59,720 nucleotides of DNA, from positions 1 to 59,720 of IMG/VR virus record IMGVR_UViG_3300045996_001340. One strand, given 5' to 3'. Every line of letters begins with the position of its first letter. The first letter of the stretch is position 1. This DNA comes from a virus. Below, in pieces: positions 1-59,720 of the stretch. The position numbers and the translations under genes were made by a program. Under the pieces are notes generated by a model. It saw nothing but the letters and a program-made list of their open reading frames with translations, made no database searches and had not been told where the DNA came from.

Positions 1-143
1 TTCGTTTCCTTCACAGCTACGGTCACGGTGTGAGTCTCAGGCGTACGGTCGTAGACCTCGCACCATCCGCGCACAAAGTGAATCTTCAGGCCGATCAGGT
101 CGAAGTCTTTTTCACCGCAGAACTGGCAGATAACGTCACTCAC
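1..143 (-). CDS. Small zinc-finger-like early protein (C-terminus cut by window edge)
   Basis: The visible 47 codons begin at a GTG at 143 that overlaps the stop of the upstream gene. The product starts MSDVICQFCGEKDF and has a CxxC pair at residues 6-9, then H and C residues about 20 residues later (IHFVRGWCEVY), a spacing compatible with one zinc site. The 3' end lies beyond base 1. The function is unknown; a small DNA- or RNA-binding early protein is plausible. It belongs to the leftward early gene string. Confidence 0.6.
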   Translation of the reverse strand, partial: MSDVICQFCGEKDFDLIGLKIHFVRGWCEVYDRTPETHTVTVAVKET

Positions 144-333
144 TAGGAATCTCTCCCATACCTAGCCTGAGCGGTGAGTCTTCCGATGCCTCCGAAAGCA
201 GGCGCAGGCAGTCCATACATGTCACTGCCGGCACTTCTTGAGTCTTGTGCGGCCACGTCGTGAGTGCGCCGCATATCACTCTGCTCTCGGTGATGTCCGC
301 GCTCGGGATCAGCTTGTGCATTTGATTACTCAT
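136..333 (-). CDS. Hypothetical early protein, 65 aa, with CxxC motif
   Basis: This 65-aa ORF starts with ATG and overlaps the next gene by 8 bp at its stop. It contains ICGALTTWPH followed by TCMDCLRLL, so two or three cysteines could bind a metal. Its start lies just downstream of an AGATTCCTAG junction motif that recurs at other gene junctions of this arm. I do not recognise the family. Confidence 0.6.
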   Translation of the reverse strand: MSNQMHKLIPSADITESRVICGALTTWPHKTQEVPAVTCMDCLRLLSEASEDSPLRLGMGEIPSE

Positions 334-841
334 GGCTAGGAATCTTCGTTGGAGCGTTCACATACGGTTGCAACTCCGAGCGCAGCCACGCGAGAAAGCT
401 GTCGAGTGTCACGGCTGGCTCAGGATCTGCCCACGCTGCGACGGCGATGTCATCCAGAATCGCGCGCATCTGCGCGACTTCCGGCGGTTGTCCTGCTCTC
501 GCGTAGAGCGGGATGACTGTCCAGCGTTCGCTGTCGTGGTGATCGGATTCGCGCCATTTGCCGTGCGACACTTCGTGGCGTCCGTCAGGAAACACGCGAG
601 CCCAGCCCATCGGCTCTGTAGCCGCGGGCGGTTCGATAACGGGCATGGAGCGCAAGGTGTCGTCGACAGCGTGCAGTCGATCGCGCAGGCACTTGAGCCA
701 CGTGTGCAGGTAGAACTTGCCCGCACCGGTTTTCACGGCCAGCGGCACGCGCTTGTTTACGTCCAGCTCAAGGTGCAGCGCATACAGGATGCTTTTCATC
801 TCTTCCTGTAGCCGCTCTTTCGATGGCAATAGCTCAGACAT
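326..841 (-). CDS. Hypothetical early protein, 171 aa, short relative of the 58759-59619 gene
   Basis: The product starts MSELLPSK and ends with a roughly 100-residue block (ATEPMGWARVFPDGRHEVSH to FLAWLRSELQPYVNAPTK). This block is nearly identical in sequence to the C-terminus of the 286-aa gene at 58759-59619. The first eight residues are also shared, but the middle differs completely. The DNA of the shared block is close to, but not exactly, identical. This gene is therefore either a paralogue or an allele assembled from a co-existing variant. The start overlaps the stop of the upstream gene by 8 bp. No function is known; the GWARVFPDGRHEV block looks like a small phage domain often fused to variable segments. 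Confidence 0.7.
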   Translation of the reverse strand: MSELLPSKERLQEEMKSILYALHLELDVNKRVPLAVKTGAGKFYLHTWLKCLRDRLHAVDDTLRSMPVIEPPAATEPMGWARVFPDGRHEVSHGKWRESDHHDSERWTVIPLYARAGQPPEVAQMRAILDDIAVAAWADPEPAVTLDSFLAWLRSELQPYVNAPTKIPSHE

Positions 842-942
842 GAAGGCTCTCCATTCGCGGCATCTCGCTCTCTTTATCGGGCAGGTGACGCTTGCGCAGG
901 AACCACGGCTCGACGATCAATTCGTCACCATCGAGGGCGCAA
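816..942. repeat. 127-bp exact repeat, copy 1 (identical to 59594-59720)
   Basis: Bases 816-942 are identical to the last 127 bases of the window. The base before the repeat differs (c at 815, g at 59593), so the identity starts sharply, and it runs exactly to the window end. It covers the start of the 326-841 gene and the 3' part of the 834-1103 gene. A length of exactly 127 is a common maximum k-mer in short-read assemblers, so this is probably the overlap that closes a circular or terminally redundant genome. Confidence 0.95.
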
Positions 943-1103
943 CGCACGACGTAGCCGTAGATCCGGGTCTTGCCGTATTTGTCGTCGATGTCGTACCGGT
1001 CGGCACGATGCGTGATCGTGCATTCGGTGTTGTCGTACTCTCCCCACTTGCCGCAAGGAAGAATGATTGCGATCTCGCCAACGCTGAACAGGTCCTTTGT
1101 CAT
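834..1103 (-). CDS. Hypothetical early protein, 89 aa
   Basis: An 89-residue protein starting MTKDLFSVGEIAIILPCGKW. The N-terminal half resembles a small beta-barrel of the SH3 or KOW sort (short strands around GEIAIIL and YGYVVRCALDGDELIVEP). That is an impression only, and no catalytic motif is seen. The start is ATG in an ATGA overlap with the tiny ORF upstream, and the stop overlaps the next gene by 8 bp. A truncated second copy of its 3' end lies at 59612-59720. Confidence 0.7.
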   Translation of the reverse strand: MTKDLFSVGEIAIILPCGKWGEYDNTECTITHRADRYDIDDKYGKTRIYGYVVRCALDGDELIVEPWFLRKRHLPDKESEMPRMESLHV

Positions 1104-1195
1104 GACCGCTTGCTCCGTTTCTTGCGCCCAATGCGCAGCGCTGGCGGCATGCCAGGCATCACGCGATCGAACGCCGTTCTCGCGCGAGGATTCAT
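1100..1195 (-). CDS. Tiny basic ORF, 31 aa
   Basis: ATG at 1195, 31 codons, ending in a strongly basic tail (RIGRKKRSKRS). Both ends sit in ATGA overlaps with the neighbouring genes, the packing style of this operon; that is the main reason to call it. It is too short for family assignment. It could be a nucleic-acid-binding peptide or only a coupling ORF. Confidence 0.45.
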   Translation of the reverse strand: MNPRARTAFDRVMPGMPPALRIGRKKRSKRS

Positions 1196-1425
1196 GCGCG
1201 CACCGTCAGGTACTCGTTGGCGATCTGGTGCAGCTTCTCAGCGAGCACTCGGGGGCCAAGCGTCTTGTGCAGCACCTCAGCAACGCGCAACGCCTCGCCC
1301 TGGCTGATGCCCGTCAGGAACAGGAGCCCTGCGAGCTGCAGCTCGAGTTTCTTCTCGGTGCGCGTCTCTTCCGGCTCGCGTTCGAGTCGGGCGGTCAGCA
1401 TCTTGATGTTGTCGGGGCGTGGCAT
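1192..1425 (-). CDS. Hypothetical early protein, 77 aa, helical
   Basis: Starts MPRPDNIKMLTARLEREPEE and is rich in charged and leucine residues, so mostly alpha-helical. A central LAGLLFLTGISQGEALRVAEVLHKTLG segment has the look of a helix-turn-helix, but no family is recognised. The stop overlaps the start of the next small ORF (ATGA). Confidence 0.6.
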   Translation of the reverse strand: MPRPDNIKMLTARLEREPEETRTEKKLELQLAGLLFLTGISQGEALRVAEVLHKTLGPRVLAEKLHQIANEYLTVRA

Positions 1426-1441
1426 ATTGATTTCTCCTGTC

Positions 1442-1522
1442 CTAGTCTCGATCCATCAGCCACAGCACCACTGCTGCAGCGATCAGCCAGACCATCAATA
1501 CAATTGCTTCGGTAGTAGACAT
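1442..1522 (-). CDS. 26-aa single-pass membrane peptide
   Basis: A short ORF (ATG 1522, TAG 1442) encoding MSTTEAIVLMVWLIAAAVVL followed by WLMDRD. Nearly the whole peptide is one hydrophobic transmembrane segment with a charged C-terminal end. Tiny membrane peptides are common in phage early regions. The role is unknown. It is called on its clean hydrophobic pattern and position in a gap between two genes. Confidence 0.45.
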   Translation of the reverse strand: MSTTEAIVLMVWLIAAAVVLWLMDRD

Positions 1523-1541
1523 AGGCAGTTCGTGAGAGCTG

Positions 1542-1730
1542 TTACAGGTAGTCCGGTTCTGGCGCTTCGACGTTGAGTAGGTCGCGAAATTCCTGTTGCA
1601 GCTCTTTGCGACCTGCGTCCAGACCGTCTCGGTAGCCCTTGTCGAACCCAACGCGATAGCCCTTCATGTACTCCGCGTGGAGTCGGTCCTTCTCGCGCTG
1701 CTTCTTTGTCGTCTTGATCGCCACAGTCAC
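1542..1730 (-). CDS. Hypothetical early protein, 62 aa
   Basis: A 62-aa charged protein with the motif YMKGYRVGFDKGYRDGLDAGRK, a repeated aromatic-glycine heptad (GYxxGFxKGYxDGxxxG) seen in several small phage proteins of unknown function. It is the first gene after the promoter and box cluster at 1741-1786. Confidence 0.65.
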   Translation of the reverse strand: MTVAIKTTKKQREKDRLHAEYMKGYRVGFDKGYRDGLDAGRKELQQEFRDLLNVEAPEPDYL

Positions 1731-1740
1731 GTTCCGTCAA

Positions 1741-1786
1741 TAGTTCCGTAGTTCCGGACGCTACGCGCATTTAGTTCCGGTGTCAA
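1741..1786 (-). promoter_or_regulatory. Leftward promoter with three CCGGAAC-type boxes
   Basis: On the minus strand TTGACA (1786-1781) is followed after 17 nt by TAGCGT (1763-1758). The spacer begins CCGGAACTA directly after the -35. A second, tandem box, TAGTTCCGTAGTTCCGG on the plus strand (1741-1757), lies over the start region and is identical over 17 bp to 6832-6848 in the rightward promoter. A further partial box (GTTCCG) lies at 1731. The hexamers and boxes are seen directly. Calling them promoter and operator is inference. Confidence 0.6.
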
Positions 1787-1800
1787 GCGGTCGGGGATGA

Positions 1801-2034
1801 CTAGAGTCGAATGGCGAGCCACTGCTCGACGGTGTCGTTACAGGCGTCGAGCTCGGCCAGCAGGTAGGACCAATCCTCGAGCGCCCACACGATGCGCTCG
1901 CCCATGGCAACGCGCAGCAATGCGTCGGCGCCTGGCCCTTCAGATTGAGCCAGGCGCCGAACCTTTACGCGGGAGTAGGTAGCGAGAACGGTCGCGGGGT
2001 CGGGGATGACAGATCTTGGTGACGTACGATCCAT
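1801..2034 (-). CDS. Hypothetical early protein, 77 aa
   Basis: ATG 2034 with a GAGGGGC Shine-Dalgarno-like stretch just upstream. The C-terminal half (VAMGERIVWALEDWSYLLAELDACNDTVEQWL) is helical and acidic. The first 23 codons overlap the 3' end of the ORF at 1965-2147 in another frame, so the true start may be internal (Met at about residue 44). Function unknown. Confidence 0.5.
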   Translation of the reverse strand: MDRTSPRSVIPDPATVLATYSRVKVRRLAQSEGPGADALLRVAMGERIVWALEDWSYLLAELDACNDTVEQWLAIRL

Positions 2035-2147
2035 GCGCCCCTCGCGATTAACGTTAACAAGGCGGCCCGCTGGCGGGCGGCGAGGCTTTCGCCCCTCGCA
2101 CGTTCCAGCGGGCCGCGCACGTCAACGGTTGCAGGTAGATTGCTCAT
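1965..2147 (-). CDS. Hypothetical early protein, 60 aa
   Basis: Starts MSNLPATVDVRGPLERARGE at an ATGA overlap with the upstream gene, which supports translation. It is arginine- and alanine-rich and has a proline-rich tail. It overlaps the next gene by 70 bp, unusual for this genome, so one of the two may start or end differently than drawn. Function unknown. Confidence 0.45.
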   Translation of the reverse strand: MSNLPATVDVRGPLERARGESLAARQRAALLTLIARGAWIVRHQDLSSPTPRPFSLPTPA

Positions 2148-2347
2148 ACCTGTTTTGAGCCGGTGAGGCCGGGATTTGTTACGTCGGCGATGAACCGTTC
2201 GCGGTCGAAGCCGCGCGACTGCGCTTCCAGCGCGCTTGCCACGTAGCTGGCCGCCAGGATCACGCCCGCACGTTCTAACGGCCCCTTGGCTTCTGAATAC
2301 GCCTGCGCAAGGGCTGTCGATAGAGTGATGTAGTCGTGACGCGTCAT
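2144..2347 (-). CDS. Hypothetical early protein, 67 aa
   Basis: Starts MTRHDYITLSTALAQAYSEA. ATG 2347 was chosen because it lies in an ATGA overlap with the upstream stop, although the frame is open further upstream. It is a helical protein with an alanine-rich centre. No motif is recognised. Confidence 0.6.
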   Translation of the reverse strand: MTRHDYITLSTALAQAYSEAKGPLERAGVILAASYVASALEAQSRGFDRERFIADVTNPGLTGSKQV

Positions 2348-2505
2348 GACTCCACCCCCGTGACTGTGAGCAACGTGTACAGGCAATGATGGCGGACCCA
2401 TGCGAGCGTTCCGACCTTGCGCGCCTTGTACCGGTAGGGCGCGACGTCGCGCGCCACCTCATAGCCTGCCGACTCGAACCGTCGCTTAGCGTTTTGAAGT
2501 GTCAT
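2344..2505 (-). CDS. Hypothetical early protein, 53 aa
   Basis: ATG 2505 to TGA 2344; starts MTLQNAKRRFESAGYEVARD. The N-terminal part looks like a small alpha-beta fold typical of short phage proteins. It has an ATGA overlap at its stop, and its start overlaps the upstream stop. Function unknown. Confidence 0.55.
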   Translation of the reverse strand: MTLQNAKRRFESAGYEVARDVAPYRYKARKVGTLAWVRHHCLYTLLTVTGVES

Positions 2506-2819
2506 GAGTAGTAGGTCCCCATAACGACACCTTGCCCTTCATTCATATCTACGAATCGGCAAAGCACTCCAGAGAAATGGCTGTCACCCTGATAGCCATC
2601 CCATTTGCGGAAACCCGCTTCTTCCATTTGCGGAGTCACGCCACTGTCCCAGTGCATGAAGTCTGAAAGATCATATGTGCACCCACAGAAGCGAACGAAC
2701 ATTGCACCATCGTCCGCGGTTCGGTAGGCGAAGTCTTCGCGTTCCTTGTCGGTCAGGTCGTCCCAATAAATCACGAGCCGGGGAACGTTGTTCGTGCGGA
2801 TTTTGTAGTGGTCGCTCAT
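2502..2819 (-). CDS. Hypothetical protein, 105 aa
   Basis: Starts MSDHYKIRTNNVPRLVIYWD. The sequence is acidic and aromatic with three cysteines (FCGCTYDL and VLCRF). Translation is well supported by the leader CATAGGAGTTAAGAGCC directly before ATG, which is shared word for word with the 2894-3577 gene and places AGGAG at good spacing. I do not recognise the family. Confidence 0.7.
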   Translation of the reverse strand: MSDHYKIRTNNVPRLVIYWDDLTDKEREDFAYRTADDGAMFVRFCGCTYDLSDFMHWDSGVTPQMEEAGFRKWDGYQGDSHFSGVLCRFVDMNEGQGVVMGTYYS

Positions 2820-2844
2820 GGCTCTTAACTCCTATGACGTTGTG

Positions 2845-2897
2845 GTGAGGATTCCCGGAACCGCACGCGTGAGCATGCGGAACCGCGGAAGCCTCAC
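2845..2897 (-). promoter_or_regulatory. Intercistronic hairpin upstream of the 2502-2819 gene
   Basis: An imperfect hairpin whose outer arms are gtgagg (2845-2850) and cctcac (2892-2897), with inner paired blocks including ccgca/tgcgg. It occupies most of the 74-bp gap and overlaps the upstream stop codon. It is followed in transcript order by the CATAGGAG ribosome site. Likely an RNA processing or stability element; there is no T-run, so it is not a typical terminator. Confidence 0.5.
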
Positions 2898-3577
2898 TCC
2901 CCGAAATAGAACTCTCGGCAGTACGCCAACAGCACGTCGCTATCTGCGGCCGTGTAGTCGGTCCAAGGTGTGCCCCAGTCCTGTACTTGCAGATACGCGC
3001 GAGTCACTTCACCGTCGTCCAATTCGCCCATGATGCGGACGGCAGGTCCGCCAGTGGACAGCAGGATCTTGAATTCTTCCGCGCCCGATCCGCTCGCATC
3101 GCCAAGCGAGCGCCATCCGTTGCGAACTTCGACGGACAACGGATCTTCCTGGATGCGTTGACGCGCATCGTCTTGTGACTCGCAGTCACCTGCCGCATCG
3201 GTGAGTTCTTTCAATTCCTCGCCGTTCTCTTCGTCCCACTCGGCCAGCGCTTTGCGTGCGTCGTCTAGATCGGTAGCGGAATCGCTAAGCACGACGCAGT
3301 TATCGCGCGCGTCCTGCGCTTCTTTCAATTCACCGGCAAGCGCTTGGCGTTCGTCCTTCAGTTCTTCGAGTCGGTCAAAGTCGCAGTTCAATGCCGCAAC
3401 CATTTCGGCCAGCGCAGCATACGCGCCGCGACCAATCTCCATCAGCGCATCATGCTTGTCCGAGTCGCGCTTCTCGTCGGCTTCGAATTCTTCCAACGCT
3501 TCCGCCGCGGCGATAGATGGCGCCGGCGCGGCTTTGTTGGCGATCTTTCGCAAAGCTTCTTTCAGTACGTAACTCAT
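2894..3577 (-). CDS. Phage protein, 227 aa, coiled coil plus conserved C-terminal domain
   Basis: Residues 20-150 are strongly charged and predict long helices or coiled coil. The C-terminal 80 residues (GAEEFKILLSTGGPAVRIMG to VLLAYCREFYFGE) match a pattern I know from uncharacterised phage proteins, with conserved STGGPAVRI, QDWGTPW and FYFGE. No function is established. The CATAGGAGTTAAGAGCC leader and hairpin at 3621-3649 precede it. Confidence 0.75.
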   Translation of the reverse strand: MSYVLKEALRKIANKAAPAPSIAAAEALEEFEADEKRDSDKHDALMEIGRGAYAALAEMVAALNCDFDRLEELKDERQALAGELKEAQDARDNCVVLSDSATDLDDARKALAEWDEENGEELKELTDAAGDCESQDDARQRIQEDPLSVEVRNGWRSLGDASGSGAEEFKILLSTGGPAVRIMGELDDGEVTRAYLQVQDWGTPWTDYTAADSDVLLAYCREFYFGE

Positions 3578-3620
3578 GGCTCTTAACTCCTATGTTCGGG
3601 CACGCGGGATTGCGCTCCAG

Positions 3621-3649
3621 CATGCGCCGTACGTTGTGCACGGCGCATG
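3621..3649 (-). promoter_or_regulatory. Perfect 10-bp stem hairpin before the 2894-3577 gene
   Basis: catgcgccgt (3621-3630) pairs fully with acggcgcatg (3640-3649) around a 9-nt loop. It lies in an 81-bp gap between genes and is followed by the shared leader with AGGAG. There is no T-run, so an RNase processing or translational control element is more likely than a terminator. The same order of hairpin then leader precedes the 2502-2819 gene. Confidence 0.6.
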
Positions 3650-3658
3650 GTGCAACGA

Positions 3659-3946
3659 TCAATCGGCGTTGTCGGGGTACTCCGAGCGTGCGTCCGGTCC
3701 TGCGTTTTGACCGGTATACGTCGCGCCGCGATTCTCAGACCATCGAAAAATGATCGTCGACCCGTCGTAGTACGTGCCGACAAGCTTTGTGCACCGGCCT
3801 GCATCGTTGCGCTTCATTTCGCGCACCCGGCAAGGGCCGAAGATGTAGCGCGTTCCGTCGCGACGCACGGCATAGCCTCCGGCCAATGTCACAGCAACAA
3901 AGTCGCCGGACGTGAGATTCGTTGCAATTTCAACTGCGGTTTGCAT
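3659..3946 (-). CDS. Hypothetical protein, 95 aa
   Basis: Starts MQTAVEIATNLTSGDFVAVT. The central part (GGYAVRRDGTRYIFGPCRVREM) suggests a small beta-rich domain. No motif is recognised. The neighbours are other small early genes, with no overlap at the 5' end (4 bp gap). Confidence 0.6.
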   Translation of the reverse strand: MQTAVEIATNLTSGDFVAVTLAGGYAVRRDGTRYIFGPCRVREMKRNDAGRCTKLVGTYYDGSTIIFRWSENRGATYTGQNAGPDARSEYPDNAD

Positions 3947-3949
3947 GGT

Positions 3950-4087
3950 TCAGCCCTCCAGAACAACAGTCATTGCGATGCCCAGCGACGCCATGCAGTC
4001 GAGCGTCCACTGTGACGGCGGCCAAAGACCTTCGTACTGTGCCAGTACGCGGCCCGATGCGATATCGGTGAGGGTGATGAAGTGCAT
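3950..4087 (-). CDS. Hypothetical protein, 45 aa
   Basis: ATG 4087 to TGA 3950, starting MHFITLTDIASGRVLAQYEG. Its ATG shares one base with the stop of the upstream gene (TGATG). A short alpha/beta-like peptide with no recognisable family. Confidence 0.5.
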   Translation of the reverse strand: MHFITLTDIASGRVLAQYEGLWPPSQWTLDCMASLGIAMTVVLEG

Positions 4088-4305
4088 CACAGCGCCCCCG
4101 GATCGGGGCGGAGGTTCTTGTATTCCTCCGACTCAAGGACCGCATCACCAACGGATGCAGCCATCTGTTCCCAGTCTTCGGCCGCTTTCTCATCGCCGCG
4201 GTCATGCGCGGCAGTCGAGTGAAAAAGACAAGCTTCTGTCACGAGTTGCAGCATCGCATCAACGCCATGCTCGGCAACGTATCGGTTAACGTCATCTTGC
4301 ATCAT
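4087..4305 (-). CDS. Hypothetical acidic protein, 72 aa
   Basis: Starts MMQDDVNRYVAEHGVDAMLQ. Helical and acidic, with histidines near residue 30. Function unknown. The stop overlaps the next start by one base. Confidence 0.6.
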   Translation of the reverse strand: MMQDDVNRYVAEHGVDAMLQLVTEACLFHSTAAHDRGDEKAAEDWEQMAASVGDAVLESEEYKNLRPDPGAL

Positions 4306-4308
4306 GAC

Positions 4309-4686
4309 TCAGCCCCTCCGATTAGCAGCACGGAACGCGGCAACGCTGGCATAACCCTGCGTCTTAGCGATGCGTGCGTCGCTGGGGGCGTCGATCACTC
4401 GCGCGCCTAGTTCCGTCGCTTCGTTCGCCCAACGCAGATCATTGGCGAGCATATCGAGTGCACGGCTGTCGGTGAGATTGAACCCGTCTTCGACCCACAG
4501 TTCCGCAACGGTGAACTCCACCGTCCAGCGAAACGCCTTGTCTTTGCGCTTCAAAGACTCTGCGTCCTGTGCTGCCTTGATGGCGTCGATACCCGCGCGC
4601 CGGTCTGCTTCGTGCAGCTTGCTGGCCGGGTTTTCGAGGATGGCGCTCAACGCGTCCCAGAGAATGGATTGAATCGTCTTTTGCAT
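4309..4686 (-). CDS. Hypothetical protein, 125 aa
   Basis: Starts MQKTIQSILWDALSAILENP and is mostly helical. ATG is preceded by CATAGGAGCAATGAGCC, a variant of the leader seen before the 2502-2819 and 2894-3577 genes, so three genes of this arm share the same initiation element. No family recognised. Confidence 0.65.
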   Translation of the reverse strand: MQKTIQSILWDALSAILENPASKLHEADRRAGIDAIKAAQDAESLKRKDKAFRWTVEFTVAELWVEDGFNLTDSRALDMLANDLRWANEATELGARVIDAPSDARIAKTQGYASVAAFRAANRRG

Positions 4687-4759
4687 GGCTCATTGCTCCT
4701 ATGCTTGGTTTGATGGATCAACTAACTAACTTGTGACGTCTCCACGTCGGATCTGTGAA

Positions 4760-4966
4760 CTACTGCGCGCACGTGCGGCCGCAGGTAACGCTTGGCGTCG
4801 CTACGTGACCTGCATCACGTTGCGCGCCGCCGTGGTCCAGTTCATGCGCAGCCACTGCGCCAGCAACCAACACTCCGCCCGCGATCCACGCGACGCGCTT
4901 CTGTGTGGGCGTCATGCTGCAGGCACTCGCCAGCATCGCGGCCAGAACAATCAGTGCGCGCATCAT
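4760..4966 (-). CDS. Small lipoprotein, 68 aa
   Basis: Starts MMRALIVLAAMLASACSMTP. A hydrophobic signal ends in LASAC, a good lipobox with Cys16 as the lipidation site, so the mature protein should be anchored in a membrane of the cell envelope. The rest has a second hydrophobic stretch (VAWIAGGVLVAGAVAAHELD) and two C-terminal cysteines. It overlaps the stop of the upstream membrane peptide gene. Possible roles include superinfection exclusion or other envelope changes early in infection; that is inference. Confidence 0.65.
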   Translation of the reverse strand: MMRALIVLAAMLASACSMTPTQKRVAWIAGGVLVAGAVAAHELDHGGAQRDAGHVATPSVTCGRTCAQ

Positions 4967-5106
4967 TTGCACTCCAGGGCTGTGCCCTTCAGGTAGAACG
5001 CAGCGCGACTCGGCTCGCACGTGCGCGGCGTGAATGCCGCAATCGATAGCGCCACGTAGGCGAGGAGTGCGAGGGCGGCCAAAACGATTAGTGAGCGAGT
5101 GTTCAT
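4963..5106 (-). CDS. Small membrane or secreted protein, 47 aa, two cysteines
   Basis: ATG 5106; the first 25 residues (MNTRSLIVLAALALLAYVAL and on) form one hydrophobic segment, followed by a short domain with two cysteines (RTCEPSR and LECK). It is either an anchored or an exported peptide. It lies just downstream of the promoter at 5115-5142 and overlaps the lipoprotein gene. Confidence 0.55.
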   Translation of the reverse strand: MNTRSLIVLAALALLAYVALSIAAFTPRTCEPSRAAFYLKGTALECK

Positions 5107-5114
5107 GTGGCGAT

Positions 5115-5142
5115 ACGATACCTGTGTTTTAGTTCCGGTCAA
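5115..5142 (-). promoter_or_regulatory. Leftward promoter with box at the -35
   Basis: Minus strand TTGACC (5142-5137), 16 nt, then TATCGT (5120-5115). The -35 runs straight into CCGGAACTA, as in the 1758-1786 promoter. The stop codon TAA of the upstream HNH gene lies inside this box. The predicted start would serve the 4963-5106 gene. The hexamers are seen; function is inferred. Confidence 0.5.
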
Positions 5143-5434
5143 TAGGCGTTGACACTTCTCGACAAAGATATCTGTACGCTTTCAGAAACCACTCGGGCCG
5201 CCGGTCGCGCTTGCGGCCAATCAGCACGTTGCACGGCTGACAGATCAAGCCACGCACTACGCTAGTTTTGTGACAGTGGTCGACGATCAACCGCGCACTT
5301 TGGCCACAGATATCGCAGCAGCCGTCACGGATAGCTTCCATCGCGGCCAGCTCTCGTTCGGTCAGCCCGTACTTGCACAGCTTGTTCTTGCGCCGCTGCA
5401 AGGGCGCATTTAGGTAGTCTTTCATTCGAGCCAC
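5129..5434 (-). CDS. Recombination endonuclease VII-type HNH nuclease, 101 aa
   Basis: The protein has the hallmark order of the endonuclease VII family: C40-x-x-C43, then VDHCH (D52, H53, H55), then C65-x-x-C68-N69. These are two zinc knuckles around an HNH catalytic centre. The T4 member resolves branched DNA during packaging; small phage relatives are often freestanding endonucleases. The length is near that of other short members. The start at 5434 is a GTG overlapping the upstream gene by 13 bp, and an internal ATG at residue 4 is an alternative. Confidence 0.85.
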   Translation of the reverse strand: MARMKDYLNAPLQRRKNKLCKYGLTERELAAMEAIRDGCCDICGQSARLIVDHCHKTSVVRGLICQPCNVLIGRKRDRRPEWFLKAYRYLCREVSTPIDRN

Positions 5435-5778
5435 TCGGCCGCCTTCGGTACACGGTAGTTCCGGACCGCGCTAGACAGCTGGCGGTTGATCCCTCGTGCT
5501 TTGAGCGCCGCACGCCATTCGCCGCGCAACGCCAGCGCCTTCGCTTCCTTCATGAGCTTGGCCGCGTGCAACAGGGCCTCGGAGACATTCGTAAGCAATT
5601 GATCGAAGTGCTTGCGCTCCTGTTCGAACGCGCCGCGGTCCATCTTACGACGGATCGAGCGCAGCTCGACAGCACGGGCTGCACTCTTTACAGCGGAACA
5701 TTCAACGCAGTTGCCGTTGGATCGGTAGCGCTTGGTATGGCCTGCGACGCACGGTTGACCGTCATAGAAACCCTTCAT
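5422..5778 (-). CDS. Zinc-knuckle protein associated with HNH gene, 118 aa
   Basis: The N-terminus has C10-x-x-GH and RYxSxGNCVECSA, the CxxGH...RY...CxxC pattern often found at the start of phage HNH-type proteins; the rest is a charged helical region. It is the first gene of the leftward arm, and a GAGG ribosome site lies before ATG 5778. It overlaps the HNH gene, so the two may form a functional pair. Confidence 0.6.
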   Translation of the reverse strand: MKGFYDGQPCVAGHTKRYRSNGNCVECSAVKSAARAVELRSIRRKMDRGAFEQERKHFDQLLTNVSEALLHAAKLMKEAKALALRGEWRAALKARGINRQLSSAVRNYRVPKAAEWLE

Positions 5779-5810
5779 TTGTGACCTCGGGGTGAGTGTG
5801 TGGCATGACC

Positions 5811-5839
5811 ATTATACTCGCACATAGATGGATTGTGTA
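5811..5839 (-). promoter_or_regulatory. Leftward early promoter
   Basis: Perfect TATAAT on the minus strand (5816-5811) with TACACA (5839-5834; 4 of 6 to consensus) 17 nt upstream. It is 33 bp from the first leftward gene, which has GAGG before its ATG. This is probably the main host-sigma70 early promoter of the leftward arm. Confidence 0.55.
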
Positions 5840-6339
5840 AGTAAGTAAGCCGTTTAGTGGGTCTGTGGAGTAAAACGGTTGAAATCAACCGAATTCCTCC
5901 ATCACGTACACGACTGCTTAACCGGGTCTGTGGATTAAGGTGTATTTAAACACCTTAATCCCGACGGTTGAGCCTGTACCAAGGGAGGGGGAGAGAGTGT
6001 GCAACTCACACAGCGCCAATACGGCCGGCGAGCATGCAACTGGGCTCACGATCCACGCCTATCGAGCCAGTGCCCGGCCACTTGCACGCTAAGTCATTGA
6101 TTTGTATAGCATGACGCCACCCTGTCGTAGGGTGTTCGCCGGCCAATAGGCGCGTTAACGTGCTGATAACAAAGGGCTTTTGGGGTTTCGGGGATGATGG
6201 GACGTCATCCCTCTCATGCAAATTTTTCCAGCTTCAGCCCATTACCCTTTCACAGATCCCATAAGTCCGACGTTTCACCTCTGTGTCAGTCAAAGTTCCG
6301 ACCGGAACATGTTGCCGCCTCACCCGCTCTAGTTCCGGT
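5840..6339. promoter_or_regulatory. Divergent control region, no convincing gene
   Basis: About 500 bp separate the leftward and rightward arms. The left part is AT-rich and holds two modules, each made of GGGTCTGTGGAKTAA (5859-5873 and 5924-5938) followed by a palindrome (5876-5891, arms cggttga/tcaaccg; 5934-5959, 10-bp arms). TAAGTCATTGA occurs at 6090 and is related to repeats near the integrase. A box GTTCCGACCGGAAC is at 6295-6308 and another at 6331-6338. Small ORFs here lack support. Likely operators, and possibly a replication origin. Confidence 0.5.
6295..6308. promoter_or_regulatory. GTTCCGACCGGAAC box
   Basis: A near-palindromic 14-mer with both half-sites (GTTCCG and CGGAAC). 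It lies 31 bp upstream of the first rightward gene. CAAAGTTCCGACCGGAAC (18 bp) is repeated exactly at 23491-23508, and the reverse complement of the 14-mer occurs at 53629-53642. A second half box, TAGTTCCGG, abuts the ATG at 6340. Confidence 0.55.
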
Positions 6340-6546
6340 ATGAAGACTCCACCTCGCCCTGATAAGCCGCTTGTCCCTCCTGTGGCCAAGCCGAAGACCT
6401 ACCGGATCATCAAGTCGTTCAGCTTGCTGTGGTTCACCGAGAACGTGAACGACGCCCTCGCCCCCGGCACGCAGCTCGTTGGCGGCCCGTTCATCGTGAT
6501 GACCGGCAACCTGCAGCTCGAATACTGTCAAGCCGTGCTCGAGTGA
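6340..6546 (+). CDS. DUF1737-like small protein, 68 aa
   Basis: Starts MKTPPRPDKPLVPPVAKPKT. After a proline-rich leader the rest fits the DUF1737 pattern: a YRIIKSFSLLWFTENVNDAL segment, then GTQLVGGPFIV and a terminal EYCQAVLE (usually YAQALV). DUF1737 proteins are small, of unknown function, and common in phages. ATG 6340 was chosen over the upstream GTG 6283 because the intervening codons are made of the regulatory box. It is the first gene of the rightward arm; no clear Shine-Dalgarno sequence is seen. Confidence 0.6.
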   Translation: MKTPPRPDKPLVPPVAKPKTYRIIKSFSLLWFTENVNDALAPGTQLVGGPFIVMTGNLQLEYCQAVLE

Positions 6547-6692
6547 AGAGGCGAAGGAAGCAGCCGGCGCCGCCGGCAACACGTGACGTGCGCCGATTGA
6601 AGTTGCCCGTGCGCTGTCCGTACGACTTGCCGATGTTCTCGATCGGCGTCGGCTGCTTCCGTGCGCCAAGAATGCGAGGAGCGAGCGAATGA
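6543..6692 (+). CDS. Small basic protein, 49 aa
   Basis: GTG 6543 overlaps the stop of the preceding gene (GTGA). Starts MKRRRKQPAPPATRDVRRLK, very basic at the N-terminus, then a short hydrophobic and cysteine-containing part (LPVRCPYDLPMFSIGVGCF). Function unknown. Support comes from tight coupling on both sides. Confidence 0.45.
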   Translation: MKRRRKQPAPPATRDVRRLKLPVRCPYDLPMFSIGVGCFRAPRMRGASE

Positions 6693-6796
6693 TCTCGAAG
6701 GTCAAGTTCCGCTGGAGCTACACGTACAGCAAGTGGCTGCTGAATCCGTTGAATCAGTGGCTCGTCAACCCGCATCTGCCGCAGGTGGCGTGGTGA
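6689..6796 (+). CDS. Tiny protein, 35 aa
   Basis: ATG 6689 in an ATGA overlap with the preceding gene; starts MISKVKFRWSYTYSKWLLNP. Rich in tryptophan and aromatic residues, possibly membrane-peripheral. No family. It ends 29 bp before the rightward promoter. Confidence 0.4.
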   Translation: MISKVKFRWSYTYSKWLLNPLNQWLVNPHLPQVAW

Positions 6797-6825
6797 ACTC
6801 TCGGCGGCACGCATTCTCGCCGAGC

Positions 6826-6854
6826 TTGACTTAGTTCCGTAGTTCCGGGATAAT
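6826..6854 (+). promoter_or_regulatory. Strong rightward promoter with tandem boxes in the spacer
   Basis: TTGACT (6826-6831), exactly 17 nt, then GATAAT (6849-6854), close to the sigma70 consensus. The whole spacer is TAGTTCCGTAGTTCCGG, two head-to-tail boxes, identical over 17 bp to 1741-1757. A regulator bound here would block or reshape RNA polymerase binding. Downstream lie the hairpin and tRNA block and then the terminase and virion genes, so this is the likely late or RNA-block promoter. Confidence 0.75.
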
Positions 6855-6894
6855 GTCTTTGCTGATACTCCCACCTGAGCTCCGGCACCGCGTC

Positions 6895-6954
6895 GGATAT
6901 CCCCACCAGTCCCCCGCCAGCGCATTTCGGAATTGGGCGGTCTTGGACTGATCC
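6895..6954 (+). ncRNA. Structured leader RNA element
   Basis: Nested complementary blocks in order: ggat (6895-6898) with atcc (6951-6954), agtcc (6908-6912) with ggact (6945-6949), ccgcc (6914-6918) with ggcgg (6936-6940). Together they make one multi-segment stem with internal loops. A small gcgg/ccgc hairpin follows at 6958-6970. It lies between the promoter and the long hairpin in a stretch without genes. Function unknown. Confidence 0.4.
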
Positions 6955-6977
6955 GGCGCGGTTTTGCCGCTCAGGGC

Positions 6978-7059
6978 GTTTATCGAGAGGCATCGGTTAC
7001 GGCCCTAGCGATCCCTGTACAGAGATTGCGAAGGACGTGGCTGGTGCCTCATGATAAAC
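6978..7059 (+). ncRNA. 82-nt full-length hairpin RNA candidate
   Basis: Base 6978+i faces base 7059-i for 40 positions without a single bulge: 29 Watson-Crick pairs, 6 G-T pairs and 5 mismatches, leaving a tiny central loop around the palindrome ctgtacag. The outer seven pairs (gtttatc/gataaac) are perfect. G-T outnumbers A-C (6 to 2) when read on the plus strand, which favours selection as plus-strand RNA. It begins about 120 nt after the promoter and ends 2 nt before tRNA-Tyr. Possible roles are an RNase III processing site for the tRNA block, a regulatory RNA, or a packaging site upstream of terminase. No known family recognised. Confidence 0.6.
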
Positions 7060-7061
7060 GT

Positions 7062-7145
7062 GTAACGGTTGGTACATTGGAAGGTCCCGGCGGTTGTAAC
7101 CCGCCCGCTTCGGCCTTGGCGGTTCGACTCCGTCCCGTTTCACCA
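7062..7145 (+). tRNA. tRNA-Tyr (GTA), class II with long variable arm
   Basis: Acceptor gtaacgg/ccgtttc (one T-T mismatch), anticodon stem ggcgg/ccgcc with loop ttgtaac giving anticodon GTA. A 12-nt variable region contains a ttcg-capped mini-stem. The T arm is ggcgg-ttcgact-ccgtc, and the 3' end is ACCA, so CCA is encoded. The D stem is weak (two good pairs), so the score in a tRNA finder may be modest. The long variable arm fits bacterial tRNA-Tyr. Confidence 0.75.
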
Positions 7146-7157
7146 CAAGTAGCGGCC

Positions 7158-7193
7158 CTTCCCCGAGGCGAGCGCCAATAAATTTCGGGGGAG
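7158..7193 (+). ncRNA. Inter-tRNA hairpin
   Basis: cttccccgag (7158-7167) pairs over ten positions with ttcgggggag (7184-7193; two G-T pairs), enclosing an AT-rich loop and a short gc/gc stem. It lies between the two tRNA genes and may guide their processing. Confidence 0.4.
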
Positions 7194-7202
7194 CGATTCT
7201 GC

Positions 7203-7279
7203 GCACGAGTGGTCCAGCGGCCACGATGCTGAGCTCCAAACTCATGAGACGGGGGTTCGAGTCCCTCCTCGTTGCGCCA
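7203..7279 (+). tRNA. tRNA-Trp (CCA)
   Basis: The anticodon loop ctccaaa on a four- to five-pair stem gives anticodon CCA. The T arm is ggggg-ttcgagt-ccctc. The acceptor gcacgag pairs with ctcgt-tgc around one bulged T. The D arm has three pairs (gtc/gat) and the usual GG in its loop. The 3' CCA is encoded at 7277-7279. Overall length is 77 nt. The acceptor irregularity is unusual and could mean partial decay. Confidence 0.65.
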
Positions 7280-7410
7280 AACGAAAATGCGGACACAAGA
7301 GCGACAGCAAGTCGCCACCCGCATAGCCGGCCCGGTTAGGGCCACACCACTTCCGGTCTTTACCGGGCCGCGCCGTACCCCGGCGCGATTTACACCCCCA
7401 GGAATCCTAC
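7280..7410 (+). promoter_or_regulatory. Leader of the virion operon with two hairpins
   Basis: Between tRNA-Trp and the first structural gene, ccggt-cttt-accgg (7353-7366) and cgcgccg/cggcgcg (7369-7387, 5-nt loop) form adjacent stems. They are followed by an AGGA ribosome site before GTG 7411. No T-run is seen, so processing or attenuation is more likely than full termination. Confidence 0.4.
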
Positions 7411-8019
7411 GTGTCCGAAGACCTTTCGTGGTTGGACATCGAGCCCGCGGCTGCACCGCGCGTCGAGTCTGCCAACAAGCTGACGAACGAGCGCAAGCGC
7501 GCGAAGTCGATGCACAAGGGCGTGCTGAAGAAAGGGCAGACGTGGGGATCAGACGGCGAGTTCGTCTACTTCCGCAGGAAGCAGGCGAACCCCGCCACGC
7601 TCGAGCGCCACAACCGCTTCATGGCGAATGGCGACTACAAGCACATCGACACGCAAGACGACGTCGAGATTTACAAGCTACAGGAATCCAGCCCCTTCAA
7701 ACGGGACCAGGCCGACCTGAGTTCGCTACCGCTCAACGTGGTACGTCGCACAGCGATTCTAGCGGCCTGCGCGCGCGACTGGGTTCTGTTCACCGATGCG
7801 CTCGAAGACTTGGCCTTCAAGATCAAGAACGCGCGCTACACCGACGGCCAGACCGCTGACGCGAATTTCGCGAAGCAGCTCTGGCAACAGCAGCTCGACT
7901 ACGTCTTTCGACTCATCGAGCTGCGTCGCGGCCCCGGTCAGTTCGACATCGATCGCGGCATGCAAGAGGTCCGCGCGCGTCGCGGGCACAACAGCCGGAC
8001 GCTGTACCTGCCGCAATGA
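7411..8019 (+). CDS. Hypothetical protein preceding terminase, 202 aa
   Basis: Starts MSEDLSWLDIEPAAAPRVES. The N-terminus is charged and basic, and the C-terminal 100 residues are helical (NVVRRTAILAACARDWVLFT and on). An opening acidic SWLD motif is shared with the next protein (DTSWLDD), which may mean both contact the same partner. The GTG start has AGGA upstream, and the stop overlaps the next start (ATGA). No family recognised; its position suggests a packaging or DNA-binding role. Confidence 0.6.
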   Translation: MSEDLSWLDIEPAAAPRVESANKLTNERKRAKSMHKGVLKKGQTWGSDGEFVYFRRKQANPATLERHNRFMANGDYKHIDTQDDVEIYKLQESSPFKRDQADLSSLPLNVVRRTAILAACARDWVLFTDALEDLAFKIKNARYTDGQTADANFAKQLWQQQLDYVFRLIELRRGPGQFDIDRGMQEVRARRGHNSRTLYLPQ

Positions 8020-8741
8020 TCGAGCGCGAGGACGACGAAGACACCTCGTGGCTCGATGACGTCGACGAGGACGTAGAGGAGTGGCTGCGCGATCAGCCGC
8101 CGGCAGAGGGCGACCCCTTGTCGCCGAATGGTCCGGTGAAGCTCGAGCCCGTTGCAGGGCCGACGCCCGGCGAGAACGCATTCCTCGATCTGCTGCAGGA
8201 CGACACGACCCCGAGTACGCGGTACCCGACCGTGCCGATGGACGTCGAGACGAAGTACGTCCAGGCGGTCCGTCAGCTGCAGATGATCCGCCCGAGCCAG
8301 CGCACGTTCATTCGCGCGCTCGTGCAAGAGGCGGGCGATGTGCCTTCCGCGCTGCGCGTCTACAACGCTCGCTTCTCGAAGAAGCTGAGCTACAACCAGG
8401 TCCAGCGCTGGAACCACAACGAGAACTATCGCGGCGCGCTGCAGACCGCACTGAACTACTACCTCGACCTGCACGGCATCAACCCGACGAACGTCCTGTT
8501 GAAGTCGCAACGAGTGTATAGCGCGGCGATGGAGCCGGCGCCGATCCTGCACAAGGGTCGCGCGACGGGTCACTTTGAGCGGCAGCTCGGCGTCGCGGCC
8601 CGCATGGTCGAGACGCAGGGCAAATGGGTTGGGCTCGAGAAGCCCGAGAACAATGGCGGACGCGCTCGCGTACGCATCATCCGCCTGAGCTCGCGAGGGC
8701 AGGGCGACGAAGCGATCGACGTCGAGGTTGGCGGTGGCTGA
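8016..8741 (+). CDS. Putative terminase small subunit, 241 aa
   Basis: After an acidic first 75 residues, a helical block (RTFIRALVQEAGDVPSALRV then KKLSYNQVQRWNHNENYR) has the helix-turn-helix look of small terminases, which select viral DNA for packaging. A following helical part (ALNYYLDLHGINPTNVLLKS) would fit oligomerisation. It lies immediately before the large terminase and overlaps its start. The family call rests on pattern and position rather than one diagnostic motif. Confidence 0.65.
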   Translation: MIEREDDEDTSWLDDVDEDVEEWLRDQPPAEGDPLSPNGPVKLEPVAGPTPGENAFLDLLQDDTTPSTRYPTVPMDVETKYVQAVRQLQMIRPSQRTFIRALVQEAGDVPSALRVYNARFSKKLSYNQVQRWNHNENYRGALQTALNYYLDLHGINPTNVLLKSQRVYSAAMEPAPILHKGRATGHFERQLGVAARMVETQGKWVGLEKPENNGGRARVRIIRLSSRGQGDEAIDVEVGGG

Positions 8742-10209
8742 CACTTTCAATTTCGAGTACGAGTCGCAGGGCGAGGTGTTGGAGGCGTGGGGCTTGTCCC
8801 GCGCGCCGGTGCACCTGATCCGCGGCCCGATCGGCTCCGGTAAGACCTGGCGCGCGATCTTCAAGATGATCGAGCTGTGTTGCGACCAACGTCCGAACCA
8901 GGACGGCGTGCGCAAGACGATGGCCGCGGTGGTTCGCAAGACCTACCCGGAAATCAAGAGCTCGATCCTGAAGGACGTGCAGCAGCTGATCCCGCCGGAG
9001 CTCGGCAAGCTCACGCTCGGCCACCCGCCGCAGCTCGAGCTCGACTTCGATCTCGACGACGGCACGCGCGTTCAGGCGACGATTCAGTTCCTCGCGCTCG
9101 ATGTGCCGGCGGATGCGAACAAAGTCCGCGGCATGAACATCTCGTGGGCGTGGATCAACGAAGCGAACCTGCTCTCGCGCGATGTCTTCGACATGGTCGC
9201 GGCCCGCACGGGACGCTATAAGCCCGGCACGAATACATGGGCGGGCGTCTTCGCCGACTGCAACCCCTGGAACCAGGATCACTGGATGCAGGAGGTCGTC
9301 GAAGACAAGAAGAAAAACCCGCAAAAGTGGGAAGGTTGGGAGGTGTTCGTACAGCCCCCGGCCGTCATTCGAACCGAGACCGGTTGGCGAGTCAACGAGG
9401 CGGCCGAGAACCAGGCGCTGCTCAAGACTGGCTACATCGAACGCATCCTCACGGGTAAGCGCGAGGACTGGATCCGGGTCAACCTCGGTAACGAGATCGG
9501 ATTCAGCTTCGACGGCAAACCTGTGCATCCGGACTATTCGGACGCATACCACGTCGCGAAGGAGCCGCTTATCCCCAGCGCCGGTGTCTGTTACATCGGT
9601 CTGGACTTCGGGCTCACGCCCGCCGCCGTTTTCTGGCAACGCCAGGGCAGCGGCTGCTGGTGGGGGTTCGACGAGCTGGTCGAGATGGACATGCACAACG
9701 AGGCGTTCGCGCGGCTGCTGAAGGCGCGCATCGCCGACTGGCGCACGCGCGTCCCGGGCTTGATGTTCAAGCTCGTGGGCGACCCGAGCGGCGACAATCG
9801 CTCGATGACCGATGGACGCACGACGCTGCAGATGTATCGGCTGCACGGACTGAACGTGCTGCCGGCTTCGTCGAACGACCCGCAGGTCCGGCGCGATGCG
9901 CTGATCCGCCCGCTGACGCGCAGCGTCGGGCAGGGCAAACCCGGACTGCTGTTGTCGCCGCACATGACGCACCTGCGCAAATCTCTGGCTGGCGCATGGA
10001 GCTACAAGAAAGTCGAAACTACCGGGCCTGAACGATTCAAGGACGAGCCCGATAAGTCGCAGCACTCGCACGTCGGCGAAGCCGCTGAGTACGGACTCAT
10101 GGACGCCGGCGAGCATGCGATCCGCAACGCCGATGCCTTGAAGCAGCAGCAAGTCGCAGGACCTGTCATGCCGCAGAAACCGATGGCTTGGGATCCCTTT
10201 AGGTGCTGA
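8728..10209 (+). CDS. terL: Terminase large subunit, 493 aa
   Basis: The ATP-driven packaging motor and nuclease. The Walker A site is GPIGSGKT at residues 33-40. A hydrophobic strand ending in WINEAN matches Walker B with the catalytic acid. FADCNP is the coupling motif. The C-terminal nuclease starts at YIGLDFGLTPAAVFW (first catalytic Asp) and continues with LVGDPSGD. The size is normal. The start is TTG 8728, or GTG 8734; both overlap the upstream stop. The gene lies between the small terminase and the early head genes. Confidence 0.93.
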   Translation: MAVADTFNFEYESQGEVLEAWGLSRAPVHLIRGPIGSGKTWRAIFKMIELCCDQRPNQDGVRKTMAAVVRKTYPEIKSSILKDVQQLIPPELGKLTLGHPPQLELDFDLDDGTRVQATIQFLALDVPADANKVRGMNISWAWINEANLLSRDVFDMVAARTGRYKPGTNTWAGVFADCNPWNQDHWMQEVVEDKKKNPQKWEGWEVFVQPPAVIRTETGWRVNEAAENQALLKTGYIERILTGKREDWIRVNLGNEIGFSFDGKPVHPDYSDAYHVAKEPLIPSAGVCYIGLDFGLTPAAVFWQRQGSGCWWGFDELVEMDMHNEAFARLLKARIADWRTRVPGLMFKLVGDPSGDNRSMTDGRTTLQMYRLHGLNVLPASSNDPQVRRDALIRPLTRSVGQGKPGLLLSPHMTHLRKSLAGAWSYKKVETTGPERFKDEPDKSQHSHVGEAAEYGLMDAGEHAIRNADALKQQQVAGPVMPQKPMAWDPFRC

Positions 10210-10589
10210 GCCTTCTCGATCTGGCGGACTGCAATCCGTGCGAGTTCGTTTTGGTCTACACCCGGCGCGAGCCGGACGCGGCGTTCTGGACGAGGTGGCT
10301 GCACCCCGACTTCGCACACGTCGAGATCTGGCGGTCGATCGGCGAGGACATGTACCTCACGCTCGAGCCGTTTCACGACTACCTCGCGATCGGGCTTGCG
10401 GAAGGACTGCCGGCGGATGCGATCTGTCAGCGCGTCACGGCACGGCGCCGTCGCGGCACACCGCTCGTACCGGTCGGCGTGAAGACCTGCGTCTCCGTCG
10501 TCAAGGCTGCGCTCGGGCTGCGCGCCGCGTGGATCCTCACGCCGAAGCAGCTGTACGAATACATCAAGAACAAAAAGGGCGTCGTCTAA
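10203..10589 (+). CDS. Possible permuted papain-like (NlpC/YiiX-type) protein, 128 aa
   Basis: GTG 10203 overlaps the terL stop. The order of conserved residues, first FAHVEIW (His and Glu) and later KTCVSVVKAALGLR (Cys), then ILTPKQLYEYIKN, fits circularly permuted NlpC/P60-like folds, in which His precedes the nucleophile Cys. Similar small proteins sit next to terminase in other podoviruses. If active it could cut a peptide or amide bond, for example in the cell wall or a virion protein. The catalytic call is inference. Confidence 0.45.
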   Translation: MLSLLDLADCNPCEFVLVYTRREPDAAFWTRWLHPDFAHVEIWRSIGEDMYLTLEPFHDYLAIGLAEGLPADAICQRVTARRRRGTPLVPVGVKTCVSVVKAALGLRAAWILTPKQLYEYIKNKKGVV

Positions 10590-10976
10590 GTGGGCAAGAA
10601 AACAAGCGAGGCGGCGAAGTTCAACGCTGACGACTTCAAGTACGGGCTCGGCGCCGCGGGCGTGACGCGCATCTACAAGAAGGGCAAGGCGTCGGGCGAC
10701 GACATGAGCCCGGAGATGCCCGGCGAAACGCCGGAAGAGCGCTCGATGCGCAACCGCCAAGCAGAGACGCTCGCGAAGCTCGACGAAGATGAGAACCGTC
10801 GCATCAAGGGAATCATGCAAGGCACCCTCGGCACGCGTCTGCTGCGCAATGCGCGCTCGACGGCGAAGAGCTCTGGCGTGTCTGGTGCTGCAGCCAGCGC
10901 GAGCTCGGGCTCGTCCGGCGGCGCAGTCACCCGCGCTACTGGCGGCGGTGCTCGCAGCAAATCGTTGATCGACTGA
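10590..10976 (+). CDS. Hypothetical head-region protein, 128 aa
   Basis: GTG 10590 directly after the previous stop. The N-terminal 80 residues are charged and helical, and the last 50 are serine-, glycine- and alanine-rich and probably disordered. Ends one base into the portal gene. Comparable small proteins with flexible tails lie before the portal in T7-like phages. Function unknown. Confidence 0.6.
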   Translation: MGKKTSEAAKFNADDFKYGLGAAGVTRIYKKGKASGDDMSPEMPGETPEERSMRNRQAETLAKLDEDENRRIKGIMQGTLGTRLLRNARSTAKSSGVSGAAASASSGSSGGAVTRATGGGARSKSLID

Positions 10977-12538
10977 TGGGTCACATCTCCTCCCTTCCGT
11001 TCTATCTCGAAGACGTCGACACGCTGCTCAAGCGGCAGGCGGCTGCCGCCAGGCGCAAGGAGCTTTGGCGCTCGACGTACACCGAAGCCTATCGCTACGC
11101 GATGCCTGCGCGCGAGAACTTCAACTGGTCGACCGAAGGCTCCGAGAAGCAGCAACAGCTGTTCGACTCGACGCTCCAGGAGCTGACGTACGAAGCGGCG
11201 AACACGTTGTGCGCGCTGCTGTTCCCCTCGTGGAAACGCTGGGCGAACCTCGGCCCCGGCGGCGCGATCCCGAAGGACGCCCCGCAATACGCTGAAGTCG
11301 AGAAGGGCCTGCAGAAGGCGACCGACGTGTTCTTCGAGTTCCTGAACGACTCGAACTTCGCGACTGTCATCAACGAGACCGCGCTCGACCTCATGGTCGG
11401 CACCGGCGCGCTGATGTTCGACGAAGGCGACATGACGAAGCCGTTCGTCTTCACCTCGGTGCCGCTGGCGGCGCTCGAGCTCGAGGAAGGCCCCGACGGC
11501 TCGATCGAGACCGAGTTCATGTGTCGCAAGCCGGCCGCGCGGAACATCACGCGCATGTACCCCGGCACGGAGAGCTTCGATCTTTCCGCGGCGATTCAAA
11601 CCGCGATCGTGACGTCACCGGACACCGAATTCGAAATCGTCCAGTGTCACGTCTACGATCCGCAGACGAAGAAGTATTTCGGCATCGCGCTCGAGAAGGC
11701 GACGAAGAATATCTTCTGGCGTTGGGACTACGACAAGAGTTGCCCGATGATCGTTGCCCGCGCAACGAAGACCGCGGGCGAGCTCTACGGTCGCGGTCGC
11801 GTGCTGCAGGCTCTGCCGGATGCGCGCACGCTGAACAAGATGCAGGAGTTCGTCCTGCGCCAAGCCGCGCTTGCCGTGGCGCCGCCGATGACCGGCGTGA
11901 GCGACGGCGTGCTGAACCCGTACACCGCGACGGTTCAGCCGAACACGATCATTCCGGTCTCTTCGAACGCCACCGACAACCCGTCGCTGCGCGTGATGGA
12001 GAACCGCGCGAACTTCAGCATCACCGAGAAGCTGATGGACGATCTGCGCGAGCGCCTGCGCCGCGCGATGCTCGGCCCCGAGGGCAGCACCGGTCAGCCG
12101 CTGTCGGCGTCCGAGATCAACATCGCCGATCGCAACCGCCTGTGGGCGATGAACGGCGAGTTCAACCGCATCCAGTCTGAGCTGTTGACGAAGATCGTCG
12201 CGCGCGGCGTGTTCATTCTCCAGCGCAAGGGAATCATTCCTCGTTTCGAGATCGACGGCCGCGAAGTGAACATCCGCTACGACTCGCCGTTCGCGCGCTC
12301 ACAGAACAGCGAGGACGTGCTGGCGCTGCAGTCGACGCTCAACACGCTGCTGCCTCTCGGCCCCGAGCTCATCTCGCTCGGCATCAAGGTGGAGAACCTG
12401 CCCGAGTGGGTGTCGCGTAAATCGGGCGTCGATATGTCGCTCGTGCGTGACGAAGACGAACGTAAACAGAAGGGCGAAGAACTCGCCCAGGCTGCGGCGG
12501 TGGCCGCGGCCGCAGAGGCTGAAGGAGCTGCTGCGTGA
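10976..12538 (+). CDS. Portal (head-tail connector) protein, 520 aa
   Basis: The dodecameric ring through which DNA enters and leaves the capsid. The sequence follows T7 gp8-type connectors: N-terminal RRKELWRSTYTEAYRYAMPA, LFDSTLQELTYEAANTLCAL, then GTGALMFDEGD and a long helical stem region (LRERLRRAMLGPEGSTGQPL, ASEINIADRN). It ends in an alanine-rich tail. Length matches the family (about 520-540). It overlaps the previous gene by one base (TGATG) and the next by 4 bp. Confidence 0.93.
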   Translation: MGHISSLPFYLEDVDTLLKRQAAAARRKELWRSTYTEAYRYAMPARENFNWSTEGSEKQQQLFDSTLQELTYEAANTLCALLFPSWKRWANLGPGGAIPKDAPQYAEVEKGLQKATDVFFEFLNDSNFATVINETALDLMVGTGALMFDEGDMTKPFVFTSVPLAALELEEGPDGSIETEFMCRKPAARNITRMYPGTESFDLSAAIQTAIVTSPDTEFEIVQCHVYDPQTKKYFGIALEKATKNIFWRWDYDKSCPMIVARATKTAGELYGRGRVLQALPDARTLNKMQEFVLRQAALAVAPPMTGVSDGVLNPYTATVQPNTIIPVSSNATDNPSLRVMENRANFSITEKLMDDLRERLRRAMLGPEGSTGQPLSASEINIADRNRLWAMNGEFNRIQSELLTKIVARGVFILQRKGIIPRFEIDGREVNIRYDSPFARSQNSEDVLALQSTLNTLLPLGPELISLGIKVENLPEWVSRKSGVDMSLVRDEDERKQKGEELAQAAAVAAAAEAEGAAA

Positions 12539-12795
12539 CCGATTGGTTGGACGACGGCGCCGATGCACGCATCGAGCAGCACAACAAGGCGCTCGACTTC
12601 GCGAAGCTCTACGTGGCCGTGTTCGTGAACAACGAAGCGGGCCGCGAGCTCTTGCAGCACTGGTCGCAGCACTACGCGCGCAAGCGCACGCCGATGAACG
12701 CACCGCATACCGAGTATGCCGCGAACGAGGCGCTGCGCGCTTTCGTTCAAGGCATCGAAGACCAGATTCGATTTGCCTCATCCCGAGGCGGCTAA
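12535..12795 (+). CDS. Bbp19-like small head protein, 86 aa
   Basis: GTG/ATGA-type overlap with the portal gene. The pattern FAKLYVAVFVNNEAGRELLQ, then EYAANEALRAFVQGIEDQIR resembles Bbp19-type proteins of temperate podoviruses (F..vF....GR.vL...., a gap, then EG.R.f...I). These are found between the portal and scaffold genes. The structural role is not established. Confidence 0.6.
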   Translation: MTDWLDDGADARIEQHNKALDFAKLYVAVFVNNEAGRELLQHWSQHYARKRTPMNAPHTEYAANEALRAFVQGIEDQIRFASSRGG

Positions 12796-12807
12796 CGAGA
12801 GTACGTA

Positions 12808-13695
12808 ATGACAGAAGCGACGGCCACACCTGCGGCGGCTGCACCAGCAGCTACACCCGCGGCGGCAACCCCTGCGATCGACTCACTGATTCCCGCCGAA
12901 GCAGCCGCACCAGCGGCAGCCGCGGCACCTGCGGCGGCAACGCCTGTTGCGCAACCGGCCGCAGCTGCTCCTGCAGCGACGCCGGCGGCGACCCCTCCTG
13001 TCGAGACGCCGGCTCAGCCGACGTGGTTCTACAGCGACGGCACGCCCGGTAAGGGCGAAGCCCCTGCCTGGTTCAAGAAGGACAAGTACCAGAACGTCGA
13101 GGCGCAAGCGATTGCGTACGGCGAGCTGGAGAAACGCTTCGGCTCGTTCGTCGGTGCTCCGAAGGACGGCAAGTACGAAGCCAAGGTGCCCGACGGCGTG
13201 ACGGGCGAATTCGATACCAAGCATCCGCTCTACGGCGAGTTCTCGAAGTGGGCGGCCGGCGCTCAGCTCAGCCAGGACGGGTTCACGCAGGTGCTCGGCA
13301 TGCTGGCGCGATACGAAGCGTCGCAGGTCGTGAACTTCGAACAGGTCAAGAAGGACGTCGGTCCGAACGCAGACGTGCGTCTCACCCAGCTCGCACAGTG
13401 GGGCAAGACCAACCTGCCCGGCGAACTCTACAACGACTTCCGCCAGACGATGTCCGAGAAGAACGCCGCGACGGTGTTCAAGGTGCTCGAGCACATCGTG
13501 TCGAAGACCGGCCAGGCGCGAGTGCCTGCACCAGGCGGCGAGACGATCGGTGCAGTACCAACCGGTGTTGCGGCAATCGTCGCGCGCATGCGCTCCGAGA
13601 AGGACGCGAACGGCGGACAGAAGTACTTCACGGACGCGAAGTTCCGAGCGGAGATGGATGCCGCGCTCACCAACGCTCAAGGACAAGCCGCATGA
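12808..13695 (+). CDS. Capsid assembly scaffolding protein, 295 aa
   Basis: The first 70 residues are an alanine-proline-threonine low-complexity tract. Next comes a conserved middle (WFKKDKYQNVEAQAIAYGEL, FGSFVGAPKDGKYE, then DGVTGEF) typical of scaffolds of T7-like phages, with a helical C-terminus that would bind the capsid protein. GAGA precedes the ATG. The stop overlaps the next small gene (ATGA). The protein is expected to leave the prohead during maturation. Confidence 0.85.
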   Translation: MTEATATPAAAAPAATPAAATPAIDSLIPAEAAAPAAAAAPAAATPVAQPAAAAPAATPAATPPVETPAQPTWFYSDGTPGKGEAPAWFKKDKYQNVEAQAIAYGELEKRFGSFVGAPKDGKYEAKVPDGVTGEFDTKHPLYGEFSKWAAGAQLSQDGFTQVLGMLARYEASQVVNFEQVKKDVGPNADVRLTQLAQWGKTNLPGELYNDFRQTMSEKNAATVFKVLEHIVSKTGQARVPAPGGETIGAVPTGVAAIVARMRSEKDANGGQKYFTDAKFRAEMDAALTNAQGQAA

Positions 13696-13868
13696 AGATC
13701 CTGCTCTTGATCCTGTTGCTCAACCAGAACGGCGAAATCGAGAAGGGTTTCGCCGCTCCGCAAGCGAGCCGCGAGCAGTGCGAGAAGGCTCGCGCGGAGC
13801 TGCCTCCGGCGCCTGAAGGCTACCGGGTGCGGTCGTACTGCGTTGATCCGAAGCAAGTTGTGATCTGA
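13692..13868 (+). CDS. Small exported-looking protein, 58 aa, two cysteines
   Basis: ATG 13692 overlaps the scaffold stop. A short hydrophobic leader (MKILLLILLLNQNGEIE) is followed by FAAPQASREQCEKARAELPP and VRSYCVDP. The layout CE-x-A ... Y-x-C-V recurs in the unlinked gene at 53703-53864. It may be a periplasmic or membrane-anchored peptide, strange for a position between scaffold and capsid genes. Confidence 0.6.
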   Translation: MKILLLILLLNQNGEIEKGFAAPQASREQCEKARAELPPAPEGYRVRSYCVDPKQVVI

Positions 13869-14089
13869 GCTTTTTGACTGCCTCCTCGAAAGAGGGGGCA
13901 GCAGAAAAGAACAGATTCGGCGATCCCGCGGGGACCTCGAAAGAGCCCGCACCAGGATACGCCCGACGATCGTCACGTCACGGCGATGAGTGCAAGAGAG
14001 GGCCGGGTCACCGGGACCCCGATCACGCGCATACGGGTGCAAGCCCCGGCGATTCCAAAAATAACATCTCAACACTCTGAGGTTCACTC
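13869..14089 (+). promoter_or_regulatory. Capsid gene leader with hairpins
   Basis: A 221-bp gap. At 13878-13901, ctgcctcctc/gagggggcag form a 10-bp stem closed by a GAAA tetraloop. The sequence cctcgaaagag recurs at 13937 in a second, weaker stem, and gggtc/ggacc pair near 14010-14024. The first hairpin has no T-run after it, so mRNA processing or stabilisation ahead of the highly expressed capsid gene is likely. No extra gene is seen. Confidence 0.5.
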
Positions 14090-14968
14090 ATGACGATTTC
14101 TCTTGGCGGCGTTCCGACCGCTACCACGAACGCTGCGATCATCGCATACGACACTGCGGTGAAGATGGCGTACCAGGGCTCCAGCCGCCTGCGCAACACG
14201 GTCAACGTGAAGACGGGCGTGACGGGCGCTTCGTACAACTTCCGCAAGTTCGGCACCGGCGTCGCGATCCAGCACACGAGCAACGAGCTCATCACCCCGG
14301 CCGACTACCAGCACAGCAAGATCGCGGCGACGCTTTCGAACTGGCGCATCGGCGATTACACGGACCTGTTCGATCAGGCCGAGACGACTGTCGACGAGCG
14401 CGCACTTCTGGCGCAGTCGAACGCGATGGCCCTCGGCCGCGCGGAAGACCAGCTCATCATCGACGCGCTCGACGCGGCGACGAGCATCGCGGGCACGGTC
14501 GACGAAGACCTCGGCGGCACGAACACGCCGATCAACAAGGAAAAGCTCCTGCGTGCGAAGCGCTATCTGACGGCGCAGCAGGCCGATGCCACCCAGCATT
14601 CGATCGTGGTCAACGCGATCGGCATGGAAGGTGCGCTGTCGGAAGTCGAAGTGACGAGCGCCGACTACCAAACGATGCGTGCGCTGGCCGAGAACGGCGG
14701 CACGATGCAGGGCAAGTCGGCCTTCGGCTTCAACTGGACCGTCCTCGAAGACCGCGCTGAAGGCGGCCTGCCGACCGGCTCCGCGAGCATCCGTCTGTGC
14801 TTCGCCTACGACAAGGCGGCCGTCGGTCTCGCAACGGCACTCGAGCCGTCCACCCGCGTCGACTTCATCCCGGAACGCTACAGCTACCTCTCGCAGGGCG
14901 TGCTGAAGGCGGGCGCCGTGGTGATCGATGCCAAGGGCGTCGTCGAAGTGCAGAGCTACGAAGCCTAA
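14090..14968 (+). CDS. Major capsid protein, 292 aa
   Basis: Starts MTISLGGVPTATTNAAIIAY after a GAGGTT ribosome site. Residues such as VYNFRKFGTG-like SYNFRKFGTGVA, YTDLFDQAETTVDER, AEDQLIIDALDAA and the C-terminal FIPERYSYLSQGVLKAGAVV match major capsid proteins of temperate and T7-like podoviruses with the HK97-type fold. The position between scaffold and decoration genes fits. A terminator-like hairpin follows immediately. Confidence 0.88.
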   Translation: MTISLGGVPTATTNAAIIAYDTAVKMAYQGSSRLRNTVNVKTGVTGASYNFRKFGTGVAIQHTSNELITPADYQHSKIAATLSNWRIGDYTDLFDQAETTVDERALLAQSNAMALGRAEDQLIIDALDAATSIAGTVDEDLGGTNTPINKEKLLRAKRYLTAQQADATQHSIVVNAIGMEGALSEVEVTSADYQTMRALAENGGTMQGKSAFGFNWTVLEDRAEGGLPTGSASIRLCFAYDKAAVGLATALEPSTRVDFIPERYSYLSQGVLKAGAVVIDAKGVVEVQSYEA

Positions 14969-14976
14969 TCGGCTGC

Positions 14977-15004
14977 GGGCGATGCGGCGTAAGTCGCGTC
15001 GCCC
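14977..15004 (+). terminator. Hairpin terminator after the capsid gene
   Basis: gggcgatgcg (14977-14986) pairs with cgcgtcgccc (14995-15004) through ten positions with one G-T pair and an 8-nt loop. It is followed by the pyrimidine-rich tctctgctt. It is probably a partial terminator that lets less transcript pass to downstream genes. Confidence 0.6.
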
Positions 15005-15043
15005 TCTCTGCTTCCAACCAACTTTCATTCGAGGACTCTTTCA

Positions 15044-15334
15044 ATGGCTTTCACTATCGATACTCTCAAGCGGCTCGGGCCGCAGAACAGCGGCGCTCCG
15101 TCGGTCTGGACGTACGCAACGGCCGACGCGCTCACGGCGACGGACGCAGCGGGCTATTTCAACAACGCAGCTGACCGTCTCCAGGTCGGCGACTGGATTC
15201 TCGTGTCCAGCACTTCGACGTACGGCATTCAGATCGTGAATGCGAACTCGCGCGACCTGACGGCTTCGCCGCCGGTCGAGGGCGTGGTCGACGTCGCGAA
15301 CGCGCTGGCCGCCGGCACGATCGACTCCGACTAA
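15044..15334 (+). CDS. Capsid decoration-type structural protein, 96 aa
   Basis: Starts MAFTIDTLKRLGPQNSGAPS after GAGGA. The motif TATDAAGYFNNAADRLQVGDWILVSS, ending with a terminal GTIDSD, is a family often encoded next to the capsid gene of phages, usually regarded as head decoration or virion surface proteins. All-beta composition. Confidence 0.65.
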   Translation: MAFTIDTLKRLGPQNSGAPSVWTYATADALTATDAAGYFNNAADRLQVGDWILVSSTSTYGIQIVNANSRDLTASPPVEGVVDVANALAAGTIDSD

Positions 15335-15346
15335 CCAGGGCGGCCT

Positions 15347-15372
15347 GCAAGGGCTGGCCTTCCGGCCCTTGC
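15347..15372 (+). terminator. Hairpin after the decoration gene
   Basis: gcaagggc (15347-15354) pairs perfectly with gcccttgc (15365-15372). Within the loop an alternative ggcc pairing is possible. Only a short T tract follows. Probably a partial terminator or processing site between abundant and less abundant virion genes. Confidence 0.5.
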
Positions 15373-15390
15373 TTCCGTACGGGAGCAGCA

Positions 15391-15810
15391 ATGGCAACAC
15401 GTCTCGGACAGCTCGAGAAAGATCTGAACAAGGTCTTCACCCGAGCCAACGGCCCGATTTCCAAAGTGGGTTCGTTCACAGGAACGCTCACAGGCTACGC
15501 CTCGCCGCCCACGGGCGCGGTCACGTTCATCGTCAACGGCAAGCTCGCATTGCTTCAACTGCCGGCGCTTACCGGCACGTCGAACGCGACGGGCATGACG
15601 CTCACCGGCGCTCCGGTGGAAGTTCGCCCGAAGACGGCAAAGACGGTGCTCGTGCTCATCACGAACAACGGCACTGCTGCGGTCGCGCAGGCAGTCATCG
15701 GCACGGACGGCGTCATCACCTTTTCGAACGGTATCGGCGTCGGCACTGCCTTCACCAACTCCGGCACGAAGGGCATTCAAAAACTTCAGGTCCCGTACTC
15801 GCTCGAGTAA
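15391..15810 (+). CDS. Putative virion protein, 139 aa, beta-rich
   Basis: Starts MATRLGQLEKDLNKVFTRAN after GGAG. A short helical N-terminus precedes Thr/Gly/Ala/Val-rich beta structure (GSFTGTLTGYASPPTGAVTF and TVLVLITNNGTAAV). This composition suggests a surface or decoration protein. No family named. Confidence 0.55.
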   Translation: MATRLGQLEKDLNKVFTRANGPISKVGSFTGTLTGYASPPTGAVTFIVNGKLALLQLPALTGTSNATGMTLTGAPVEVRPKTAKTVLVLITNNGTAAVAQAVIGTDGVITFSNGIGVGTAFTNSGTKGIQKLQVPYSLE

Positions 15811-15825
15811 CGGCAGGAACAACAC

Positions 15826-16083
15826 ATGCAGAGCAACCCAGGATTGTCGCCGGAAGTGCTGAAGGCTCGCTTCGCCGAGCTCAAAGAGTACATCGACAAG
15901 ACGAACGAATCGATCAAGCCGCTGAAGGCCAAGCTCGAAGTCGCGAACGCAGAAGCCGAGAAGGCGCGTGTCGCAGCAACGGCAATCGCCCGAGAGATCT
16001 ACGAAGCACGCGGCAGCGCCGAGTGGTTCAAGATCAAGAAGGAGTACGGCACGATCGCGAAGATTCTCAGCGGTCAGAAATGA
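15826..16083 (+). CDS. Small coiled-coil protein, 85 aa
   Basis: Starts MQSNPGLSPEVLKARFAELK after AGGAA. Residues 10-65 form one long charged helix with heptad character. The last 20 residues are conserved-looking (WFKIKKEYGTIAKILSGQK). It overlaps the next gene (ATGA). A minor virion or assembly role is possible; function unknown. Confidence 0.55.
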   Translation: MQSNPGLSPEVLKARFAELKEYIDKTNESIKPLKAKLEVANAEAEKARVAATAIAREIYEARGSAEWFKIKKEYGTIAKILSGQK

Positions 16084-16409
16084 CCGTTCACGCAATCATT
16101 CACATGGTGCCGCTTGACGCTAAGCGGCAGCCATTGTGCAAACCGATCCTCGCCGGCTCGATCCCCCGAGACGGCGCCCCGCATCGAGTAGCGATCTCAC
16201 TCGAGAAGACAACGATAAAGACGTTTCCGCACTACGTGTTCGTGTATGCCGACGGCAACACAAAGCGAGGCGGCGTGTTCGAGTGCGATACCGCGGCACC
16301 GGAAAAGCTGCGGGCGCTTGAGCATCTAACGCTCTATCAGATGCTGGCAGTCAACCCCCCTTCCGCACTGAGGACGTTTCTCAATGGCAACTTTTGCTTT
16401 CTATCATGA
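16080..16409 (+). CDS. Hypothetical protein, 109 aa
   Basis: ATG 16080 in an ATGA overlap with the preceding gene. Starts MTVHAIIHMVPLDAKRQPLC and has alternating strands and charged turns. It overlaps the next gene by 26 bp. No motif recognised. Confidence 0.5.
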   Translation: MTVHAIIHMVPLDAKRQPLCKPILAGSIPRDGAPHRVAISLEKTTIKTFPHYVFVYADGNTKRGGVFECDTAAPEKLRALEHLTLYQMLAVNPPSALRTFLNGNFCFLS

Positions 16410-16833
16410 CTTCGTCGAAGACCTCGGTCTCGGCGTCCACAACCTGAGCACGGGCTCGATCAAGGTTGTCCTCCACAACACCGACGCTGCAGTCGCAACG
16501 GCCGGCGTCTACGCAGACATCACGCCGATCACGGCGCAGAACGGGTACTCCGCTGGCGGCCCGACGCTCGACTCGGAAGCGTGGGCAGAGACAGCGGGCG
16601 GGTCCGGCATCTGGCAGTTCACTGCGGCCGACGAAGTGCTCACCGCATCTGGCGGCAGCTTCGGTCCGTTCCGATACGCCAGCGCGTACAACGACACTCC
16701 GACGTCTCCAGCGGACCCTCTCATCGGCAAACTCGACTACGGTTCGAGCATCACGGTGACGGACACCAACACGTTCACGCTCGACATCGGCTCGAGCGGC
16801 ATCTTCCGCGTCGGCACCGGCACGATCACCTAA
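16384..16833 (+). CDS. Putative virion protein, 149 aa, beta-rich
   Basis: Starts MATFAFYHDFVEDLGLGVHN. The pattern of short strands with many Gly, Thr and Asp residues (GYSAGGPTLDSEAWAETAG and TVTDTNTFTLDIGSSGIF) resembles small phage tail or decoration proteins whose N-terminus reads F....v..dig.gvhnL....k..L. No catalytic motif. It precedes two larger presumed virion-attached proteins. Confidence 0.6.
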   Translation: MATFAFYHDFVEDLGLGVHNLSTGSIKVVLHNTDAAVATAGVYADITPITAQNGYSAGGPTLDSEAWAETAGGSGIWQFTAADEVLTASGGSFGPFRYASAYNDTPTSPADPLIGKLDYGSSITVTDTNTFTLDIGSSGIFRVGTGTIT

Positions 16834-16840
16834 GACCGGC

Positions 16841-18082
16841 ATGGTCACGCTGGTTCTTCGAGCAAAGAGCGCAGTCGGTCTCTTCGGCGATTCAAGCGCC
16901 GCGGAGGCCGACTGGGTCGCCCGTTCCACCGCGGCCGACGTTGTTTGGGCTCACGACTTCCGCTACGAGAACGAAGTCAAAGCGTTCCGGTATTCCGGCG
17001 GCTACGGTAACGACCCTGAGAACACGCAGAACCAGCTCTGTACCTGGAAAGGTATCGAGCCAGGGAAGAACTACGGCGTTCTTGTGATGGGGCAGGCCGG
17101 CGACGGCGTCGATCGGCAGACTCCCGGCTGGTGGCGCCCGATGTCGGCGATTCAGGCTGGCGACAACGGACTCCCCTACGATGATCTAGGTGCGAGCGGC
17201 ACACTGCCGCGCCGCGCCTGGAACTCGGCGTCCACCACGACAAACTTCACCTGGCGATACGGCTACTACGGCCACGTCGACTACCACACCGGCGGCACGT
17301 TCGGCCCGGATTGGCAGGGGCGCACGAACGTCTGGGACGGCGACGAGTTCTACGTCCAGTTCCGCGTGCGAAACACCGGCGATCGATGGTTCGGATACAA
17401 CGGCGACGCAAGCGGCGAGGAGCCAGGCAACGGCGGCTCGACGCGCAATCCGTCCGGCAAGCTGTTCTTTGTTGACACGACATCGGTCACGAGTGAGAGC
17501 GAGATCGTCGTCTACTCGGGCGGACCGGACCCCGGCTACTTCCACAGCACGTATCCGTTCCGTCAGTACACGGCGACGGGCAACCAGGCGGTGCTGCTGA
17601 CGTCGCCCCAGGGCGGCGGGGACGGCGCCTCAATGCAGGGCGGCGGTCCTTACGAAAGCACCTGCAAGATCGGCTTCGACACGAACCCGGAAAATATGTG
17701 CTGGGAGTGGCCGCGCGACGAGCAGTGGGTCACGGTACTGATGCGCGTCAAGCCAGGCCACGACAATCAGACCGAGTGGAATACGGACCCGAAGCCCCCG
17801 GTGTCGACATGGGCTAACAGGGACACGATCCTCGAAACGTGGGTCGCTCGTGAGGGCGAGACCAGCTACACGAAGGTATTCGAAAACACAGCCCTTGCGT
17901 TCGTCTTCGGCGACCGCAACGGCACCGGCGGCGTGTATGACACGCATCCACCAGGGTTCAACTCGATCTGCCCCTCGAACTACATGAACGGCTACAAGGC
18001 GATCCTCGGCCACGGCTGGGACCACGAGTACACGCAGATCATCTTCAGCAAGGGGCCGATCCCCTGTCCGCAGGCTTGGTAA
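16841..18082 (+). CDS. Putative virion surface protein, 413 aa
   Basis: Starts MVTLVLRAKSAVGLFGDSSA. The first 20 residues are clearly similar to those of the next protein (MVNLAIRASSAVGIFPEPSA), so they probably form a common anchor. The body is rich in Trp, Tyr, Gly and Asp (WRYGYYGHVDYHTGGTFGPD and FYVQFRVRNTGDRWFGYNG), typical of carbohydrate-binding or lectin/glucanase-like beta-sandwich folds. Enzymatic activity cannot be read from the sequence. Confidence 0.6.
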   Translation: MVTLVLRAKSAVGLFGDSSAAEADWVARSTAADVVWAHDFRYENEVKAFRYSGGYGNDPENTQNQLCTWKGIEPGKNYGVLVMGQAGDGVDRQTPGWWRPMSAIQAGDNGLPYDDLGASGTLPRRAWNSASTTTNFTWRYGYYGHVDYHTGGTFGPDWQGRTNVWDGDEFYVQFRVRNTGDRWFGYNGDASGEEPGNGGSTRNPSGKLFFVDTTSVTSESEIVVYSGGPDPGYFHSTYPFRQYTATGNQAVLLTSPQGGGDGASMQGGGPYESTCKIGFDTNPENMCWEWPRDEQWVTVLMRVKPGHDNQTEWNTDPKPPVSTWANRDTILETWVAREGETSYTKVFENTALAFVFGDRNGTGGVYDTHPPGFNSICPSNYMNGYKAILGHGWDHEYTQIIFSKGPIPCPQAW

Positions 18083-18089
18083 TCCCAAC

Positions 18090-19364
18090 GTGGTCAATCT
18101 AGCAATCCGCGCGAGCTCCGCTGTCGGCATCTTTCCGGAGCCATCGGCAGCTCCGTCCTGGTTCACGGCGATGGCGTATGGCGAGTGGGAAGAACTTCCG
18201 GCCACCAACACTATCTCCGACGTCGTTCCGAGCCCGGTTCCGGATTCAAACCTCGGCGGCGAGCACGTCAGCGGCATTGTCGACTCGTGGTGCTCTGGCG
18301 CCAAGTCCGAAGAGGGGCACTACATTCTCTGCGCGAACGGCGGACACGCCGACTACCCCGGCAACGAGCTATACCGCATCAAGCTGCTGGACGAGAACTT
18401 GACTTGGCAGCGCATGACAGACCCGACGCCGAATTCTGCAATGACGGACATCGTGGGCGAGGGAGGAGGCATCTACAGCGACGGTCGTCCGCGCGCGATG
18501 CACTCGACCTGGAAGTCGTACTGCGACGGTCGCGTCTGGTATCCGCGCATGAACGCGGTGACTTCTGGCGGCGGCGGCGGCGTGGATTTGGTCGTCTCGT
18601 GCGACTACGAAGGGGTCAAGGACCGCACCACACCGCTCCCCTATGACAGCGGCAGCTTGGGTCCGTGGGAGATCCACGGCGGCCCGGTCAACGCGACATA
18701 CACGAACTGGCGCTTCGGCATCTCTGTTGCCGATCCCGTCGACCACTACGTCTACGGTTTCCCTGGTCGCGGCTACACGGACAGCTACTGCAACATGTGG
18801 CGTGTCTCCACTGCCGGCGGTACTTACGGCGACATCTCGCCGCTCTCGTTCATCGACGGCGGCTCCTCTTACGCGGACTTCGGCGGATGGGGCGTCTACT
18901 GCGAAGGCATGCGGCTGATGGTGCTCGGCGACAGCCGGGAGGATCCGAATCCGAAGATTGTCTATCTGGATCTGACGCAGCCGTTCGAGGATGGCGCGAT
19001 GGTCAGCCACGCTGCCGCAACGGGGACAATCACCGGCACTGGCATCTACCGCGGCGGCTCGGGCGGTTGCTTCGACGAAGTGAACAAGCGCGTCTACGTC
19101 ATGGACCCGCGCACAAACGGCGCGGAGATAGCCGTCCTGCAGCTCCCGCTGTCAGGTGGCAACTTCAACCCTTCAGGCGTTTGGGCTTGGCACACGCACG
19201 ACGGCGTGACCGACCCGATGGTTGACGTCAACCCTCTTGCGAACAACGCCACGCACGCTCGTATGCAGTTCCAACGCATGCAGAACGGAGAAGGACTCAT
19301 CTTCTATACCCCGAACGTCACAGGCGGCCCGTGGGGCATGCGCGTGCCCGCGGCAGGACTGTAA
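18090..19364 (+). CDS. Putative beta-propeller virion protein, 424 aa
   Basis: Starts MVNLAIRASSAVGIFPEPSA (GTG start). It shares the short N-terminal anchor of the previous protein. The rest has kelch-like repeats in which strands end with glycine and aromatic residues (YILCANGGHADYPGNELYRI, VYGFPGRGYTDSYCNMW, GGCFDEVNKRVYVMDPR). This suggests a propeller used for binding sugars or host surface. The stop TAA overlaps the next ATG. Confidence 0.6.
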   Translation: MVNLAIRASSAVGIFPEPSAAPSWFTAMAYGEWEELPATNTISDVVPSPVPDSNLGGEHVSGIVDSWCSGAKSEEGHYILCANGGHADYPGNELYRIKLLDENLTWQRMTDPTPNSAMTDIVGEGGGIYSDGRPRAMHSTWKSYCDGRVWYPRMNAVTSGGGGGVDLVVSCDYEGVKDRTTPLPYDSGSLGPWEIHGGPVNATYTNWRFGISVADPVDHYVYGFPGRGYTDSYCNMWRVSTAGGTYGDISPLSFIDGGSSYADFGGWGVYCEGMRLMVLGDSREDPNPKIVYLDLTQPFEDGAMVSHAAATGTITGTGIYRGGSGGCFDEVNKRVYVMDPRTNGAEIAVLQLPLSGGNFNPSGVWAWHTHDGVTDPMVDVNPLANNATHARMQFQRMQNGEGLIFYTPNVTGGPWGMRVPAAGL

Positions 19365-19795
19365 TGCAAAGCGATTGCTCAACTTGCCCAGCGCCTTGCG
19401 GCGGCAAGGCCCAGAAGCGCACGGTCATTGATCGTTCGAACGTTGCGCAGGCTCAGCACGGCGCGATCGGAAAGATGTACTTCCGGCGCATGTCGCTGCC
19501 GAAGGGCGGCATACACAACGGTCACGCCCATTTCATCGACCATGTGTCGATCGTCTACAGGGGTACCGTGCTGATCGAGTGGCGCAACGAGAAGACCGGC
19601 GACACCGGCGAGATGCTCGTCGACGTTCCGCCGGAGCTGATCGGCGGCGTGAAGCTAAACATCCTTGCCGACGTGTGGCACAAGTTCACCGCGCTCAGCG
19701 ATCAAGAGGTCGTGTGGGATTGCGTGTTCGCACAACCGACCGACGCCGAAGACAAACCCGTCACGTTCCATCAAGAGCGACCAATCAGTGGCTGA
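19364..19795 (+). CDS. Cupin-like protein, 143 aa
   Basis: ATG 19364 shares a base with the previous stop. The N-terminus has CSTCPAPCGGK, possibly a metal knuckle. The rest has cupin-like signs: histidines in HNGHAHFIDHVSIVYRGTVL, a barrel strand EWRNEKTG, and ADVWHKFTALSDQEVVWDC with a second metal-binding His. Cupin proteins can bind metals or sugars. Its position among presumed surface proteins suggests a role linked to virion or glycan chemistry; activity unknown. Confidence 0.5.
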   Translation: MQSDCSTCPAPCGGKAQKRTVIDRSNVAQAQHGAIGKMYFRRMSLPKGGIHNGHAHFIDHVSIVYRGTVLIEWRNEKTGDTGEMLVDVPPELIGGVKLNILADVWHKFTALSDQEVVWDCVFAQPTDAEDKPVTFHQERPISG

Positions 19796-20123
19796 GCTTC
19801 TCATCTGGATCACAGACAAGCCCGGAGCGGCAGCCCTTACGAAAGGCGATGTCATCGCCGTACAGCCCGACGGTTGGAGCTGGGGACGCAAAGAGCTCGA
19901 CAACCCGGAGTGGAGAATCTGGCGTCTTGCGGGCATCCTCGCCCGCGACCTTCAACACCTGACGGACGCCGACGAAAGTAAGAACGCGAGGCATTTCGAT
20001 CTCTCAAACGCCGAGGCGTTTGTTGCTCGAGCGCATCCCGGCGTGCTTGCTCTGACCGCACAAGAATCAAAGACCGTCCTTTCATGGCTTCGCGACAAGC
20101 CAACTCTCGGGACGATAGGATAA
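19788..20123 (+). CDS. Hypothetical virion-region protein, 111 aa
   Basis: GTG 19788 overlaps the stop of the cupin-like gene. Starts MAELLIWITDKPGAAALTKG. The motif GDVIAVQPDGWSWGRKELDN is one I associate with uncharacterised proteins in phage tail regions. Function unknown. Confidence 0.55.
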   Translation: MAELLIWITDKPGAAALTKGDVIAVQPDGWSWGRKELDNPEWRIWRLAGILARDLQHLTDADESKNARHFDLSNAEAFVARAHPGVLALTAQESKTVLSWLRDKPTLGTIG

Positions 20124-21854
20124 ATGGCAACCACAGTCACAAGCTCCATCGGCACGAGCGGGCGCGATTACTCGACGCTGGCGGCGTGGCTGGCTGCGTG
20201 CCCTGCGGACTTGGTTGCAGCAGACCAGATCTGGCGCGGAGAGTGCTACAACGACGCCGAGTTCGTCTCGAGTTCGCAGCTGCTGAATGTCAGCGGTATC
20301 ACGTCCGACGCCACGCGCTACCCCATCCTGACGGTTGCGACCGGACAAGGGTTCAAGGCAAATGGCGGCGCCGCCACGCTGCCTCTGCGCTACGACCAAT
20401 CGAAAGGCGTCGGTATTCGCTTCAACGGAGGCTACGCCAAGATCATCGAAGGCGGCGGCATCCTGATCGTCGATGGTCTTCAGATCAAGTACGATTCGAG
20501 CTCGAGCTCCAACTACTCGATCCCGATCACCGGCCTGCGCGCGATGCGCAACTGTATCTTCGAAACGATACAGACGGCCAACATCGTAGTGAACTACGTC
20601 CAGGAGATCGCCAACTCGGTCCTGGTGTACAACGGCGCGACGTTCAGCGGCACAGCCGTTCGTCCGAGCTCCGGCACTGACCGCATCATCAACTGCACGA
20701 TCGTGCGCCCCAGCGACCTCACGGCCGGAGGAACCGGCATCGCGGGCGGCTCCGACGGGTATCCGCAGGTCACGAACTGCGCAGTGTTCGGATTCACGAC
20801 GCCGTTCGACGGCACGATCGCAAGCTACGCGGCCGGCAGCGGCAACAACGCATCCGACGTCGCAACAACCGCGATGGCGGGAGGCTCGGGCGGCTCGAAC
20901 CAAGGCAGCCTCACATACGCCTCGCAGTTCGAGAGCACGACCAATGCGTCGCGCGACTGGCGGGCCGCGGTCGTCGGTGTGCTGGAAACGACCGGCGTTC
21001 GCGCGCAGACGTATACGGCCGACCTCGACATCATCGGCGCTTCGCGCTCAACGACCACGCCGAGCATTGGCGCACGCGAGTACGTCACGGCCAGCACCAA
21101 CTACACGCTGACCGTCGACCACGGCCAGCTTGCGATGACCGGCCAGGATGTGACGCTTACAGCCACTGGCAACTACGCACTTGCTGTCGATCACGCACAG
21201 CTCGCGATGCAGGGACAGGACGTCACGATGACGCCCACAGGGAACCTCTCGCTGGCCGTTGACCACGGGCAGCTCGCGCTGCAGGGGTACGACGTTCTCT
21301 TCATCCTGACAGCCACCGGCTCGCACGCCGAGCTCGCCATGCAGGGGCAAGACGTCACCTTGCAACTCGGCTCGGGGTACACCCTCGCCGTCGACCACGC
21401 ACAGCTTGCGATGCAAGGGCAGGAGGTGTTGTTCGCGCTCTCTGTCGTTGGCAGCCACGCCGAGCTCGCGCTTCAAGGACAAGACGTAGGCTTGCTCGCG
21501 GCCAACAGTTTCTCGCTTACGGTCGACCACGCACAGCTGGCGATGCAGGGGCAGGACATCGGCCTGAGCTACACCGGGAACTATGCGCTTGCGGTCGAGC
21601 ACGCGTACCTTGCTTTCGCGGGATCGAATGTTGTGCTATCATACTCTGGGCTGGTACTCGCGGTTTATCGACGCTGGTTCCCGCTTCCTCTCGCCGAAAG
21701 ACTCAGCTGGCTCCGTCGCTACTCGACGATGCACGCTGACGCAATCTCAGAAGCCGCTGGCGCATCCAACTGGGCGCGGTACACCCTGTACCGAAACGTC
21801 GAGGTGGATATTCATTCCGTTCCAGGATACCCGCGGCGCAACTACACAAACTGA
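20124..21854 (+). CDS. Large virion protein with beta-helix and tandem repeats, 576 aa
   Basis: The first 300 residues have a right-handed beta-helix look (NCIFETIQTANIVVN, DRIINCTIVRPSDL, QVTNCAVFGF), as in polysaccharide-binding spikes. From about residue 327 come eight degenerate copies of a 20-24-residue unit of the form LxVDHAQLAMQGQDVxL. The last 60 residues are basic and aromatic and probably anchor or cap the protein. It is probably a fibre-like surface protein; the enzymatic or receptor role is unproven. Confidence 0.65.
   Translation: MATTVTSSIGTSGRDYSTLAAWLAACPADLVAADQIWRGECYNDAEFVSSSQLLNVSGITSDATRYPILTVATGQGFKANGGAATLPLRYDQSKGVGIRFNGGYAKIIEGGGILIVDGLQIKYDSSSSSNYSIPITGLRAMRNCIFETIQTANIVVNYVQEIANSVLVYNGATFSGTAVRPSSGTDRIINCTIVRPSDLTAGGTGIAGGSDGYPQVTNCAVFGFTTPFDGTIASYAAGSGNNASDVATTAMAGGSGGSNQGSLTYASQFESTTNASRDWRAAVVGVLETTGVRAQTYTADLDIIGASRSTTTPSIGAREYVTASTNYTLTVDHGQLAMTGQDVTLTATGNYALAVDHAQLAMQGQDVTMTPTGNLSLAVDHGQLALQGYDVLFILTATGSHAELAMQGQDVTLQLGSGYTLAVDHAQLAMQGQEVLFALSVVGSHAELALQGQDVGLLAANSFSLTVDHAQLAMQGQDIGLSYTGNYALAVEHAYLAFAGSNVVLSYSGLVLAVYRRWFPLPLAERLSWLRRYSTMHADAISEAAGASNWARYTLYRNVEVDIHSVPGYPRRNYTN
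21102..21653 (+). repeat. Tandem protein-coding repeat, about 8 units
   Basis: In-frame repeat units encode variations of VDHAQLAMQGQDV at roughly 60-72-bp spacing. Two units are shortened to SHAELAMQGQDV or SHAELALQGQDV. The DNA of the units is similar but not identical, so copy number has been stable for some time, with duplication and drift. Recombination between units could change fibre length. Confidence 0.8.
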
Positions 21855-21865
21855 AGGCCGCTTGT

Positions 21866-22492
21866 TTGAAAGCACTGCTCGTTGTTGGTAGCGCCCCTTG
21901 CGCGCTGGAAGACTTGGCTGTTGCGCGATCGTTGTACCCCGACCACGAAGTCATGCTGGTCAACGGCGCGTGCACAATGGTGGAGAAGGCGGAGCACATT
22001 CTCGCCGGGCACACCGACAAGGCGGAGCAGTTCGCCAAGGCTCGCGAAGCGAAGTTTCCGTTCGCGCAGCCAGTGCGCGTTCACGCAAGCTTTCGTGACG
22101 CGAAGAGGGGCAACCGGCGCGAGCGTGAGCTGCGCACTTTCTTCCCCGCCGTCACGGACTGGTGGGGCGCCGACAAGTCCTCCGGAGCCACCAGCGCTAG
22201 CAAGGCGGCACTGATCGGCATCGACATGGGCTTCAGCCCGATCGTGCTCTGCGGCTGTCCTATGGACGGCTCGGGCTACTCGCCGGACGAGGCGGTCGTC
22301 AAGCACGACAACTCGTGCCAGCGCGTCGGCGATCCGCGCATGCAGGATCGCGCAACGATCCGCCGCTACCGCGACAAGCTCGCGACGTATGCACAAACGA
22401 TGTTCAAGGATCGCGTCTACAGCATGTCCGGCTATACGCGCAAACAGCTCGGAGCGCCTCCCGCGCTCGCCGTCGCAGGGTGGCTGGAATGA
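21866..22492 (+). CDS. Rossmann-like protein, DUF115/MptE-like, 208 aa
   Basis: TTG start; MKALLVVGSAPCALEDLAVA looks like the nucleotide-binding start of DUF115-type proteins (VVGSGPS). Later comes SSGATSASKAALIGIDMGFS, then PIVLCGCPMDGSGY, a pattern found in phage-encoded members beside glycosyltransferases. Related bacterial proteins act in glycan or flagellin modification. It is followed without a gap by a methyltransferase and a glycosyltransferase. Confidence 0.55.
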   Translation: MKALLVVGSAPCALEDLAVARSLYPDHEVMLVNGACTMVEKAEHILAGHTDKAEQFAKAREAKFPFAQPVRVHASFRDAKRGNRRERELRTFFPAVTDWWGADKSSGATSASKAALIGIDMGFSPIVLCGCPMDGSGYSPDEAVVKHDNSCQRVGDPRMQDRATIRRYRDKLATYAQTMFKDRVYSMSGYTRKQLGAPPALAVAGWLE

Positions 22493-23124
22493 TTGTCAAC
22501 GCGCTCGGCAGAGAGTGGTCCTGGCCCGAGCAGGACGAGAAGTGCAGAGAGGTCGTCTTCGAGTGGGCGAAGGATCTCGAGATCGCCTACAAGCACTGCC
22601 GTCAGTTTCGCACATGCGTACAAGCGGGCGGGAACATGGGCGTATGGCCCTACCTGCTGTCCAAAAAGTTCGAAAAGGTATACACGTTCGAGGCAGACCC
22701 CCGGCTGTATTCGCACCTCGAAGAGAATCTCAAAGGCTGCCGTAACGTGAACATCAATCACGGGGGCCTCTGGTCCGAGCACGGGCAGTGTCACATCAAG
22801 GACGAGAAACCGAACAACCTCGGCGCGCAATTTGTCGTGCCGGACGAAGACGGCGCGGTGCCGCTCTGGCCGCTCGATGACTTCGAGCTGAAAGACGTCG
22901 ACCTGATCTACCTCGACATCGAAGGGGCCGAGTGGGCGGCTCTCCAAGGCGCGTACGAGACGATCTCCAAATGGCGGCCGACGATCGTCGTCGAAGACAA
23001 GGGGCTCAGCGAGAAGTTCGGCACCAAGAAGGGCGACATCGAGCGCTGGCTCTACAAAGAGTTCGGTTACGTCGTCTCCGCGCGCCCGCATCGCGACGTG
23101 GTGATGGTTTGCGCATCGCGCTAG
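22489..23124 (+). CDS. FkbM-family methyltransferase, 211 aa
   Basis: Residues 44-60 (VQAGGNMGVWPYLLSKKF) form the SAM-binding motif I, and YTFEADPRLYSHLEEN supplies the acidic ribose-binding residue. DVDLIYLDIEGAEWAALQGA is the FkbM hallmark (DIEG.E...L.GA). These enzymes O-methylate sugars or small metabolites. ATG 22489 overlaps the previous stop (ATGA). Part of a three-gene modification set inside the tail operon. Confidence 0.85.
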   Translation: MIVNALGREWSWPEQDEKCREVVFEWAKDLEIAYKHCRQFRTCVQAGGNMGVWPYLLSKKFEKVYTFEADPRLYSHLEENLKGCRNVNINHGGLWSEHGQCHIKDEKPNNLGAQFVVPDEDGAVPLWPLDDFELKDVDLIYLDIEGAEWAALQGAYETISKWRPTIVVEDKGLSEKFGTKKGDIERWLYKEFGYVVSARPHRDVVMVCASR

Positions 23125-23795
23125 TTCTCCGCTCCGGCGGCGAGTTCAAACCCGAGCATGTTCAAGCCCTGGCCTTCCAGCTCAGCCTGTATGCACCCAA
23201 TCGGGAAGTGGTTGTGCTTTCTGATGTGGACGTGCCCGGAGTGCGGCGCATCCCGCTCAAGACTCAGTGGATGGGTTGGTGGGCGAAGATGGAATTGTTT
23301 CGGCCGGACATCGAAGGCGACCTCCTGTTCTTCGATCTCGACACCGTCATCCGTGGAGACCTCAGCGATGTCCTCGCCAACCAAGATCTGACGGTCCTCC
23401 GCGACTTCTATCGCGACGGCACGCGCAAGCCGCTCGGCTTGCAAAGCTCGATGATGTTCCTGCCCGAGGCCGACCGCGCCGGTGTCTGGGCAAAGTTCCG
23501 ACCGGAACTTATCGCCGAGTACAAGCGCAAAGGCGTCGGCGATCAAGCATTCCTCGAGTCGCTCTGGTCCGGCAAGGCGAAGCTCTGGCAAGACCTCGTG
23601 CCCGGACAGGTCGTCTCCTACAAGGTCCATTGCAAAAACAACGGCGTCCCTGAAGACGCGCGCGTCGTCACCTATCACGGCAAGCCCAGGCCGTGGGACG
23701 CGGAAGGACAGAAGTGGCTATCGAATCCCATTCAAAAATCAGCATCATCTCCAAGGCACTCATCCTGCTTGGAGAGCAACCGCTCAACTCCCTGA
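23109..23795 (+). CDS. Glycosyltransferase-like protein (GT-A type), 228 aa
   Basis: TTG 23109 start, overlapping the methyltransferase by 16 bp. Starts MRIALVLRSGGEFKPEHVQA. DLLFFDLDTVIRGDLSDVL carries the DxD motif that binds metal and nucleotide-sugar in GT-A enzymes. LGLQSSMMFLPEADRAGVW and the later GDQAFLESLW fit the acceptor region. The C-terminus overlaps the next gene by 82 bp, so the last 25 residues may be non-essential. It carries an 18-bp copy of the regulatory box at 23491-23508. Confidence 0.7.
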   Translation: MRIALVLRSGGEFKPEHVQALAFQLSLYAPNREVVVLSDVDVPGVRRIPLKTQWMGWWAKMELFRPDIEGDLLFFDLDTVIRGDLSDVLANQDLTVLRDFYRDGTRKPLGLQSSMMFLPEADRAGVWAKFRPELIAEYKRKGVGDQAFLESLWSGKAKLWQDLVPGQVVSYKVHCKNNGVPEDARVVTYHGKPRPWDAEGQKWLSNPIQKSASSPRHSSCLESNRSTP

Positions 23796-24280
23796 GTGAC
23801 GACCGCTACGGCGCGACCGTCGGCGCGAACCTGTTCGAGATCCATTTCGAGAACGAGCTGCAGGGAAACCCCTGGCGTTTCGCCTCGAAGAAGAAGGCGC
23901 TCAGCCGCCTCAACCTCGAGCCGCTGAACCAATACCGCTACGTGTTTCAGCTGCCGTCCGATTGCCTCATCGTCAGCCACGTCTACCCCCGCACCGATTA
24001 CGAGATCTTCGGCGCGCATCTGTACGCGAATCAGTCCTCGGTCGATCTCGACTATCGCTTCAAGCCGGAAGTCTCCGCGCTGCCTTCGTACTTTGCGCTC
24101 TACCTCGCGTACGCGCTCGCGAAGGACATGGTGAATCCGATCACTGAAGGCGCGGCGACGAAGGTCCAGGTCTTCACCGGCAAGTACAACCAGCAGCGTT
24201 CTGTCGCGCTCTACGCCGACGCGCAGGCTCGTCCCTCGAAGCCTATCCAGGACAATCCGTTCGTGCAGGTCCGCGGGTGA
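23714..24280 (+). CDS. Tail tubular protein A (T7 gp11-like), 188 aa
   Basis: GTG 23714 chosen because the protein then starts MAIESHSKISIISKALILLG, the usual start of this family. Later SDDRYGATVGANLFEIHFEN and NPWRFASKKKALSRL match the gatekeeper ring of T7-like tails. YFALYLAYALAKDMVNPITE is the conserved C-terminal helix. Length is normal. Overlaps tail tubular B by 4 bp. Confidence 0.9.
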   Translation: MAIESHSKISIISKALILLGEQPLNSLSDDRYGATVGANLFEIHFENELQGNPWRFASKKKALSRLNLEPLNQYRYVFQLPSDCLIVSHVYPRTDYEIFGAHLYANQSSVDLDYRFKPEVSALPSYFALYLAYALAKDMVNPITEGAATKVQVFTGKYNQQRSVALYADAQARPSKPIQDNPFVQVRG

Positions 24281-26748
24281 AGACGAAGTCGGTCCAGTCC
24301 AACTTCCTGTCCGGCGTTCTCGACGAGCGCGCCTCGGGCCGCATTGAAACAGATGCCTACAACCAAGGGTTGCTGGTCGGTCGCAACATCGAGCTGCACC
24401 ATCTCGGCGGCGCGCGACGCCGCCGTGGATTGCAGCACAAGCAGTCGCTGAACAACGTGTTGACGCGGCAGAGCGCGACCGTGACATGCCCCAATGGCGG
24501 CACGACGGCGAACGCCAACGACGACAGCACAGCCACGTCGGTCACAACTACGACGCCCGTCGGCACGACAAACGAGTTCGTTGTCGTGAGTTACGACCTC
24601 GGCTCGTTGCAGACGATCACTGCAGCAGACGTTCTCGGCATTGCGACGGTCTCCGGCTCGAGCACGGAGTTCAGGTTTCAAGTCAGTACCGACGGCGTGT
24701 CGTGGGTCAATGTCGGCACGACTGCGCAGAACTTTGAACTTGTCGACACGACACCGAGGGACTACCGGCGCACCGTGGCCGACCCCGCACGCTACATCCG
24801 CGTCTCGCGAGTCGGCGTCACGAATCTTCCGTCGAACATCACGCTGACCGGGATGAATATCTGGGTCGCATCCGCAGTCGTCTCCGACGTGCGATTGCTC
24901 CCTTTCGAGGTGTCGAACTCCCGGCGGTTCCTCGTAGCGCTCACGGACCGGTCCGCAACTATCTTGGAGAACGGCACTGTTGTCGATCGCGTGCCGATGC
25001 CGTACGCCTCGGCGGATCTGCGCGAGATCGACGCAGACGCAAGCGAAGGTGAACTCGTCCTCACGCACGAGGACTACGCCCCGCGCGCGTTGTTCGAGGA
25101 GGACGAAGGAAACTTCCAGTCGTTCGAGCTCGAGTTCTCGAACATTCCTCAGATAGATTTCAACGACACCATGAGCCCGACGCCGACGTCTTGCGTACAG
25201 ACGATCACCCTCGGGGGCACGTGGGCCGTCGGAGACACTTTGCAAGTTGACCTGGAGGGCGCGCGCTCCGGCACGATAGCGTACGCGGGCGACACAACCG
25301 CCGCGCAGCAGACGGCCACCGCGAACAACATCGCCCGTGCAATTCAGAAACTTTACACGGTCCCTGGCTTTCAAGGCGTCACGTGCACGCGCTCGGGGGC
25401 ATTGACGTACACCGTCACATTCGCCGACGGGAGTGCGAAGAACTACCAGTTGATGACTGTGCTGCCGGTGGTGAGCGCGGCGGGCACCGTGTCGGTGGCG
25501 CTGACGACTCCGGGCGTTGCGCGGACGGAGGATCTCTGGAGCGCGACGCGCGGGTGGCCGCGCACTGTGGCGTTCTACGAGAAGCGAATCTACTTAGGCG
25601 GCACGCGCGATCGTCCGCAGTCACTGCTTGGCAGCCACGTCGTCGACACGCTGAACTTTGATTTGGCCGAGGGTCTCGACGACGAGGCGATCTTCGTCTC
25701 GATCTCCGGCCAGCAGACGAATGTGATCCAAGGGATCATGTCAGGCGATGCGCTGCAGGTCTTCACGACCGGCGGCGAGTTCCGCTATCTCAAGCGTGAC
25801 GGCGAGCCGATCACACCGGCAGACGTGCCGAAGAACCAATCGAACAACGGGTCGAAGCGCATCAGACCCGTGCTCGCTGACGGTCGCACGATCTACGTGC
25901 ATCAGACCGGCAAGGCGCTGCTCGATTTCAAGTACAACCTCGACGTCGATAAGTACAGCTCGCTGTCGCTCACGTCGTTGGCGCCGCACCTGCTTGACGA
26001 CGTCGTCGACATCGCCGCGTGGAACGGCTCGCAGGAAGACGAACTGAACTTCGTCTTTGCTGTGAACAGCGACGGTACGGTTGCCGTGCTGAACCTGCGC
26101 CAGGAAGCCGAGGTGAAAGCGGTTGTGCAGTGGACAACGCAGGGCGAATTCAAAGCGGTAGCCTGTGTGCTGCAAGACATCTACTTCGCCGTCCTGCGCG
26201 ACATTGACGGTACGGATACGCTCTTCCTCGAGCAGCTCGCGTACGACTACTACACGGACTGCGCGACAAAACAGACTGGTGCTGCGACAGACACCGTTAC
26301 GGGGCTCTCGTACTTGAACGGCGTCGAGTGCCGCGTGCGCGCCGACGGTTACTCGTTGCCTCGCGAGACGCCTTCTGCCGGCGCGGTCGTTCTGGACGAC
26401 GAGTACGAAGACATCGAGGTCGGGCTGAACTTCGACCCAGAGGTCACTCCGATGCCGCTGCACACGCTCACCCCGAACGGCTCGAACTTCATGGATAAGC
26501 GACGCGTCGTTCGCGTGTCGGTGCTGGTGCGCGACTCGCTCGGCATTCTGTGCAACGGGCGTGTTCTGCCCGACCGTCAATTCGACGTCAACAATTTCGA
26601 CGAAGCCCCCGTTCCTGTCAGTCGCGTTCACCAGCTCGAAGAGTCGACGAACTGGGACTTCAAGACGGCAAAGACAGTGTCGTTCACGCAGGTCGATCCT
26701 ATGCCAATGGAAATTCTCGCGATTCAAGTTCAACTGGAGTCTGAGTAA
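24277..26748 (+). CDS. Tail tubular protein B (T7 gp12-like nozzle), 823 aa
   Basis: Starts MKTKSVQSNFLSGVLDERAS; the motif FLSGVLDERASGRIETDAYN, then G...HLGGARRRRGLQHK is typical of gp12-type nozzle proteins. Further conserved parts are GWPRTVAFYEKRIYLGGTRD, QSLLGSHVVDTLNFD and DDEAIFVSISGQQTNVIQG. An inserted discoidin-like beta domain near residues 85-200 (FRFQVSTDGVSWVNVG) is unusual compared with T7. Forms the lower tail tube. Confidence 0.9.
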   Translation: MKTKSVQSNFLSGVLDERASGRIETDAYNQGLLVGRNIELHHLGGARRRRGLQHKQSLNNVLTRQSATVTCPNGGTTANANDDSTATSVTTTTPVGTTNEFVVVSYDLGSLQTITAADVLGIATVSGSSTEFRFQVSTDGVSWVNVGTTAQNFELVDTTPRDYRRTVADPARYIRVSRVGVTNLPSNITLTGMNIWVASAVVSDVRLLPFEVSNSRRFLVALTDRSATILENGTVVDRVPMPYASADLREIDADASEGELVLTHEDYAPRALFEEDEGNFQSFELEFSNIPQIDFNDTMSPTPTSCVQTITLGGTWAVGDTLQVDLEGARSGTIAYAGDTTAAQQTATANNIARAIQKLYTVPGFQGVTCTRSGALTYTVTFADGSAKNYQLMTVLPVVSAAGTVSVALTTPGVARTEDLWSATRGWPRTVAFYEKRIYLGGTRDRPQSLLGSHVVDTLNFDLAEGLDDEAIFVSISGQQTNVIQGIMSGDALQVFTTGGEFRYLKRDGEPITPADVPKNQSNNGSKRIRPVLADGRTIYVHQTGKALLDFKYNLDVDKYSSLSLTSLAPHLLDDVVDIAAWNGSQEDELNFVFAVNSDGTVAVLNLRQEAEVKAVVQWTTQGEFKAVACVLQDIYFAVLRDIDGTDTLFLEQLAYDYYTDCATKQTGAATDTVTGLSYLNGVECRVRADGYSLPRETPSAGAVVLDDEYEDIEVGLNFDPEVTPMPLHTLTPNGSNFMDKRRVVRVSVLVRDSLGILCNGRVLPDRQFDVNNFDEAPVPVSRVHQLEESTNWDFKTAKTVSFTQVDPMPMEILAIQVQLESE

Positions 26749-27168
26749 ATGGGTGCGTTTGCCCCGATCCTCCTTGCCGTCACAACGGTCGCCTCCGGCG
26801 CTGCGTCCGCCGCGCTGCAACGTCGTTCCGGCAAGCTGCAAGAGATCCAGTACAAAGAGAACGCGAAGCAAGAAGGCGACGCGGCGAAGCAGCGCGAGAT
26901 CGACCGCAAGCGAAACATGCTGCGAGCCCTTGCGTCGCAGAACGCTGCGGCCGGCGCATCAGGTGCTGACTTCGCGGGCAGCCTCCAAAACATCGCTCGC
27001 GTCGACATCGAGCGCGCAGCGACCGACCTCAACACGGACCGCACCAACACATCGCGGCGCACTCGCGTCCTCAACGCCAGCGGCAAGGAAGCGGCACGCT
27101 CCGGCGACATCGCTGCAGCCGGCTCGCTGATCGACACCGCCGGCCAAGCCTACAAGAACCTCGGATAA
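26749..27168 (+). CDS. Internal virion protein, 139 aa
   Basis: Starts with a hydrophobic segment (MGAFAPILLAVTTVASGAAS), then a long charged helical body (QEGDAAKQREIDRKRNMLRA) and a Gly/Ala/Ser-rich C-terminus with repeated SG and AG dipeptides. This layout is common for the small ejection protein of podoviruses located just after the tail tube genes. It would be ejected into the envelope with the DNA. Confidence 0.65.
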   Translation: MGAFAPILLAVTTVASGAASAALQRRSGKLQEIQYKENAKQEGDAAKQREIDRKRNMLRALASQNAAAGASGADFAGSLQNIARVDIERAATDLNTDRTNTSRRTRVLNASGKEAARSGDIAAAGSLIDTAGQAYKNLG

Positions 27169-28760
27169 TGGCTGAACGCTACCAAGACTTGCAGCGCCCG
27201 ACGCTGCTCGAGACCGGCATTGTCCAGAACAACGCAGGCTCTGCGGCTGTACGTCTGGCTCAAACCTTCAAGGACTTCGAGGCCACCACGGGCGAATTCG
27301 CGGGTGCACTGAATGCGCAACGCGGCGCGCGAGAAGGCGACGAAGCCGGCGCGTCCGGAAAGCCCGGGCTGCGTGCGGGCGTGCGCGCCATAACGAAGTA
27401 CGGCCAGGCGTACAACAACGCCGCGATCCGCAGCTACGCCATCAAGTCGGAAGCCGATGCAGACGAGACCGCGGCACGCCTTGAAACGGAAGCGGGCACG
27501 GACCCCGAAGCGTTCCGCACCGGCTTCTCGAAAGTTCGTGACGAAGTTCTCAAAACGGCCGAGCGCGATGCCCGGCCCGTGCTCGCGGAGATCTACAACC
27601 GCCGCCTCGCGGGAGGCATTGAACGCCTGACCATCGCCCAAGCCAAGGAGATCCGCGAGGAGCAGCGCGCGACCACCTCCGAAGGGATCGGGAGGGCCGT
27701 GGACAAGATCGCCAGGCTGCGCGCCTCAGACGATCCTCGAGTGATCGAGGAGCTCGCCGAAGAGGAGGTCAAGCTCAGCCTGATGATTGACGGGGCCGTG
27801 AATGATGGTACACTATCATTGACGGAAGGTTCTGCGTTGCGTCGCGACGCCGACCGAAGCATCATCAAGCAGACCGTCACTGCCCGATTCGCCCAGGAGT
27901 TCGACAACCCCTACGGCGACCCGATCGGGTTCATCGAAGACCTCCGCGAATCCAACAAGCAATCGAACGCCCTTCCTCCCGACGAGGAAGAGAAGCTCAT
28001 GGACGGGCTCATGGCCGAGCTGCGCGAACGTAACGCGCTTCGCTCTGCCCGCAAGTCTGCGTCCGACGCCGCCCAGCAAGCCCGGTTCGATGAAGGCGAC
28101 CGCGTCGCCACCGCATCGCTCCTGTCCGGCAGCCTCACTGTGCCGGCGCTTCACCGCATGGTGGAGTCGGGCAACCTCGAACCGTCCGTCGGCCGCACGC
28201 TCTACAACGAGCTCACGGCGGGCGACACCGTCGGGGGGCGCTCTGATCCCGCCGAGCTCTTCCGCACGCGCCTGACACTCCTCGAGCTCTCCGAAGACGA
28301 CATCCGAACCAACCGCGCGCTTTCCTTCAAAGATCGCGGCGACCTTCTGCTCCAACGCCGTGAGCTGCAGAACACATGGCGCGGCACGCAGCAAGCGCGC
28401 GAAGCCATCGGCCGCATCGATCGCGCACTCGGCATCGTCGAGGGCACTAACACCAAGCTGCTCACCGAAGAGGAGCTGCGTGCGCGCGACCAAGCGCTCA
28501 CCGAGTTCTACGACAAGGTCGACGGCCTGCCGCCGGCCGAGCGCCAGCTCAAAGCGATCGAGATGTCGGACGAGATCGTCAAGCGCGTCATCGCCGGCAA
28601 CGCCAACGTCGAGATCTCCCGCTGGCGCCAACGCATCGAATTCGCTCAGCAGCAGTTCCAAAGCAAGAAGTCGCCCTCGCAGCGCGAGACCGCTGACCAC
28701 AACTCAACGATCGCGAAGTGGGAAGGCAACATCAAACAGCTCGAAGCGAAGACCAAGTAA
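27168..28760 (+). CDS. Internal virion protein, 530 aa, coiled coil
   Basis: ATG 27168 overlaps the preceding stop by one base. Almost entirely charged helix with many Glu, Arg and Ala residues (EATTGEFAGALNAQRGAREG onwards). The size and position match the T7 gp14/gp15-type core proteins that build the ejection channel. No enzymatic motif is found. Confidence 0.7.
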   Translation: MAERYQDLQRPTLLETGIVQNNAGSAAVRLAQTFKDFEATTGEFAGALNAQRGAREGDEAGASGKPGLRAGVRAITKYGQAYNNAAIRSYAIKSEADADETAARLETEAGTDPEAFRTGFSKVRDEVLKTAERDARPVLAEIYNRRLAGGIERLTIAQAKEIREEQRATTSEGIGRAVDKIARLRASDDPRVIEELAEEEVKLSLMIDGAVNDGTLSLTEGSALRRDADRSIIKQTVTARFAQEFDNPYGDPIGFIEDLRESNKQSNALPPDEEEKLMDGLMAELRERNALRSARKSASDAAQQARFDEGDRVATASLLSGSLTVPALHRMVESGNLEPSVGRTLYNELTAGDTVGGRSDPAELFRTRLTLLELSEDDIRTNRALSFKDRGDLLLQRRELQNTWRGTQQAREAIGRIDRALGIVEGTNTKLLTEEELRARDQALTEFYDKVDGLPPAERQLKAIEMSDEIVKRVIAGNANVEISRWRQRIEFAQQQFQSKKSPSQRETADHNSTIAKWEGNIKQLEAKTK

Positions 28761-30361
28761 TGACGAACTGGACTGTTGAGAACGACCCCGAAGTTCAGGC
28801 GTACGTGCGAGGGCAGTCGCTCGCCGCGGACGAAGCATCGAACGAGCAACTCGTCGCCGACATCAAGCAGCGCCGCCAAGCGCGCGAACATCCGTACCTC
28901 GACTTCGTGCGCAACCTGCCGAAGAACATCGGCATCGGCGGCTACAAGGGGCTCGTCGAGACGATCGACTCCGCACCGGAAGTCGGCGCGATACTCGGCG
29001 CTGCATCGGGCAATCCGATTGCCGCGGCCTCAGCAGTTGCCGGCGCGAGCAAACCAGAAGGCGAGGAGGCCGGCTTGTGGGACGCCGTGCCTCTCTCGGA
29101 GCGCTTCCCAGAGTTCATGGGCTCCGTGTCCGGATTCACCGAGTCGTGGGAGCGCAACGACCGGATGTCCGACGACGTCGTCCAAGGCATCACGCAGTTC
29201 ACGCTGCCGTTCATGGGGTGGCTCAAGGCTGCCGGAGGCGTCTCAGGCGCCACGAAGCTGGCGAAAGTCGGCAAGGCTGCAGCAGCCGAGGCCGCGACGG
29301 CGGCGACCGCATTCGATCCGCACGACGGTCGCTTCGCTGATCTCGCCAAGCTCGGCCGCGAGAGCGACACGAACTTCGGCAACCTTCTGCGCACCGTCGC
29401 GCCGGACGACTCGCTGACGAACCAATACATCGACTACATGACGAGCCGCGAGGACGAAGGCGCGCTCGAGGGCCGCTTCAAGAATGCGGTCGACGCCACG
29501 ATCAGCAGCGCCTTTGTCGCCGGCCTCATCAAGACCGCTGCAACCACGCGCAAGGGATTGCAGTATTCGATGGACAACGCGGCCGCTAGCTCAGGAGGCA
29601 AGGGCGTTCCGAATCAGCTCGGCATGGTTGCCTTCCACGGCACGCCGCACGACTTCGACGCGTTCGACCTGAGCAAGCTCGGCACGGGTGAAGGGCACCA
29701 AGCGTTCGGCCACGGCCTGTACTTCGCGGAAGCGGAGGGCACTGCGAAGCACTATCGCGGCGCGCTCAGTCGCCGGGGCATCACGCCCGGCTCTGCGATG
29801 GACAACGCGATGACGGCGATGGAGAAAGCGAACTGGGATGCGAAGCAGGCGTACGCGTCGCTCATGCGCACGGCGAGCTCGGCTCGCGATTCCGAGTACC
29901 GCGAGACGCTCATCAAGGCGGCGGACAAGATCAAAGCCGGCAACGTGAAGCAACTCGGCAAGCTGATGACGGTCGACATCCCGGACGAAGCTGTCGCGAA
30001 GATGCTGGACTTCGATACTCCGTTGCGCAATCAACCGAACATTCTCAAGCGCATACCGGCAGAGGATCGCGCCAAGCTCGAGGCAATGCTCGAGGAGAAC
30101 GATCACGTTGGCGATCTTGAGGAGTACACAGGCAACCAGCTCCAACAGATGATCGGCCGTGCCATCAGCGAAGACCGCATCGCGTTCAATCCGAAAGACG
30201 GCAACTTCGACAACACCAAGAAACTTGCTGCCGAATATTTCTTGGCGAACGACATTCCTGGCATCCGCTTCCTCGACGGCAACTCGCGCAGCAAAAGCGC
30301 TGGCACACGCAACATCGTGCTGTTCGACGACAAGCTCGTCACGATCACGAAGAAGGAATAA
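28760..30361 (+). CDS. Internal virion protein with ADP-ribosyltransferase-like domain, 533 aa
   Basis: ATG 28760 in TAATG overlap. The N-terminal half is helical with Ala/Gly-rich hydrophobic segments. From about residue 285 the sequence reads MVAFHGTPHDFDAFDLSKLG, then GEGHQAFGHGLYFAE, the H-G-T...G-x-G-L-Y-F pattern of ART domains of the ART-PolyVal type. GIRFLDGNSRSKSAGTRN and NIVLFDDKLVTI close the domain. Such enzymes transfer ADP-ribose from NAD to proteins. As part of the particle it would enter the host with the DNA. Confidence 0.75.
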   Translation: MTNWTVENDPEVQAYVRGQSLAADEASNEQLVADIKQRRQAREHPYLDFVRNLPKNIGIGGYKGLVETIDSAPEVGAILGAASGNPIAAASAVAGASKPEGEEAGLWDAVPLSERFPEFMGSVSGFTESWERNDRMSDDVVQGITQFTLPFMGWLKAAGGVSGATKLAKVGKAAAAEAATAATAFDPHDGRFADLAKLGRESDTNFGNLLRTVAPDDSLTNQYIDYMTSREDEGALEGRFKNAVDATISSAFVAGLIKTAATTRKGLQYSMDNAAASSGGKGVPNQLGMVAFHGTPHDFDAFDLSKLGTGEGHQAFGHGLYFAEAEGTAKHYRGALSRRGITPGSAMDNAMTAMEKANWDAKQAYASLMRTASSARDSEYRETLIKAADKIKAGNVKQLGKLMTVDIPDEAVAKMLDFDTPLRNQPNILKRIPAEDRAKLEAMLEENDHVGDLEEYTGNQLQQMIGRAISEDRIAFNPKDGNFDNTKKLAAEYFLANDIPGIRFLDGNSRSKSAGTRNIVLFDDKLVTITKKE

Positions 30362-30364
30362 TCA

Positions 30365-33064
30365 GTGGCGGATCTCGGCCTCACAAAGGCAATCAAGTCT
30401 GCAGTCAAGACCGGCCTGAAGGGTGCAGAAGTTCTGCGCCCCGAGCAGATCGAACTGCGCAACAAGATCGGTGTCGGCCAGCCCGCGAAGCTCACGCCTG
30501 ACCCAGCAGTCGCGCCGACGATCTCGCCGGCTGTCGATCCGAACCCAATCCCGCCGCCCGATCCGGCCACCGCGCCACCGATCGCAGCAACGCCCGAGCT
30601 CCCGACGGAAGCTGCGACAACGGCCGAGGCTGACCGGCTCACGAAGATCGGCTTCAGCTCGTACGACCTGGACCAGTCGTTCCAGACGAACTTCGACACG
30701 ATCAAGACGACCGACGACATCAAGGCCGTCATCGCCGATCAGGCAGTGAAGAACGCGGGCAAGATCGACGAAGCCCGGCGCGGCGTCATCACGAATCAAG
30801 AGCTGGCGGCGCTTGCTGCGGACCTGGATCTCGACAACACGACCGTGCAGTCCGTGCTCACGCGCGAGTCTGGCGGCACGCTCAACGCCGAGACGATCCT
30901 GGCATCGCGCCAGATGTTGAACTCCAGCGCCGAGCGCATCAGCACGCTCGCGAAGAAGATCTCAACTGGGCAGGCGAGCGACATCGACCGCATCATGTTC
31001 CGTCGGCAGATGCAGTTCCATTCGGAGTTCCAGACGCAGTTCATGGGCGCCCGCGCCGAAGCCGGCCGCGCGCTCAACGCATTCAGCATTCCGACGAAGA
31101 TCAATGAGGCGCAGCTCGCGCGCATGAAGGAAACGGTGGAGCGCTCGTGGGGCGACACCGACGCGATGGCGAAGGCAGTCGGCGAAATCGATTCGACGCA
31201 GGGTATCAGCAAACTCGCACGGAAGTACACGCAGTCGCGTTTTTGGGGCGCGACTGCGGAACTCTTCGTCAACAGCATCTTGTCCGGCCCGAAGACCTTC
31301 ATGGTCAACCTCGCCGGCAATGCGCTGTTCCAGTCGATGAACGTTCTCGAGACTGCCGTGGCCGCGCGTATCGGCCGCTTCCTTCCTGGCGATGAGCACG
31401 TGCTGGTGGGCGAGGCTTCAAGCCAGATCCACGGCACGCTCGCAGGTGTGCGTGACGGGCTGCGCCTCGCAGCGAAGGCGGCCAAGTCGGGCCGCACGCT
31501 GGACGACATGGTGAAGTACGACACGGGCACCAACCGCTCGATAACGGCACAGAACCTGCTGCCGAAGGGCCTGCAGGACTCTCCCCTCGCGCATTTCGTC
31601 AACGGCCTCGGCGCGGTTATCCGTGCGCCGACCGAGCGCTTCATCGCGCCGACCGACGAGTTCTTCAAGACTATCGCGTACCGAGCAGAGCTCGAGCGCC
31701 AGGCGTTCGCGCACGCGCACGACCAGGTCAGCTCCGGCGCCGTGCAGGTTGCCGACGCCGCGACCGTTGCGCGCGAGTTCGCAGAGAACACGCCGGTCAA
31801 AGCACAGGAAGCAGCGGTCGAGTATTCGCGGTACGTGACGTTCCAGAATCAGCTCGGCGAGAAAGCTCGCGCGTTCGAGTCCGCGATCCGCAAGGTGCCG
31901 GCGCTCACGATCCTTGCACCGTTTATCCGCACGCCGCTGAACATCTTCAAGGCCGGCCTGCTCGAGCGGTCGCCGGTCGCGTTGTTCAGCCGGAAGTTCC
32001 GCGAAGACGTCAAGGCCGGCGGTCGACGCCGCGACCTCGCGCTCGCGCGCGTGACGATGGGCTCGCTGACCTCGGCCTGGGTGGCCTACGAAACGATCCA
32101 GGGCAACCTCACTGGCGGCGGCCCGCAGAATGACGAAGCACGTCAGCTGCTGCAGGCGCAGGGCTGGCAGCCGTACTCGGTGCGCTGGACGGACCCGGTA
32201 ACGGGCGACGTCAAGTACACAAGCTACGCGCGCTTCGAGCCGTTGGCGTTCGTCATCGGTGCGACGGCTGACGCTGCCGAGATCTCTTCGTACGTCAACA
32301 GCGACGTCGATACGGTCGCAAGCGAAGACCAGCAGCTGAACGAAGTGGCTGCGGCGATCATCGCGGGCATCGCGAACAACACGATGAGCAAGACCTTCAT
32401 GAAGGGTCTCGCCGACTTCAGCGAGTTGCTCTCCGATCCGAAGAGGTACATGAAGCAGTGGGGCGGCCAGATGGCGACGGCGTTCATCCCGTACTCCGCG
32501 TTCCGCCGCCAGATCAACCAAATCCAAGACCCGTACATGCGCGAAGCATGGACGCTCGTGGACAAGATCAAGACGCAGTCCGGCATCCCCGGCTACTCGG
32601 AAGAAGCGCCGCCGCGTCGTGACATCTTCGGCCAGCCGCGCAAGTACTCTGCCGGCGATCTCATCGGCCCGATGTCGCCGATGCCGACGTCGACCGAGAA
32701 CCCGGACCCTCTGCTGCGCGAGCTCACAGACATCATGACACAGACGCGCGAAGTGCCTATCACCATGCCGAGCAAGAGCGTGGAGGGCATGCGCCTCACA
32801 GCGGACGAGTACGACAATCTCGTGCGCCTGTCCAGGCTCGAACCGATCGTGCGTGGCCGCACCTTCGCCGAGGAGCTCGACCGCACGATCAACAGCTCTG
32901 CCTACGATCGCGCGACTCCGACGTTCCGTGCCGAGCTCTTGAAGGACCTGCAGGAGCGGTTCGACAGCGTTGCGAAGGCGCACCTCGAACGAGACAACCC
33001 CGGCTTCGCTTACCGCATTGAGGTCTACCGCTCCAAGCGCGACCGCCTCCGATTCGATCAATAA
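30365..33064 (+). CDS. Large internal virion protein, 899 aa
   Basis: GTG 30365. A proline/alanine-rich linker near residues 40-75 is followed by long helices (NAETILASRQMLNSSAERIS, MGARAEAGRALNAFS). A hydrophobic region near residues 300-335 (FVNSILSGPKTFMVNLAGNA) may insert into the inner membrane. Later parts include FAENTPVKAQEAAVEYSRYV and TILAPFIRTPLNIFKAG, a pattern I associate with the largest ejection protein of podoviruses (T7 gp16 position). No lytic transglycosylase motif is seen. Confidence 0.7.
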   Translation: MADLGLTKAIKSAVKTGLKGAEVLRPEQIELRNKIGVGQPAKLTPDPAVAPTISPAVDPNPIPPPDPATAPPIAATPELPTEAATTAEADRLTKIGFSSYDLDQSFQTNFDTIKTTDDIKAVIADQAVKNAGKIDEARRGVITNQELAALAADLDLDNTTVQSVLTRESGGTLNAETILASRQMLNSSAERISTLAKKISTGQASDIDRIMFRRQMQFHSEFQTQFMGARAEAGRALNAFSIPTKINEAQLARMKETVERSWGDTDAMAKAVGEIDSTQGISKLARKYTQSRFWGATAELFVNSILSGPKTFMVNLAGNALFQSMNVLETAVAARIGRFLPGDEHVLVGEASSQIHGTLAGVRDGLRLAAKAAKSGRTLDDMVKYDTGTNRSITAQNLLPKGLQDSPLAHFVNGLGAVIRAPTERFIAPTDEFFKTIAYRAELERQAFAHAHDQVSSGAVQVADAATVAREFAENTPVKAQEAAVEYSRYVTFQNQLGEKARAFESAIRKVPALTILAPFIRTPLNIFKAGLLERSPVALFSRKFREDVKAGGRRRDLALARVTMGSLTSAWVAYETIQGNLTGGGPQNDEARQLLQAQGWQPYSVRWTDPVTGDVKYTSYARFEPLAFVIGATADAAEISSYVNSDVDTVASEDQQLNEVAAAIIAGIANNTMSKTFMKGLADFSELLSDPKRYMKQWGGQMATAFIPYSAFRRQINQIQDPYMREAWTLVDKIKTQSGIPGYSEEAPPRRDIFGQPRKYSAGDLIGPMSPMPTSTENPDPLLRELTDIMTQTREVPITMPSKSVEGMRLTADEYDNLVRLSRLEPIVRGRTFAEELDRTINSSAYDRATPTFRAELLKDLQERFDSVAKAHLERDNPGFAYRIEVYRSKRDRLRFDQ

Positions 33065-33076
33065 GAGACAACACGA

Positions 33077-35356
33077 ATGTCCATCGACACAGTCAACGAT
33101 ATCGCCCCGCGCGTTCAGTACGTCGCCTCTGCAGCCCAAACGGTCTTCGACTATCCGTTCCCGATCTTCCAGGACGCGGACCTGGTCGTGGACGTTGACG
33201 GCGCAACGAAGACTCTCAACACTGACTACACGGTCTCTGGGGAAGGTGACGACACGGGAGGCGATATCACGTTCGTCTCACCTTTGGTAGGCGGCGAGAT
33301 CGTCACGATCTACCGCGAGACAGAAATATCGCGCGAGACAGACTTCCAACAGAACGGCCCGCTGACTTCTCGCAGCATCAACGACGAGTTCGACAAGGGC
33401 ACGCTGGTGATGCAAGAGCTGCGCTCGGCCGTCAAGCGTTGCTTGCGCTTGCCGGTTATCGCTGAAGTGAATGACGCTGACATCGAGCTCGGGCCGATCA
33501 GCAACTGGCTTAGCCGGTTCGTCTTCATCGGACCGACCGGCGTCCCGGAGCCTGCGGCAGGGCTGTCGACCGTCACGTTGACGCAGTCGGTTGTCGGCAG
33601 CGTGCTCAATCCGCAGACGACGGCAGAGACTATCGCTGGCGCCACTGCGAATACGAACATCCCGTCGACCGAAGTGTTCAACTTCCGTCGCGTCCGCAAC
33701 CCTTCCGTGACGGAAGGCGTGACCAACGAGAGCGTTCAACTGTCGCAAGCTGCAGCCCTAGCGGCGGGCAAGGTGATCCTACTGCCGAAAGGGACCTACC
33801 TGGTCACGGGCACATGGACTCTCACGGCCGGCACCACGATCGTCGGCGAAGGCCCGGACACGATCATCAAGATGCAGTCCTCCCAGCTCGCGGCGGCCGA
33901 TCTTGCCGGGCTCACGTTCAAAAATCTCAAGGTCACCTCCAGCGTCACCGGAGCCGGGTTGATCTTCACCCGTTGCGACAACCTGACCTTCGAGAACGTT
34001 TGGTTCGACGGCACGATCGGAGGCACCAACCCTGCGGGCACGACGGCGTTGTGGCTAAAGGGGTGCGATGAAGTGCGCGTCACAGGGTGCCGCTTCATCA
34101 ACTACGCGAACGGCGTTTACGCCGGTGACGACGCCCTCGGCGAGAAGTGCGGCACGGTCCGAGTGTCCAAGTGCCATTTCGAGCACACGCTCCTGAGTGC
34201 TGCAAGCTATCCGACGGGCGTCTATCAGTACCAGTGCGACTATATGTACGTCGACCTGTGCTCGTTCAAGAACATCTTCCCCGGCGGTGCAGATCCGAGC
34301 CCGAGGGGATACGGATTCTACGAAGGCGACGGCGCGAGCATCGTCTCTTCAGTCACCAACAGCATCGGCATCTGCACTTCAGTTGCCAGCAACACCGGGC
34401 CGTTTGTGTTCGCGCAAGCAGCAGCCACTGTCACTTTCGCCGTGAGCAATTGTTACTTCAACGGCGCGGGCGAGTCGGCAGAGTTCGTGAGCGGCTCGGG
34501 ACGCACGCTGACGCAAGTCGTCGGCAACTACGTCTTGAACAGCTACTGCTTCCTGCAGCCTGGCGACGGCGCTACGTTGTGCGAGGCTGTCATTTTCGAG
34601 CGCAACTACTTCCGGCTGGCGAACAACAGCAACGCCGCGGTCCGCGTGGGCGGTAACGGCGGAGGGTTCAACTTCCTGCACTACAACCGCAACGTCATCA
34701 ACGGCAGCACTGCAGGCGGCCTGTTCGTCAGCGACGTACGCAAGTACGCCACGGTCACGAACAACACGTTCCAGGAGTGCAACACCGCAGACGCCGCCTT
34801 CAGCGCAGGAGTCAACGACTACCAGGTGTCGTGCATCTCGTTCTTCGGTTCGCGATTCGGTCTGGTCTCCGGCAACTACTGCGAGAACGCCCGTGCCGGC
34901 ATCGGCCGAGCCGACTATGGTTTCACTTGCGACGGGACCACGCATTCGATCGACGTGCGGCCGGACAACCGGTTCATCCGTATGGGGCTTGGCGGCGTGC
35001 GCAACACGGTGAACTTCGCGACGAATCCGTGGCCGTGGTACCAGCCGGGCGCGCAGATCTGGTTCGGCGACCCGACGACCGGCAATCCTCCGGGCCGTGT
35101 CTGCACCCACCTCTTCCAGACCACCATCTCTTCGACCGAGGCAGGAGGGCAGACGGTGCTGTCGGTGACTAGCAACACGGGCATGGCGGCGGATGATTTC
35201 GTCGGCATCTTGCTCGACACCGGCGCATACCACTACACCTACATCTCGAGCACCGGCGTTGGCACTATCACAGTCAACGTAGCCTTGCCGTCGCAAGCGG
35301 CAGCCGGCAACGAGGTGATCGTCAACCGGTTCAAAGCGATGGCGAACCTCGCGTGA
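33077..35356 (+). CDS. Tail fibre/spike with T7-like N-terminus and beta-helix, 759 aa
   Basis: The first 150 residues (NDIAPRVQYVASAAQTVFDY, IYRETEISRETDFQQNGPL) match the T7-type tail fibre N-terminal domain that attaches to the nozzle. Residues 190-640 show pectate-lyase-like beta-helix coils (LTFENVWFDGTIGG, VRVTGCRFINYANGVYAG, VVGNYVLNSYC). The C-terminus is a compact beta domain. It probably binds or depolymerises a surface polysaccharide; catalytic residues cannot be assigned. Confidence 0.85.
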   Translation: MSIDTVNDIAPRVQYVASAAQTVFDYPFPIFQDADLVVDVDGATKTLNTDYTVSGEGDDTGGDITFVSPLVGGEIVTIYRETEISRETDFQQNGPLTSRSINDEFDKGTLVMQELRSAVKRCLRLPVIAEVNDADIELGPISNWLSRFVFIGPTGVPEPAAGLSTVTLTQSVVGSVLNPQTTAETIAGATANTNIPSTEVFNFRRVRNPSVTEGVTNESVQLSQAAALAAGKVILLPKGTYLVTGTWTLTAGTTIVGEGPDTIIKMQSSQLAAADLAGLTFKNLKVTSSVTGAGLIFTRCDNLTFENVWFDGTIGGTNPAGTTALWLKGCDEVRVTGCRFINYANGVYAGDDALGEKCGTVRVSKCHFEHTLLSAASYPTGVYQYQCDYMYVDLCSFKNIFPGGADPSPRGYGFYEGDGASIVSSVTNSIGICTSVASNTGPFVFAQAAATVTFAVSNCYFNGAGESAEFVSGSGRTLTQVVGNYVLNSYCFLQPGDGATLCEAVIFERNYFRLANNSNAAVRVGGNGGGFNFLHYNRNVINGSTAGGLFVSDVRKYATVTNNTFQECNTADAAFSAGVNDYQVSCISFFGSRFGLVSGNYCENARAGIGRADYGFTCDGTTHSIDVRPDNRFIRMGLGGVRNTVNFATNPWPWYQPGAQIWFGDPTTGNPPGRVCTHLFQTTISSTEAGGQTVLSVTSNTGMAADDFVGILLDTGAYHYTYISSTGVGTITVNVALPSQAAAGNEVIVNRFKAMANLA

Positions 35357-35781
35357 TCCTCACCCGGCACTACGACGACGGCCTGCTTACGCGCGGCGTC
35401 CTGCAGCTCCAAGGACTCACACTTCAAACGATCGAGCGGCCGTGGATTCCGAACCCGGAGGGGCCGGGCGGTCTGCCGAAGAAGTCCTGTGTTCCGGTCG
35501 GAACTTACACGCTCGAGCACCACAACGGCACGGACTTCAAGGACGTCTGGGCGCTCGTCAACCACGAGCTCGGCGTCTACCACTGGACGAAGCCTGAAGG
35601 GCAAACGTGGGGGCGCACGGCGATTCTGATCCATGCCGGCAACTACGTCGAGAACGTGATCGGCTGCATCGCGCCGGGCATGACCGGCGGCGACACATAC
35701 GTCTCCGAGTCGCGTGACGCCGTCCAGCTCATTCGCTCCATCCTCGACCGCCGACAGAAGCACACGCTGGTGATCCAATGA
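35353..35781 (+). CDS. DUF5675 family protein, candidate endolysin position, 142 aa
   Basis: Overlaps the fibre stop (GTGA). Starts MILTRHYDDGLLTRGVLQLQ; LQTIERPWIPNPEGPGGLPK, then SCVPVGTYTLEHHNG, WGRTAILIHAGNYVENVIGC and I(A)PGM fit DUF5675. H and C residues in IHAGNY...GC recall L,D-transpeptidase-like or related folds, but activity is not established. It is the first gene of the lysis cassette, where an endolysin is expected and no other candidate exists. Confidence 0.7.
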   Translation: MILTRHYDDGLLTRGVLQLQGLTLQTIERPWIPNPEGPGGLPKKSCVPVGTYTLEHHNGTDFKDVWALVNHELGVYHWTKPEGQTWGRTAILIHAGNYVENVIGCIAPGMTGGDTYVSESRDAVQLIRSILDRRQKHTLVIQ

Positions 35782-35993
35782 CCCCCGAGAGAGTTCGAAC
35801 GTGGATGTCGGCCCTCGGCGGCCGGCGCTTTCTGCTGACGATCGGCGCCAACACGGTGAACACGATCCTGTTCTGGCCGGTCGGCGCACTGAGCGAGCAG
35901 GGCTACCTGACGACCTTCGCCGCCACCGTGGCTGCGTATCTGGCCTCCGCAGGCTGGCAGAAGCACGTCGAAGCCAAGGCGTCCTCGCCATGA
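35778..35993 (+). CDS. Putative holin, 71 aa, two membrane segments
   Basis: ATG 35778 in ATGA overlap. Starts MTPERVRTWMSALGGRRFLL. Two hydrophobic segments (LLTIGANTVNTILFWPVGAL and YLTTFAATVAAYLASAGW) are separated by a short turn, with charged ends. It lies directly before the spanin genes and could be the main holin or an antiholin. Confidence 0.6.
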   Translation: MTPERVRTWMSALGGRRFLLTIGANTVNTILFWPVGALSEQGYLTTFAATVAAYLASAGWQKHVEAKASSP

Positions 35994-36349
35994 TCCCGCT
36001 TCCTTACGTGGCCCTGGCGGGCCTGCTGATGGCTGTCGGCTCGTTCTTCTACGGCATCAGCGTCGGCAAGGACAGTGAGAAGGCGAACCGGGCCGAGGCG
36101 ATCGAGCTGGCCCGCGAGACGCGCAAGCTCGCGCTAGACGGCGCGCTCGAGGCGATCGGCAAGCAGCGACCCATCCACAAGACCATTCAGACCGAGACGA
36201 AAGAGGTGATTCGTGAAGTCCCTGTGTATCGCGATTGCAAGCACGATCCTGCTGTTGAGCGGCTGCTCGACTCAGCCCGTGCTAACGGAGCCGGATTCAA
36301 GCCTGAAGCTGGCGTGCCCTCTGGATCTGGGCAAGGGGAATCACCGTGA
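35990..36349 (+). CDS. i-spanin (Rz-like), 119 aa
   Basis: ATG 35990 overlaps the holin-like stop. A single N-terminal membrane segment (YVALAGLLMAVGSFFYGISV) is followed by a charged periplasmic helix. VIREVPVYRDC is the typical Rz region, and the rest overlaps the o-spanin gene in another frame. It would span the periplasm and fuse membranes at lysis together with the lipoprotein partner. Confidence 0.8.
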   Translation: MIPLPYVALAGLLMAVGSFFYGISVGKDSEKANRAEAIELARETRKLALDGALEAIGKQRPIHKTIQTETKEVIREVPVYRDCKHDPAVERLLDSARANGAGFKPEAGVPSGSGQGESP

Positions 36350-36452
36350 TTTTGGTGGAACGACCGAAGAGCTGCTCGCAATGTACGAGCGCTATTTTGA
36401 ATGTGCGAAGGTTTGCAGGGCAGGAGACGGCAGTGATTCGACAGACAGGTGA
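36213..36452 (+). CDS. o-spanin lipoprotein (Rz1-like), 79 aa, out-of-frame overlap
   Basis: GTG 36213 inside the i-spanin gene, +1 frame. The signal MKSLCIAIASTILLLSGCST has the lipobox LSGC with Cys18. The short mature part is rich in Pro, Leu and charged residues (PVLTEPDSSLKLACPLDLG) and extends beyond the i-spanin end. The embedded-then-overlapping arrangement is classic for spanin pairs of Gram-negative phages. Confidence 0.85.
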   Translation: MKSLCIAIASTILLLSGCSTQPVLTEPDSSLKLACPLDLGKGNHRDFGGTTEELLAMYERYFECAKVCRAGDGSDSTDR

Positions 36453-36633
36453 GGCGAAGGTGGGGACGGTTCTGATGTTGGCAGGGACGAGCGGCGCGAG
36501 TACAGCCACCAGCTTCTATGTCGAGACGCTGCCGATGCTGCAGTGGTTCTCGGTGCTGCTCGCCATTCTGTCGGGCCTCGTCGCGCTGGCGCTGGGCATC
36601 ATCAAGCTGATCGAGTATCTGCGTAAACGCTAG
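36433..36633 (+). CDS. Putative holin, single membrane segment, 66 aa
   Basis: GTG 36433 chosen because AGGAG lies 7 nt upstream; it overlaps the o-spanin by 20 bp. The upstream open frame lacks a ribosome site. The body ends in LQWFSVLLAILSGLVALALG and a basic tail (YLRKR), a single-pass N-out C-in holin or pinholin layout. The stop TAG overlaps the stop of the convergent gene (CTAG). Confidence 0.6.
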   Translation: MIRQTGEAKVGTVLMLAGTSGASTATSFYVETLPMLQWFSVLLAILSGLVALALGIIKLIEYLRKR

Positions 36634-36902
36634 CACGTCTTGTATAGTTGTAGCAAACGCTCACCGGCATCTCGATCAGCGTTCACAAGAGTAAGGAGGC
36701 TGTCCGGATACCAGGAGACTCGGTTGAACGGGCGTTCGCCATCCAGCAACAGCAAAGCGAACTCCCCGTCCTGCCCTTGACCGTACATGTCGGAATAACT
36801 GTGGCTGACGATCGCTTCGAGCCCGGCGTCGAAATGCGACATGTACGGAGGGACGACGTCCGCAATCTTGACCCGCTGGCCTCGAAAGAACTTCTGACTC
36901 AT
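36630..36902 (-). CDS. Hypothetical protein, 90 aa, KOW-like
   Basis: Starts MSQKFFRGQRVKIADVVPPY. FFRGQRVKIADV plus GLEAIVSHSYSD fits a small SH3- or KOW-like barrel. It is the last gene of the leftward replication arm, and its stop overlaps that of the rightward holin. Function unknown. Confidence 0.6.
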   Translation of the reverse strand: MSQKFFRGQRVKIADVVPPYMSHFDAGLEAIVSHSYSDMYGQGQDGEFALLLLDGERPFNRVSWYPDSLLTLVNADRDAGERLLQLYKTC

Positions 36903-37324
36903 GTGAGCCGGTCCAGATAGATGTAAGTGCCCGGACCGCGCACCTTCGTCGTGTATGGCTTCAAGCCGCAGGCGATCAGGTTGCGCAGCGAGCTGATGTT
37001 CGTCGACAGCACGTACGTCCACACGCGCTGCAACGCTTCCTTGCGGACGTGCCGAATCACGGCACGAGTTAACCGCCTCTGCAGGCCGATCCCTCGCGCC
37101 TGTTCTACGACACCCGTCCGGGTGATGTAGCCTCCCTTCCACGTCGCTTTCATGCCGATATAGCCGACTGCCTCTGGCTCCTCGCCGGCGTACACTTCCT
37201 CGGCAACCCACCACGTGCACTTCGTCATCTGCTTGTCGGTCAGCTTGTACGCGTCATCCTTGAAACACTCCTTGTCCAAGCGCGCGATGAGCTCGTAGTC
37301 GTCGGTCTGGCGGATGCGAATCAT
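36899..37324 (-). CDS. GNAT-family N-acetyltransferase, 141 aa
   Basis: VEQARGIGLQRRLTRAVIRH near residues 71-90 is the acetyl-CoA-binding motif A (Q/R-x-x-G-x-G/A), preceded by GYITRTGV. STNISSLRNLIACGLKPY is motif B-like. The substrate cannot be read; phage GNATs may modify host proteins or antibiotics. ATG 37324 in ATGA overlap with the helicase gene. Confidence 0.85.
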   Translation of the reverse strand: MIRIRQTDDYELIARLDKECFKDDAYKLTDKQMTKCTWWVAEEVYAGEEPEAVGYIGMKATWKGGYITRTGVVEQARGIGLQRRLTRAVIRHVRKEALQRVWTYVLSTNISSLRNLIACGLKPYTTKVRGPGTYIYLDRLT

Positions 37325-38727
37325 GCTTGGAGTCTCGTGAGCGACAGCTTCAAATCGTCCTGCGTTACTCCTTTGAGCCGGAGAAGGTCCATCATGTTCC
37401 GGTCGTACGTTTCCTCGGCGATCAGATGATGTATCGCGAGGTTCTTGCCGAGAGCTCGATGGCCGCCACCAAGACGCGCGTTCAGCTGCTGATACCACTC
37501 GAGGTTGTTGGTCAGGCCGAACCACACGATGTTCTCTGAGCCGCTGTACTGCAGGTTCAGCCCATGTCCTGCGCCGGCCGGGTGGAGCAGCAGGTAATCG
37601 ATCTTCCCCGCGTTCCAATCGTCTTCGTCCTGCTCGGTGTCGAGCACCCGCCACGTCCTCACCTTGCCGCAGTACTTCGTCAGCGCCTCGCTGATGCGCG
37701 CCTTGTCGTGCTGGTAGCCGTAGGCGATCAGCACCGGCCCGAAGCAGCCCTCCAACGTCTCGAGCAGCGCATCGATCTTCGCGTCGTGGAAGTGAACCCA
37801 CTCGCGGTTCAAGTGGTAGGCCGCGCCGTTCGCCAGCTGCAGCAGCTTGCCTGCGCACACGCCCGCGTTGACGGCCGTGAGCTTGACGCCGGAGATCTCT
37901 GCAAGATATTCGCGCGCGAACTTCTTATAGGTCTGCAGCGCCTGCGGTGGCAGGTCGACTCGGATCTCGTTGTAGTGGACAGGCGGCAGGTCGAGGTAGT
38001 CCTCTGCCCGCAGCGTCAGCACGATGTCGGAGATGAAGCGTTGGATCTCCGCGGCCGAGTGGTCCTTGATCTTGTAGCTGGTGTACGACTCCATGTTCAC
38101 GCGATCGAACCAGCGATCGACGTACGCGTCCTCGCTGAAGCCCAGGCGTCTGCCCTGATCGAGGAGCTGGATCTGTCCCCAGATGTCGATGTAGCCGTTT
38201 GGTGTTGGCGTGCCGGTGAGCTGCCACATGCGCTCGATCTCGTGCAGCCGACGGATGCGCCGCATCGACTGCCAGCGAGAAGCTGACTGCGACTTGTACG
38301 ACTGAGCCTCGTCGAGCACGACGGTGTCCCACGGCCAGGGACGGATCTGCTTGAACTTCTTGCCGGTGCCTTCGATGAACTGCGCCTCGATCCAGCCGGT
38401 CTGTTCGCGGTTGGTCAGGTAGACGTCGGCGTCACGCCACATCGCCTCCCAGCGTTGCTTCGGCGTGCCGATGATCTTGCTGACGCGCAAGCCGTTGAGG
38501 TGGAACCAGCGGTCGATCTCGTCAGACCAGACTTTCCTGGCAACGCGTAGCGGGGCGAACACCAGCATTTTGTGCGCGTTGAACGCGTCGAGCTCGTCTC
38601 GGAACGAAGTAAGGGTCGACACGGTCTTCCCTAGACCCATGTCGACCCAGCCTGCATTGAACGGGGTGTTCCTCTGGAACGTACTCAGCCGCTGCTGGTA
38701 CGCCCAGAGGTTTTCACGATGAAGCAT
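37321..38727 (-). CDS. SNF2-like DEAD-box helicase/ATPase, 468 aa
   Basis: Superfamily 2 motor. DMGLGKTVSTLTSF (about residues 29-42) is motif I, VVLDEAQSYKSQSAS is motif II (DEAQ), and WQLTGTPTPNGYIDIWGQIQ is motif III. HPAGAGHGLNLQYSGSENIV contains motif V, and QLNARLGGGHRALGKNLAIH motif VI. Phage SNF2-like proteins assist replication or remodel DNA-bound proteins. Overlaps both neighbours by ATGA. Confidence 0.88.
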   Translation of the reverse strand: MLHRENLWAYQQRLSTFQRNTPFNAGWVDMGLGKTVSTLTSFRDELDAFNAHKMLVFAPLRVARKVWSDEIDRWFHLNGLRVSKIIGTPKQRWEAMWRDADVYLTNREQTGWIEAQFIEGTGKKFKQIRPWPWDTVVLDEAQSYKSQSASRWQSMRRIRRLHEIERMWQLTGTPTPNGYIDIWGQIQLLDQGRRLGFSEDAYVDRWFDRVNMESYTSYKIKDHSAAEIQRFISDIVLTLRAEDYLDLPPVHYNEIRVDLPPQALQTYKKFAREYLAEISGVKLTAVNAGVCAGKLLQLANGAAYHLNREWVHFHDAKIDALLETLEGCFGPVLIAYGYQHDKARISEALTKYCGKVRTWRVLDTEQDEDDWNAGKIDYLLLHPAGAGHGLNLQYSGSENIVWFGLTNNLEWYQQLNARLGGGHRALGKNLAIHHLIAEETYDRNMMDLLRLKGVTQDDLKLSLTRLQA

Positions 38728-38939
38728 CAGTCGAAGCTGAGTTTGTCAGCGTCATCGGGCGCCTCGGCAATCAGCTGCTCCATGCGGCCCTCGATCGCAA
38801 TCTCGCCGATCTTGATCTGAGCGAACGCCGCTTGCAGAATCGGGTCCTTCTTTAGCGCTTCCGGAAACCGACACTCCAGCGCATCGCTGATGTGCGAGTA
38901 CGTGCCTTTGGCGTTACGCCACTGCCAGCCGACGCTCAC
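38727..38939 (-). CDS. Hypothetical protein, 70 aa
   Basis: GTG 38939 in a GTGA overlap with the RNA ligase gene. Starts MSVGWQWRNAKGTYSHISDA. Acidic, helical C-terminus (IAIEGRMEQLIAEAPDDADK). No family recognised. Confidence 0.55.
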   Translation of the reverse strand: MSVGWQWRNAKGTYSHISDALECRFPEALKKDPILQAAFAQIKIGEIAIEGRMEQLIAEAPDDADKLSFD

Positions 38940-39517
38940 GCAGCCACCTGGCTCTTCGGCACTTCGTCCTTCTCGAGCGTCACCTTGAACATGGCGCTGT
39001 TGTGCGTGTGGAACGCGACGATGCCTTCCGGCCGCATGAACCCTGGCGCCGCGATCGACCCCTCGGTCCGCAGGATCTCGAGCGCCTCGGCAACAGGGCC
39101 GAACCCGGTGCCGCGCGCGAGCACGGGAACAACGTGGCAGCACGACGGGCGGACGCCTTCGTCTTCCCAACGGTGAGTGTTGAACAGCGAGAACCGCTTC
39201 ACGGTCAGTCCGTAGTTGCGGCGGCCGACGCCGGCACCCCACCACTCGCCGAAATGCTGACCCGGGCCGAGTCGCTGCAGATCGTACGCGTTCTTGTACA
39301 TCCACGCCCAGAAGCCGAAGTGGTCGTTGTCGATCGACAAGAACCGGTTGCGGCTGCCGCAGCGCATGAACACGCCGTCGAGTTGAACATCGATGCCCGG
39401 CTCGAACCTGTCGTCGTAAGGACGGATGTGGATCTGCGCGTTCGTGCCGTCGATCTTCTCGGTCACGATGACCTCACGGTTGAGCCGCGAGATCTTTGGA
39501 AATTCCTCGAAGTTCAT
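38936..39517 (-). CDS. RNA ligase family nucleotidyltransferase, 193 aa
   Basis: VIVTEKIDGTNAQIHI has the KxDG motif I, with Lys21 as the AMP-acceptor lysine. SRNRFL, then FGFWAWMY fit motifs III/IIIa. MRPEGIVAFH is motif IV and MFKVTLEKDE motif V. The size matches a bare adenylyltransferase domain as in T4 Rnl2-like ligases. Substrates may be nicked tRNA or mRNA; DNA ligation is less likely given the small size. Confidence 0.85.
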   Translation of the reverse strand: MNFEEFPKISRLNREVIVTEKIDGTNAQIHIRPYDDRFEPGIDVQLDGVFMRCGSRNRFLSIDNDHFGFWAWMYKNAYDLQRLGPGQHFGEWWGAGVGRRNYGLTVKRFSLFNTHRWEDEGVRPSCCHVVPVLARGTGFGPVAEALEILRTEGSIAAPGFMRPEGIVAFHTHNSAMFKVTLEKDEVPKSQVAA

Positions 39518-39714
39518 TCAAGCCACTCCTCTGTTGGTTTCAACACAGTGATGCCTGCCGCCACCTTCTGCAGCCGGGCATCGATTTCGTTTGCGAGGTT
39601 CTTCAGCTCGGTGTCGATGACGAAGTCTTGGTGATCGCCCCCGGCGCGGATACGGCGCGCGAGCTCGTCCATCGACTTCGTCTCCATCACGACAGGGAAG
39701 GACTCGTACTTCAC
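39514..39714 (-). CDS. Hypothetical protein, 66 aa, helical
   Basis: GTG 39714 in GTGA overlap with the membrane peptide gene. Starts MKYESFPVVMETKSMDELAR. An amphipathic helix (FVIDTELKNLANEIDARLQK) fills most of the rest. It ends in EEWLE with the repeated TGGCTxGAATGA junction to the ligase gene, preceded by AGGAG. Confidence 0.6.
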   Translation of the reverse strand: MKYESFPVVMETKSMDELARRIRAGGDHQDFVIDTELKNLANEIDARLQKVAAGITVLKPTEEWLE

Positions 39715-39872
39715 TGGGAGAAGAGTTCTATGAGCGCCCAAACCAAAGCAGCCGCTACGGCAATGCACGCATACAGCGGCCAGAACTCCGGGATGCTGGC
39801 GATGAACAGCACAACCGCCATGGCACAGAACGTGCCGACAATCGCCCAGGCAATTCCCCGCTTGATGCTCAT
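39711..39872 (-). CDS. Small membrane protein, 53 aa
   Basis: ATG 39872 to TGA 39711. Two hydrophobic segments: IAWAIVGTFCAMAVVLFIAS and FWPLYACIAVAAALVWALIE. Starts MSIKRG. Overlaps both neighbours by 4 bp. Role unknown. Confidence 0.55.
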   Translation of the reverse strand: MSIKRGIAWAIVGTFCAMAVVLFIASIPEFWPLYACIAVAAALVWALIELFSQ

Positions 39873-40051
39873 GCGCCGAACTCATTGCAGGTTGCGTTGA
39901 ACACGCGCTCGATGATCTCGATCGCGCGATCCTCGGACAGACCTTCCTCAACCATCTCCTTCGCGAGCGCGAGGAGTTCGTCGAGCGTGTCGGAAATCCA
40001 TACCTCGCCGGCAATCGCGGCGATTCGTTGTTCGAGCGTCAACTCAGCCAT
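39869..40051 (-). CDS. Hypothetical acidic protein, 60 aa
   Basis: Starts MAELTLEQRIAAIAGEVWIS. Acidic helices, possibly a small interaction domain (TLDELLALAKEMVEEGLSED). Its start overlaps the VRR-NUC gene. No family recognised. Confidence 0.55.
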   Translation of the reverse strand: MAELTLEQRIAAIAGEVWISDTLDELLALAKEMVEEGLSEDRAIEIIERVFNATCNEFGA

Positions 40052-40374
40052 GACACTTCCCTCTCCAGTCGTTCGAAAATCACCAGGAACTTCTCTTTCG
40101 AGTCGACGTCGGCATAGACCTCAAGGCCGACGGCGCGCATCGCGTTCTGCTCTTCGACCTGCAGCGGCGTCGAGACCTCGCCGGGCTTCTTGAACTCAAC
40201 CCAGACAGCTCGCCCGTTCTTCGCGAAAACGTCGTCGGGTACCGAGCGGTTGCCGGGGCTTTTGAACTTGCGAACCCACCAGTCGCGGGATCGAGCCCAG
40301 TCCTTGCAGGACTTCTCGACATCCTTCTCGCGCAGCCGCTTCTTGGGGGTGCGCCAGGGCTTCTCTTTCGCCAC
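40039..40374 (-). CDS. VRR-NUC domain nuclease, 111 aa
   Basis: GTG 40374. Starts MAKEKPWRTPKKRLREKDVE. VRKFKSPGNRSVPDDVFAKN, followed by GRAVWVEFKKPG, is the VRR-NUC signature: N-R-S-V-P-D, then E-x-K as the PD-(D/E)xK catalytic core, then LQVEEQNAMRAVGLEVY. Standalone phage members are nucleases of branched or single-strand DNA. It sits in the replication operon next to small membrane proteins. Confidence 0.88.
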   Translation of the reverse strand: MAKEKPWRTPKKRLREKDVEKSCKDWARSRDWWVRKFKSPGNRSVPDDVFAKNGRAVWVEFKKPGEVSTPLQVEEQNAMRAVGLEVYADVDSKEKFLVIFERLEREVSWLS

Positions 40375-40377
40375 GCG

Positions 40378-40491
40378 TCACGACAGCAGGCCGATGATCG
40401 CGGCGAGCATCTCGCGCATCGACCAAGCGACGACGCCGACGAGGAGCCAGGACAAGAAGAGGAGGGAGAGGAGCAGGCGGAACCAGTTCAT
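40378..40491 (-). CDS. Membrane peptide, 37 aa
   Basis: ATG 40491 to TGA 40378. MNWFRLLLSLLFLSWLLVGV, then VAWSMREMLAAIIGLLS: one strong transmembrane segment and an amphipathic tail. It overlaps the sigma factor gene by 4 bp. Role unknown. Confidence 0.5.
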   Translation of the reverse strand: MNWFRLLLSLLFLSWLLVGVVAWSMREMLAAIIGLLS

Positions 40492-40967
40492 GCTGCAACC
40501 CTCTCGTTGAGGGCGGCGCGGATGCGCGCGGTGCGGGTGCGGATTGTGACGTGCGACACACCGGTCGCTGCGTGGATCTCGTCACCGGAGTCGCCAAGGA
40601 CCGTCGAGGTGAAGATCTGGCGGTGCAGCGGGTCCTTAAGCATCCGGTCCAGTCTTGCCAAAACTTGTATAGCGTCGACTTGCAATTCGACGTTTGATGC
40701 GGCAATCTGATCCGGCATTTCATCCGGGGCGACATAATCAGTCATCAGGTTGCAGTGCTTCTGCTTCTGCTTGAAACAGAGCGAGCGCATGATGTGCTGG
40801 AGCCACGTGGGCAGGGAACATTCACCGCGGAACTTGCATTTGAAGCGAGCCGCGGTCACGAACGTGTCTTGCAGAAGGTCTTGTGTAGCGTCTTCGTCGC
40901 GGGTGAGACGCTTGGCGCTCGCGCGCAGGTTGGGCAGGGCGTCCGCGATCATCTGATCGGTCAGCAT
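40488..40967 (-). CDS. ECF-type RNA polymerase sigma factor, 159 aa
   Basis: Residues 20-70 fit sigma region 2 (DEDATQDLLQDTFVTAARF, then ECSLPTWLQHIMRSLCFKQK), the core-binding and -10 recognition domain. Residues 105-155 fit region 4 (LHRQIFTSTVLGDSGDEIHA, then GVSHVTIRTRTARIRAALNE), the -35-binding HTH. Region 3 is absent, as in ECF sigmas. It would redirect host RNA polymerase to phage promoters. Its own upstream gap carries two CCGGAAC boxes and a strong hairpin. Confidence 0.8.
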   Translation of the reverse strand: MLTDQMIADALPNLRASAKRLTRDEDATQDLLQDTFVTAARFKCKFRGECSLPTWLQHIMRSLCFKQKQKHCNLMTDYVAPDEMPDQIAASNVELQVDAIQVLARLDRMLKDPLHRQIFTSTVLGDSGDEIHAATGVSHVTIRTRTARIRAALNERVAA

Positions 40968-41190
40968 AAGGGCTCCGAGCGTTCCTGCTGACTGCCTGGT
41001 AAGTTGGCAGCAGGGACACCAGTTGGTTTAACGACTCTCTGGCTCTTCAGACCGCCCCGGTGAGTGTCAGCTCACCGGGGCGCTCTCTTTTCACTTCTTC
41101 ATGTCTGCTTCGATCCTGTGACCGGAACTAATGTTCCGTTGAAGTGCACTCTACGTTAGTTCCGGAAAATATTACAACTCGGGGAAAACC
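40968..41190 (-). promoter_or_regulatory. Control region upstream of the sigma factor gene
   Basis: This gap holds gaccggaacta (41120-41130) and, inverted, ttagttccgga (41157-41167), separated by an extra half box (gttccg, 41133). Downstream in the minus direction is a perfect 12-bp stem hairpin (41053-41082). Autoregulation of the sigma gene through the boxes is plausible. No clear sigma70 hexamer pair is seen next to them and no gene is seen in the gap. Confidence 0.55.
41053..41082. terminator. Strong hairpin between DNA polymerase and sigma genes
   Basis: cgccccggtgag (41053-41064) pairs perfectly with ctcaccggggcg (41071-41082) around tgtcag. A T-rich tract (ctctcttttc) follows on the plus strand only. 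On the minus strand, the direction of the genes, no U-run follows, so there it may act as an attenuator or processing site. As a plus-strand terminator it would stop antisense transcripts. Confidence 0.55.
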
Positions 41191-43341
41191 TTATTTGCGA
41201 TACCGCTTTGCCCTGTGCCCTTCGACCGCAACCGGCAAACCGCGAGCCCACCCAGGAATGTCGCACATGATCTGCGCCGCTTCTTCGAGCGAGCCGAAGC
41301 CCTCGGCCGGCTCTAAGATCGGCTCGTCGTGGGCGCTGCCGATCGGCGGGTAGCCCCTTCGCTCAAACTTGTGCTTCGCATATACCAGCAGGTCCCTGCT
41401 GATTGCCTGCACAGCGTTCTCATCCAATTTGCCGCCGTAAGTACTCGTCTTCATGTAGCGGCGACTGTACGTATCGACGCCCCAGTAACGAACAACATAA
41501 TTCACAGTCTCCAGGTCCTCATTGACCTCCTGATCGAGACTGGGACGGAAGTACCACAACCGTCTTCCAGAAGGCAGACGCATGCACAGCCATTCGTTGG
41601 CCTTGTACCTCACGACCCGAAACATTATTTTTCCGCCTGCGCACTGGTACACATCGCCGCTGTGACGCACTGCCATTACGGCGGCCTCACGTAGGTCTTT
41701 CCACCCCTGCACGATGCGGGGGTGCTGCTCGCGCCACAGCTGCTTCAGGCCGTCGCAAGCGAGGTAGATGTGCTGCGGGAGTTTGGAGCGCGAGCCGAAG
41801 TTGCTCCACATCCAGGCTGACTTCTCGCAGACCCAATCCGGGAACGTGCCGTCGACCTGCTTCGCGAGGTCTTCGAGGTTGATGCCGTAGTTCGGCACCA
41901 TCGTTGCGAACGCGGAAGCGCCGCCCTCGTAGCCGAGCGCGAGCTCCATGACCTTGCCGATCTGGCGCTGCGACTTGATGACGTCTTCGATCGGGATACC
42001 GAACGCACGGGCGTAGGCGATCTTGTAGTTGTCCGGGCCGGTGCCGGCGTCCTGCTTGCGGAACCCTTCGAGCTTCCACTCTTCATCCCACAGCCACGCG
42101 TTGACGCGCGACTCGATGCCGGCGAAGTCGGGGAAGAGCAGGTCGCGTCCAGGCGAGGCGATCAGCATGCCGCGCAGGCAGCTGGCGAATACCTTCATCG
42201 GGTCGACGTCGTAGAGCGTGCGGATGAAGCTGAGCGACTTGAGCTTCATCGCCTCGATCGCCGCGTTCGCGTCGTCGATCACCGGGCGGAAGAGGTTCTG
42301 CAGTTGCACGCCGAGCGACGACCACCGGCCCGTTGCGGCGCCGTGGTACATGAACATGCCGCGCAGCTTCCCGTCGGCGCACGCCATGTCCTGGAGCGTC
42401 TCGAGCTTCGCGACTGCTTTCATCCCGTACGTGCTGTAGATGCGCAGCACGACCTTGCAGTTGTCCGGGCAACTGTCTGCCGCGACGATCTGCTTGACCG
42501 TCTCGGCCTGCATGTCGGTGAGCTGCGGGTAGCCGTTCGCGCGAACCCAGTCGGCGACCTTCGCGCGCTGCGTCGGCTCAAGGCCGTCCGTCAGGATGCG
42601 GAAGCGCTCAGCGAGCTCGCTCTTGTACTCGTCGACCAGCGCTCGCGCGATGGCGACCATCTCAAGGTCGACCTGCCAGCCGCGGTCATTCATCCGCTGG
42701 TCGAGCTCGTAGACGAGCTGCTCGGACGGCTTGAGGTCCGGCACGGCGTCGTCCACTTCGCGCTCTGCCTCGACGTCATCGACGTTGTAGCAGAGCATGT
42801 TCTCCCAGCGCTCAGGCGCATTCTCCGGCGTCCAGCGCTTCTCTTTGCCAGTGCGTGGCTTGGACAGGGCGAGCATATCCATGCGCCCAGCTTCGTCCTT
42901 AGCGTGCGTGCCGAGGGCTTTGGCCGAGTCGCCGAGGGCGCGCGGCAAGCCGTGCACCGCCATCTTCGCGGCGGTGCAGACCATCTGCCCGATCTTGGGG
43001 CGAGGGAAGTTGAGCTTCCGCCCTGCAGTCCCGTTGAGGACGACGCGCTCGAACTGGGCGTGGTGCGCCCGGAACTCGCCACCAGACTCGATATGAGCCC
43101 GCAGGTCGTCCGGCACTTCCAGACCGACAACAATGCGAACGCCCGGCTTGCGCAGCCGTACGGCCTCCAGAATCGGCTCAGGGAACGATTCGAAGGGAAG
43201 CCACAAAGTCACCGGGCCGTGGTCGAAAGCGTAGCCCAGGACGTTCAGCTCGGTGGTGGGGTGCTCGGCGTACTTGAACGCGCCTGCCGTTTTGAGGTCG
43301 CACTCGCTGTACGTTTCCAAATCTCCATGCATGCGCGTCAT
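41191..43341 (-). CDS. DNA polymerase, family A, with 3'-5' exonuclease domain, 716 aa
   Basis: Start ATG 43341 chosen for its ATGA overlap with the HNH stop. Exonuclease: MHGDLETYSE (D7, E9) and YNVDDVEAE. Polymerase: YHGAATGRWSSLGVQLQN, motif A DFAGIESRVNAWL (near residue 420), motif B RQIGKVMELALGYEGG, and motif C SAHDEPI. No 5'-3' nuclease domain is present, as usual for phage replicative enzymes. Together with the DUF2815 and DUF2800 genes upstream it forms a common phage replication cassette. Confidence 0.93.
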   Translation of the reverse strand: MTRMHGDLETYSECDLKTAGAFKYAEHPTTELNVLGYAFDHGPVTLWLPFESFPEPILEAVRLRKPGVRIVVGLEVPDDLRAHIESGGEFRAHHAQFERVVLNGTAGRKLNFPRPKIGQMVCTAAKMAVHGLPRALGDSAKALGTHAKDEAGRMDMLALSKPRTGKEKRWTPENAPERWENMLCYNVDDVEAEREVDDAVPDLKPSEQLVYELDQRMNDRGWQVDLEMVAIARALVDEYKSELAERFRILTDGLEPTQRAKVADWVRANGYPQLTDMQAETVKQIVAADSCPDNCKVVLRIYSTYGMKAVAKLETLQDMACADGKLRGMFMYHGAATGRWSSLGVQLQNLFRPVIDDANAAIEAMKLKSLSFIRTLYDVDPMKVFASCLRGMLIASPGRDLLFPDFAGIESRVNAWLWDEEWKLEGFRKQDAGTGPDNYKIAYARAFGIPIEDVIKSQRQIGKVMELALGYEGGASAFATMVPNYGINLEDLAKQVDGTFPDWVCEKSAWMWSNFGSRSKLPQHIYLACDGLKQLWREQHPRIVQGWKDLREAAVMAVRHSGDVYQCAGGKIMFRVVRYKANEWLCMRLPSGRRLWYFRPSLDQEVNEDLETVNYVVRYWGVDTYSRRYMKTSTYGGKLDENAVQAISRDLLVYAKHKFERRGYPPIGSAHDEPILEPAEGFGSLEEAAQIMCDIPGWARGLPVAVEGHRAKRYRK

Positions 43342-43904
43342 GCATGGCTCCAGCAAGAGTGGTTGCAAAGTACCCGACTTACGTACTTCCAGGAGATATC
43401 GAAGTACGAAGCTATCTCTTTCAGCTTCACGCCGGCAGCCCGCAGATCGAACATTCTCTCGACTGTTCCTTCAGTCAGCTTCGAATGAGGATTGGCTTCG
43501 CGGCGCAGGCGAAGCTCAGGTCGGCGCCGCAGGTAGTGCTTGTCGCCCGAAATGTCCGTTCCGTGCAGGTAACGGTCGTTTAGGTTGTCTGACTGAGTCG
43601 TCCATCTCAGATTGACGGCCCTGTTGTCGGCGTGCACGCCGTTCCCGTGCGCCGCCACCAGCCCTGGAGGTCTCGGACCCGTGAACGCGGTGAGCACAAG
43701 GTCGTGGACAGAGACATCCTTGCGGATGCTGTCCCGGAATAGGGCTACGATGCGGTAACCTTTTGGGGTGGTGCCGCCTCGAAGAATTTTTCCTTTACGT
43801 CGGTATCCAGAGGCATCGATCCGATCAACGCCGCGCACTCGGCCGAGATCGCTGACCTCGTACAAGCCTTCATACCCGACGATCGGCTTCCACGTTTCGC
43901 TCAA
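43338..43904 (-). CDS. NUMOD4/HNH homing endonuclease, 188 aa
   Basis: WKPIVGYEGLYEVSDLGRVR is the NUMOD4 start. LVLTAFTGPRPPGLVAAHGN, then NRAVNLRWTTQSDNLNDR is the HNH_3 core (H, N, N). A C-terminal HTH-like part (KLTEGTVERMFDLRAAGVKL) gives DNA specificity. TTG 43904 with AGAGAGG upstream is my preferred start, since family similarity begins there. A freestanding mobile endonuclease placed between replication genes without disrupting them. Confidence 0.8.
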   Translation of the reverse strand: MSETWKPIVGYEGLYEVSDLGRVRGVDRIDASGYRRKGKILRGGTTPKGYRIVALFRDSIRKDVSVHDLVLTAFTGPRPPGLVAAHGNGVHADNRAVNLRWTTQSDNLNDRYLHGTDISGDKHYLRRRPELRLRREANPHSKLTEGTVERMFDLRAAGVKLKEIASYFDISWKYVSRVLCNHSCWSHA

Positions 43905-44055
43905 TTCGGTATACCTCTCTGACTGCCACGATCCATGTGCACGCCGGCGAGTGTCCGTTCTCGCCGAGAGCGAGCCTCGGCCCCAGATCGCACTGACAAG
44001 CAGGGCCATCTGGGGCGCGAAGCAGGGTCCGCAGATGTGCGGACTCAGCCGTCAC
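43870..44055 (-). CDS. Hypothetical protein, 61 aa, Cys-rich
   Basis: GTG 44055 in GTGA overlap with the next gene upstream. Starts MTAESAHLRTLLRAPDGPAC. CQCDLGP, then SPACTW gives three cysteines that might bind metal. The 3' end overlaps the start of the HNH gene by 35 bp, as expected if the HNH gene invaded here. Confidence 0.5.
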   Translation of the reverse strand: MTAESAHLRTLLRAPDGPACQCDLGPRLALGENGHSPACTWIVAVREVYRIERNVEADRRV

Positions 44056-44345
44056 AACACTTCGAAGCGAGCGACCGCGTTCTGCAACGCGTCGACCCTT
44101 TCGTTTGCCGATCGCAGCAGGTAGTCGATCTGCCACACGAAGCCCGATGGAGCAGGCGGCTCCGGCGTAGCCGCCCCTGCAGCTGGGCTCGCACCGAAGA
44201 CCCGGTCCGCTTTCTCGTTCAGCACCTCCGTGATTCCAGAGATGCGACGTCGCAGCGTGTCGAGATGGTAGGTAAGCCGTTCGAGCTCGCCTTCCTTCAC
44301 CGGAGTCACGGGATTGGGAGGCATTTGGCCTGTTGTGTAGTTCAC
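44052..44345 (-). CDS. Hypothetical protein, 97 aa, coiled coil
   Basis: Starts MNYTTGQMPPNPVTPVKEGE. Two helical segments (ELERLTYHLDTLRRRISGIT and WQIDYLLRSANERVDALQNA) flank an Ala/Pro-rich linker. Overlaps both neighbours by 4 bp. Function unknown. Confidence 0.6.
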   Translation of the reverse strand: MNYTTGQMPPNPVTPVKEGELERLTYHLDTLRRRISGITEVLNEKADRVFGASPAAGAATPEPPAPSGFVWQIDYLLRSANERVDALQNAVARFEVL

Positions 44346-44563
44346 GACAGCAACGCCTCGAGCTTCGTGGCGACGGCCCCGGCTCGAGAAGACTCGATCC
44401 AGACCCGCTGCTGCTCATTGCGCAGCGCGTGGACTTCGTCTTCGATGTCGTTGCTGCGCGCGATTGCGACGTGTTGCAGACGGCGCAGGCGATGGACTTG
44501 CCGATTGAACCCGGCGAGGATTCGATCGGTGGACAGGAACATGAGAATGATTCGTTCGATCAT
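44342..44563 (-). CDS. Hypothetical protein, 73 aa, coiled coil
   Basis: Starts MIERIILMFLSTDRILAGFN, with a short hydrophobic N-terminus and a helical body (QHVAIARSNDIEDEVHALRN). No family. It lies 3 bp after the ssDNA-binding protein gene. Confidence 0.55.
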   Translation of the reverse strand: MIERIILMFLSTDRILAGFNRQVHRLRRLQHVAIARSNDIEDEVHALRNEQQRVWIESSRAGAVATKLEALLS

Positions 44564-44566
44564 TGG

Positions 44567-45160
44567 TCAGTCATCCCATGAGTTGGAGGACTTCGAGCTG
44601 CCGCCGGCCTTGTCGCCGATCGCCTCGAACTCTTCCTCTGCGTTGACGGGAGCAACACCGAACGCCTGGCCCGGCTTGACGAACTGCAGGGCGCGCAGGT
44701 TGCCGTTGATCTTCTTGCCGAAGCTGTTGTTCTGCAGCCAGAGCGTGACGGTCATGACCCCGTACGCGCCGCTGTACGGCCACTCCTTGTCGCCCGGCAC
44801 GACTGTGTTGAGCTCGCGACCGACGACGGTCGGACGTGTGTCGTTCGACGCCTGGATGAAGAACATCCCTTTCCAGCCGTCGTACTTCTTCTTGTCGCCG
44901 CTGCCGAAGCAACGCCCGCTCAGCTCTTCCGAGTCGATGCCGCCTTCCTTCAGAAGACGATCAGCCTCAGACTTGATCTTCGCGATTGCCGCGGCGTGAG
45001 CCTTGTTGGAGGGATCGAGCAACGCCGTCGCGCCGAACTTCGCAGATTCGGGCTTCTTCGGGTCGAAGGCTTTCGCCTTCTCGATGCTCAAGAAACTGAA
45101 GCGAATCGGATCTGCGCCGGAGCCCAGCGTGATCTTCTCGCTCGTGATTGCCTTTGCCAT
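44567..45160 (-). CDS. ssDNA-binding protein, DUF2815 family, 197 aa
   Basis: Starts MAKAITSEKITLGSGADPIR. RFSFLSIEKAKAFDPKKPES, then AKFGATALLDPSNKAHAAAI is typical of DUF2815, an OB-fold family related to T7 gp2.5-type ssDNA-binding proteins. Later GMFFIQASNDTRPTVVGREL and YSGAYGVMTVTLWLQNNS fit. The acidic tail (SKSSNSWDD) fits an SSB. ATG 45160 chosen over TTG 45169. Confidence 0.88.
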   Translation of the reverse strand: MAKAITSEKITLGSGADPIRFSFLSIEKAKAFDPKKPESAKFGATALLDPSNKAHAAAIAKIKSEADRLLKEGGIDSEELSGRCFGSGDKKKYDGWKGMFFIQASNDTRPTVVGRELNTVVPGDKEWPYSGAYGVMTVTLWLQNNSFGKKINGNLRALQFVKPGQAFGVAPVNAEEEFEAIGDKAGGSSKSSNSWDD

Positions 45161-45190
45161 GTGTATCAAGTACCTTCGTTAACCAATGTG

Positions 45191-46426
45191 TCAGTCGGCA
45201 TCGGCTTGCGGGCCGAGATCTTCGAACTCCTGAAGTGCGTCGACGGTGAGGGCGGGCCGTTTGTCATCGTGGGTAGCGATGGTTGGACGGCCCGGTGTTT
45301 TGGAAACGAGGTGGGCGAGGGCGCCTGCCGGCTTCTTCTCGGTCGCCGCGCGAAAGTGCTTCGCGCCGACGAGCTCCTCGACCTTCGCGACCGACTTGAG
45401 CTCGGGCTCGGTCAGCAGGTCTTTCTCTTCGATATCGAGATCGACGTCCTTCACGGCCTCGATCACGGCCGCCGCGGGCTTGGTGAAGCTGCGACTGCTC
45501 TTGCCGCCGACAAGCTTCAGACCGCCAACCGGCCTGCCGTGTTGGAGCTCGGCGTAGATGTGCGACTTGATCTCGCCCATCCATTTCGTCAGCTCGCTGA
45601 ACCGCAGATAGATCTTCTCGATCGTCGAGTTGTCGAGCGTCGGCAGCGCCTTCATCGGCGCGTTGAGGTTCTCGAAGTCGCCGATCGCCTGCTCCATCAA
45701 GTCCTTCGCGCGGTGCTTACACGTCTTGCGGATGCGGCAGAAGTTCTGCGAGCACCACGGCCCGGCTTTGAACGGCGCGTCCTCTGCTTCCGTCGCTAGA
45801 GCTGCCGGCGCCAAGACCTCGTCTGCCCACTTGAGCAGGTCGGCGAGTGAGATGCTCCACTTGTCGAAGTGGCCGATACGCGGCTGCACGATATGGAGCA
45901 CGAAGTCGGTGATGTCCGGATAGAGCCACCCGTAGTCGTGCCACCAGCCGAGCCCGTAGAGCATCAACTGTTCGCAATTCTCCGCGAACACTTGCACACC
46001 TTCGCCTAGCTTTAGGTCGATGATGTGCGCCACCGTCTTGTCGATGTTGACGCGGTCAGACGTGCCGAAGCCGTTCTTCACCCACCGGGTGTAGCGGACT
46101 CGCAGCTCGGAGTGCGACTCGCCCGGAATGTCGGCGCAGTAGTCGAGGAATTGGTTTACGCCATCGACCATCGCGCGGTCGACTGTGACGTCCGCTGCAC
46201 CTTTGACGTGGATAACCGTATCGAGAAAGGACTCTGCGCGCACACCGCGGTCGTGGCACCACTCCGCAACGGTGTGCCCCGCAGTCCCGTACAGCGCGTA
46301 GCTGCTCTGCTCGTCGGGTACGCCTTTGGATGCGCGCACACTTCCCGCGCAGTGCATCCACCTTTTCGCGCCGGACGGGCCGAGATCGGAGTGCGGGTTG
46401 TCGACAATCTCTACAGGTGCGCCCAT
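45191..46426 (-). CDS. DUF2800 family PD-(D/E)xK nuclease, 411 aa
   Basis: SGAKRWMHCAGSVRASKGVP, then GTAGHTVAEWCHD at the N-terminus and TSDRVNIDKTVAHIIDLKLG (D and DxK catalytic pattern) mark DUF2800. CSQNFCRIRKTCKHRAK, near residue 235, provides cysteines resembling the cluster of Cas4/RecB-like nucleases. Always seen beside DUF2815 and family A polymerase in phage replication cassettes. Probably a 5'-3' or 3'-5' exonuclease in recombination. Confidence 0.88.
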   Translation of the reverse strand: MGAPVEIVDNPHSDLGPSGAKRWMHCAGSVRASKGVPDEQSSYALYGTAGHTVAEWCHDRGVRAESFLDTVIHVKGAADVTVDRAMVDGVNQFLDYCADIPGESHSELRVRYTRWVKNGFGTSDRVNIDKTVAHIIDLKLGEGVQVFAENCEQLMLYGLGWWHDYGWLYPDITDFVLHIVQPRIGHFDKWSISLADLLKWADEVLAPAALATEAEDAPFKAGPWCSQNFCRIRKTCKHRAKDLMEQAIGDFENLNAPMKALPTLDNSTIEKIYLRFSELTKWMGEIKSHIYAELQHGRPVGGLKLVGGKSSRSFTKPAAAVIEAVKDVDLDIEEKDLLTEPELKSVAKVEELVGAKHFRAATEKKPAGALAHLVSKTPGRPTIATHDDKRPALTVDALQEFEDLGPQADAD

Positions 46427-46923
46427 CGAACCCCTCGAATAACTCGACTAACCTGCGTTTGAGAAACACCAAATGCCGCAGCGAGCTCGCGCTGCGGGCG
46501 CTTCGAAGCCCTGATGGCCTTCACATCGCTCTCGGTAAGCTTTGCCAGGGTGTGCGCCTCGCCGCGCAGCACTTGACCGTGGAGGTCTTTGTCCGCGGTG
46601 TTTTCTTCGACTGTGCCCCAAGCTAGGTTTGAGGACCTGTTGTCGAAACGGACGCCGTTGAGGTGCCTCGCTTCATGTTCGGGAGAAGGACGTTCACCTT
46701 GAAAGGCGGTAAGAACAAGAACGTGAACATCCCTGCACTTCTGCACGTTGGCGTTCGACAGCATCACTTGCAGATATCGAACCTTGTAGCTTAGGAAACG
46801 CAGTAGCTTTCCCTTGCGGCGGTGTCCGGAACTGATGATGCGGTCGAGCGATCGAACACGGCCGAGGTCACTGACCTCGTACACGCCCTCGTACCCAACA
46901 ACTGCAGCCCACATCTCGCGCAT
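46411..46923 (-). CDS. NUMOD4/HNH homing endonuclease, second copy, 170 aa
   Basis: Start ATG 46923 (MREMWAAVVGYEGVYEVSDL). NUMOD4, then HNH core (LVLTAFQGERPSPEHEARHL, then NGVRFDNRSSNLAWGTVEEN), then a C-terminal HTH (KAIRASKRPQRELAAAFGVS). It shares layout and many residues with the 43338-43904 gene, so the two are related but diverged. Its ATG touches the upstream stop by one base and its stop overlaps the DUF2800 start by 16 bp. Confidence 0.85.
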   Translation of the reverse strand: MREMWAAVVGYEGVYEVSDLGRVRSLDRIISSGHRRKGKLLRFLSYKVRYLQVMLSNANVQKCRDVHVLVLTAFQGERPSPEHEARHLNGVRFDNRSSNLAWGTVEENTADKDLHGQVLRGEAHTLAKLTESDVKAIRASKRPQRELAAAFGVSQTQVSRVIRGVRWAHL

Positions 46924-47192
46924 CAAGCGACTCGTTTGGCGTACTTGTTGCGCTCGATGAGGCGCATCCGCTGGCCGTGCACCGGCGGCGTGCAACCCGT
47001 CTCCGCCTTCGCGATAAACGGGTAGTTGTGGTTCTTGCCGCGGCCCTTGTACGGTTTGATGCGCGAGAGGATCAGCTCACGTTCACCGGCCGGACGCGAC
47101 TCTGCGAACGCGAGCTCGCGGAACTTCATGATGGCGCGGCGGAACGGCGTGCCGGCCTTCACGTTGAGATCGGGACCTTGGACGTTGTTCAT
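46923..47192 (-). CDS. Hypothetical basic protein, 89 aa
   Basis: Starts MNNVQGPDLNVKAGTPFRRA. Basic, with IKPYKGRGKNHNYPFIAKAE. Overlaps the membrane protein gene upstream by 4 bp. Possible nucleic-acid binder; no family recognised. Confidence 0.6.
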   Translation of the reverse strand: MNNVQGPDLNVKAGTPFRRAIMKFRELAFAESRPAGERELILSRIKPYKGRGKNHNYPFIAKAETGCTPPVHGQRMRLIERNKYAKRVA

Positions 47193-47494
47193 CGCTCGAT
47201 GCCTCGCTTCGCTTCAGCTTTCATGAGATACCACTGGCTCGCGACCGAGCCGAATGCAGTCAGCACGACGTAGAACAGCAGCGTCGTCGCAAACGCTACT
47301 GGTTTGTCTTTCACGCCGATCAACATGTTCACGATGAAAAACTGGGAGGCGAACCACACGCCATTCGAAAAGACGCTGGAAACCCCGTTGTACCAAAGGC
47401 CCTTCGACCCTTTCGAATTGCGAGCACGCGAAGTTGCCGTGTGCGCTGCGTTCTGCAGCACCAACAACACTCCCCAGATAATCCACTCAGTCAC
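47189..47494 (-). CDS. Membrane protein, 101 aa
   Basis: Starts MTEWIIWGVLLVLQNAAHTA. Three hydrophobic stretches (WIIWGVLLVLQNAA, GVWFASQFFIVNMLIG, VAFATTLLFYVVLTAFGS). The pattern with a basic loop (SRARNSKGSKG) resembles small phage membrane proteins of unknown role. Confidence 0.65.
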   Translation of the reverse strand: MTEWIIWGVLLVLQNAAHTATSRARNSKGSKGLWYNGVSSVFSNGVWFASQFFIVNMLIGVKDKPVAFATTLLFYVVLTAFGSVASQWYLMKAEAKRGIER

Positions 47495-47524
47495 GGATCA
47501 CTCCCGATGCGGGAGCAATCGCTC

Positions 47525-47555
47525 CCAAAAGAGGAGGGCCGACGGCCAGCCCTCC
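47525..47555 (-). terminator. Rho-independent-like terminator (minus strand)
   Basis: On the minus strand ggagggc pairs with gccctcc (stem at 47533-47539 and 47549-47555), followed by TCTTTTGG. A second stem, gggagc/gctccc, follows in the 83-bp gap. This would end or attenuate transcription after the 47577-47972 gene. Confidence 0.55.
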
Positions 47556-47576
47556 AGGCAACAACAGCGCGAACAG

Positions 47577-47972
47577 TTACTCGGCCTTCGCTTCCTTCGC
47601 AGCCTTGATGACGGCGGCGAACTTCGACTTGTCCAGACCGCCGAGCGTCTCGGCTCCGCCGACCTTCTTCAGAATCGCCTGCGCCTTGTCCGAAGCGCCG
47701 AGCCGCTTGCCGGCTTCGATCAGCGCATTGCGCACGTCGTCCTTCGTGTACTCGACGACCGACTCTTCATCCGCGTCGAGGAACGAGGTGTCGTCCTTCG
47801 GCTTCTCGGGCTCTTTCGGTGTCTCCTTCGGCTTCGAGGACTTGGCAGGCTTCGATGTTCCGGCGTTTTCCTGCGGTGTTGCGGCGCCCGCAGGCACTGC
47901 AACCGGCGCGCTCGCCAACTTTTCGAGCGCCGCAACGGCACGCTCCAACAAACTCACGAACTTCTCGAGCAT
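47577..47972 (-). CDS. Hypothetical protein, 131 aa, linker plus C-terminal helical domain
   Basis: ATG 47972 with AGGAGA at good distance. Residues 1-25 are amphipathic helix (MLEKFVSLLERAVAALEKLA). Residues 30-70 are a Pro/Lys/Ala linker, and the last 55 (TKDDVRNALIEAGKRLGASD, then AQAILKKVGGAETLGGLDKS) form a small helical domain. I know the same C-terminal pattern from uncharacterised phage replication-region proteins. Abundant expression is suggested by its own terminator. Confidence 0.65.
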   Translation of the reverse strand: MLEKFVSLLERAVAALEKLASAPVAVPAGAATPQENAGTSKPAKSSKPKETPKEPEKPKDDTSFLDADEESVVEYTKDDVRNALIEAGKRLGASDKAQAILKKVGGAETLGGLDKSKFAAVIKAAKEAKAE

Positions 47973-47992
47973 CAACTTCTCCTTCAGGGTGG

Positions 47993-48517
47993 TTACAACT
48001 TTGCGCCGGGAGCCAGCGGCGCGAGGCCGTGCTTCTCTCGGAACTCTTGGGACGCAGCGAGCGCACGCCACGCGCGAGCGTCGTATTCGTCGAGCATCTG
48101 CACGACCAGGCGTTCCTGCTCGACGAAGTCAGCAGCGCGGTCGTGCGCTGCTTGCAGATCGGCGAGGTCCGTACCGTGGCGCTCGATGCACTCTTCATGG
48201 TCCATCGACTTGCCGCGGGCGTGATGCAGCGGCTGGCCGGGGTTGTGCTTGTCGTTGCCTTGCTTCGACCAACGCGCAACGCCCGCGAGCGCGGCAGGAA
48301 AGTAGTTGTAGCAACCGGCTCGCAGGGGGATTTCTTTGCGCGCGTCCGAATCGGTTGGTAGCGTCAGCTTCGGTACGCCGACGAGCTCCGGCATCATGCC
48401 GACCTGCCTCGGCAAGACCGCGCCGCCATCGTTGTCGACTCTTGCCGGGTAGCCCTTGTCCCTCAACAGCGATTCGCTGTACGAGCTGTACCCGAAGTCG
48501 TCGTTGCTTGATGTCAT
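47993..48517 (-). CDS. dATP/dGTP diphosphohydrolase N-terminal domain protein (DUF5664), 174 aa
   Basis: ATG 48517. RKEIPLRAGCYNYFPAALAG, then VARWSKQGNDKHNPGQPLHH and ARGKSMDHEECIERHGTDL fit the DUF5664 family, annotated as the N-terminal domain of dATP/dGTP diphosphohydrolases (MazG-like). The C-terminal 50 residues are a helical extension (EYDARAWRALAASQEFREKH). A role in dNTP pool control is likely. The start shares one base with the phosphoesterase stop. Confidence 0.75.
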   Translation of the reverse strand: MTSSNDDFGYSSYSESLLRDKGYPARVDNDGGAVLPRQVGMMPELVGVPKLTLPTDSDARKEIPLRAGCYNYFPAALAGVARWSKQGNDKHNPGQPLHHARGKSMDHEECIERHGTDLADLQAAHDRAADFVEQERLVVQMLDEYDARAWRALAASQEFREKHGLAPLAPGAKL

Positions 48518-50055
48518 TACAGCCTCCACTCCCCGTCGATGATGTTGATGAGCGACCGCTTGCCGTTCGGGTAGACGATGCAGTGCGTGTTGAGCCACGA
48601 GCTCGGTCCGCCGGTGTACTCGAGGCGCAGACGCGTAGAGGTGCCCGTCTGGTAGCAGCCCTCCTCGATGCCCGGCGAGTGCGAGTGCCCGATGATCGAC
48701 TTCACGCCGATGCGCCGCAGATTCTTGCGGCTGCCACGCGCGCCGTTCGGCCCACGGTCGCCGTGCATGCCGAGCTCTATGCCCGCAACCTGGCAGCTCT
48801 CATCGCCGTCGAGCACCTTGACGCCCGGCAAGCGAGAGCGCGCGATCAGTGCGAACGGCGAGGGGTACTCCGTGCCGCCAGGACCCATGCGCGTCGCCTG
48901 CACCATCGCAAGCGCCGTGCGCAGGTAGAACGCCGCGTTCACTGGGTCGGTGCGCCAGTCGTTCGACACGATCCAGCGACGCAGGAAGTCATCGTGGTTG
49001 GAAGAGACGATGTGGTCTTCGCAGAACGGCAACGCCTCGTCGCGAACGAACTCGATAGCCGAATGAACTTCGCGCTCCACGTCATCGAGCGACGACATGC
49101 GCTTCGCGATACGGTTGAACGGATTGCCGAGGTGGTGAGGGTTCGCGCTGTATCCGTCGAGCAGGTCGTGATAGAAGCGGCGCTTCGGTCGCAACACCGC
49201 CATGATCTCGCGCGTCGCGGCGAGCACGCCCGGATCAGCGAAGCCAACGTGCATGTCCCCGAGCGCGATTGCCTCGACTTCGCTCGCCGAGGCGCTTCCC
49301 GGCGCATAGAGTTTGTCGAGGTCGTAGAAGTGACCTGTCGTCTTCTCCGCATTCAGTTGGCGCAAGTGGAATTTGCCGGCGCGCATCTCGACATACGCCG
49401 CGCCAAGGGTGTGGTGGAAGTCGCCAAGCTTGCCGGCCTTCGAGTCGACGTAGTTGCGCACGGTGCACGCGCCGGTTGTCGTCAGGATCTTCGGCAGTCG
49501 TGACTGCGGTGTCGGCACCGTCGTCAGCTGGAGCTTCGGATGCGGCAGGATGCCACTCTCGCCGTGCGTCAACGCCTCGAACCCGGTGAGCGGCGAAGTT
49601 GCCGTCGGCTGCACACGCACGTCGCCAAGGACGACGAGGTTCCTGTTCATCTTGCGACGCGAGTTGAATAGGAACGGCGTGACGCGGTCGTCCCAGACGT
49701 CGTGTAGCTTCGCGAGCTTCGACCAGCGCGATGTCGGATTGCGATAGCGCCCCGGTACGACCAGCAACTCCGCCGAGTTCACGTGGCAGAAGTACTCGAG
49801 AGAATCGAGAAACCCCTTGTGAATTGGCGTTGCGTTCTGCGCGTACGTGACGACGAATCGCTCGACCTTGCCGAGGTCGCGCTTGAAGATCGGCATCTTC
49901 GTCGAGCGCTTGCGTGCTGCCGCCTCAGGCGTAGTGGTGGAGTAGCAGTAGGGCCGCCCGCCGGGCGAGCCGCCGCACTTCCAGCGCAAGGCGCCCGAGG
50001 GCGTGCGAGCGCCGCGGTGCATCAGGCTGCCGCACTTGGGGCAGGTTGGGTTCAT
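48517..50055 (-). CDS. Zinc-ribbon metallophosphoesterase, 512 aa
   Basis: Start ATG 50055 (ATGA overlap). Zinc ribbon at MNPTCPKCGSLMHRGARTPS, then WKCGGSPGGRPYC. Phosphoesterase signs: GDMHVGFADPGV (D-x-H), SSNHDDFLRRW (N-H-D) and IGHSHSPGIEEG (G-H-x-H). Long middle region of unknown function. Calcineurin-like phosphatases of this type act on nucleic acids or nucleotides; the zinc ribbon suggests a nucleic-acid substrate. Confidence 0.75.
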   Translation of the reverse strand: MNPTCPKCGSLMHRGARTPSGALRWKCGGSPGGRPYCYSTTTPEAAARKRSTKMPIFKRDLGKVERFVVTYAQNATPIHKGFLDSLEYFCHVNSAELLVVPGRYRNPTSRWSKLAKLHDVWDDRVTPFLFNSRRKMNRNLVVLGDVRVQPTATSPLTGFEALTHGESGILPHPKLQLTTVPTPQSRLPKILTTTGACTVRNYVDSKAGKLGDFHHTLGAAYVEMRAGKFHLRQLNAEKTTGHFYDLDKLYAPGSASASEVEAIALGDMHVGFADPGVLAATREIMAVLRPKRRFYHDLLDGYSANPHHLGNPFNRIAKRMSSLDDVEREVHSAIEFVRDEALPFCEDHIVSSNHDDFLRRWIVSNDWRTDPVNAAFYLRTALAMVQATRMGPGGTEYPSPFALIARSRLPGVKVLDGDESCQVAGIELGMHGDRGPNGARGSRKNLRRIGVKSIIGHSHSPGIEEGCYQTGTSTRLRLEYTGGPSSWLNTHCIVYPNGKRSLINIIDGEWRL

Positions 50056-50480
50056 TCGTCGAACCGACCTTCTTCGATCTCGAGGCGGATGCATGCGATC
50101 CGCGTGCTGCTTCTCGAGTTGAAACGGACATCGTTTGCCGTGTCCGCAGCAGCGCGCGTGTTGTAAATTCCTCCCGTGTAGTGGTCGCCGATCTTGATCC
50201 GGCGGTTGTAAGGCCCGACTTTAGTGACGCGATACACGTTCACGTAGCCGGCGACCTTCTCCGGAAGGTTCTCGACGTCGAACAAGGGCTCCGGCCCGTA
50301 CATCCCGAACGCTTGACCCTGCTGGTTGAAGCGCATCAGCACGTCATCGCTGTAGACGCTGCACTTGCCGAGGGCATGTGCGCCTTGCCAGGCGCTATTG
50401 TTGAAGTCGCGGTCGAGAACAACAACAGGGCTCTTGTCGCTCTTGCGGCGTATCGGTTTGTCGAAATCGATCGTCTTCAC
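50052..50480 (-). CDS. Hypothetical protein, 142 aa
   Basis: GTG 50480 overlaps the zinc-ribbon gene stop (GTGA). Starts MKTIDFDKPIRRKSDKSPVV. GEPLFDVENLP-like PEPLFDVENLPEKVAGYVNV is a motif I associate with many small phage proteins. Domain and function unknown. Confidence 0.6.
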   Translation of the reverse strand: MKTIDFDKPIRRKSDKSPVVVLDRDFNNSAWQGAHALGKCSVYSDDVLMRFNQQGQAFGMYGPEPLFDVENLPEKVAGYVNVYRVTKVGPYNRRIKIGDHYTGGIYNTRAAADTANDVRFNSRSSTRIACIRLEIEEGRFDE

Positions 50481-50653
50481 TTGCTCTTCCTCGCTACTGC
50501 TGGATTCTTGACGATGCCCGGCGTCGCACTCATCTGCGGATGCATCGGGGCCTTACAGCTTGGACACGCCAAGGGCTCGTTACGTTCCGGAACTTTCCGG
50601 AACTCTTCGACCACGTGACCGTTGGCGCAGGCGTACTCGTAGAAGGGAGGCAT
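50477..50653 (-). CDS. FmdB-family zinc ribbon protein, 58 aa
   Basis: ATG 50653 to TGA 50477. MPPFYEYACANGHVVEEFRK, then LACPSCKAPMHPQM: the classical FmdB pattern (Y-E-Y-x-C-x-x-G-H, then C-P-x-C), binding one zinc. The two TTCCGG repeats inside this gene are explained by coding FRKVPER. Possibly regulatory; often found in phage genomes. Overlaps both neighbours. Confidence 0.8.
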   Translation of the reverse strand: MPPFYEYACANGHVVEEFRKVPERNEPLACPSCKAPMHPQMSATPGIVKNPAVARKSK

Positions 50654-50994
50654 CAGCTTTCGGCACGAGCCGCTGCGAACAAGCGCGCGCAGTTTCCGAG
50701 AAGTTCTTCGCTCATCCGAGCTGCAAGTGCGTCGAGCGTTTCGCCGTCGCCGCTGAGCTCAAGGCTGTCGAGCGGCCCGTAACAGGAGCAATGCCCCAGC
50801 GACTCGTAAAACCACCTGCCGTTCTTGCGCAGCAGTGCTTCTCCCGCGCCTTCGTAGCCGCCGTTTCCGTAGCAATAGACGATGACGTCTACTCCGGCAT
50901 CTTCCACTTTCTCCAGCTCGTAACTTTGAAGCGCTTCGTTGTCGAAGTATCCGCTGTCTGTCATTTCGATCTGAACTGCTTTCATTTCACGCAT
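50653..50994 (-). CDS. Hypothetical protein, 113 aa
   Basis: Starts MREMKAVQIEMTDSGYFDNE. DVIVYCYGNGGYEGAGEALL, then GRWFYESLGHCSCYGPLDSL has several cysteines and aromatic residues. No family recognised. The stop shares a base with the zinc ribbon start. Confidence 0.6.
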   Translation of the reverse strand: MREMKAVQIEMTDSGYFDNEALQSYELEKVEDAGVDVIVYCYGNGGYEGAGEALLRKNGRWFYESLGHCSCYGPLDSLELSGDGETLDALAARMSEELLGNCARLFAAARAES

Positions 50995-51292
50995 CCCTCA
51001 AGTGTTTGCCTTTGATGAACTTCGGCCCGGTGATGTACCAGACCTCCCACTCGCGCCGGCTCAGCGCGACGATGTCGCAGCAGGCGGCCCACCACTGCGC
51101 GACCGACTGTCGCGCCGGGTTGAACAGCTTGCGTCGCTCCCACGCCTTCTCTAGAACCTTCTCGAGGAAGTAGTCGCGCCACCGCGGCCCGTACATGCGC
51201 CGCGTGTACTCGGCCGTTACCGTGGCGAGCTGCGCGAAGTGGTCGCGGATCATCTCTTCGAACGCGGCGTATTCCTTCGGGTCTTTCGTCAT
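50987..51292 (-). CDS. Hypothetical protein, 101 aa
   Basis: ATG 51292 chosen because it lies in an ATGA overlap. Starts MTKDPKEYAAFEEMIRDHFA. YTRRMYGPRWRDYFLEKVLE suggests a basic helical protein. Function unknown. Confidence 0.6.
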   Translation of the reverse strand: MTKDPKEYAAFEEMIRDHFAQLATVTAEYTRRMYGPRWRDYFLEKVLEKAWERRKLFNPARQSVAQWWAACCDIVALSRREWEVWYITGPKFIKGKHLRDA

Positions 51293-53394
51293 TCGAGCCA
51301 AGCCTCTTCGGTGGCAACCTGGACGTCATGAAGCGCGACGTGGTTGTTCGGGTGTAGGAAGATGAGTTTCTTGCTGATGAGCTGCTCGATCGCACTCTTC
51401 ATGTTCTTGCGCCGGTTGTCGGCTTTCTCGTTGTCTTCGGGCAGCTTCGCCATCGAGCACTGAAGCAACGTGTGCTGCGGCACGAGGCCGTTACCAACGT
51501 CGTGCGCGAGGTCGCGCAGCGTGTCGAACACGATGACTTGGTTCGCACCTTGCGGCGCCTGCTTGCGGCTCTTCGCCTTCGGCGGTTCGATCGGCTCCAT
51601 GACGAGCGAGGTCAGCGCGTGGCCATCGTCATCGGAGTAGCCGAGATCGATTGAAGTCGCTTGGTAGGCGAGCGGCGGCTGGTCGGGCGACGCCTTGAAG
51701 CGTGCACGGCTTACCGTGACGATCGGCTTGGTTGCATCGCGCGTGACGATGTTCTCGCCCTCGGCGTCGGCTTTGAACGTGGAGGCGCCGCGGCCGCGGC
51801 TCTGATCGCCGTGGCCTGTGTGATGGACAAGGATCACCGTCGCGTCGAACGCGGTGTCGGCACGCTTCAGGCCGCTCTCGATCTTGCCGAGGAACGCCTT
51901 GACGTCAGCGTTGTCGTTCTCATCGATCCCGCCCGACAGCTTGCTGAACGTGTCGAGCACGAAGAGCACGGGGCGAATGTTCAACGCCACGCAGTCGGCA
52001 CGGATCAGGTCGATACCTTCCTTCTCGGCAAGGTTCAGCCGGCGCTCGAGCACGAAGAGAGGCACCTCATCGGGGCTGCGCTCGGGGCAGAAGCGGATGA
52101 ACCACGCGCGCACGCGCCGGTCCAGGTCGCCGCCTTCTGCGCTGACTACGCACACCGGCTCGTTCAACGTCGTCGCCACACGCAGCGCCCAGTCGAGCGC
52201 GATGAAGCTCTTGAACGAGCCCGGCGGCCCGATCATCAGCGTCGTGACGGCGCGCTCGAGGACGTCGCGGATCAGCCAGCGCGGTCGAGTCGGGTTCTTG
52301 AGGAGGTCGGATACGTGCCGGAAGAGGGTGGCGCTGCGCTCGTGCGCCTGCGTCTCCTGTTGAGGAGTCAGCGGCTCGAAGTCCGCCGGGATCGGGCCGA
52401 GGGCTTGGAAGTCTTCCTTTGCGGTCGCTTGCTGGAGCTCGGGCTGCTCTTGGGCGAGCTTGCACATAGCCCGGTAGCTGGGGCGCTCCGTAACAGGAAG
52501 CGCAAGAGCTTGCGAATCATCAAGGGTGTGGAATCGGTGAGCACGGACCAGGTCGAAGGCGTTACTTTGCCCCCTGGCAGGGTCGGTGTCGTGATGACTG
52601 TGAAGCTTGGTGTCGTCGTCATAGACGATCGCGCCTTCTGGGCGAGAGCCTGCCGTATATGTCCATCTTCCTTCGACTGCTGTCGGGACGTAAGGCAAAC
52701 CGAAGTGTTCGATGGCTTTGCTGATTGAGAATGCACGGCAGAACGCTCCTACGATTCCGGGTTTGTCGAGCGGAGAGACTTTGTTCTCGAGGTCGCTCGG
52801 ACGATCGTGCTCCTGGCGACGCGGCCAACTGTCACGGTTCGTCCAGTCCGCGTACGTGGCGAGCGTCGCATCGACGTCGACCCACATGCCTTCGAGGTTC
52901 CAGTGACTGCGCCAATTGTCGCTGCCGACCGGACGACACGGCGCGAACATAAACTGGCAAGGCGTGAAGCTCTCGCGGGCGACGAGCTCGATGCCGATCA
53001 TCTCGCCGACGCGGCGCACGACGGCCTGGAACTCGTCGTAGCCAGCAGGGCGGGACAGCGGCATCACGACGCGGAAGCGGGGCTTCTCGTCGGTGTGCGA
53101 GAAGGTGGTGTACTGGGCGAACGCGAAATCTTTCAGGAGTTCCGCGACTGCATCGAAGGCCCACGGATCGACGTGGTCGAAGTCGAGCGTGATAGCGTGC
53201 CGGGCGACATAGTTGTCGCTGTGGCGGTAGTCGTCCGAAAACTCCGCGGTGCAATACCATCCCTTGTCTTCTTTCGTCGCGGTCTCGGGAGGCTCGGCAG
53301 TGAGCCAGCCGACGAGCTGCGGCCATTCGACTTGACGCGTCTTCGTCACCTCGGCGTGGTGTCGTCCGCCGAACGAAATGGTCAGTGTTCTCAT
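51289..53394 (-). CDS. Primase-polymerase/RepA-like ATPase fusion, 701 aa
   Basis: N-terminal half: ITLDFDHVDPWAF (acid pair at about 71-73) and YTTFSHTDEKPRFRVVMPLS fit a PrimPol-type primase. C-terminal half: Walker A GPPGSFKS at 389-396, VLFVLDTFSKLSGGIDENDN (Walker B region) and VILVHHTGHGDQSRGRGAST, as in RepA/AAA_25 helicases. It probably primes and unwinds DNA at the origin. Ends AWLE at a TGGCTCGAATGA junction. Confidence 0.88.
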   Translation of the reverse strand: MRTLTISFGGRHHAEVTKTRQVEWPQLVGWLTAEPPETATKEDKGWYCTAEFSDDYRHSDNYVARHAITLDFDHVDPWAFDAVAELLKDFAFAQYTTFSHTDEKPRFRVVMPLSRPAGYDEFQAVVRRVGEMIGIELVARESFTPCQFMFAPCRPVGSDNWRSHWNLEGMWVDVDATLATYADWTNRDSWPRRQEHDRPSDLENKVSPLDKPGIVGAFCRAFSISKAIEHFGLPYVPTAVEGRWTYTAGSRPEGAIVYDDDTKLHSHHDTDPARGQSNAFDLVRAHRFHTLDDSQALALPVTERPSYRAMCKLAQEQPELQQATAKEDFQALGPIPADFEPLTPQQETQAHERSATLFRHVSDLLKNPTRPRWLIRDVLERAVTTLMIGPPGSFKSFIALDWALRVATTLNEPVCVVSAEGGDLDRRVRAWFIRFCPERSPDEVPLFVLERRLNLAEKEGIDLIRADCVALNIRPVLFVLDTFSKLSGGIDENDNADVKAFLGKIESGLKRADTAFDATVILVHHTGHGDQSRGRGASTFKADAEGENIVTRDATKPIVTVSRARFKASPDQPPLAYQATSIDLGYSDDDGHALTSLVMEPIEPPKAKSRKQAPQGANQVIVFDTLRDLAHDVGNGLVPQHTLLQCSMAKLPEDNEKADNRRKNMKSAIEQLISKKLIFLHPNNHVALHDVQVATEEAWLE

Positions 53395-53403
53395 GCAGCC
53401 TTT

Positions 53404-53598
53404 CTATGCGGGGAGGCAGTCATCGAACTCGGCGCGCAACATGTCGCAGGCGCTGTTCATAGACAGGTCGCCGCAGAGGAACTGCTCGTAGAGCTCTTCG
53501 TATTTGCGACGGATGCTGCGAACGGCAGCCGAGTCGTCTTTCAGCTCGCCGACGTAGAAGCCGCAAGCCAGTTCGAGGGGGTTTTCTTCATCGATCAT
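53404..53598 (-). CDS. Hypothetical acidic protein, 64 aa
   Basis: Starts MIDEENPLELACGFYVGELK. Acidic, with helices IRRKYEELYEQFLCGDLSMN and MLRAEFDDCLPA. It is the first gene after the terminator and box at 53629-53680. Function unknown. Confidence 0.6.
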   Translation of the reverse strand: MIDEENPLELACGFYVGELKDDSAAVRSIRRKYEELYEQFLCGDLSMNSACDMLRAEFDDCLPA

Positions 53599-53628
53599 GC
53601 AAGCTCTGAGCCTGCAAGATCAGGTCAT

Positions 53629-53642
53629 GTTCCGGTCGGAAC
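53629..53642. promoter_or_regulatory. GTTCCGGTCGGAAC box before the replication operon
   Basis: The exact reverse complement of the 14-bp box at 6295-6308. It lies immediately after a strong minus-strand terminator and 31 bp before the first gene of the replication arm, mirroring the 31-bp distance at 6295. No good sigma70 hexamer pair is visible around it. Confidence 0.6.
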
Positions 53643-53680
53643 TAAAAGAAAAAGGCCGCGATCTCTCGATCAGCGGCCTT
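53643..53680 (-). terminator. Rho-independent terminator (minus strand)
   Basis: On the minus strand aaggccgc pairs with gcggcctt (53673-53680 and 53652-53659) around a 13-nt loop, followed by TTTTTCTTTTA (plus strand a-run 53643-53653). This is the clearest intrinsic terminator in the window, closing the 55820-53703 early transcript. A further box (CCGGAACTA) lies upstream at 53693-53701. Confidence 0.85.
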
Positions 53681-53702
53681 GTATTCTATCACACGTCCGG
53701 AA

Positions 53703-53864
53703 CTATCCGGTCTTAACGCACGAATACTCGATTCGTCTCCTGGTCTGCTTGACGGTGTCTTTGCCAGCCTGCTCGCACAGCTCCTGCGTGGCGAACCCCG
53801 GCACGGAGGTGACGGCGACGACGCTTGCGTCCATCGTCAACACCACCAGGATCAGCGTGAACAT
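53703..53864 (-). CDS. Small exported-looking protein, 53 aa, two cysteines
   Basis: ATG 53864 shares one base with the upstream stop. Hydrophobic leader MFTLILVVLTMDASVVAVTS, then GFATQELCEQAGKD and RIEYSCVKTG. The order GFA-Q-CE-A then Y-x-C-V matches the gene at 13692-13868, so the two are probably distant homologues. Confidence 0.6.
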   Translation of the reverse strand: MFTLILVVLTMDASVVAVTSVPGFATQELCEQAGKDTVKQTRRRIEYSCVKTG

Positions 53865-54511
53865 CAGTGCGCCCGAATCTCCGCGCCGTTCGGGCGCCGC
53901 ACCGACCGGCGTGGCCGGATGGCGGTGAGGCGGGCCTGCACCTTCTCGAGGAACGCCTGCGCTGCCACAGGGTCCTCGTCGATCATTCGTCTGACGAGTG
54001 ATTCGAGTTTTTTCTCCACCCGTGTCGCGCGTTCTTTGATCGTGGCGTTGCGCCGGATCTGCGCCGGCTGGTAGAGCTTCTGCAGCTCGTCCTTGCGCAC
54101 GTCCTTCGGCACGAGCTTCTCGATCTTGCCGCCCGCCCGGACCCACGAGGTCAGCACTGACTTCGCAGTGCGGGCGAACGTCGTGCGCCGGTTGCGCTCG
54201 AGCGCCCGGCGAGTACGCTCCGATGCTTCGAGATCCTCGGCGGGGGCGATGTCTTTCGTGGTGATCGCCTGCAGGACAACGTCATATAGATGTTGGTGCA
54301 CCGTCTCGATCGCGAGCAGCACGTCGTCCGTGCCGCGTTTGCGCCCGAGCTCGCGCTGTGCGTGTGCGACCAGGATCTTCAGGTACGTGCCGCGAACGCC
54401 CTCGGCCCGACCCTTGATGTCAACGTATTCGCGCGCGATCTGTGCGAGCGTTGTATCGGATACGACATAGCCAGACTTCGCCAGGCTGTCGGTCGTTCGG
54501 TGCTTCGCCAT
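53864..54511 (-). CDS. Hypothetical protein, 215 aa, basic and helical
   Basis: ATG 54511 with GAGG upstream. Starts MAKHRTTDSLAKSGYVVSDT; then DTTLAQIAREYVDIKGRAEG looks like an HTH-type segment. The rest is basic helices (TTFARTAKSVLTSWVRAGGK, ATRVEKKLESLVRRMIDEDP). DNA binding is plausible, but no known regulator family is recognised. Confidence 0.6.
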   Translation of the reverse strand: MAKHRTTDSLAKSGYVVSDTTLAQIAREYVDIKGRAEGVRGTYLKILVAHAQRELGRKRGTDDVLLAIETVHQHLYDVVLQAITTKDIAPAEDLEASERTRRALERNRRTTFARTAKSVLTSWVRAGGKIEKLVPKDVRKDELQKLYQPAQIRRNATIKERATRVEKKLESLVRRMIDEDPVAAQAFLEKVQARLTAIRPRRSVRRPNGAEIRAH

Positions 54512-54572
54512 CGTTTGTTGCCTCGGTGTGGAATTCGCAGACAGCAAACTTTGCAGCGCAAGAATTGTTCCG

Positions 54573-54746
54573 TCAAGTGCCCGTAGGGGAATTCCTGACG
54601 GGAATACACCAGCACTGCGTATGAGGCCGATCCTTAGTCTCGACGATGCAGGCAGCCACGCACTGCTTGTCGGTGTAGGGTTTCGGATGACGGTCTTCTA
54701 CCTGCATACCGTTGGGCAAGGTCGTGATAAGGATTAGCCACCACAT
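54573..54746 (-). CDS. Small Cys-rich exported-looking protein, 57 aa
   Basis: ATG 54746 to TGA 54573. MWWLILITTLPNGMQVEDRH, then YTDKQCVAACIVETK and HTQCWCIP. Short hydrophobic start and four cysteines. It resembles the neighbour at 53703-53864 in layout (leader, then C..A..., then C), although sequence similarity is low. Confidence 0.5.
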   Translation of the reverse strand: MWWLILITTLPNGMQVEDRHPKPYTDKQCVAACIVETKDRPHTQCWCIPVRNSPTGT

Positions 54747-54752
54747 ACGCTG

Positions 54753-54959
54753 TCAGTTGCCCGCCACCCAGACTTGCCGGGGCTCTTGTCTGAGTGACGA
54801 TCGTAATTCGTCCTCGGTCAGGCAAATCCCAATCACCTCACCGTCCATCACAGCTAGCTTCGACTGGGGGCACCACACACCGCGGGCTACCTCACTGCCG
54901 GCGCGGCTCACGACGAACAATTTGCAGCACTCATCCATCGCTGAAATTTCGATATTCAC
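54753..54959 (-). CDS. Hypothetical protein, 68 aa
   Basis: Starts MNIEISAMDECCKLFVVSRA. EVIGICLTEDELRSSLRQEP and several cysteines. No family. Confidence 0.55.
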   Translation of the reverse strand: MNIEISAMDECCKLFVVSRAGSEVARGVWCPQSKLAVMDGEVIGICLTEDELRSSLRQEPRQVWVAGN

Positions 54960-54977
54960 GTGCCTACTCCTGCGCTG

Positions 54978-55187
54978 CTACCGCTTCTGCTTCTTGACGA
55001 TCACGTTGCATCGAATGCTTCGAAGCCGGATGTCGGCCGCCTGATCGACGGTGAACGACCGGCCCAACACTTCGTACGTGACCTTCTCGATGTTGATGAG
55101 ATCGCCCTCCGTCGGCGCGAACGACGAGTCGAGCGACAGAAACGGCTGTTGCTTGCCTTCCAGATAGAACTCGATTCGATCGCTCAC
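54978..55187 (-). CDS. Hypothetical protein, 69 aa
   Basis: GTG 55187 in GTGA overlap. Starts MSDRIEFYLEGKQQPFLSLD. DLINIEKVTYEVLGRSFTVD fits a small beta-barrel (SH3-like) protein; similar ones occur in many phages. Function unknown. Confidence 0.6.
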   Translation of the reverse strand: MSDRIEFYLEGKQQPFLSLDSSFAPTEGDLINIEKVTYEVLGRSFTVDQAADIRLRSIRCNVIVKKQKR

Positions 55188-55444
55188 GTACCCACTCCCG
55201 TCGGTTGTCCCGCCGCCTTCTCGCATTCGGTCAGTGCATACTTCTGCGGACACGGACGCGGCGGATTGTCGTCCGGATGGCAGGTGCATGCTCTCGGTTC
55301 TGGAGTGCTTCGCGCTGCGCGGACAACGTATTCATGCGCGGCTTGCATGTCTTCCAGCGACGCGAAGCCGAGGAGCAGTCGGTATCGACTAACGCTGCCG
55401 TCAGACTCAGCGGCTGCGTACGTGTGCTTGTCCAGTGGTGTCAT
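55184..55444 (-). CDS. Hypothetical protein, 86 aa
   Basis: ATG 55444 overlaps the next gene upstream. Starts MTPLDKHTYAAAESDGSVSR. The C-terminal part CTCHPDDNPPRPCPQKYAL has cysteines and a histidine that may bind zinc. No known family. Confidence 0.55.
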   Translation of the reverse strand: MTPLDKHTYAAAESDGSVSRYRLLLGFASLEDMQAAHEYVVRAARSTPEPRACTCHPDDNPPRPCPQKYALTECEKAAGQPTGVGT

Positions 55445-55656
55445 TTCGGCCCCGCTTCTGTGTTGGGAGTCGTCGTCAGCACGAGATCGCCGCGCGCGTA
55501 CTCGCACGAAGAGCATCGGCAATCCCGGTAAGGGATCAGCGGATCTTTGCTCCAGTGCGTGAACGGAATGACCGGGCCTTGCACGCCTTTGCGTGGATCA
55601 CCCAAGAACTTCTGCGCTTGGCAGATCGGGCACGGACCGTGGATAGCGCAACTCAT
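55441..55656 (-). CDS. Zinc-ribbon-like protein, 71 aa
   Basis: Starts MSCAIHGPCPICQAQKFLGD. C-x5-C-x-x-C at the N-terminus and CRCSSCEYARG later give two metal-binding knuckles. Overlaps both neighbours by 4 bp. Function unknown. Confidence 0.6.
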   Translation of the reverse strand: MSCAIHGPCPICQAQKFLGDPRKGVQGPVIPFTHWSKDPLIPYRDCRCSSCEYARGDLVLTTTPNTEAGPK

Positions 55657-55820
55657 GGACTAGGAATCTCCTGATGTGCGATGCGAACGCCGTCGAGCCA
55701 TTTACGGCGCGCTCGGCGAAGCTCTGTTCTGATCTCTATCGGATAGTCATGCGCAGCCAGAATCGCCTCGTGGTTCCTCACGAAGGCATCGACATCGGCT
55801 TGCGTCCAAGGTGTTCTCAT
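55653..55820 (-). CDS. Hypothetical protein, 55 aa
   Basis: ATG 55820 to TGA 55653. Starts MRTPWTQADVDAFVRNHEAI and is helical. Its last codons read EIPSP and carry an AGATTCCTAG junction motif shared with other early genes. First gene of this transcript after the attP-like gap. Confidence 0.55.
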   Translation of the reverse strand: MRTPWTQADVDAFVRNHEAILAAHDYPIEIRTELRRARRKWLDGVRIAHQEIPSP

Positions 55821-56199
55821 GGAGTCACTTCGGGTTGATGTTCGCTTTAATAAGGTCGATCGCTATTAAAGGTTCAGGCCATTGGCCTAAAACTGGCAAG
55901 TAGCCATTGCTAAGTCATTGATGTACAGTGTAGCCCAAAGTAGGCCAAAGTCACCGTAACTCGTTGATTTCGTTGAGCTCCCGTACCCTTGACATGGGCA
56001 GGTTTGTGGCACGTAACTCATTGAATTCATTAGCGATCGCACTGGTCACTGTACAAAAGACTGGCCTAAAGCTCGACGCTGCACCCGGCACGGCAGGCGC
56101 GGTGGCCGGAATAGAGATCAATCCAGTCGACACCGTGCGGGCAGTGGCCCGTCGGTAACACCTGTGCGCGCGTGATCCAGGTTATCTCCTTCTGAACTG
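55821..56199. promoter_or_regulatory. Probable attP/control region, no gene
   Basis: An AT-richer gap of 379 bp. TAAGTCATTGA (55911), TAACTCGTTGA (55957) and TAACTCATTGA (56014) are spaced 46 and 57 bp apart. tgtacagtg (55922-55930) has its inverted copy cactgtaca near 56045, and ggcctaaa occurs twice. Such repeated short sites flanking a tRNA and near an integrase fit integrase arm sites or operators. TTGACA occurs at 55989 without a good -10. Confidence 0.5.
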
Positions 56200-56407
56200 G
56201 GGCGGTTAGCTCAGCGGTAGAGCACGTCGTTGACATCGACGGGGTCACAGGTTCAATCCCTGTACCGCCCACCATTCCGAGTGCTTGCTTCGCGGTCAGG
56301 GACAGATCATCGTGGTACTTGCCTTGCGCATCCCAGCCGTACGCTTGGACGCCTGCGTAGAACTGCAACGCTCGTTTGAGTGCGATGATCTTGCCGTGCT
56401 TCGTCAT
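56066..56407 (-). CDS. Hypothetical ORF whose C-terminus reads antisense through tRNA-Val
   Basis: The first 45 codons (MTKHGKIIALKRALQFYAGV, then AYGWDAQGKYHDDLSLTAKQ) look like a real small protein, with a 4-bp overlap to the upstream gene. The rest, starting GGTGIEPVTPSMSTTCSTAE, is the well-known artefact made by translating a tRNA gene antisense. The frame probably continues only because the tRNA lies here, so the true 3' end was replaced or is shorter. Confidence 0.4.
   Translation of the reverse strand: MTKHGKIIALKRALQFYAGVQAYGWDAQGKYHDDLSLTAKQALGMVGGTGIEPVTPSMSTTCSTAELTAPVQKEITWITRAQVLPTGHCPHGVDWIDLYSGHRACRAGCSVEL
56200..56274 (+). tRNA. tRNA-Val (GAC), complete, with CCA
   Basis: Acceptor gggcggt/accgccc is perfect. 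D arm gctc-agcggta-gagc, anticodon stem cgtcg/cgacg with loop ttgacat giving GAC, T arm acagg-ttcaatc-cctgt, then discriminator A and CCA. It looks like a healthy bacterial tRNA. It lies 372 bp from the integrase gene, so it may be a copy of the integration target or part of attP rather than a phage translation aid. Confidence 0.95.
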
Positions 56408-56646
56408 ACGACCAAGTCCTCGTCCGAAGCAAACGCATGCTCCAAGCCGAACCGTTCGTAGAGCTCGCCGCCGTTGTAAGAGGCGATGCGCAGCAGGTTC
56501 ACTGCGATCTTCTCGAGCTGTTCAACGGTCAGGTCGTCAGCCGCGAGAGTATTGAAAGAGCCGTCGACTGCAACCGAGATGTCGAACTTGCTGCTGTGCT
56601 CGTCCACGTACATAAAATCGCGGATGATCGGGTACTCGGTGCTCAT
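56404..56646 (-). CDS. Hypothetical acidic protein, 80 aa
   Basis: ATG 56646 (or GTG 56649). Starts MSTEYPIIRDFMYVDEHSSK. Acidic with helix DLTVEQLEKIAVNLLRIASY. It overlaps the integrase stop. No family. Confidence 0.55.
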   Translation of the reverse strand: MSTEYPIIRDFMYVDEHSSKFDISVAVDGSFNTLAADDLTVEQLEKIAVNLLRIASYNGGELYERFGLEHAFASDEDLVV

Positions 56647-57746
56647 CACATGCTCCCGTCGTTCGCCGCCGCGCCGAAGAAAATGTTCGCGTTAGCGGAC
56701 ATCGGTGCGTTGTTCGCCAAAAGGTACTTCGCCATCCAGCTCGGGTTCACGGCGCGCAGCAGGCGCTCTGCTGAGTCAGCGGCGGCGCGCATGTAGTCGG
56801 GGCGGTAGTGCGCGTAGCGCTCCGTCTCGCCGCCCACAGCGTGGCCCAGCGCACCCTTGACGTCCCACTCCGGCACGTTCTCCTTGCGCATCCAGATCGC
56901 GACTGCCTTGCGGATGCCGTAGGCCGTGCCGTTGACGGCCGCGCGCTTGGCGAGGCGTCGGAACGTCATCTTGAACCCCTTCAAAGGGCGGCCGTTCCAC
57001 TGCACGATCGGGCCGAGCGATCGACGCTCGTTCAGGTACGCAAGCGCGGGCGCGCAGACAGGCGCCTTGGCGCGTCGCTTCTTCGTGAGTCGTCGCCCCG
57101 GCACCACATAGTCGGCAACGCCGGTCTGCGCGTTGAGCCGATCCCAGGTCAAGTCCAGTGTGGCACCGGGGCGCGGTGCGGTTGCAAGACAGAGGAGGAA
57201 GAAGAGGCGCTCGTGCTCCGACTGACATGCTTCGGCCAGGCGCTGGAGTTCGGGCAGTTCGAACGGGCGCACGCCATCGCCATCAGTCGCGTTGATCTTG
57301 AGGACCGTCGGCATCGTGGGCAGGTCGCCGTTGTCGACGCACCACTGGATCGCGGCGCGGATGATGCCCATGTTGCGGCGCTGTGTGCCGGCGCTCGGGC
57401 CGAGGAGCTTCGCGAACTGCTTCTGTCGGCCGATCGGCCAGTCGTAGACTCGAGTGTTCGGCTCGTGCTCGACGACGCGCTTCATCGTCGTGCGGATCGA
57501 GTCGGTCTGGAACAGGTGCTGGCCGTGATGCTCCCAGTACAGCAGCATCGCGCCGACCAATGTCATCTGGTCGTTCTGTTCTCGGTTCGGCTTCTTGAGG
57601 ATGAACTGCGCGAGCTTCTGATCGGCGAGCTTGCGATCTGTTGTGCGAGTGCTAGTTCGCTGCCACTGTCCGGTCTTTGGGTCGTAGTCGTGGTAGATGT
57701 ACCAGTTCGGCGAACCGTGACGCTTGTCGATGTAGCTGCGGGACAT
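56646..57746 (-). CDS. int: Tyrosine recombinase (integrase), 366 aa
   Basis: Catalytic pattern: R192 in LATAPRPGATLDLTW, K in the beta-hairpin region (RRLTKKRRAK), the second R279 in AYGIRKAVAIW (the usual H-x-x-R is changed to Y-x-x-R), H302 in GALGHAVGG, and the nucleophile tyrosine in ERYAHYRPDY. An N-terminal arm-binding part and a SAM-like core-binding domain precede it. It would integrate the phage at attB; the tRNA-Val nearby marks the likely site type. Confidence 0.9.
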   Translation of the reverse strand: MSRSYIDKRHGSPNWYIYHDYDPKTGQWQRTSTRTTDRKLADQKLAQFILKKPNREQNDQMTLVGAMLLYWEHHGQHLFQTDSIRTTMKRVVEHEPNTRVYDWPIGRQKQFAKLLGPSAGTQRRNMGIIRAAIQWCVDNGDLPTMPTVLKINATDGDGVRPFELPELQRLAEACQSEHERLFFLLCLATAPRPGATLDLTWDRLNAQTGVADYVVPGRRLTKKRRAKAPVCAPALAYLNERRSLGPIVQWNGRPLKGFKMTFRRLAKRAAVNGTAYGIRKAVAIWMRKENVPEWDVKGALGHAVGGETERYAHYRPDYMRAAADSAERLLRAVNPSWMAKYLLANNAPMSANANIFFGAAANDGSM

Positions 57747-57922
57747 TCTCGTGCCTTCAGGTATTGGCTGACATGCTCTTCAGTGAACCGGATCTTCTTG
57801 CCGGCGAAAGTGTACGACAGCCGGCCGCGGCGCCGTTCGCGCGCAACCGTCTCCTCGTCCACTCCCAGGTAGGCGGCCAGGTCTCTTTCCGTGTACAGCT
57901 TCGGCAATTGCACGACAGTCAT
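57563..57922 (-). CDS. Excisionase-like HTH protein
   Basis: Residues 1-60 (MTVVQLPKLYTERDLAAYLG, then VDEETVARERRRGRLSYTFA and GKKIRFTEEHVSQYLKA) form a winged-helix of the MerR/AlpA/excisionase type that binds DNA by recognition helix and wing. The remaining 58 codons overlap the integrase gene in another frame and are Ser/Thr/Arg low complexity, so the functional part probably ends near 57740. The start is an ATGA overlap. It probably controls excision or integrase direction. Confidence 0.7.
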   Translation of the reverse strand: MTVVQLPKLYTERDLAAYLGVDEETVARERRRGRLSYTFAGKKIRFTEEHVSQYLKARECPAATSTSVTVRRTGTSTTTTTQRPDSGSELALAQQIASSPIRSSRSSSSRSRTENRTTR

Positions 57923-58013
57923 AGCTTCTTTGAGCCGGCGAGTCGTGCATATGTTTCGCCACTGATAGGAGAAGTGCGACGGCGATCACGTGCGTTATGA
58001 CCGAGCTGTTCAT
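57780..58013 (-). CDS. Doubtful ORF overlapping the excisionase-like gene, 77 aa
   Basis: ATG 58013 lies in an ATGA overlap with the preceding gene and the first part has a membrane-like stretch (VITHVIAVALLLSVA). The last 45 codons lie over the excisionase-like gene in another frame. The translational coupling argues for it, the long overlap against. Either a short membrane peptide or nothing occupies 57923-58009. Confidence 0.25.
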   Translation of the reverse strand: MNSSVITHVIAVALLLSVAKHMHDSPAQRSYDCRAIAEAVHGKRPGRLPGSGRGDGCARTAPRPAVVHFRRQEDPVH

Positions 58014-58276
58014 CGACGCGAAGCGATTCGGCCAGACGGCAAGCACGCCAGCATGTATGTCTCGCTGACGACGATTTCGGCCGGACACTTCGTGCAGTTG
58101 CATCGAATGCGATGCCAACGAGAGCCACGGTGGTTCGCTGTAAGCCGACCGATCTTGTCGCGGTATTCGACCTTTGCGGGATCGATGTACGACCACGGCG
58201 TAGGCCATACGCAATCGATCACCTGTCTGAGTGCGTAGCAGTCAGCAACGTGATGCTTGAGAATTTTGTAATTCAC
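58010..58276 (-). CDS. Hypothetical protein, 88 aa, Cys-x-Cys-x-x-Cys
   Basis: Starts MNYKILKHHVADCYALRQVI. RWHRIRCNCTKCPAEIVVSE contains a CxCxxC knuckle, with a further Cys near the end. Overlaps the upstream gene by 4 bp. Possibly zinc-binding; no family recognised. Confidence 0.6.
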   Translation of the reverse strand: MNYKILKHHVADCYALRQVIDCVWPTPWSYIDPAKVEYRDKIGRLTANHRGSRWHRIRCNCTKCPAEIVVSETYMLACLPSGRIASRR

Positions 58277-58521
58277 GTACTCGGACTCCGGTTCGTCTCA
58301 GGTGGGCACCAATCGCATTTGGTCTGCCCTGGGAAGTGTTTGCACGCTCTCGTTTCCTGTCCTGGCCGCTCACGGGCAATGATCTCGATCACGTCACGTG
58401 CGTCGAGCAGGATCGCTTGCACGGCCTTGTGATCCATCAACTCGGGATTGAACAGCCCGCCAGCCGATAAGTACTCGGTGACGCGCTTCGGCACGTCTCG
58501 ATGCCACGGTTTATCGCTCAC
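58273..58521 (-). CDS. Hypothetical protein, 82 aa, zinc-like C-terminus
   Basis: GTG 58521 with the GGGAGAGATTCCTA junction sequence upstream. Starts MSDKPWHRDVPKRVTEYLSA. Helical body, then ACKHFPGQTKCDWCPPE (C-x-H...C-x-x-C), a possible zinc site. Function unknown. Confidence 0.6.
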   Translation of the reverse strand: MSDKPWHRDVPKRVTEYLSAGGLFNPELMDHKAVQAILLDARDVIEIIARERPGQETRACKHFPGQTKCDWCPPETNRSPST

Positions 58522-58762
58522 TAGGAATCTCTCCCAACCTAGCTACAAGCGCTTCGACGCCTTCGTTCAGGTGACCGATGACGCGCTCGTTGGTCAGCTC
58601 CGCATTGCTAGCGTCGTACTCGACGAGCGCGGCGTCGTGCCCCTTCCAGAAGTTGAGCGATTCCCGTAGTTCCTTGGGAGTCGCGGGAATGCACGCCTCA
58701 AGGACTGCTGCGTCCTCGGTGTCGGTCATCGCGCGACCGTCGTAAATGATGTAGCCCTTCAC
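58511..58762 (-). CDS. Hypothetical protein, 83 aa
   Basis: GTG 58762 in an overlap with the larger gene upstream. Starts MKGYIIYDGRAMTDTEDAAV. Helical C-terminus ending RLGEIPSER, encoded by the same junction motif as the end of the 136-333 protein (RLGMGEIPSE). Confidence 0.55.
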   Translation of the reverse strand: MKGYIIYDGRAMTDTEDAAVLEACIPATPKELRESLNFWKGHDAALVEYDASNAELTNERVIGHLNEGVEALVARLGEIPSER

Positions 58763-59619
58763 GTGGCGGCCCCCATGTGCGGGCAGTGCATATCGTGCTC
58801 GTCGCAGTTACAGCGAGACGGTTCCTTCGTTGGAGCGTTCACATACGGCTGAAGCTCTGAGCGTAGCCACGCCAAGAAGCTGTCGAGCGTGACGCTCGGT
58901 TCGGGTTCGGCCCACGCGGCGACGGCGATGTCATCCAGAATCGCGCGCATCTGCGCGACTTCCGGCGGTTGTCCTGCTCTCGCGTAGAGCGGGATGACCG
59001 TCCAGCGTTCGCTGTCGTGGTGGTCGGATTCGCGCCATTTGCCGTGCGACACTTCGTGGCGTCCGTCAGGAAACACGCGGGCCCAGCCCATCGGCTCTGT
59101 AGCCGCGGGCGGTTGAGCGGGTTCAGCAATGACCGCGTGCGCTTCAGACTTCCCAAGCGCGCCGCAGGGCTCCCAGCACTGCGACTCATCGTGAGCCGGC
59201 GGTTGTCCGGCTCTGGCAGTGCATTGGAGCGCGTGAACGACGTGACACCCCGGCAGGCATTGCACTGGCTTCGGTTCGTGTCCGGTTACACGGTTCTCAG
59301 CGAAGACTCTCGCCGCCCATCGAACCAGCGCGTCCGGATGGTCTGGCTTTAGATAGGTTCCGAAATGCAGCAAGACTTTCCGCGCCTCGCGCAAGTGATC
59401 TGTGACGCTGCGCCGCGCCCATCCGTCTGACCACGGTCCGTCTTCTTCGCCTGGGCCGTCATCGTCCGCAAGCAGTGCCGTTTCGCGGATGATCGTCCGC
59501 AAGCGCTCGATCTCGTCGGCGGCACGATGGCAAAGCAGGTCGCCTAGTTCCGCCGTACCGCGCCCGTGTCTCTTACGAAGCTCGCTGCACAGGTCTTTCG
59601 ATGGCAATAGCTCAGACAT
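58759..59619 (-). CDS. Hypothetical early protein, 286 aa, long relative of the 326-841 gene
   Basis: Starts MSELLPSKDLCSELRKRHGR. The C-terminal 105 residues (ATEPMGWARVFPDGRHEVSH and on) are nearly identical to those of the 326-841 protein. The middle contains KPVQCLPGCHVVHALQCTAR and DESQCWEPCGALGK, with paired cysteines. The end adds CNCDEHDMHCPHMG, a further possible zinc knuckle. Probably the full-length member of this family; function unknown. Confidence 0.7.
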   Translation of the reverse strand: MSELLPSKDLCSELRKRHGRGTAELGDLLCHRAADEIERLRTIIRETALLADDDGPGEEDGPWSDGWARRSVTDHLREARKVLLHFGTYLKPDHPDALVRWAARVFAENRVTGHEPKPVQCLPGCHVVHALQCTARAGQPPAHDESQCWEPCGALGKSEAHAVIAEPAQPPAATEPMGWARVFPDGRHEVSHGKWRESDHHDSERWTVIPLYARAGQPPEVAQMRAILDDIAVAAWAEPEPSVTLDSFLAWLRSELQPYVNAPTKEPSRCNCDEHDMHCPHMGAAT

Positions 59620-59720
59620 GAAGGCTCTCCATTCGCGGCATCTCGCTCTCTTTATCGGGCAGGTGACGCTTGCGCAGGAACCACGGCTCGACGATCAATT
59701 CGTCACCATCGAGGGCGCAA
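59594..59720. repeat. 127-bp exact repeat, copy 2 (identical to 816-942)
   Basis: See 816-942. The identity begins at 59594 and reaches the last base of the window, which is what a k-mer overlap at a contig end would look like. Confidence 0.95.
59612..59720 (-). CDS. C-terminal fragment of the 89-aa early protein (window edge)
   Basis: The last 36 codons of a gene identical to 834-1103, ending PDKESEMPRMESLHV and overlapping the next start by 8 bp. The 5' part lies beyond the window. If the genome is circular this is the same gene as 834-1103. Confidence 0.8.
   Translation of the reverse strand, partial: CALDGDELIVEPWFLRKRHLPDKESEMPRMESLHV

Follow-up and report, generated by a model that had tools for sequence, protein, structure and literature searches.

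The DNA analysed is an IMG/VR virus record of 59,720 nt (hereafter the window), a phage contig from a metagenome collection that encodes an integrase. Between a sigma70-like promoter and the first gene of a packaging/structural operon lie, all on the plus strand, two leader hairpins (H1 and H2), two tRNA genes and a further structured stretch (Table 1), and the position of the gene for the large terminase subunit (TerL) puts this leader just upstream of the packaging genes. H1 sits between the promoter and H2, the distance from promoter to H2 is 122 nt, and the predicted transcription start lies at about 6861. A terminator scan predicted no terminator-like site between the promoter and the tRNA other than one overlapping the promoter itself. 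The tRNA-Tyr is poor as judged by ARAGORN, having an acceptor-stem mismatch and a weak D arm; it has no Rfam tRNA match at the gathering score, and its best Rfam match is to tRNA-Sec (23.7 bits, below the gathering score of 47). Upstream of the promoter there is also a 17-nt inverted repeat (94%) with arms at 6556-6572 and 6644-6660, 71 nt apart.

Table 1. Features of the leader and the genes that follow it.
Feature	Coordinates	Strand	Basis and remarks
Sigma70-like promoter, TTGACT-17-GATAAT	6826..6854	+	Consensus scan, 10/12 matches, spacer 17; activity predicted
Two tandem TAGTTCCG copies in promoter spacer	6832..6847	+	Phage-specific repeated motif, likely operator
First leader hairpin, H1	6874..6975	+	102 nt; MFE -53.2, z -4.3; C-rich 5'-side internal loop
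Second leader hairpin, H2	6976..7061	+	Fold energy, palindrome scan, facing-base counts
tRNA-Tyr (GTA), CCA encoded, divergent	7062..7145	+	ARAGORN
tRNA-Trp (CCA)	7203..7275	+	ARAGORN; Rfam tRNA 39.3 bits over 7203-7276
Structured stretch from the tRNAs to the first late gene	7276..7410	+	MFE -52.3, z -4.0
First packaging/structural operon gene, 202 aa, no assigned function	7411..8019	+	Homologues in 15 viral loci; synteny anchor
Terminase large subunit	8728..10209	+	PHROG 2, E 2.6e-28; tblastn to BcepC6B TerL 43%

The motif repeated in the promoter spacer, TAGTTCCG, occurs 14 times in the window against 0.69 copies expected (1741-1779, 4408, 5130, 5456, 6330, 6832-6847, 41123-41164, 53637-53705 and 59545). 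Part of the copies form the palindrome GTTCCGACCGGAAC, and some lie close to promoter-like sequences. The motif has the appearance of a phage operator, or of a promoter element for the phage's own regulator; since the record encodes both an integrase-domain protein and a sigma70 region 2 protein, an operator for lysogeny or for a phage regulator is likely. The 17-nt operator pair has no match in viral contigs. The gene for the sigma70 region 2 protein (40488-40967, minus strand; Pfam PF04542, E 5e-7) adjoins TAGTTCCG sites, and its product may be a phage sigma factor. In a coarse fold scan of the window, one of the two top-ranking local structures (53621-53710) lies between two TAGTTCCG copies, upstream of a helicase/primase gene.

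H2 is a bulge-free hairpin of 86 nt whose 3' end (7061) abuts the first base of the tRNA-Tyr at 7062, as placed by ARAGORN. An earlier note on this DNA had delimited it as 6978-7059, with 29 Watson-Crick pairs, six G-T pairs and five mismatches among 40 facing positions and no bulge. Our recount agrees, giving 30 Watson-Crick pairs, six G-T pairs, five mismatches and 0 bulges over 41 facing positions once the central T-A is included, and two outer pairs (6977 C-7060 G and 6976 G-7061 T) widen the hairpin at its ends. Over the 43 facing positions of the widened form there are 31 Watson-Crick, seven G-T, two A-C and three other combinations. The basal helix consists of 10 pairs, an A-A mismatch and 15 pairs, while the apical part is looser.

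The predicted fold is far more stable than that of shuffled sequence. The minimum free energy of the 82-nt form is -46.4 kcal/mol (z -8.7, equalled by 0 of 200 shuffles) and that of the 86-nt form -50.8 kcal/mol (z -8.7, and -9.7 on a re-run). An ungapped imperfect-palindrome scan of all 59.7 kb returns H2 as the top plus-strand match with a score of 29.5, compared with 18.5 for the next, and in 40 dinucleotide-shuffled windows the best score averages 18.4 and reaches at most 23.5. The coarse fold scan likewise has H2 in its top two, though off register. Because the palindrome score exceeds the shuffle maximum and z stands at -8.7, H2 is a real structure, beyond chance. It is also better formed on the plus strand than on the minus strand, which in the 82-nt form reaches -32.7 compared with -46.4.

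An excess of G-T over A-C pairs had been taken in the earlier note as a sign of selection on a plus-strand RNA; A-C pairs are also present in the hairpin. With seven G-T against two A-C pairs overall (one-sided p=0.09) the excess is not significant for the whole hairpin, and the argument is therefore weak as stated; it is significant only in the basal 26 facing positions, where the non-Watson-Crick positions are six G-T, no A-C and one other, compared with one G-T, two A-C and two other in the apical 17, a division made after looking at the data. The basal pattern is as expected if the basal helix is maintained as plus-strand RNA, post hoc as the split is.

No homologue of H2 was found in viral contigs, phages, plasmids, Rfam or the whole records of relatives, and a covariance model of H2 run against 28 sources and 13 whole records or genomes matched only the window itself. 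Named phages gave no DNA match for 6400-8400; when the hairpin-tRNA region was searched against them the tRNA part alone matched, weakly (E 0.02), and the plasmid DNA search gave no convincing match. The 95 stretches of viral contigs that match a 14-mer of the 5' arm are all chance, with 0 extending into the hairpin. Neither H1 nor H2 matches an Rfam family at the gathering score, and the earlier statement that the hairpin belongs to no named family holds within Rfam 15, the RNA family database searched. Its likening to a microRNA-type precursor proved a visual analogy only (MIR839 scores 19.6 bits, E 0.48, where the gathering score is 200). Nor is H2 an intrinsic terminator, as its stem is followed by GTAACGG and not by a U run and it is absent from the terminator-scan list. 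Bacterial Y RNA of the YrlA type has a long stem beside a tRNA-like module, as H2 stands beside a tRNA, but H2 does not enclose the tRNA and the record has no TROVE-domain (Ro60/Rsr) gene.

Relatives were sought via TerL, portal and the gene at 7411, the last of which anchored 15 loci; it also did so in two others, and one of these, L239, includes the leader. Named phages are remote relatives (best TerL identity 43%, BcepC6B), and the nearest viral contig (L007, 69% in TerL) has neither tRNAs nor H2. Among cellular genomes four TerL relatives were found in genome contigs, the useful one being L201 from a GTDB bin, and the 7411 gene was absent from 768 further genomes in a search run without a positive control. 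The order of hairpin(s), tRNA and 7411-gene homologue recurs in two divergent relatives: L185, with tRNA-Met, tRNA-Gly and a third tRNA (3870-3941) at the same place, and L201, with tRNA-Thr there. Both have hairpins ahead of their first tRNA, the last of these ending 6 to 8 nt before it; the hairpin sequences of the window, L185 and L201 are unrelated to one another. A simple promoter scan found no consensus promoter in the leader of L185 and none well placed in that of L201.

In each of the three family members examined that carry tRNAs, a hairpin lies no more than 10 nt from the first tRNA. The best local z within that distance is -10.8 in the window, -5.4 in L201 and -3.5 in L185, whereas later tRNAs tested in those loci give -1.5 and -0.3, a separate tRNA-Val gives -0.9 and the median over all 16 tRNAs of the fetched loci is -2.0. 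These values favour a link between hairpin and first tRNA, three cases being few. The pattern could also be a coincidence in hairpin-rich leaders, because the hairpins of the three phages have no common sequence, the tRNA-adjacent hairpin of L201 is terminator-like (12 pairs, then TTTT), and the relatives' leaders as a group are only slightly, and not clearly, more structured than control segments. L201 also carries, just before its 7411-gene homologue (about 3376-3427), a perfect 20-bp hairpin (TATCCGTAATACCGATATCT and its complement) followed by TTTTCCCCC, a candidate for a strong terminator-like attenuator. The related leaders L184 (678-744) and L187 (3847-3912) have a strong hairpin in common, in whose apical helix one pair differs in a compensatory way (G-C to A-T).

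An identical 14-nt sequence, CCACCCCTCCTGCC, is found in L201 (about 2976-2989) and L239 (about 310-323), two divergent phages, and in each occupies the 5' internal loop of a large leader hairpin of 84-94 nt. It resembles an anti-Shine-Dalgarno sequence, and H1 has its C-rich loop at the same place. A joint model of the two (R2) finds its best match in the window leader at H1, a weak and non-significant one (E 0.08 in 621 nt), and across the leaders it found no further member with confidence. With R2 weak and the leaders barely above controls in structure, we make no claim of a common hairpin family. A wider proposal is that the phage family has undescribed, fast-evolving late-leader RNAs, built of a promoter, one or two long hairpins (with the CCACCCCTCCTGCC loop in L201 and L239), optional tRNAs and the packaging operon, and that the leader described here gained H2, fused to a tRNA, as a near-perfect double-stranded RNA serving as a decoy or in processing; we consider this quite unlikely.

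The reading we prefer, at a probability of roughly 0.4, is that H2 forms the tRNA-proximal part of a structured 5' leader, on a phage transcript that carries tRNAs, and serves there as a double-stranded element in cis, either for processing (as an entry site for host RNase III) or for protection of the 5' end. The strong plus-strand fold, the contact with the tRNA, the promoter with its tandem motifs and the order shared with relatives count in its support, as do the presence of a hairpin at the first but not at the later tRNAs tested and the basal pattern of G-T pairs. Largely the same evidence (the phage motifs at the promoter, the fold statistics and the order in two relatives) bears out the earlier proposal of a structured plus-strand RNA running from the 6826 promoter toward the tRNAs, its transcription being predicted, and in this part the earlier interpretation survives, while its packaging role and its microRNA likeness do not.

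Under the preferred reading the transcript would begin near 6861 at the phage-regulated sigma70 promoter and run through H1, H2, tRNA-Tyr and tRNA-Trp, possibly continuing into the packaging/structural genes. H2 would act in cis on the processing of this RNA, its long basal helix providing an entry for host RNase III or a clamp against 5' decay, so that the untranslated leader would be split from the tRNA precursor at H2 and RNase P could then make the exact 5' end at 7062. The host enzyme would be required because a search of the phage record for an RNase III gene found none. A helix running right up to the RNase P cleavage site provides no unpaired leader and should impede RNase P if H2 is not cut beforehand. 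The predicted 10 pairs, A-A mismatch and 15 pairs reach the helix length of an RNase III site (about two turns or more) and, given the predicted transcription, are compatible with RNase III entry at H2; we infer transcription, RNase III processing and a benefit to the tRNAs. The known RNase III site R1.1 of phage T7 lies in an imperfect stem and is like H2 in being a long imperfect stem of a phage polycistronic transcript (PMC8708148), but it is located in T7 early mRNA and not beside tRNAs, and cleavage of H2 is predicted only.

Several other accounts have to be set against a processing or protection element. The bulge-free form of H2 is what a recent inverted duplication leaves behind, and a functionless relic of such a short duplication in neutral decay would agree with the lack of an H2 homologue in any relative or collection searched and with an overall G-T to A-C ratio that is not significant. 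The departures in the basal helix nevertheless preserve RNA pairing (six G-T, 0 A-C), and H2 stands exactly against the tRNA at a position where relatives too have hairpins, which makes a relic rather unlikely. It is likewise unlikely that a stable phage small RNA, made of H2 by itself or together with H1, is released to work in trans (as a decoy or by antisense regulation) and has the tRNAs as mere neighbours. H2 is very stable, but it offers hardly any unpaired sequence for binding a target, lacks its own terminator and, by covariance model and DNA searches, shows no sequence conservation in related phages. Small RNAs from phage tRNA regions are on record. In T4, the band C and band D RNAs come from the same region as the tRNAs of that phage. 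Cited among phage small RNAs of unknown function are these T4 bands, and PAK_P3 has sRNA2, a late RNA of about 100 nt between two phage tRNAs (PMC4933390). Those are observed transcripts, whereas H2, situated 5' of the first tRNA, is predicted from sequence, and nothing in the phage collection matches H2 in sequence save its tRNA.

The placing of two adjacent stem-loops right after a phage promoter and ahead of structured stretches recalls the put RNAs of phage HK022, two stem-loops downstream of PL and PR (PMC9378689), and the pair H1 and H2 might act in cis as a leader that alters RNA polymerase, by antitermination or anti-pausing, and lets it read through the tRNAs and the hairpins beyond them into the packaging operon. 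Neither the size nor the promoter class agrees, however: H1 and H2 span 188 nt against about 70 nt for put in all, and put works at early promoters. The HK022 sites moreover have a common sequence, whereas H1 and H2 fit no Rfam family at the gathering score, and a put-like leader is in our view distinctly improbable. Least credible, with only a very small chance of being right, is a DNA element, that is a packaging start, cruciform or recombination site. H2 does share its strand with the large terminase gene, which lies 1.7 kb further downstream, but the plus strand folds much better than the minus, relatives have no such palindrome at the same place, and the integrase with its neighbouring tRNA-Val lies elsewhere (56200-57746). 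The packaging signal suggested in the earlier note finds no support, given this 1.7-kb distance and the absence of the hairpin sequence from relatives.

No function has yet been assigned to the small RNAs of phage tRNA regions (T4 bands C and D, PAK_P3 sRNA2), and a phage whose tRNA has a very strong hairpin fused to its 5' end would make it simple to test whether hairpins of this sort serve in tRNA maturation, in transcript stability or in regulation. Should H2 be no more than a relic or a hairpin for processing, it is ordinary; it could be assigned to none of the families tested, is apparently unshared, and has an ordinary role as its most likely one.

Elsewhere in the window, the integrase-domain protein (56646-57746) is encoded beside the tRNA-Val, a good match at 67.7 bits, and 56200-57746 is the probable attachment region of a temperate phage. 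Two NUMOD4/HNH homing-endonuclease-like genes (43338-44009 and 46411-46995, minus strand) lie among the replication genes.
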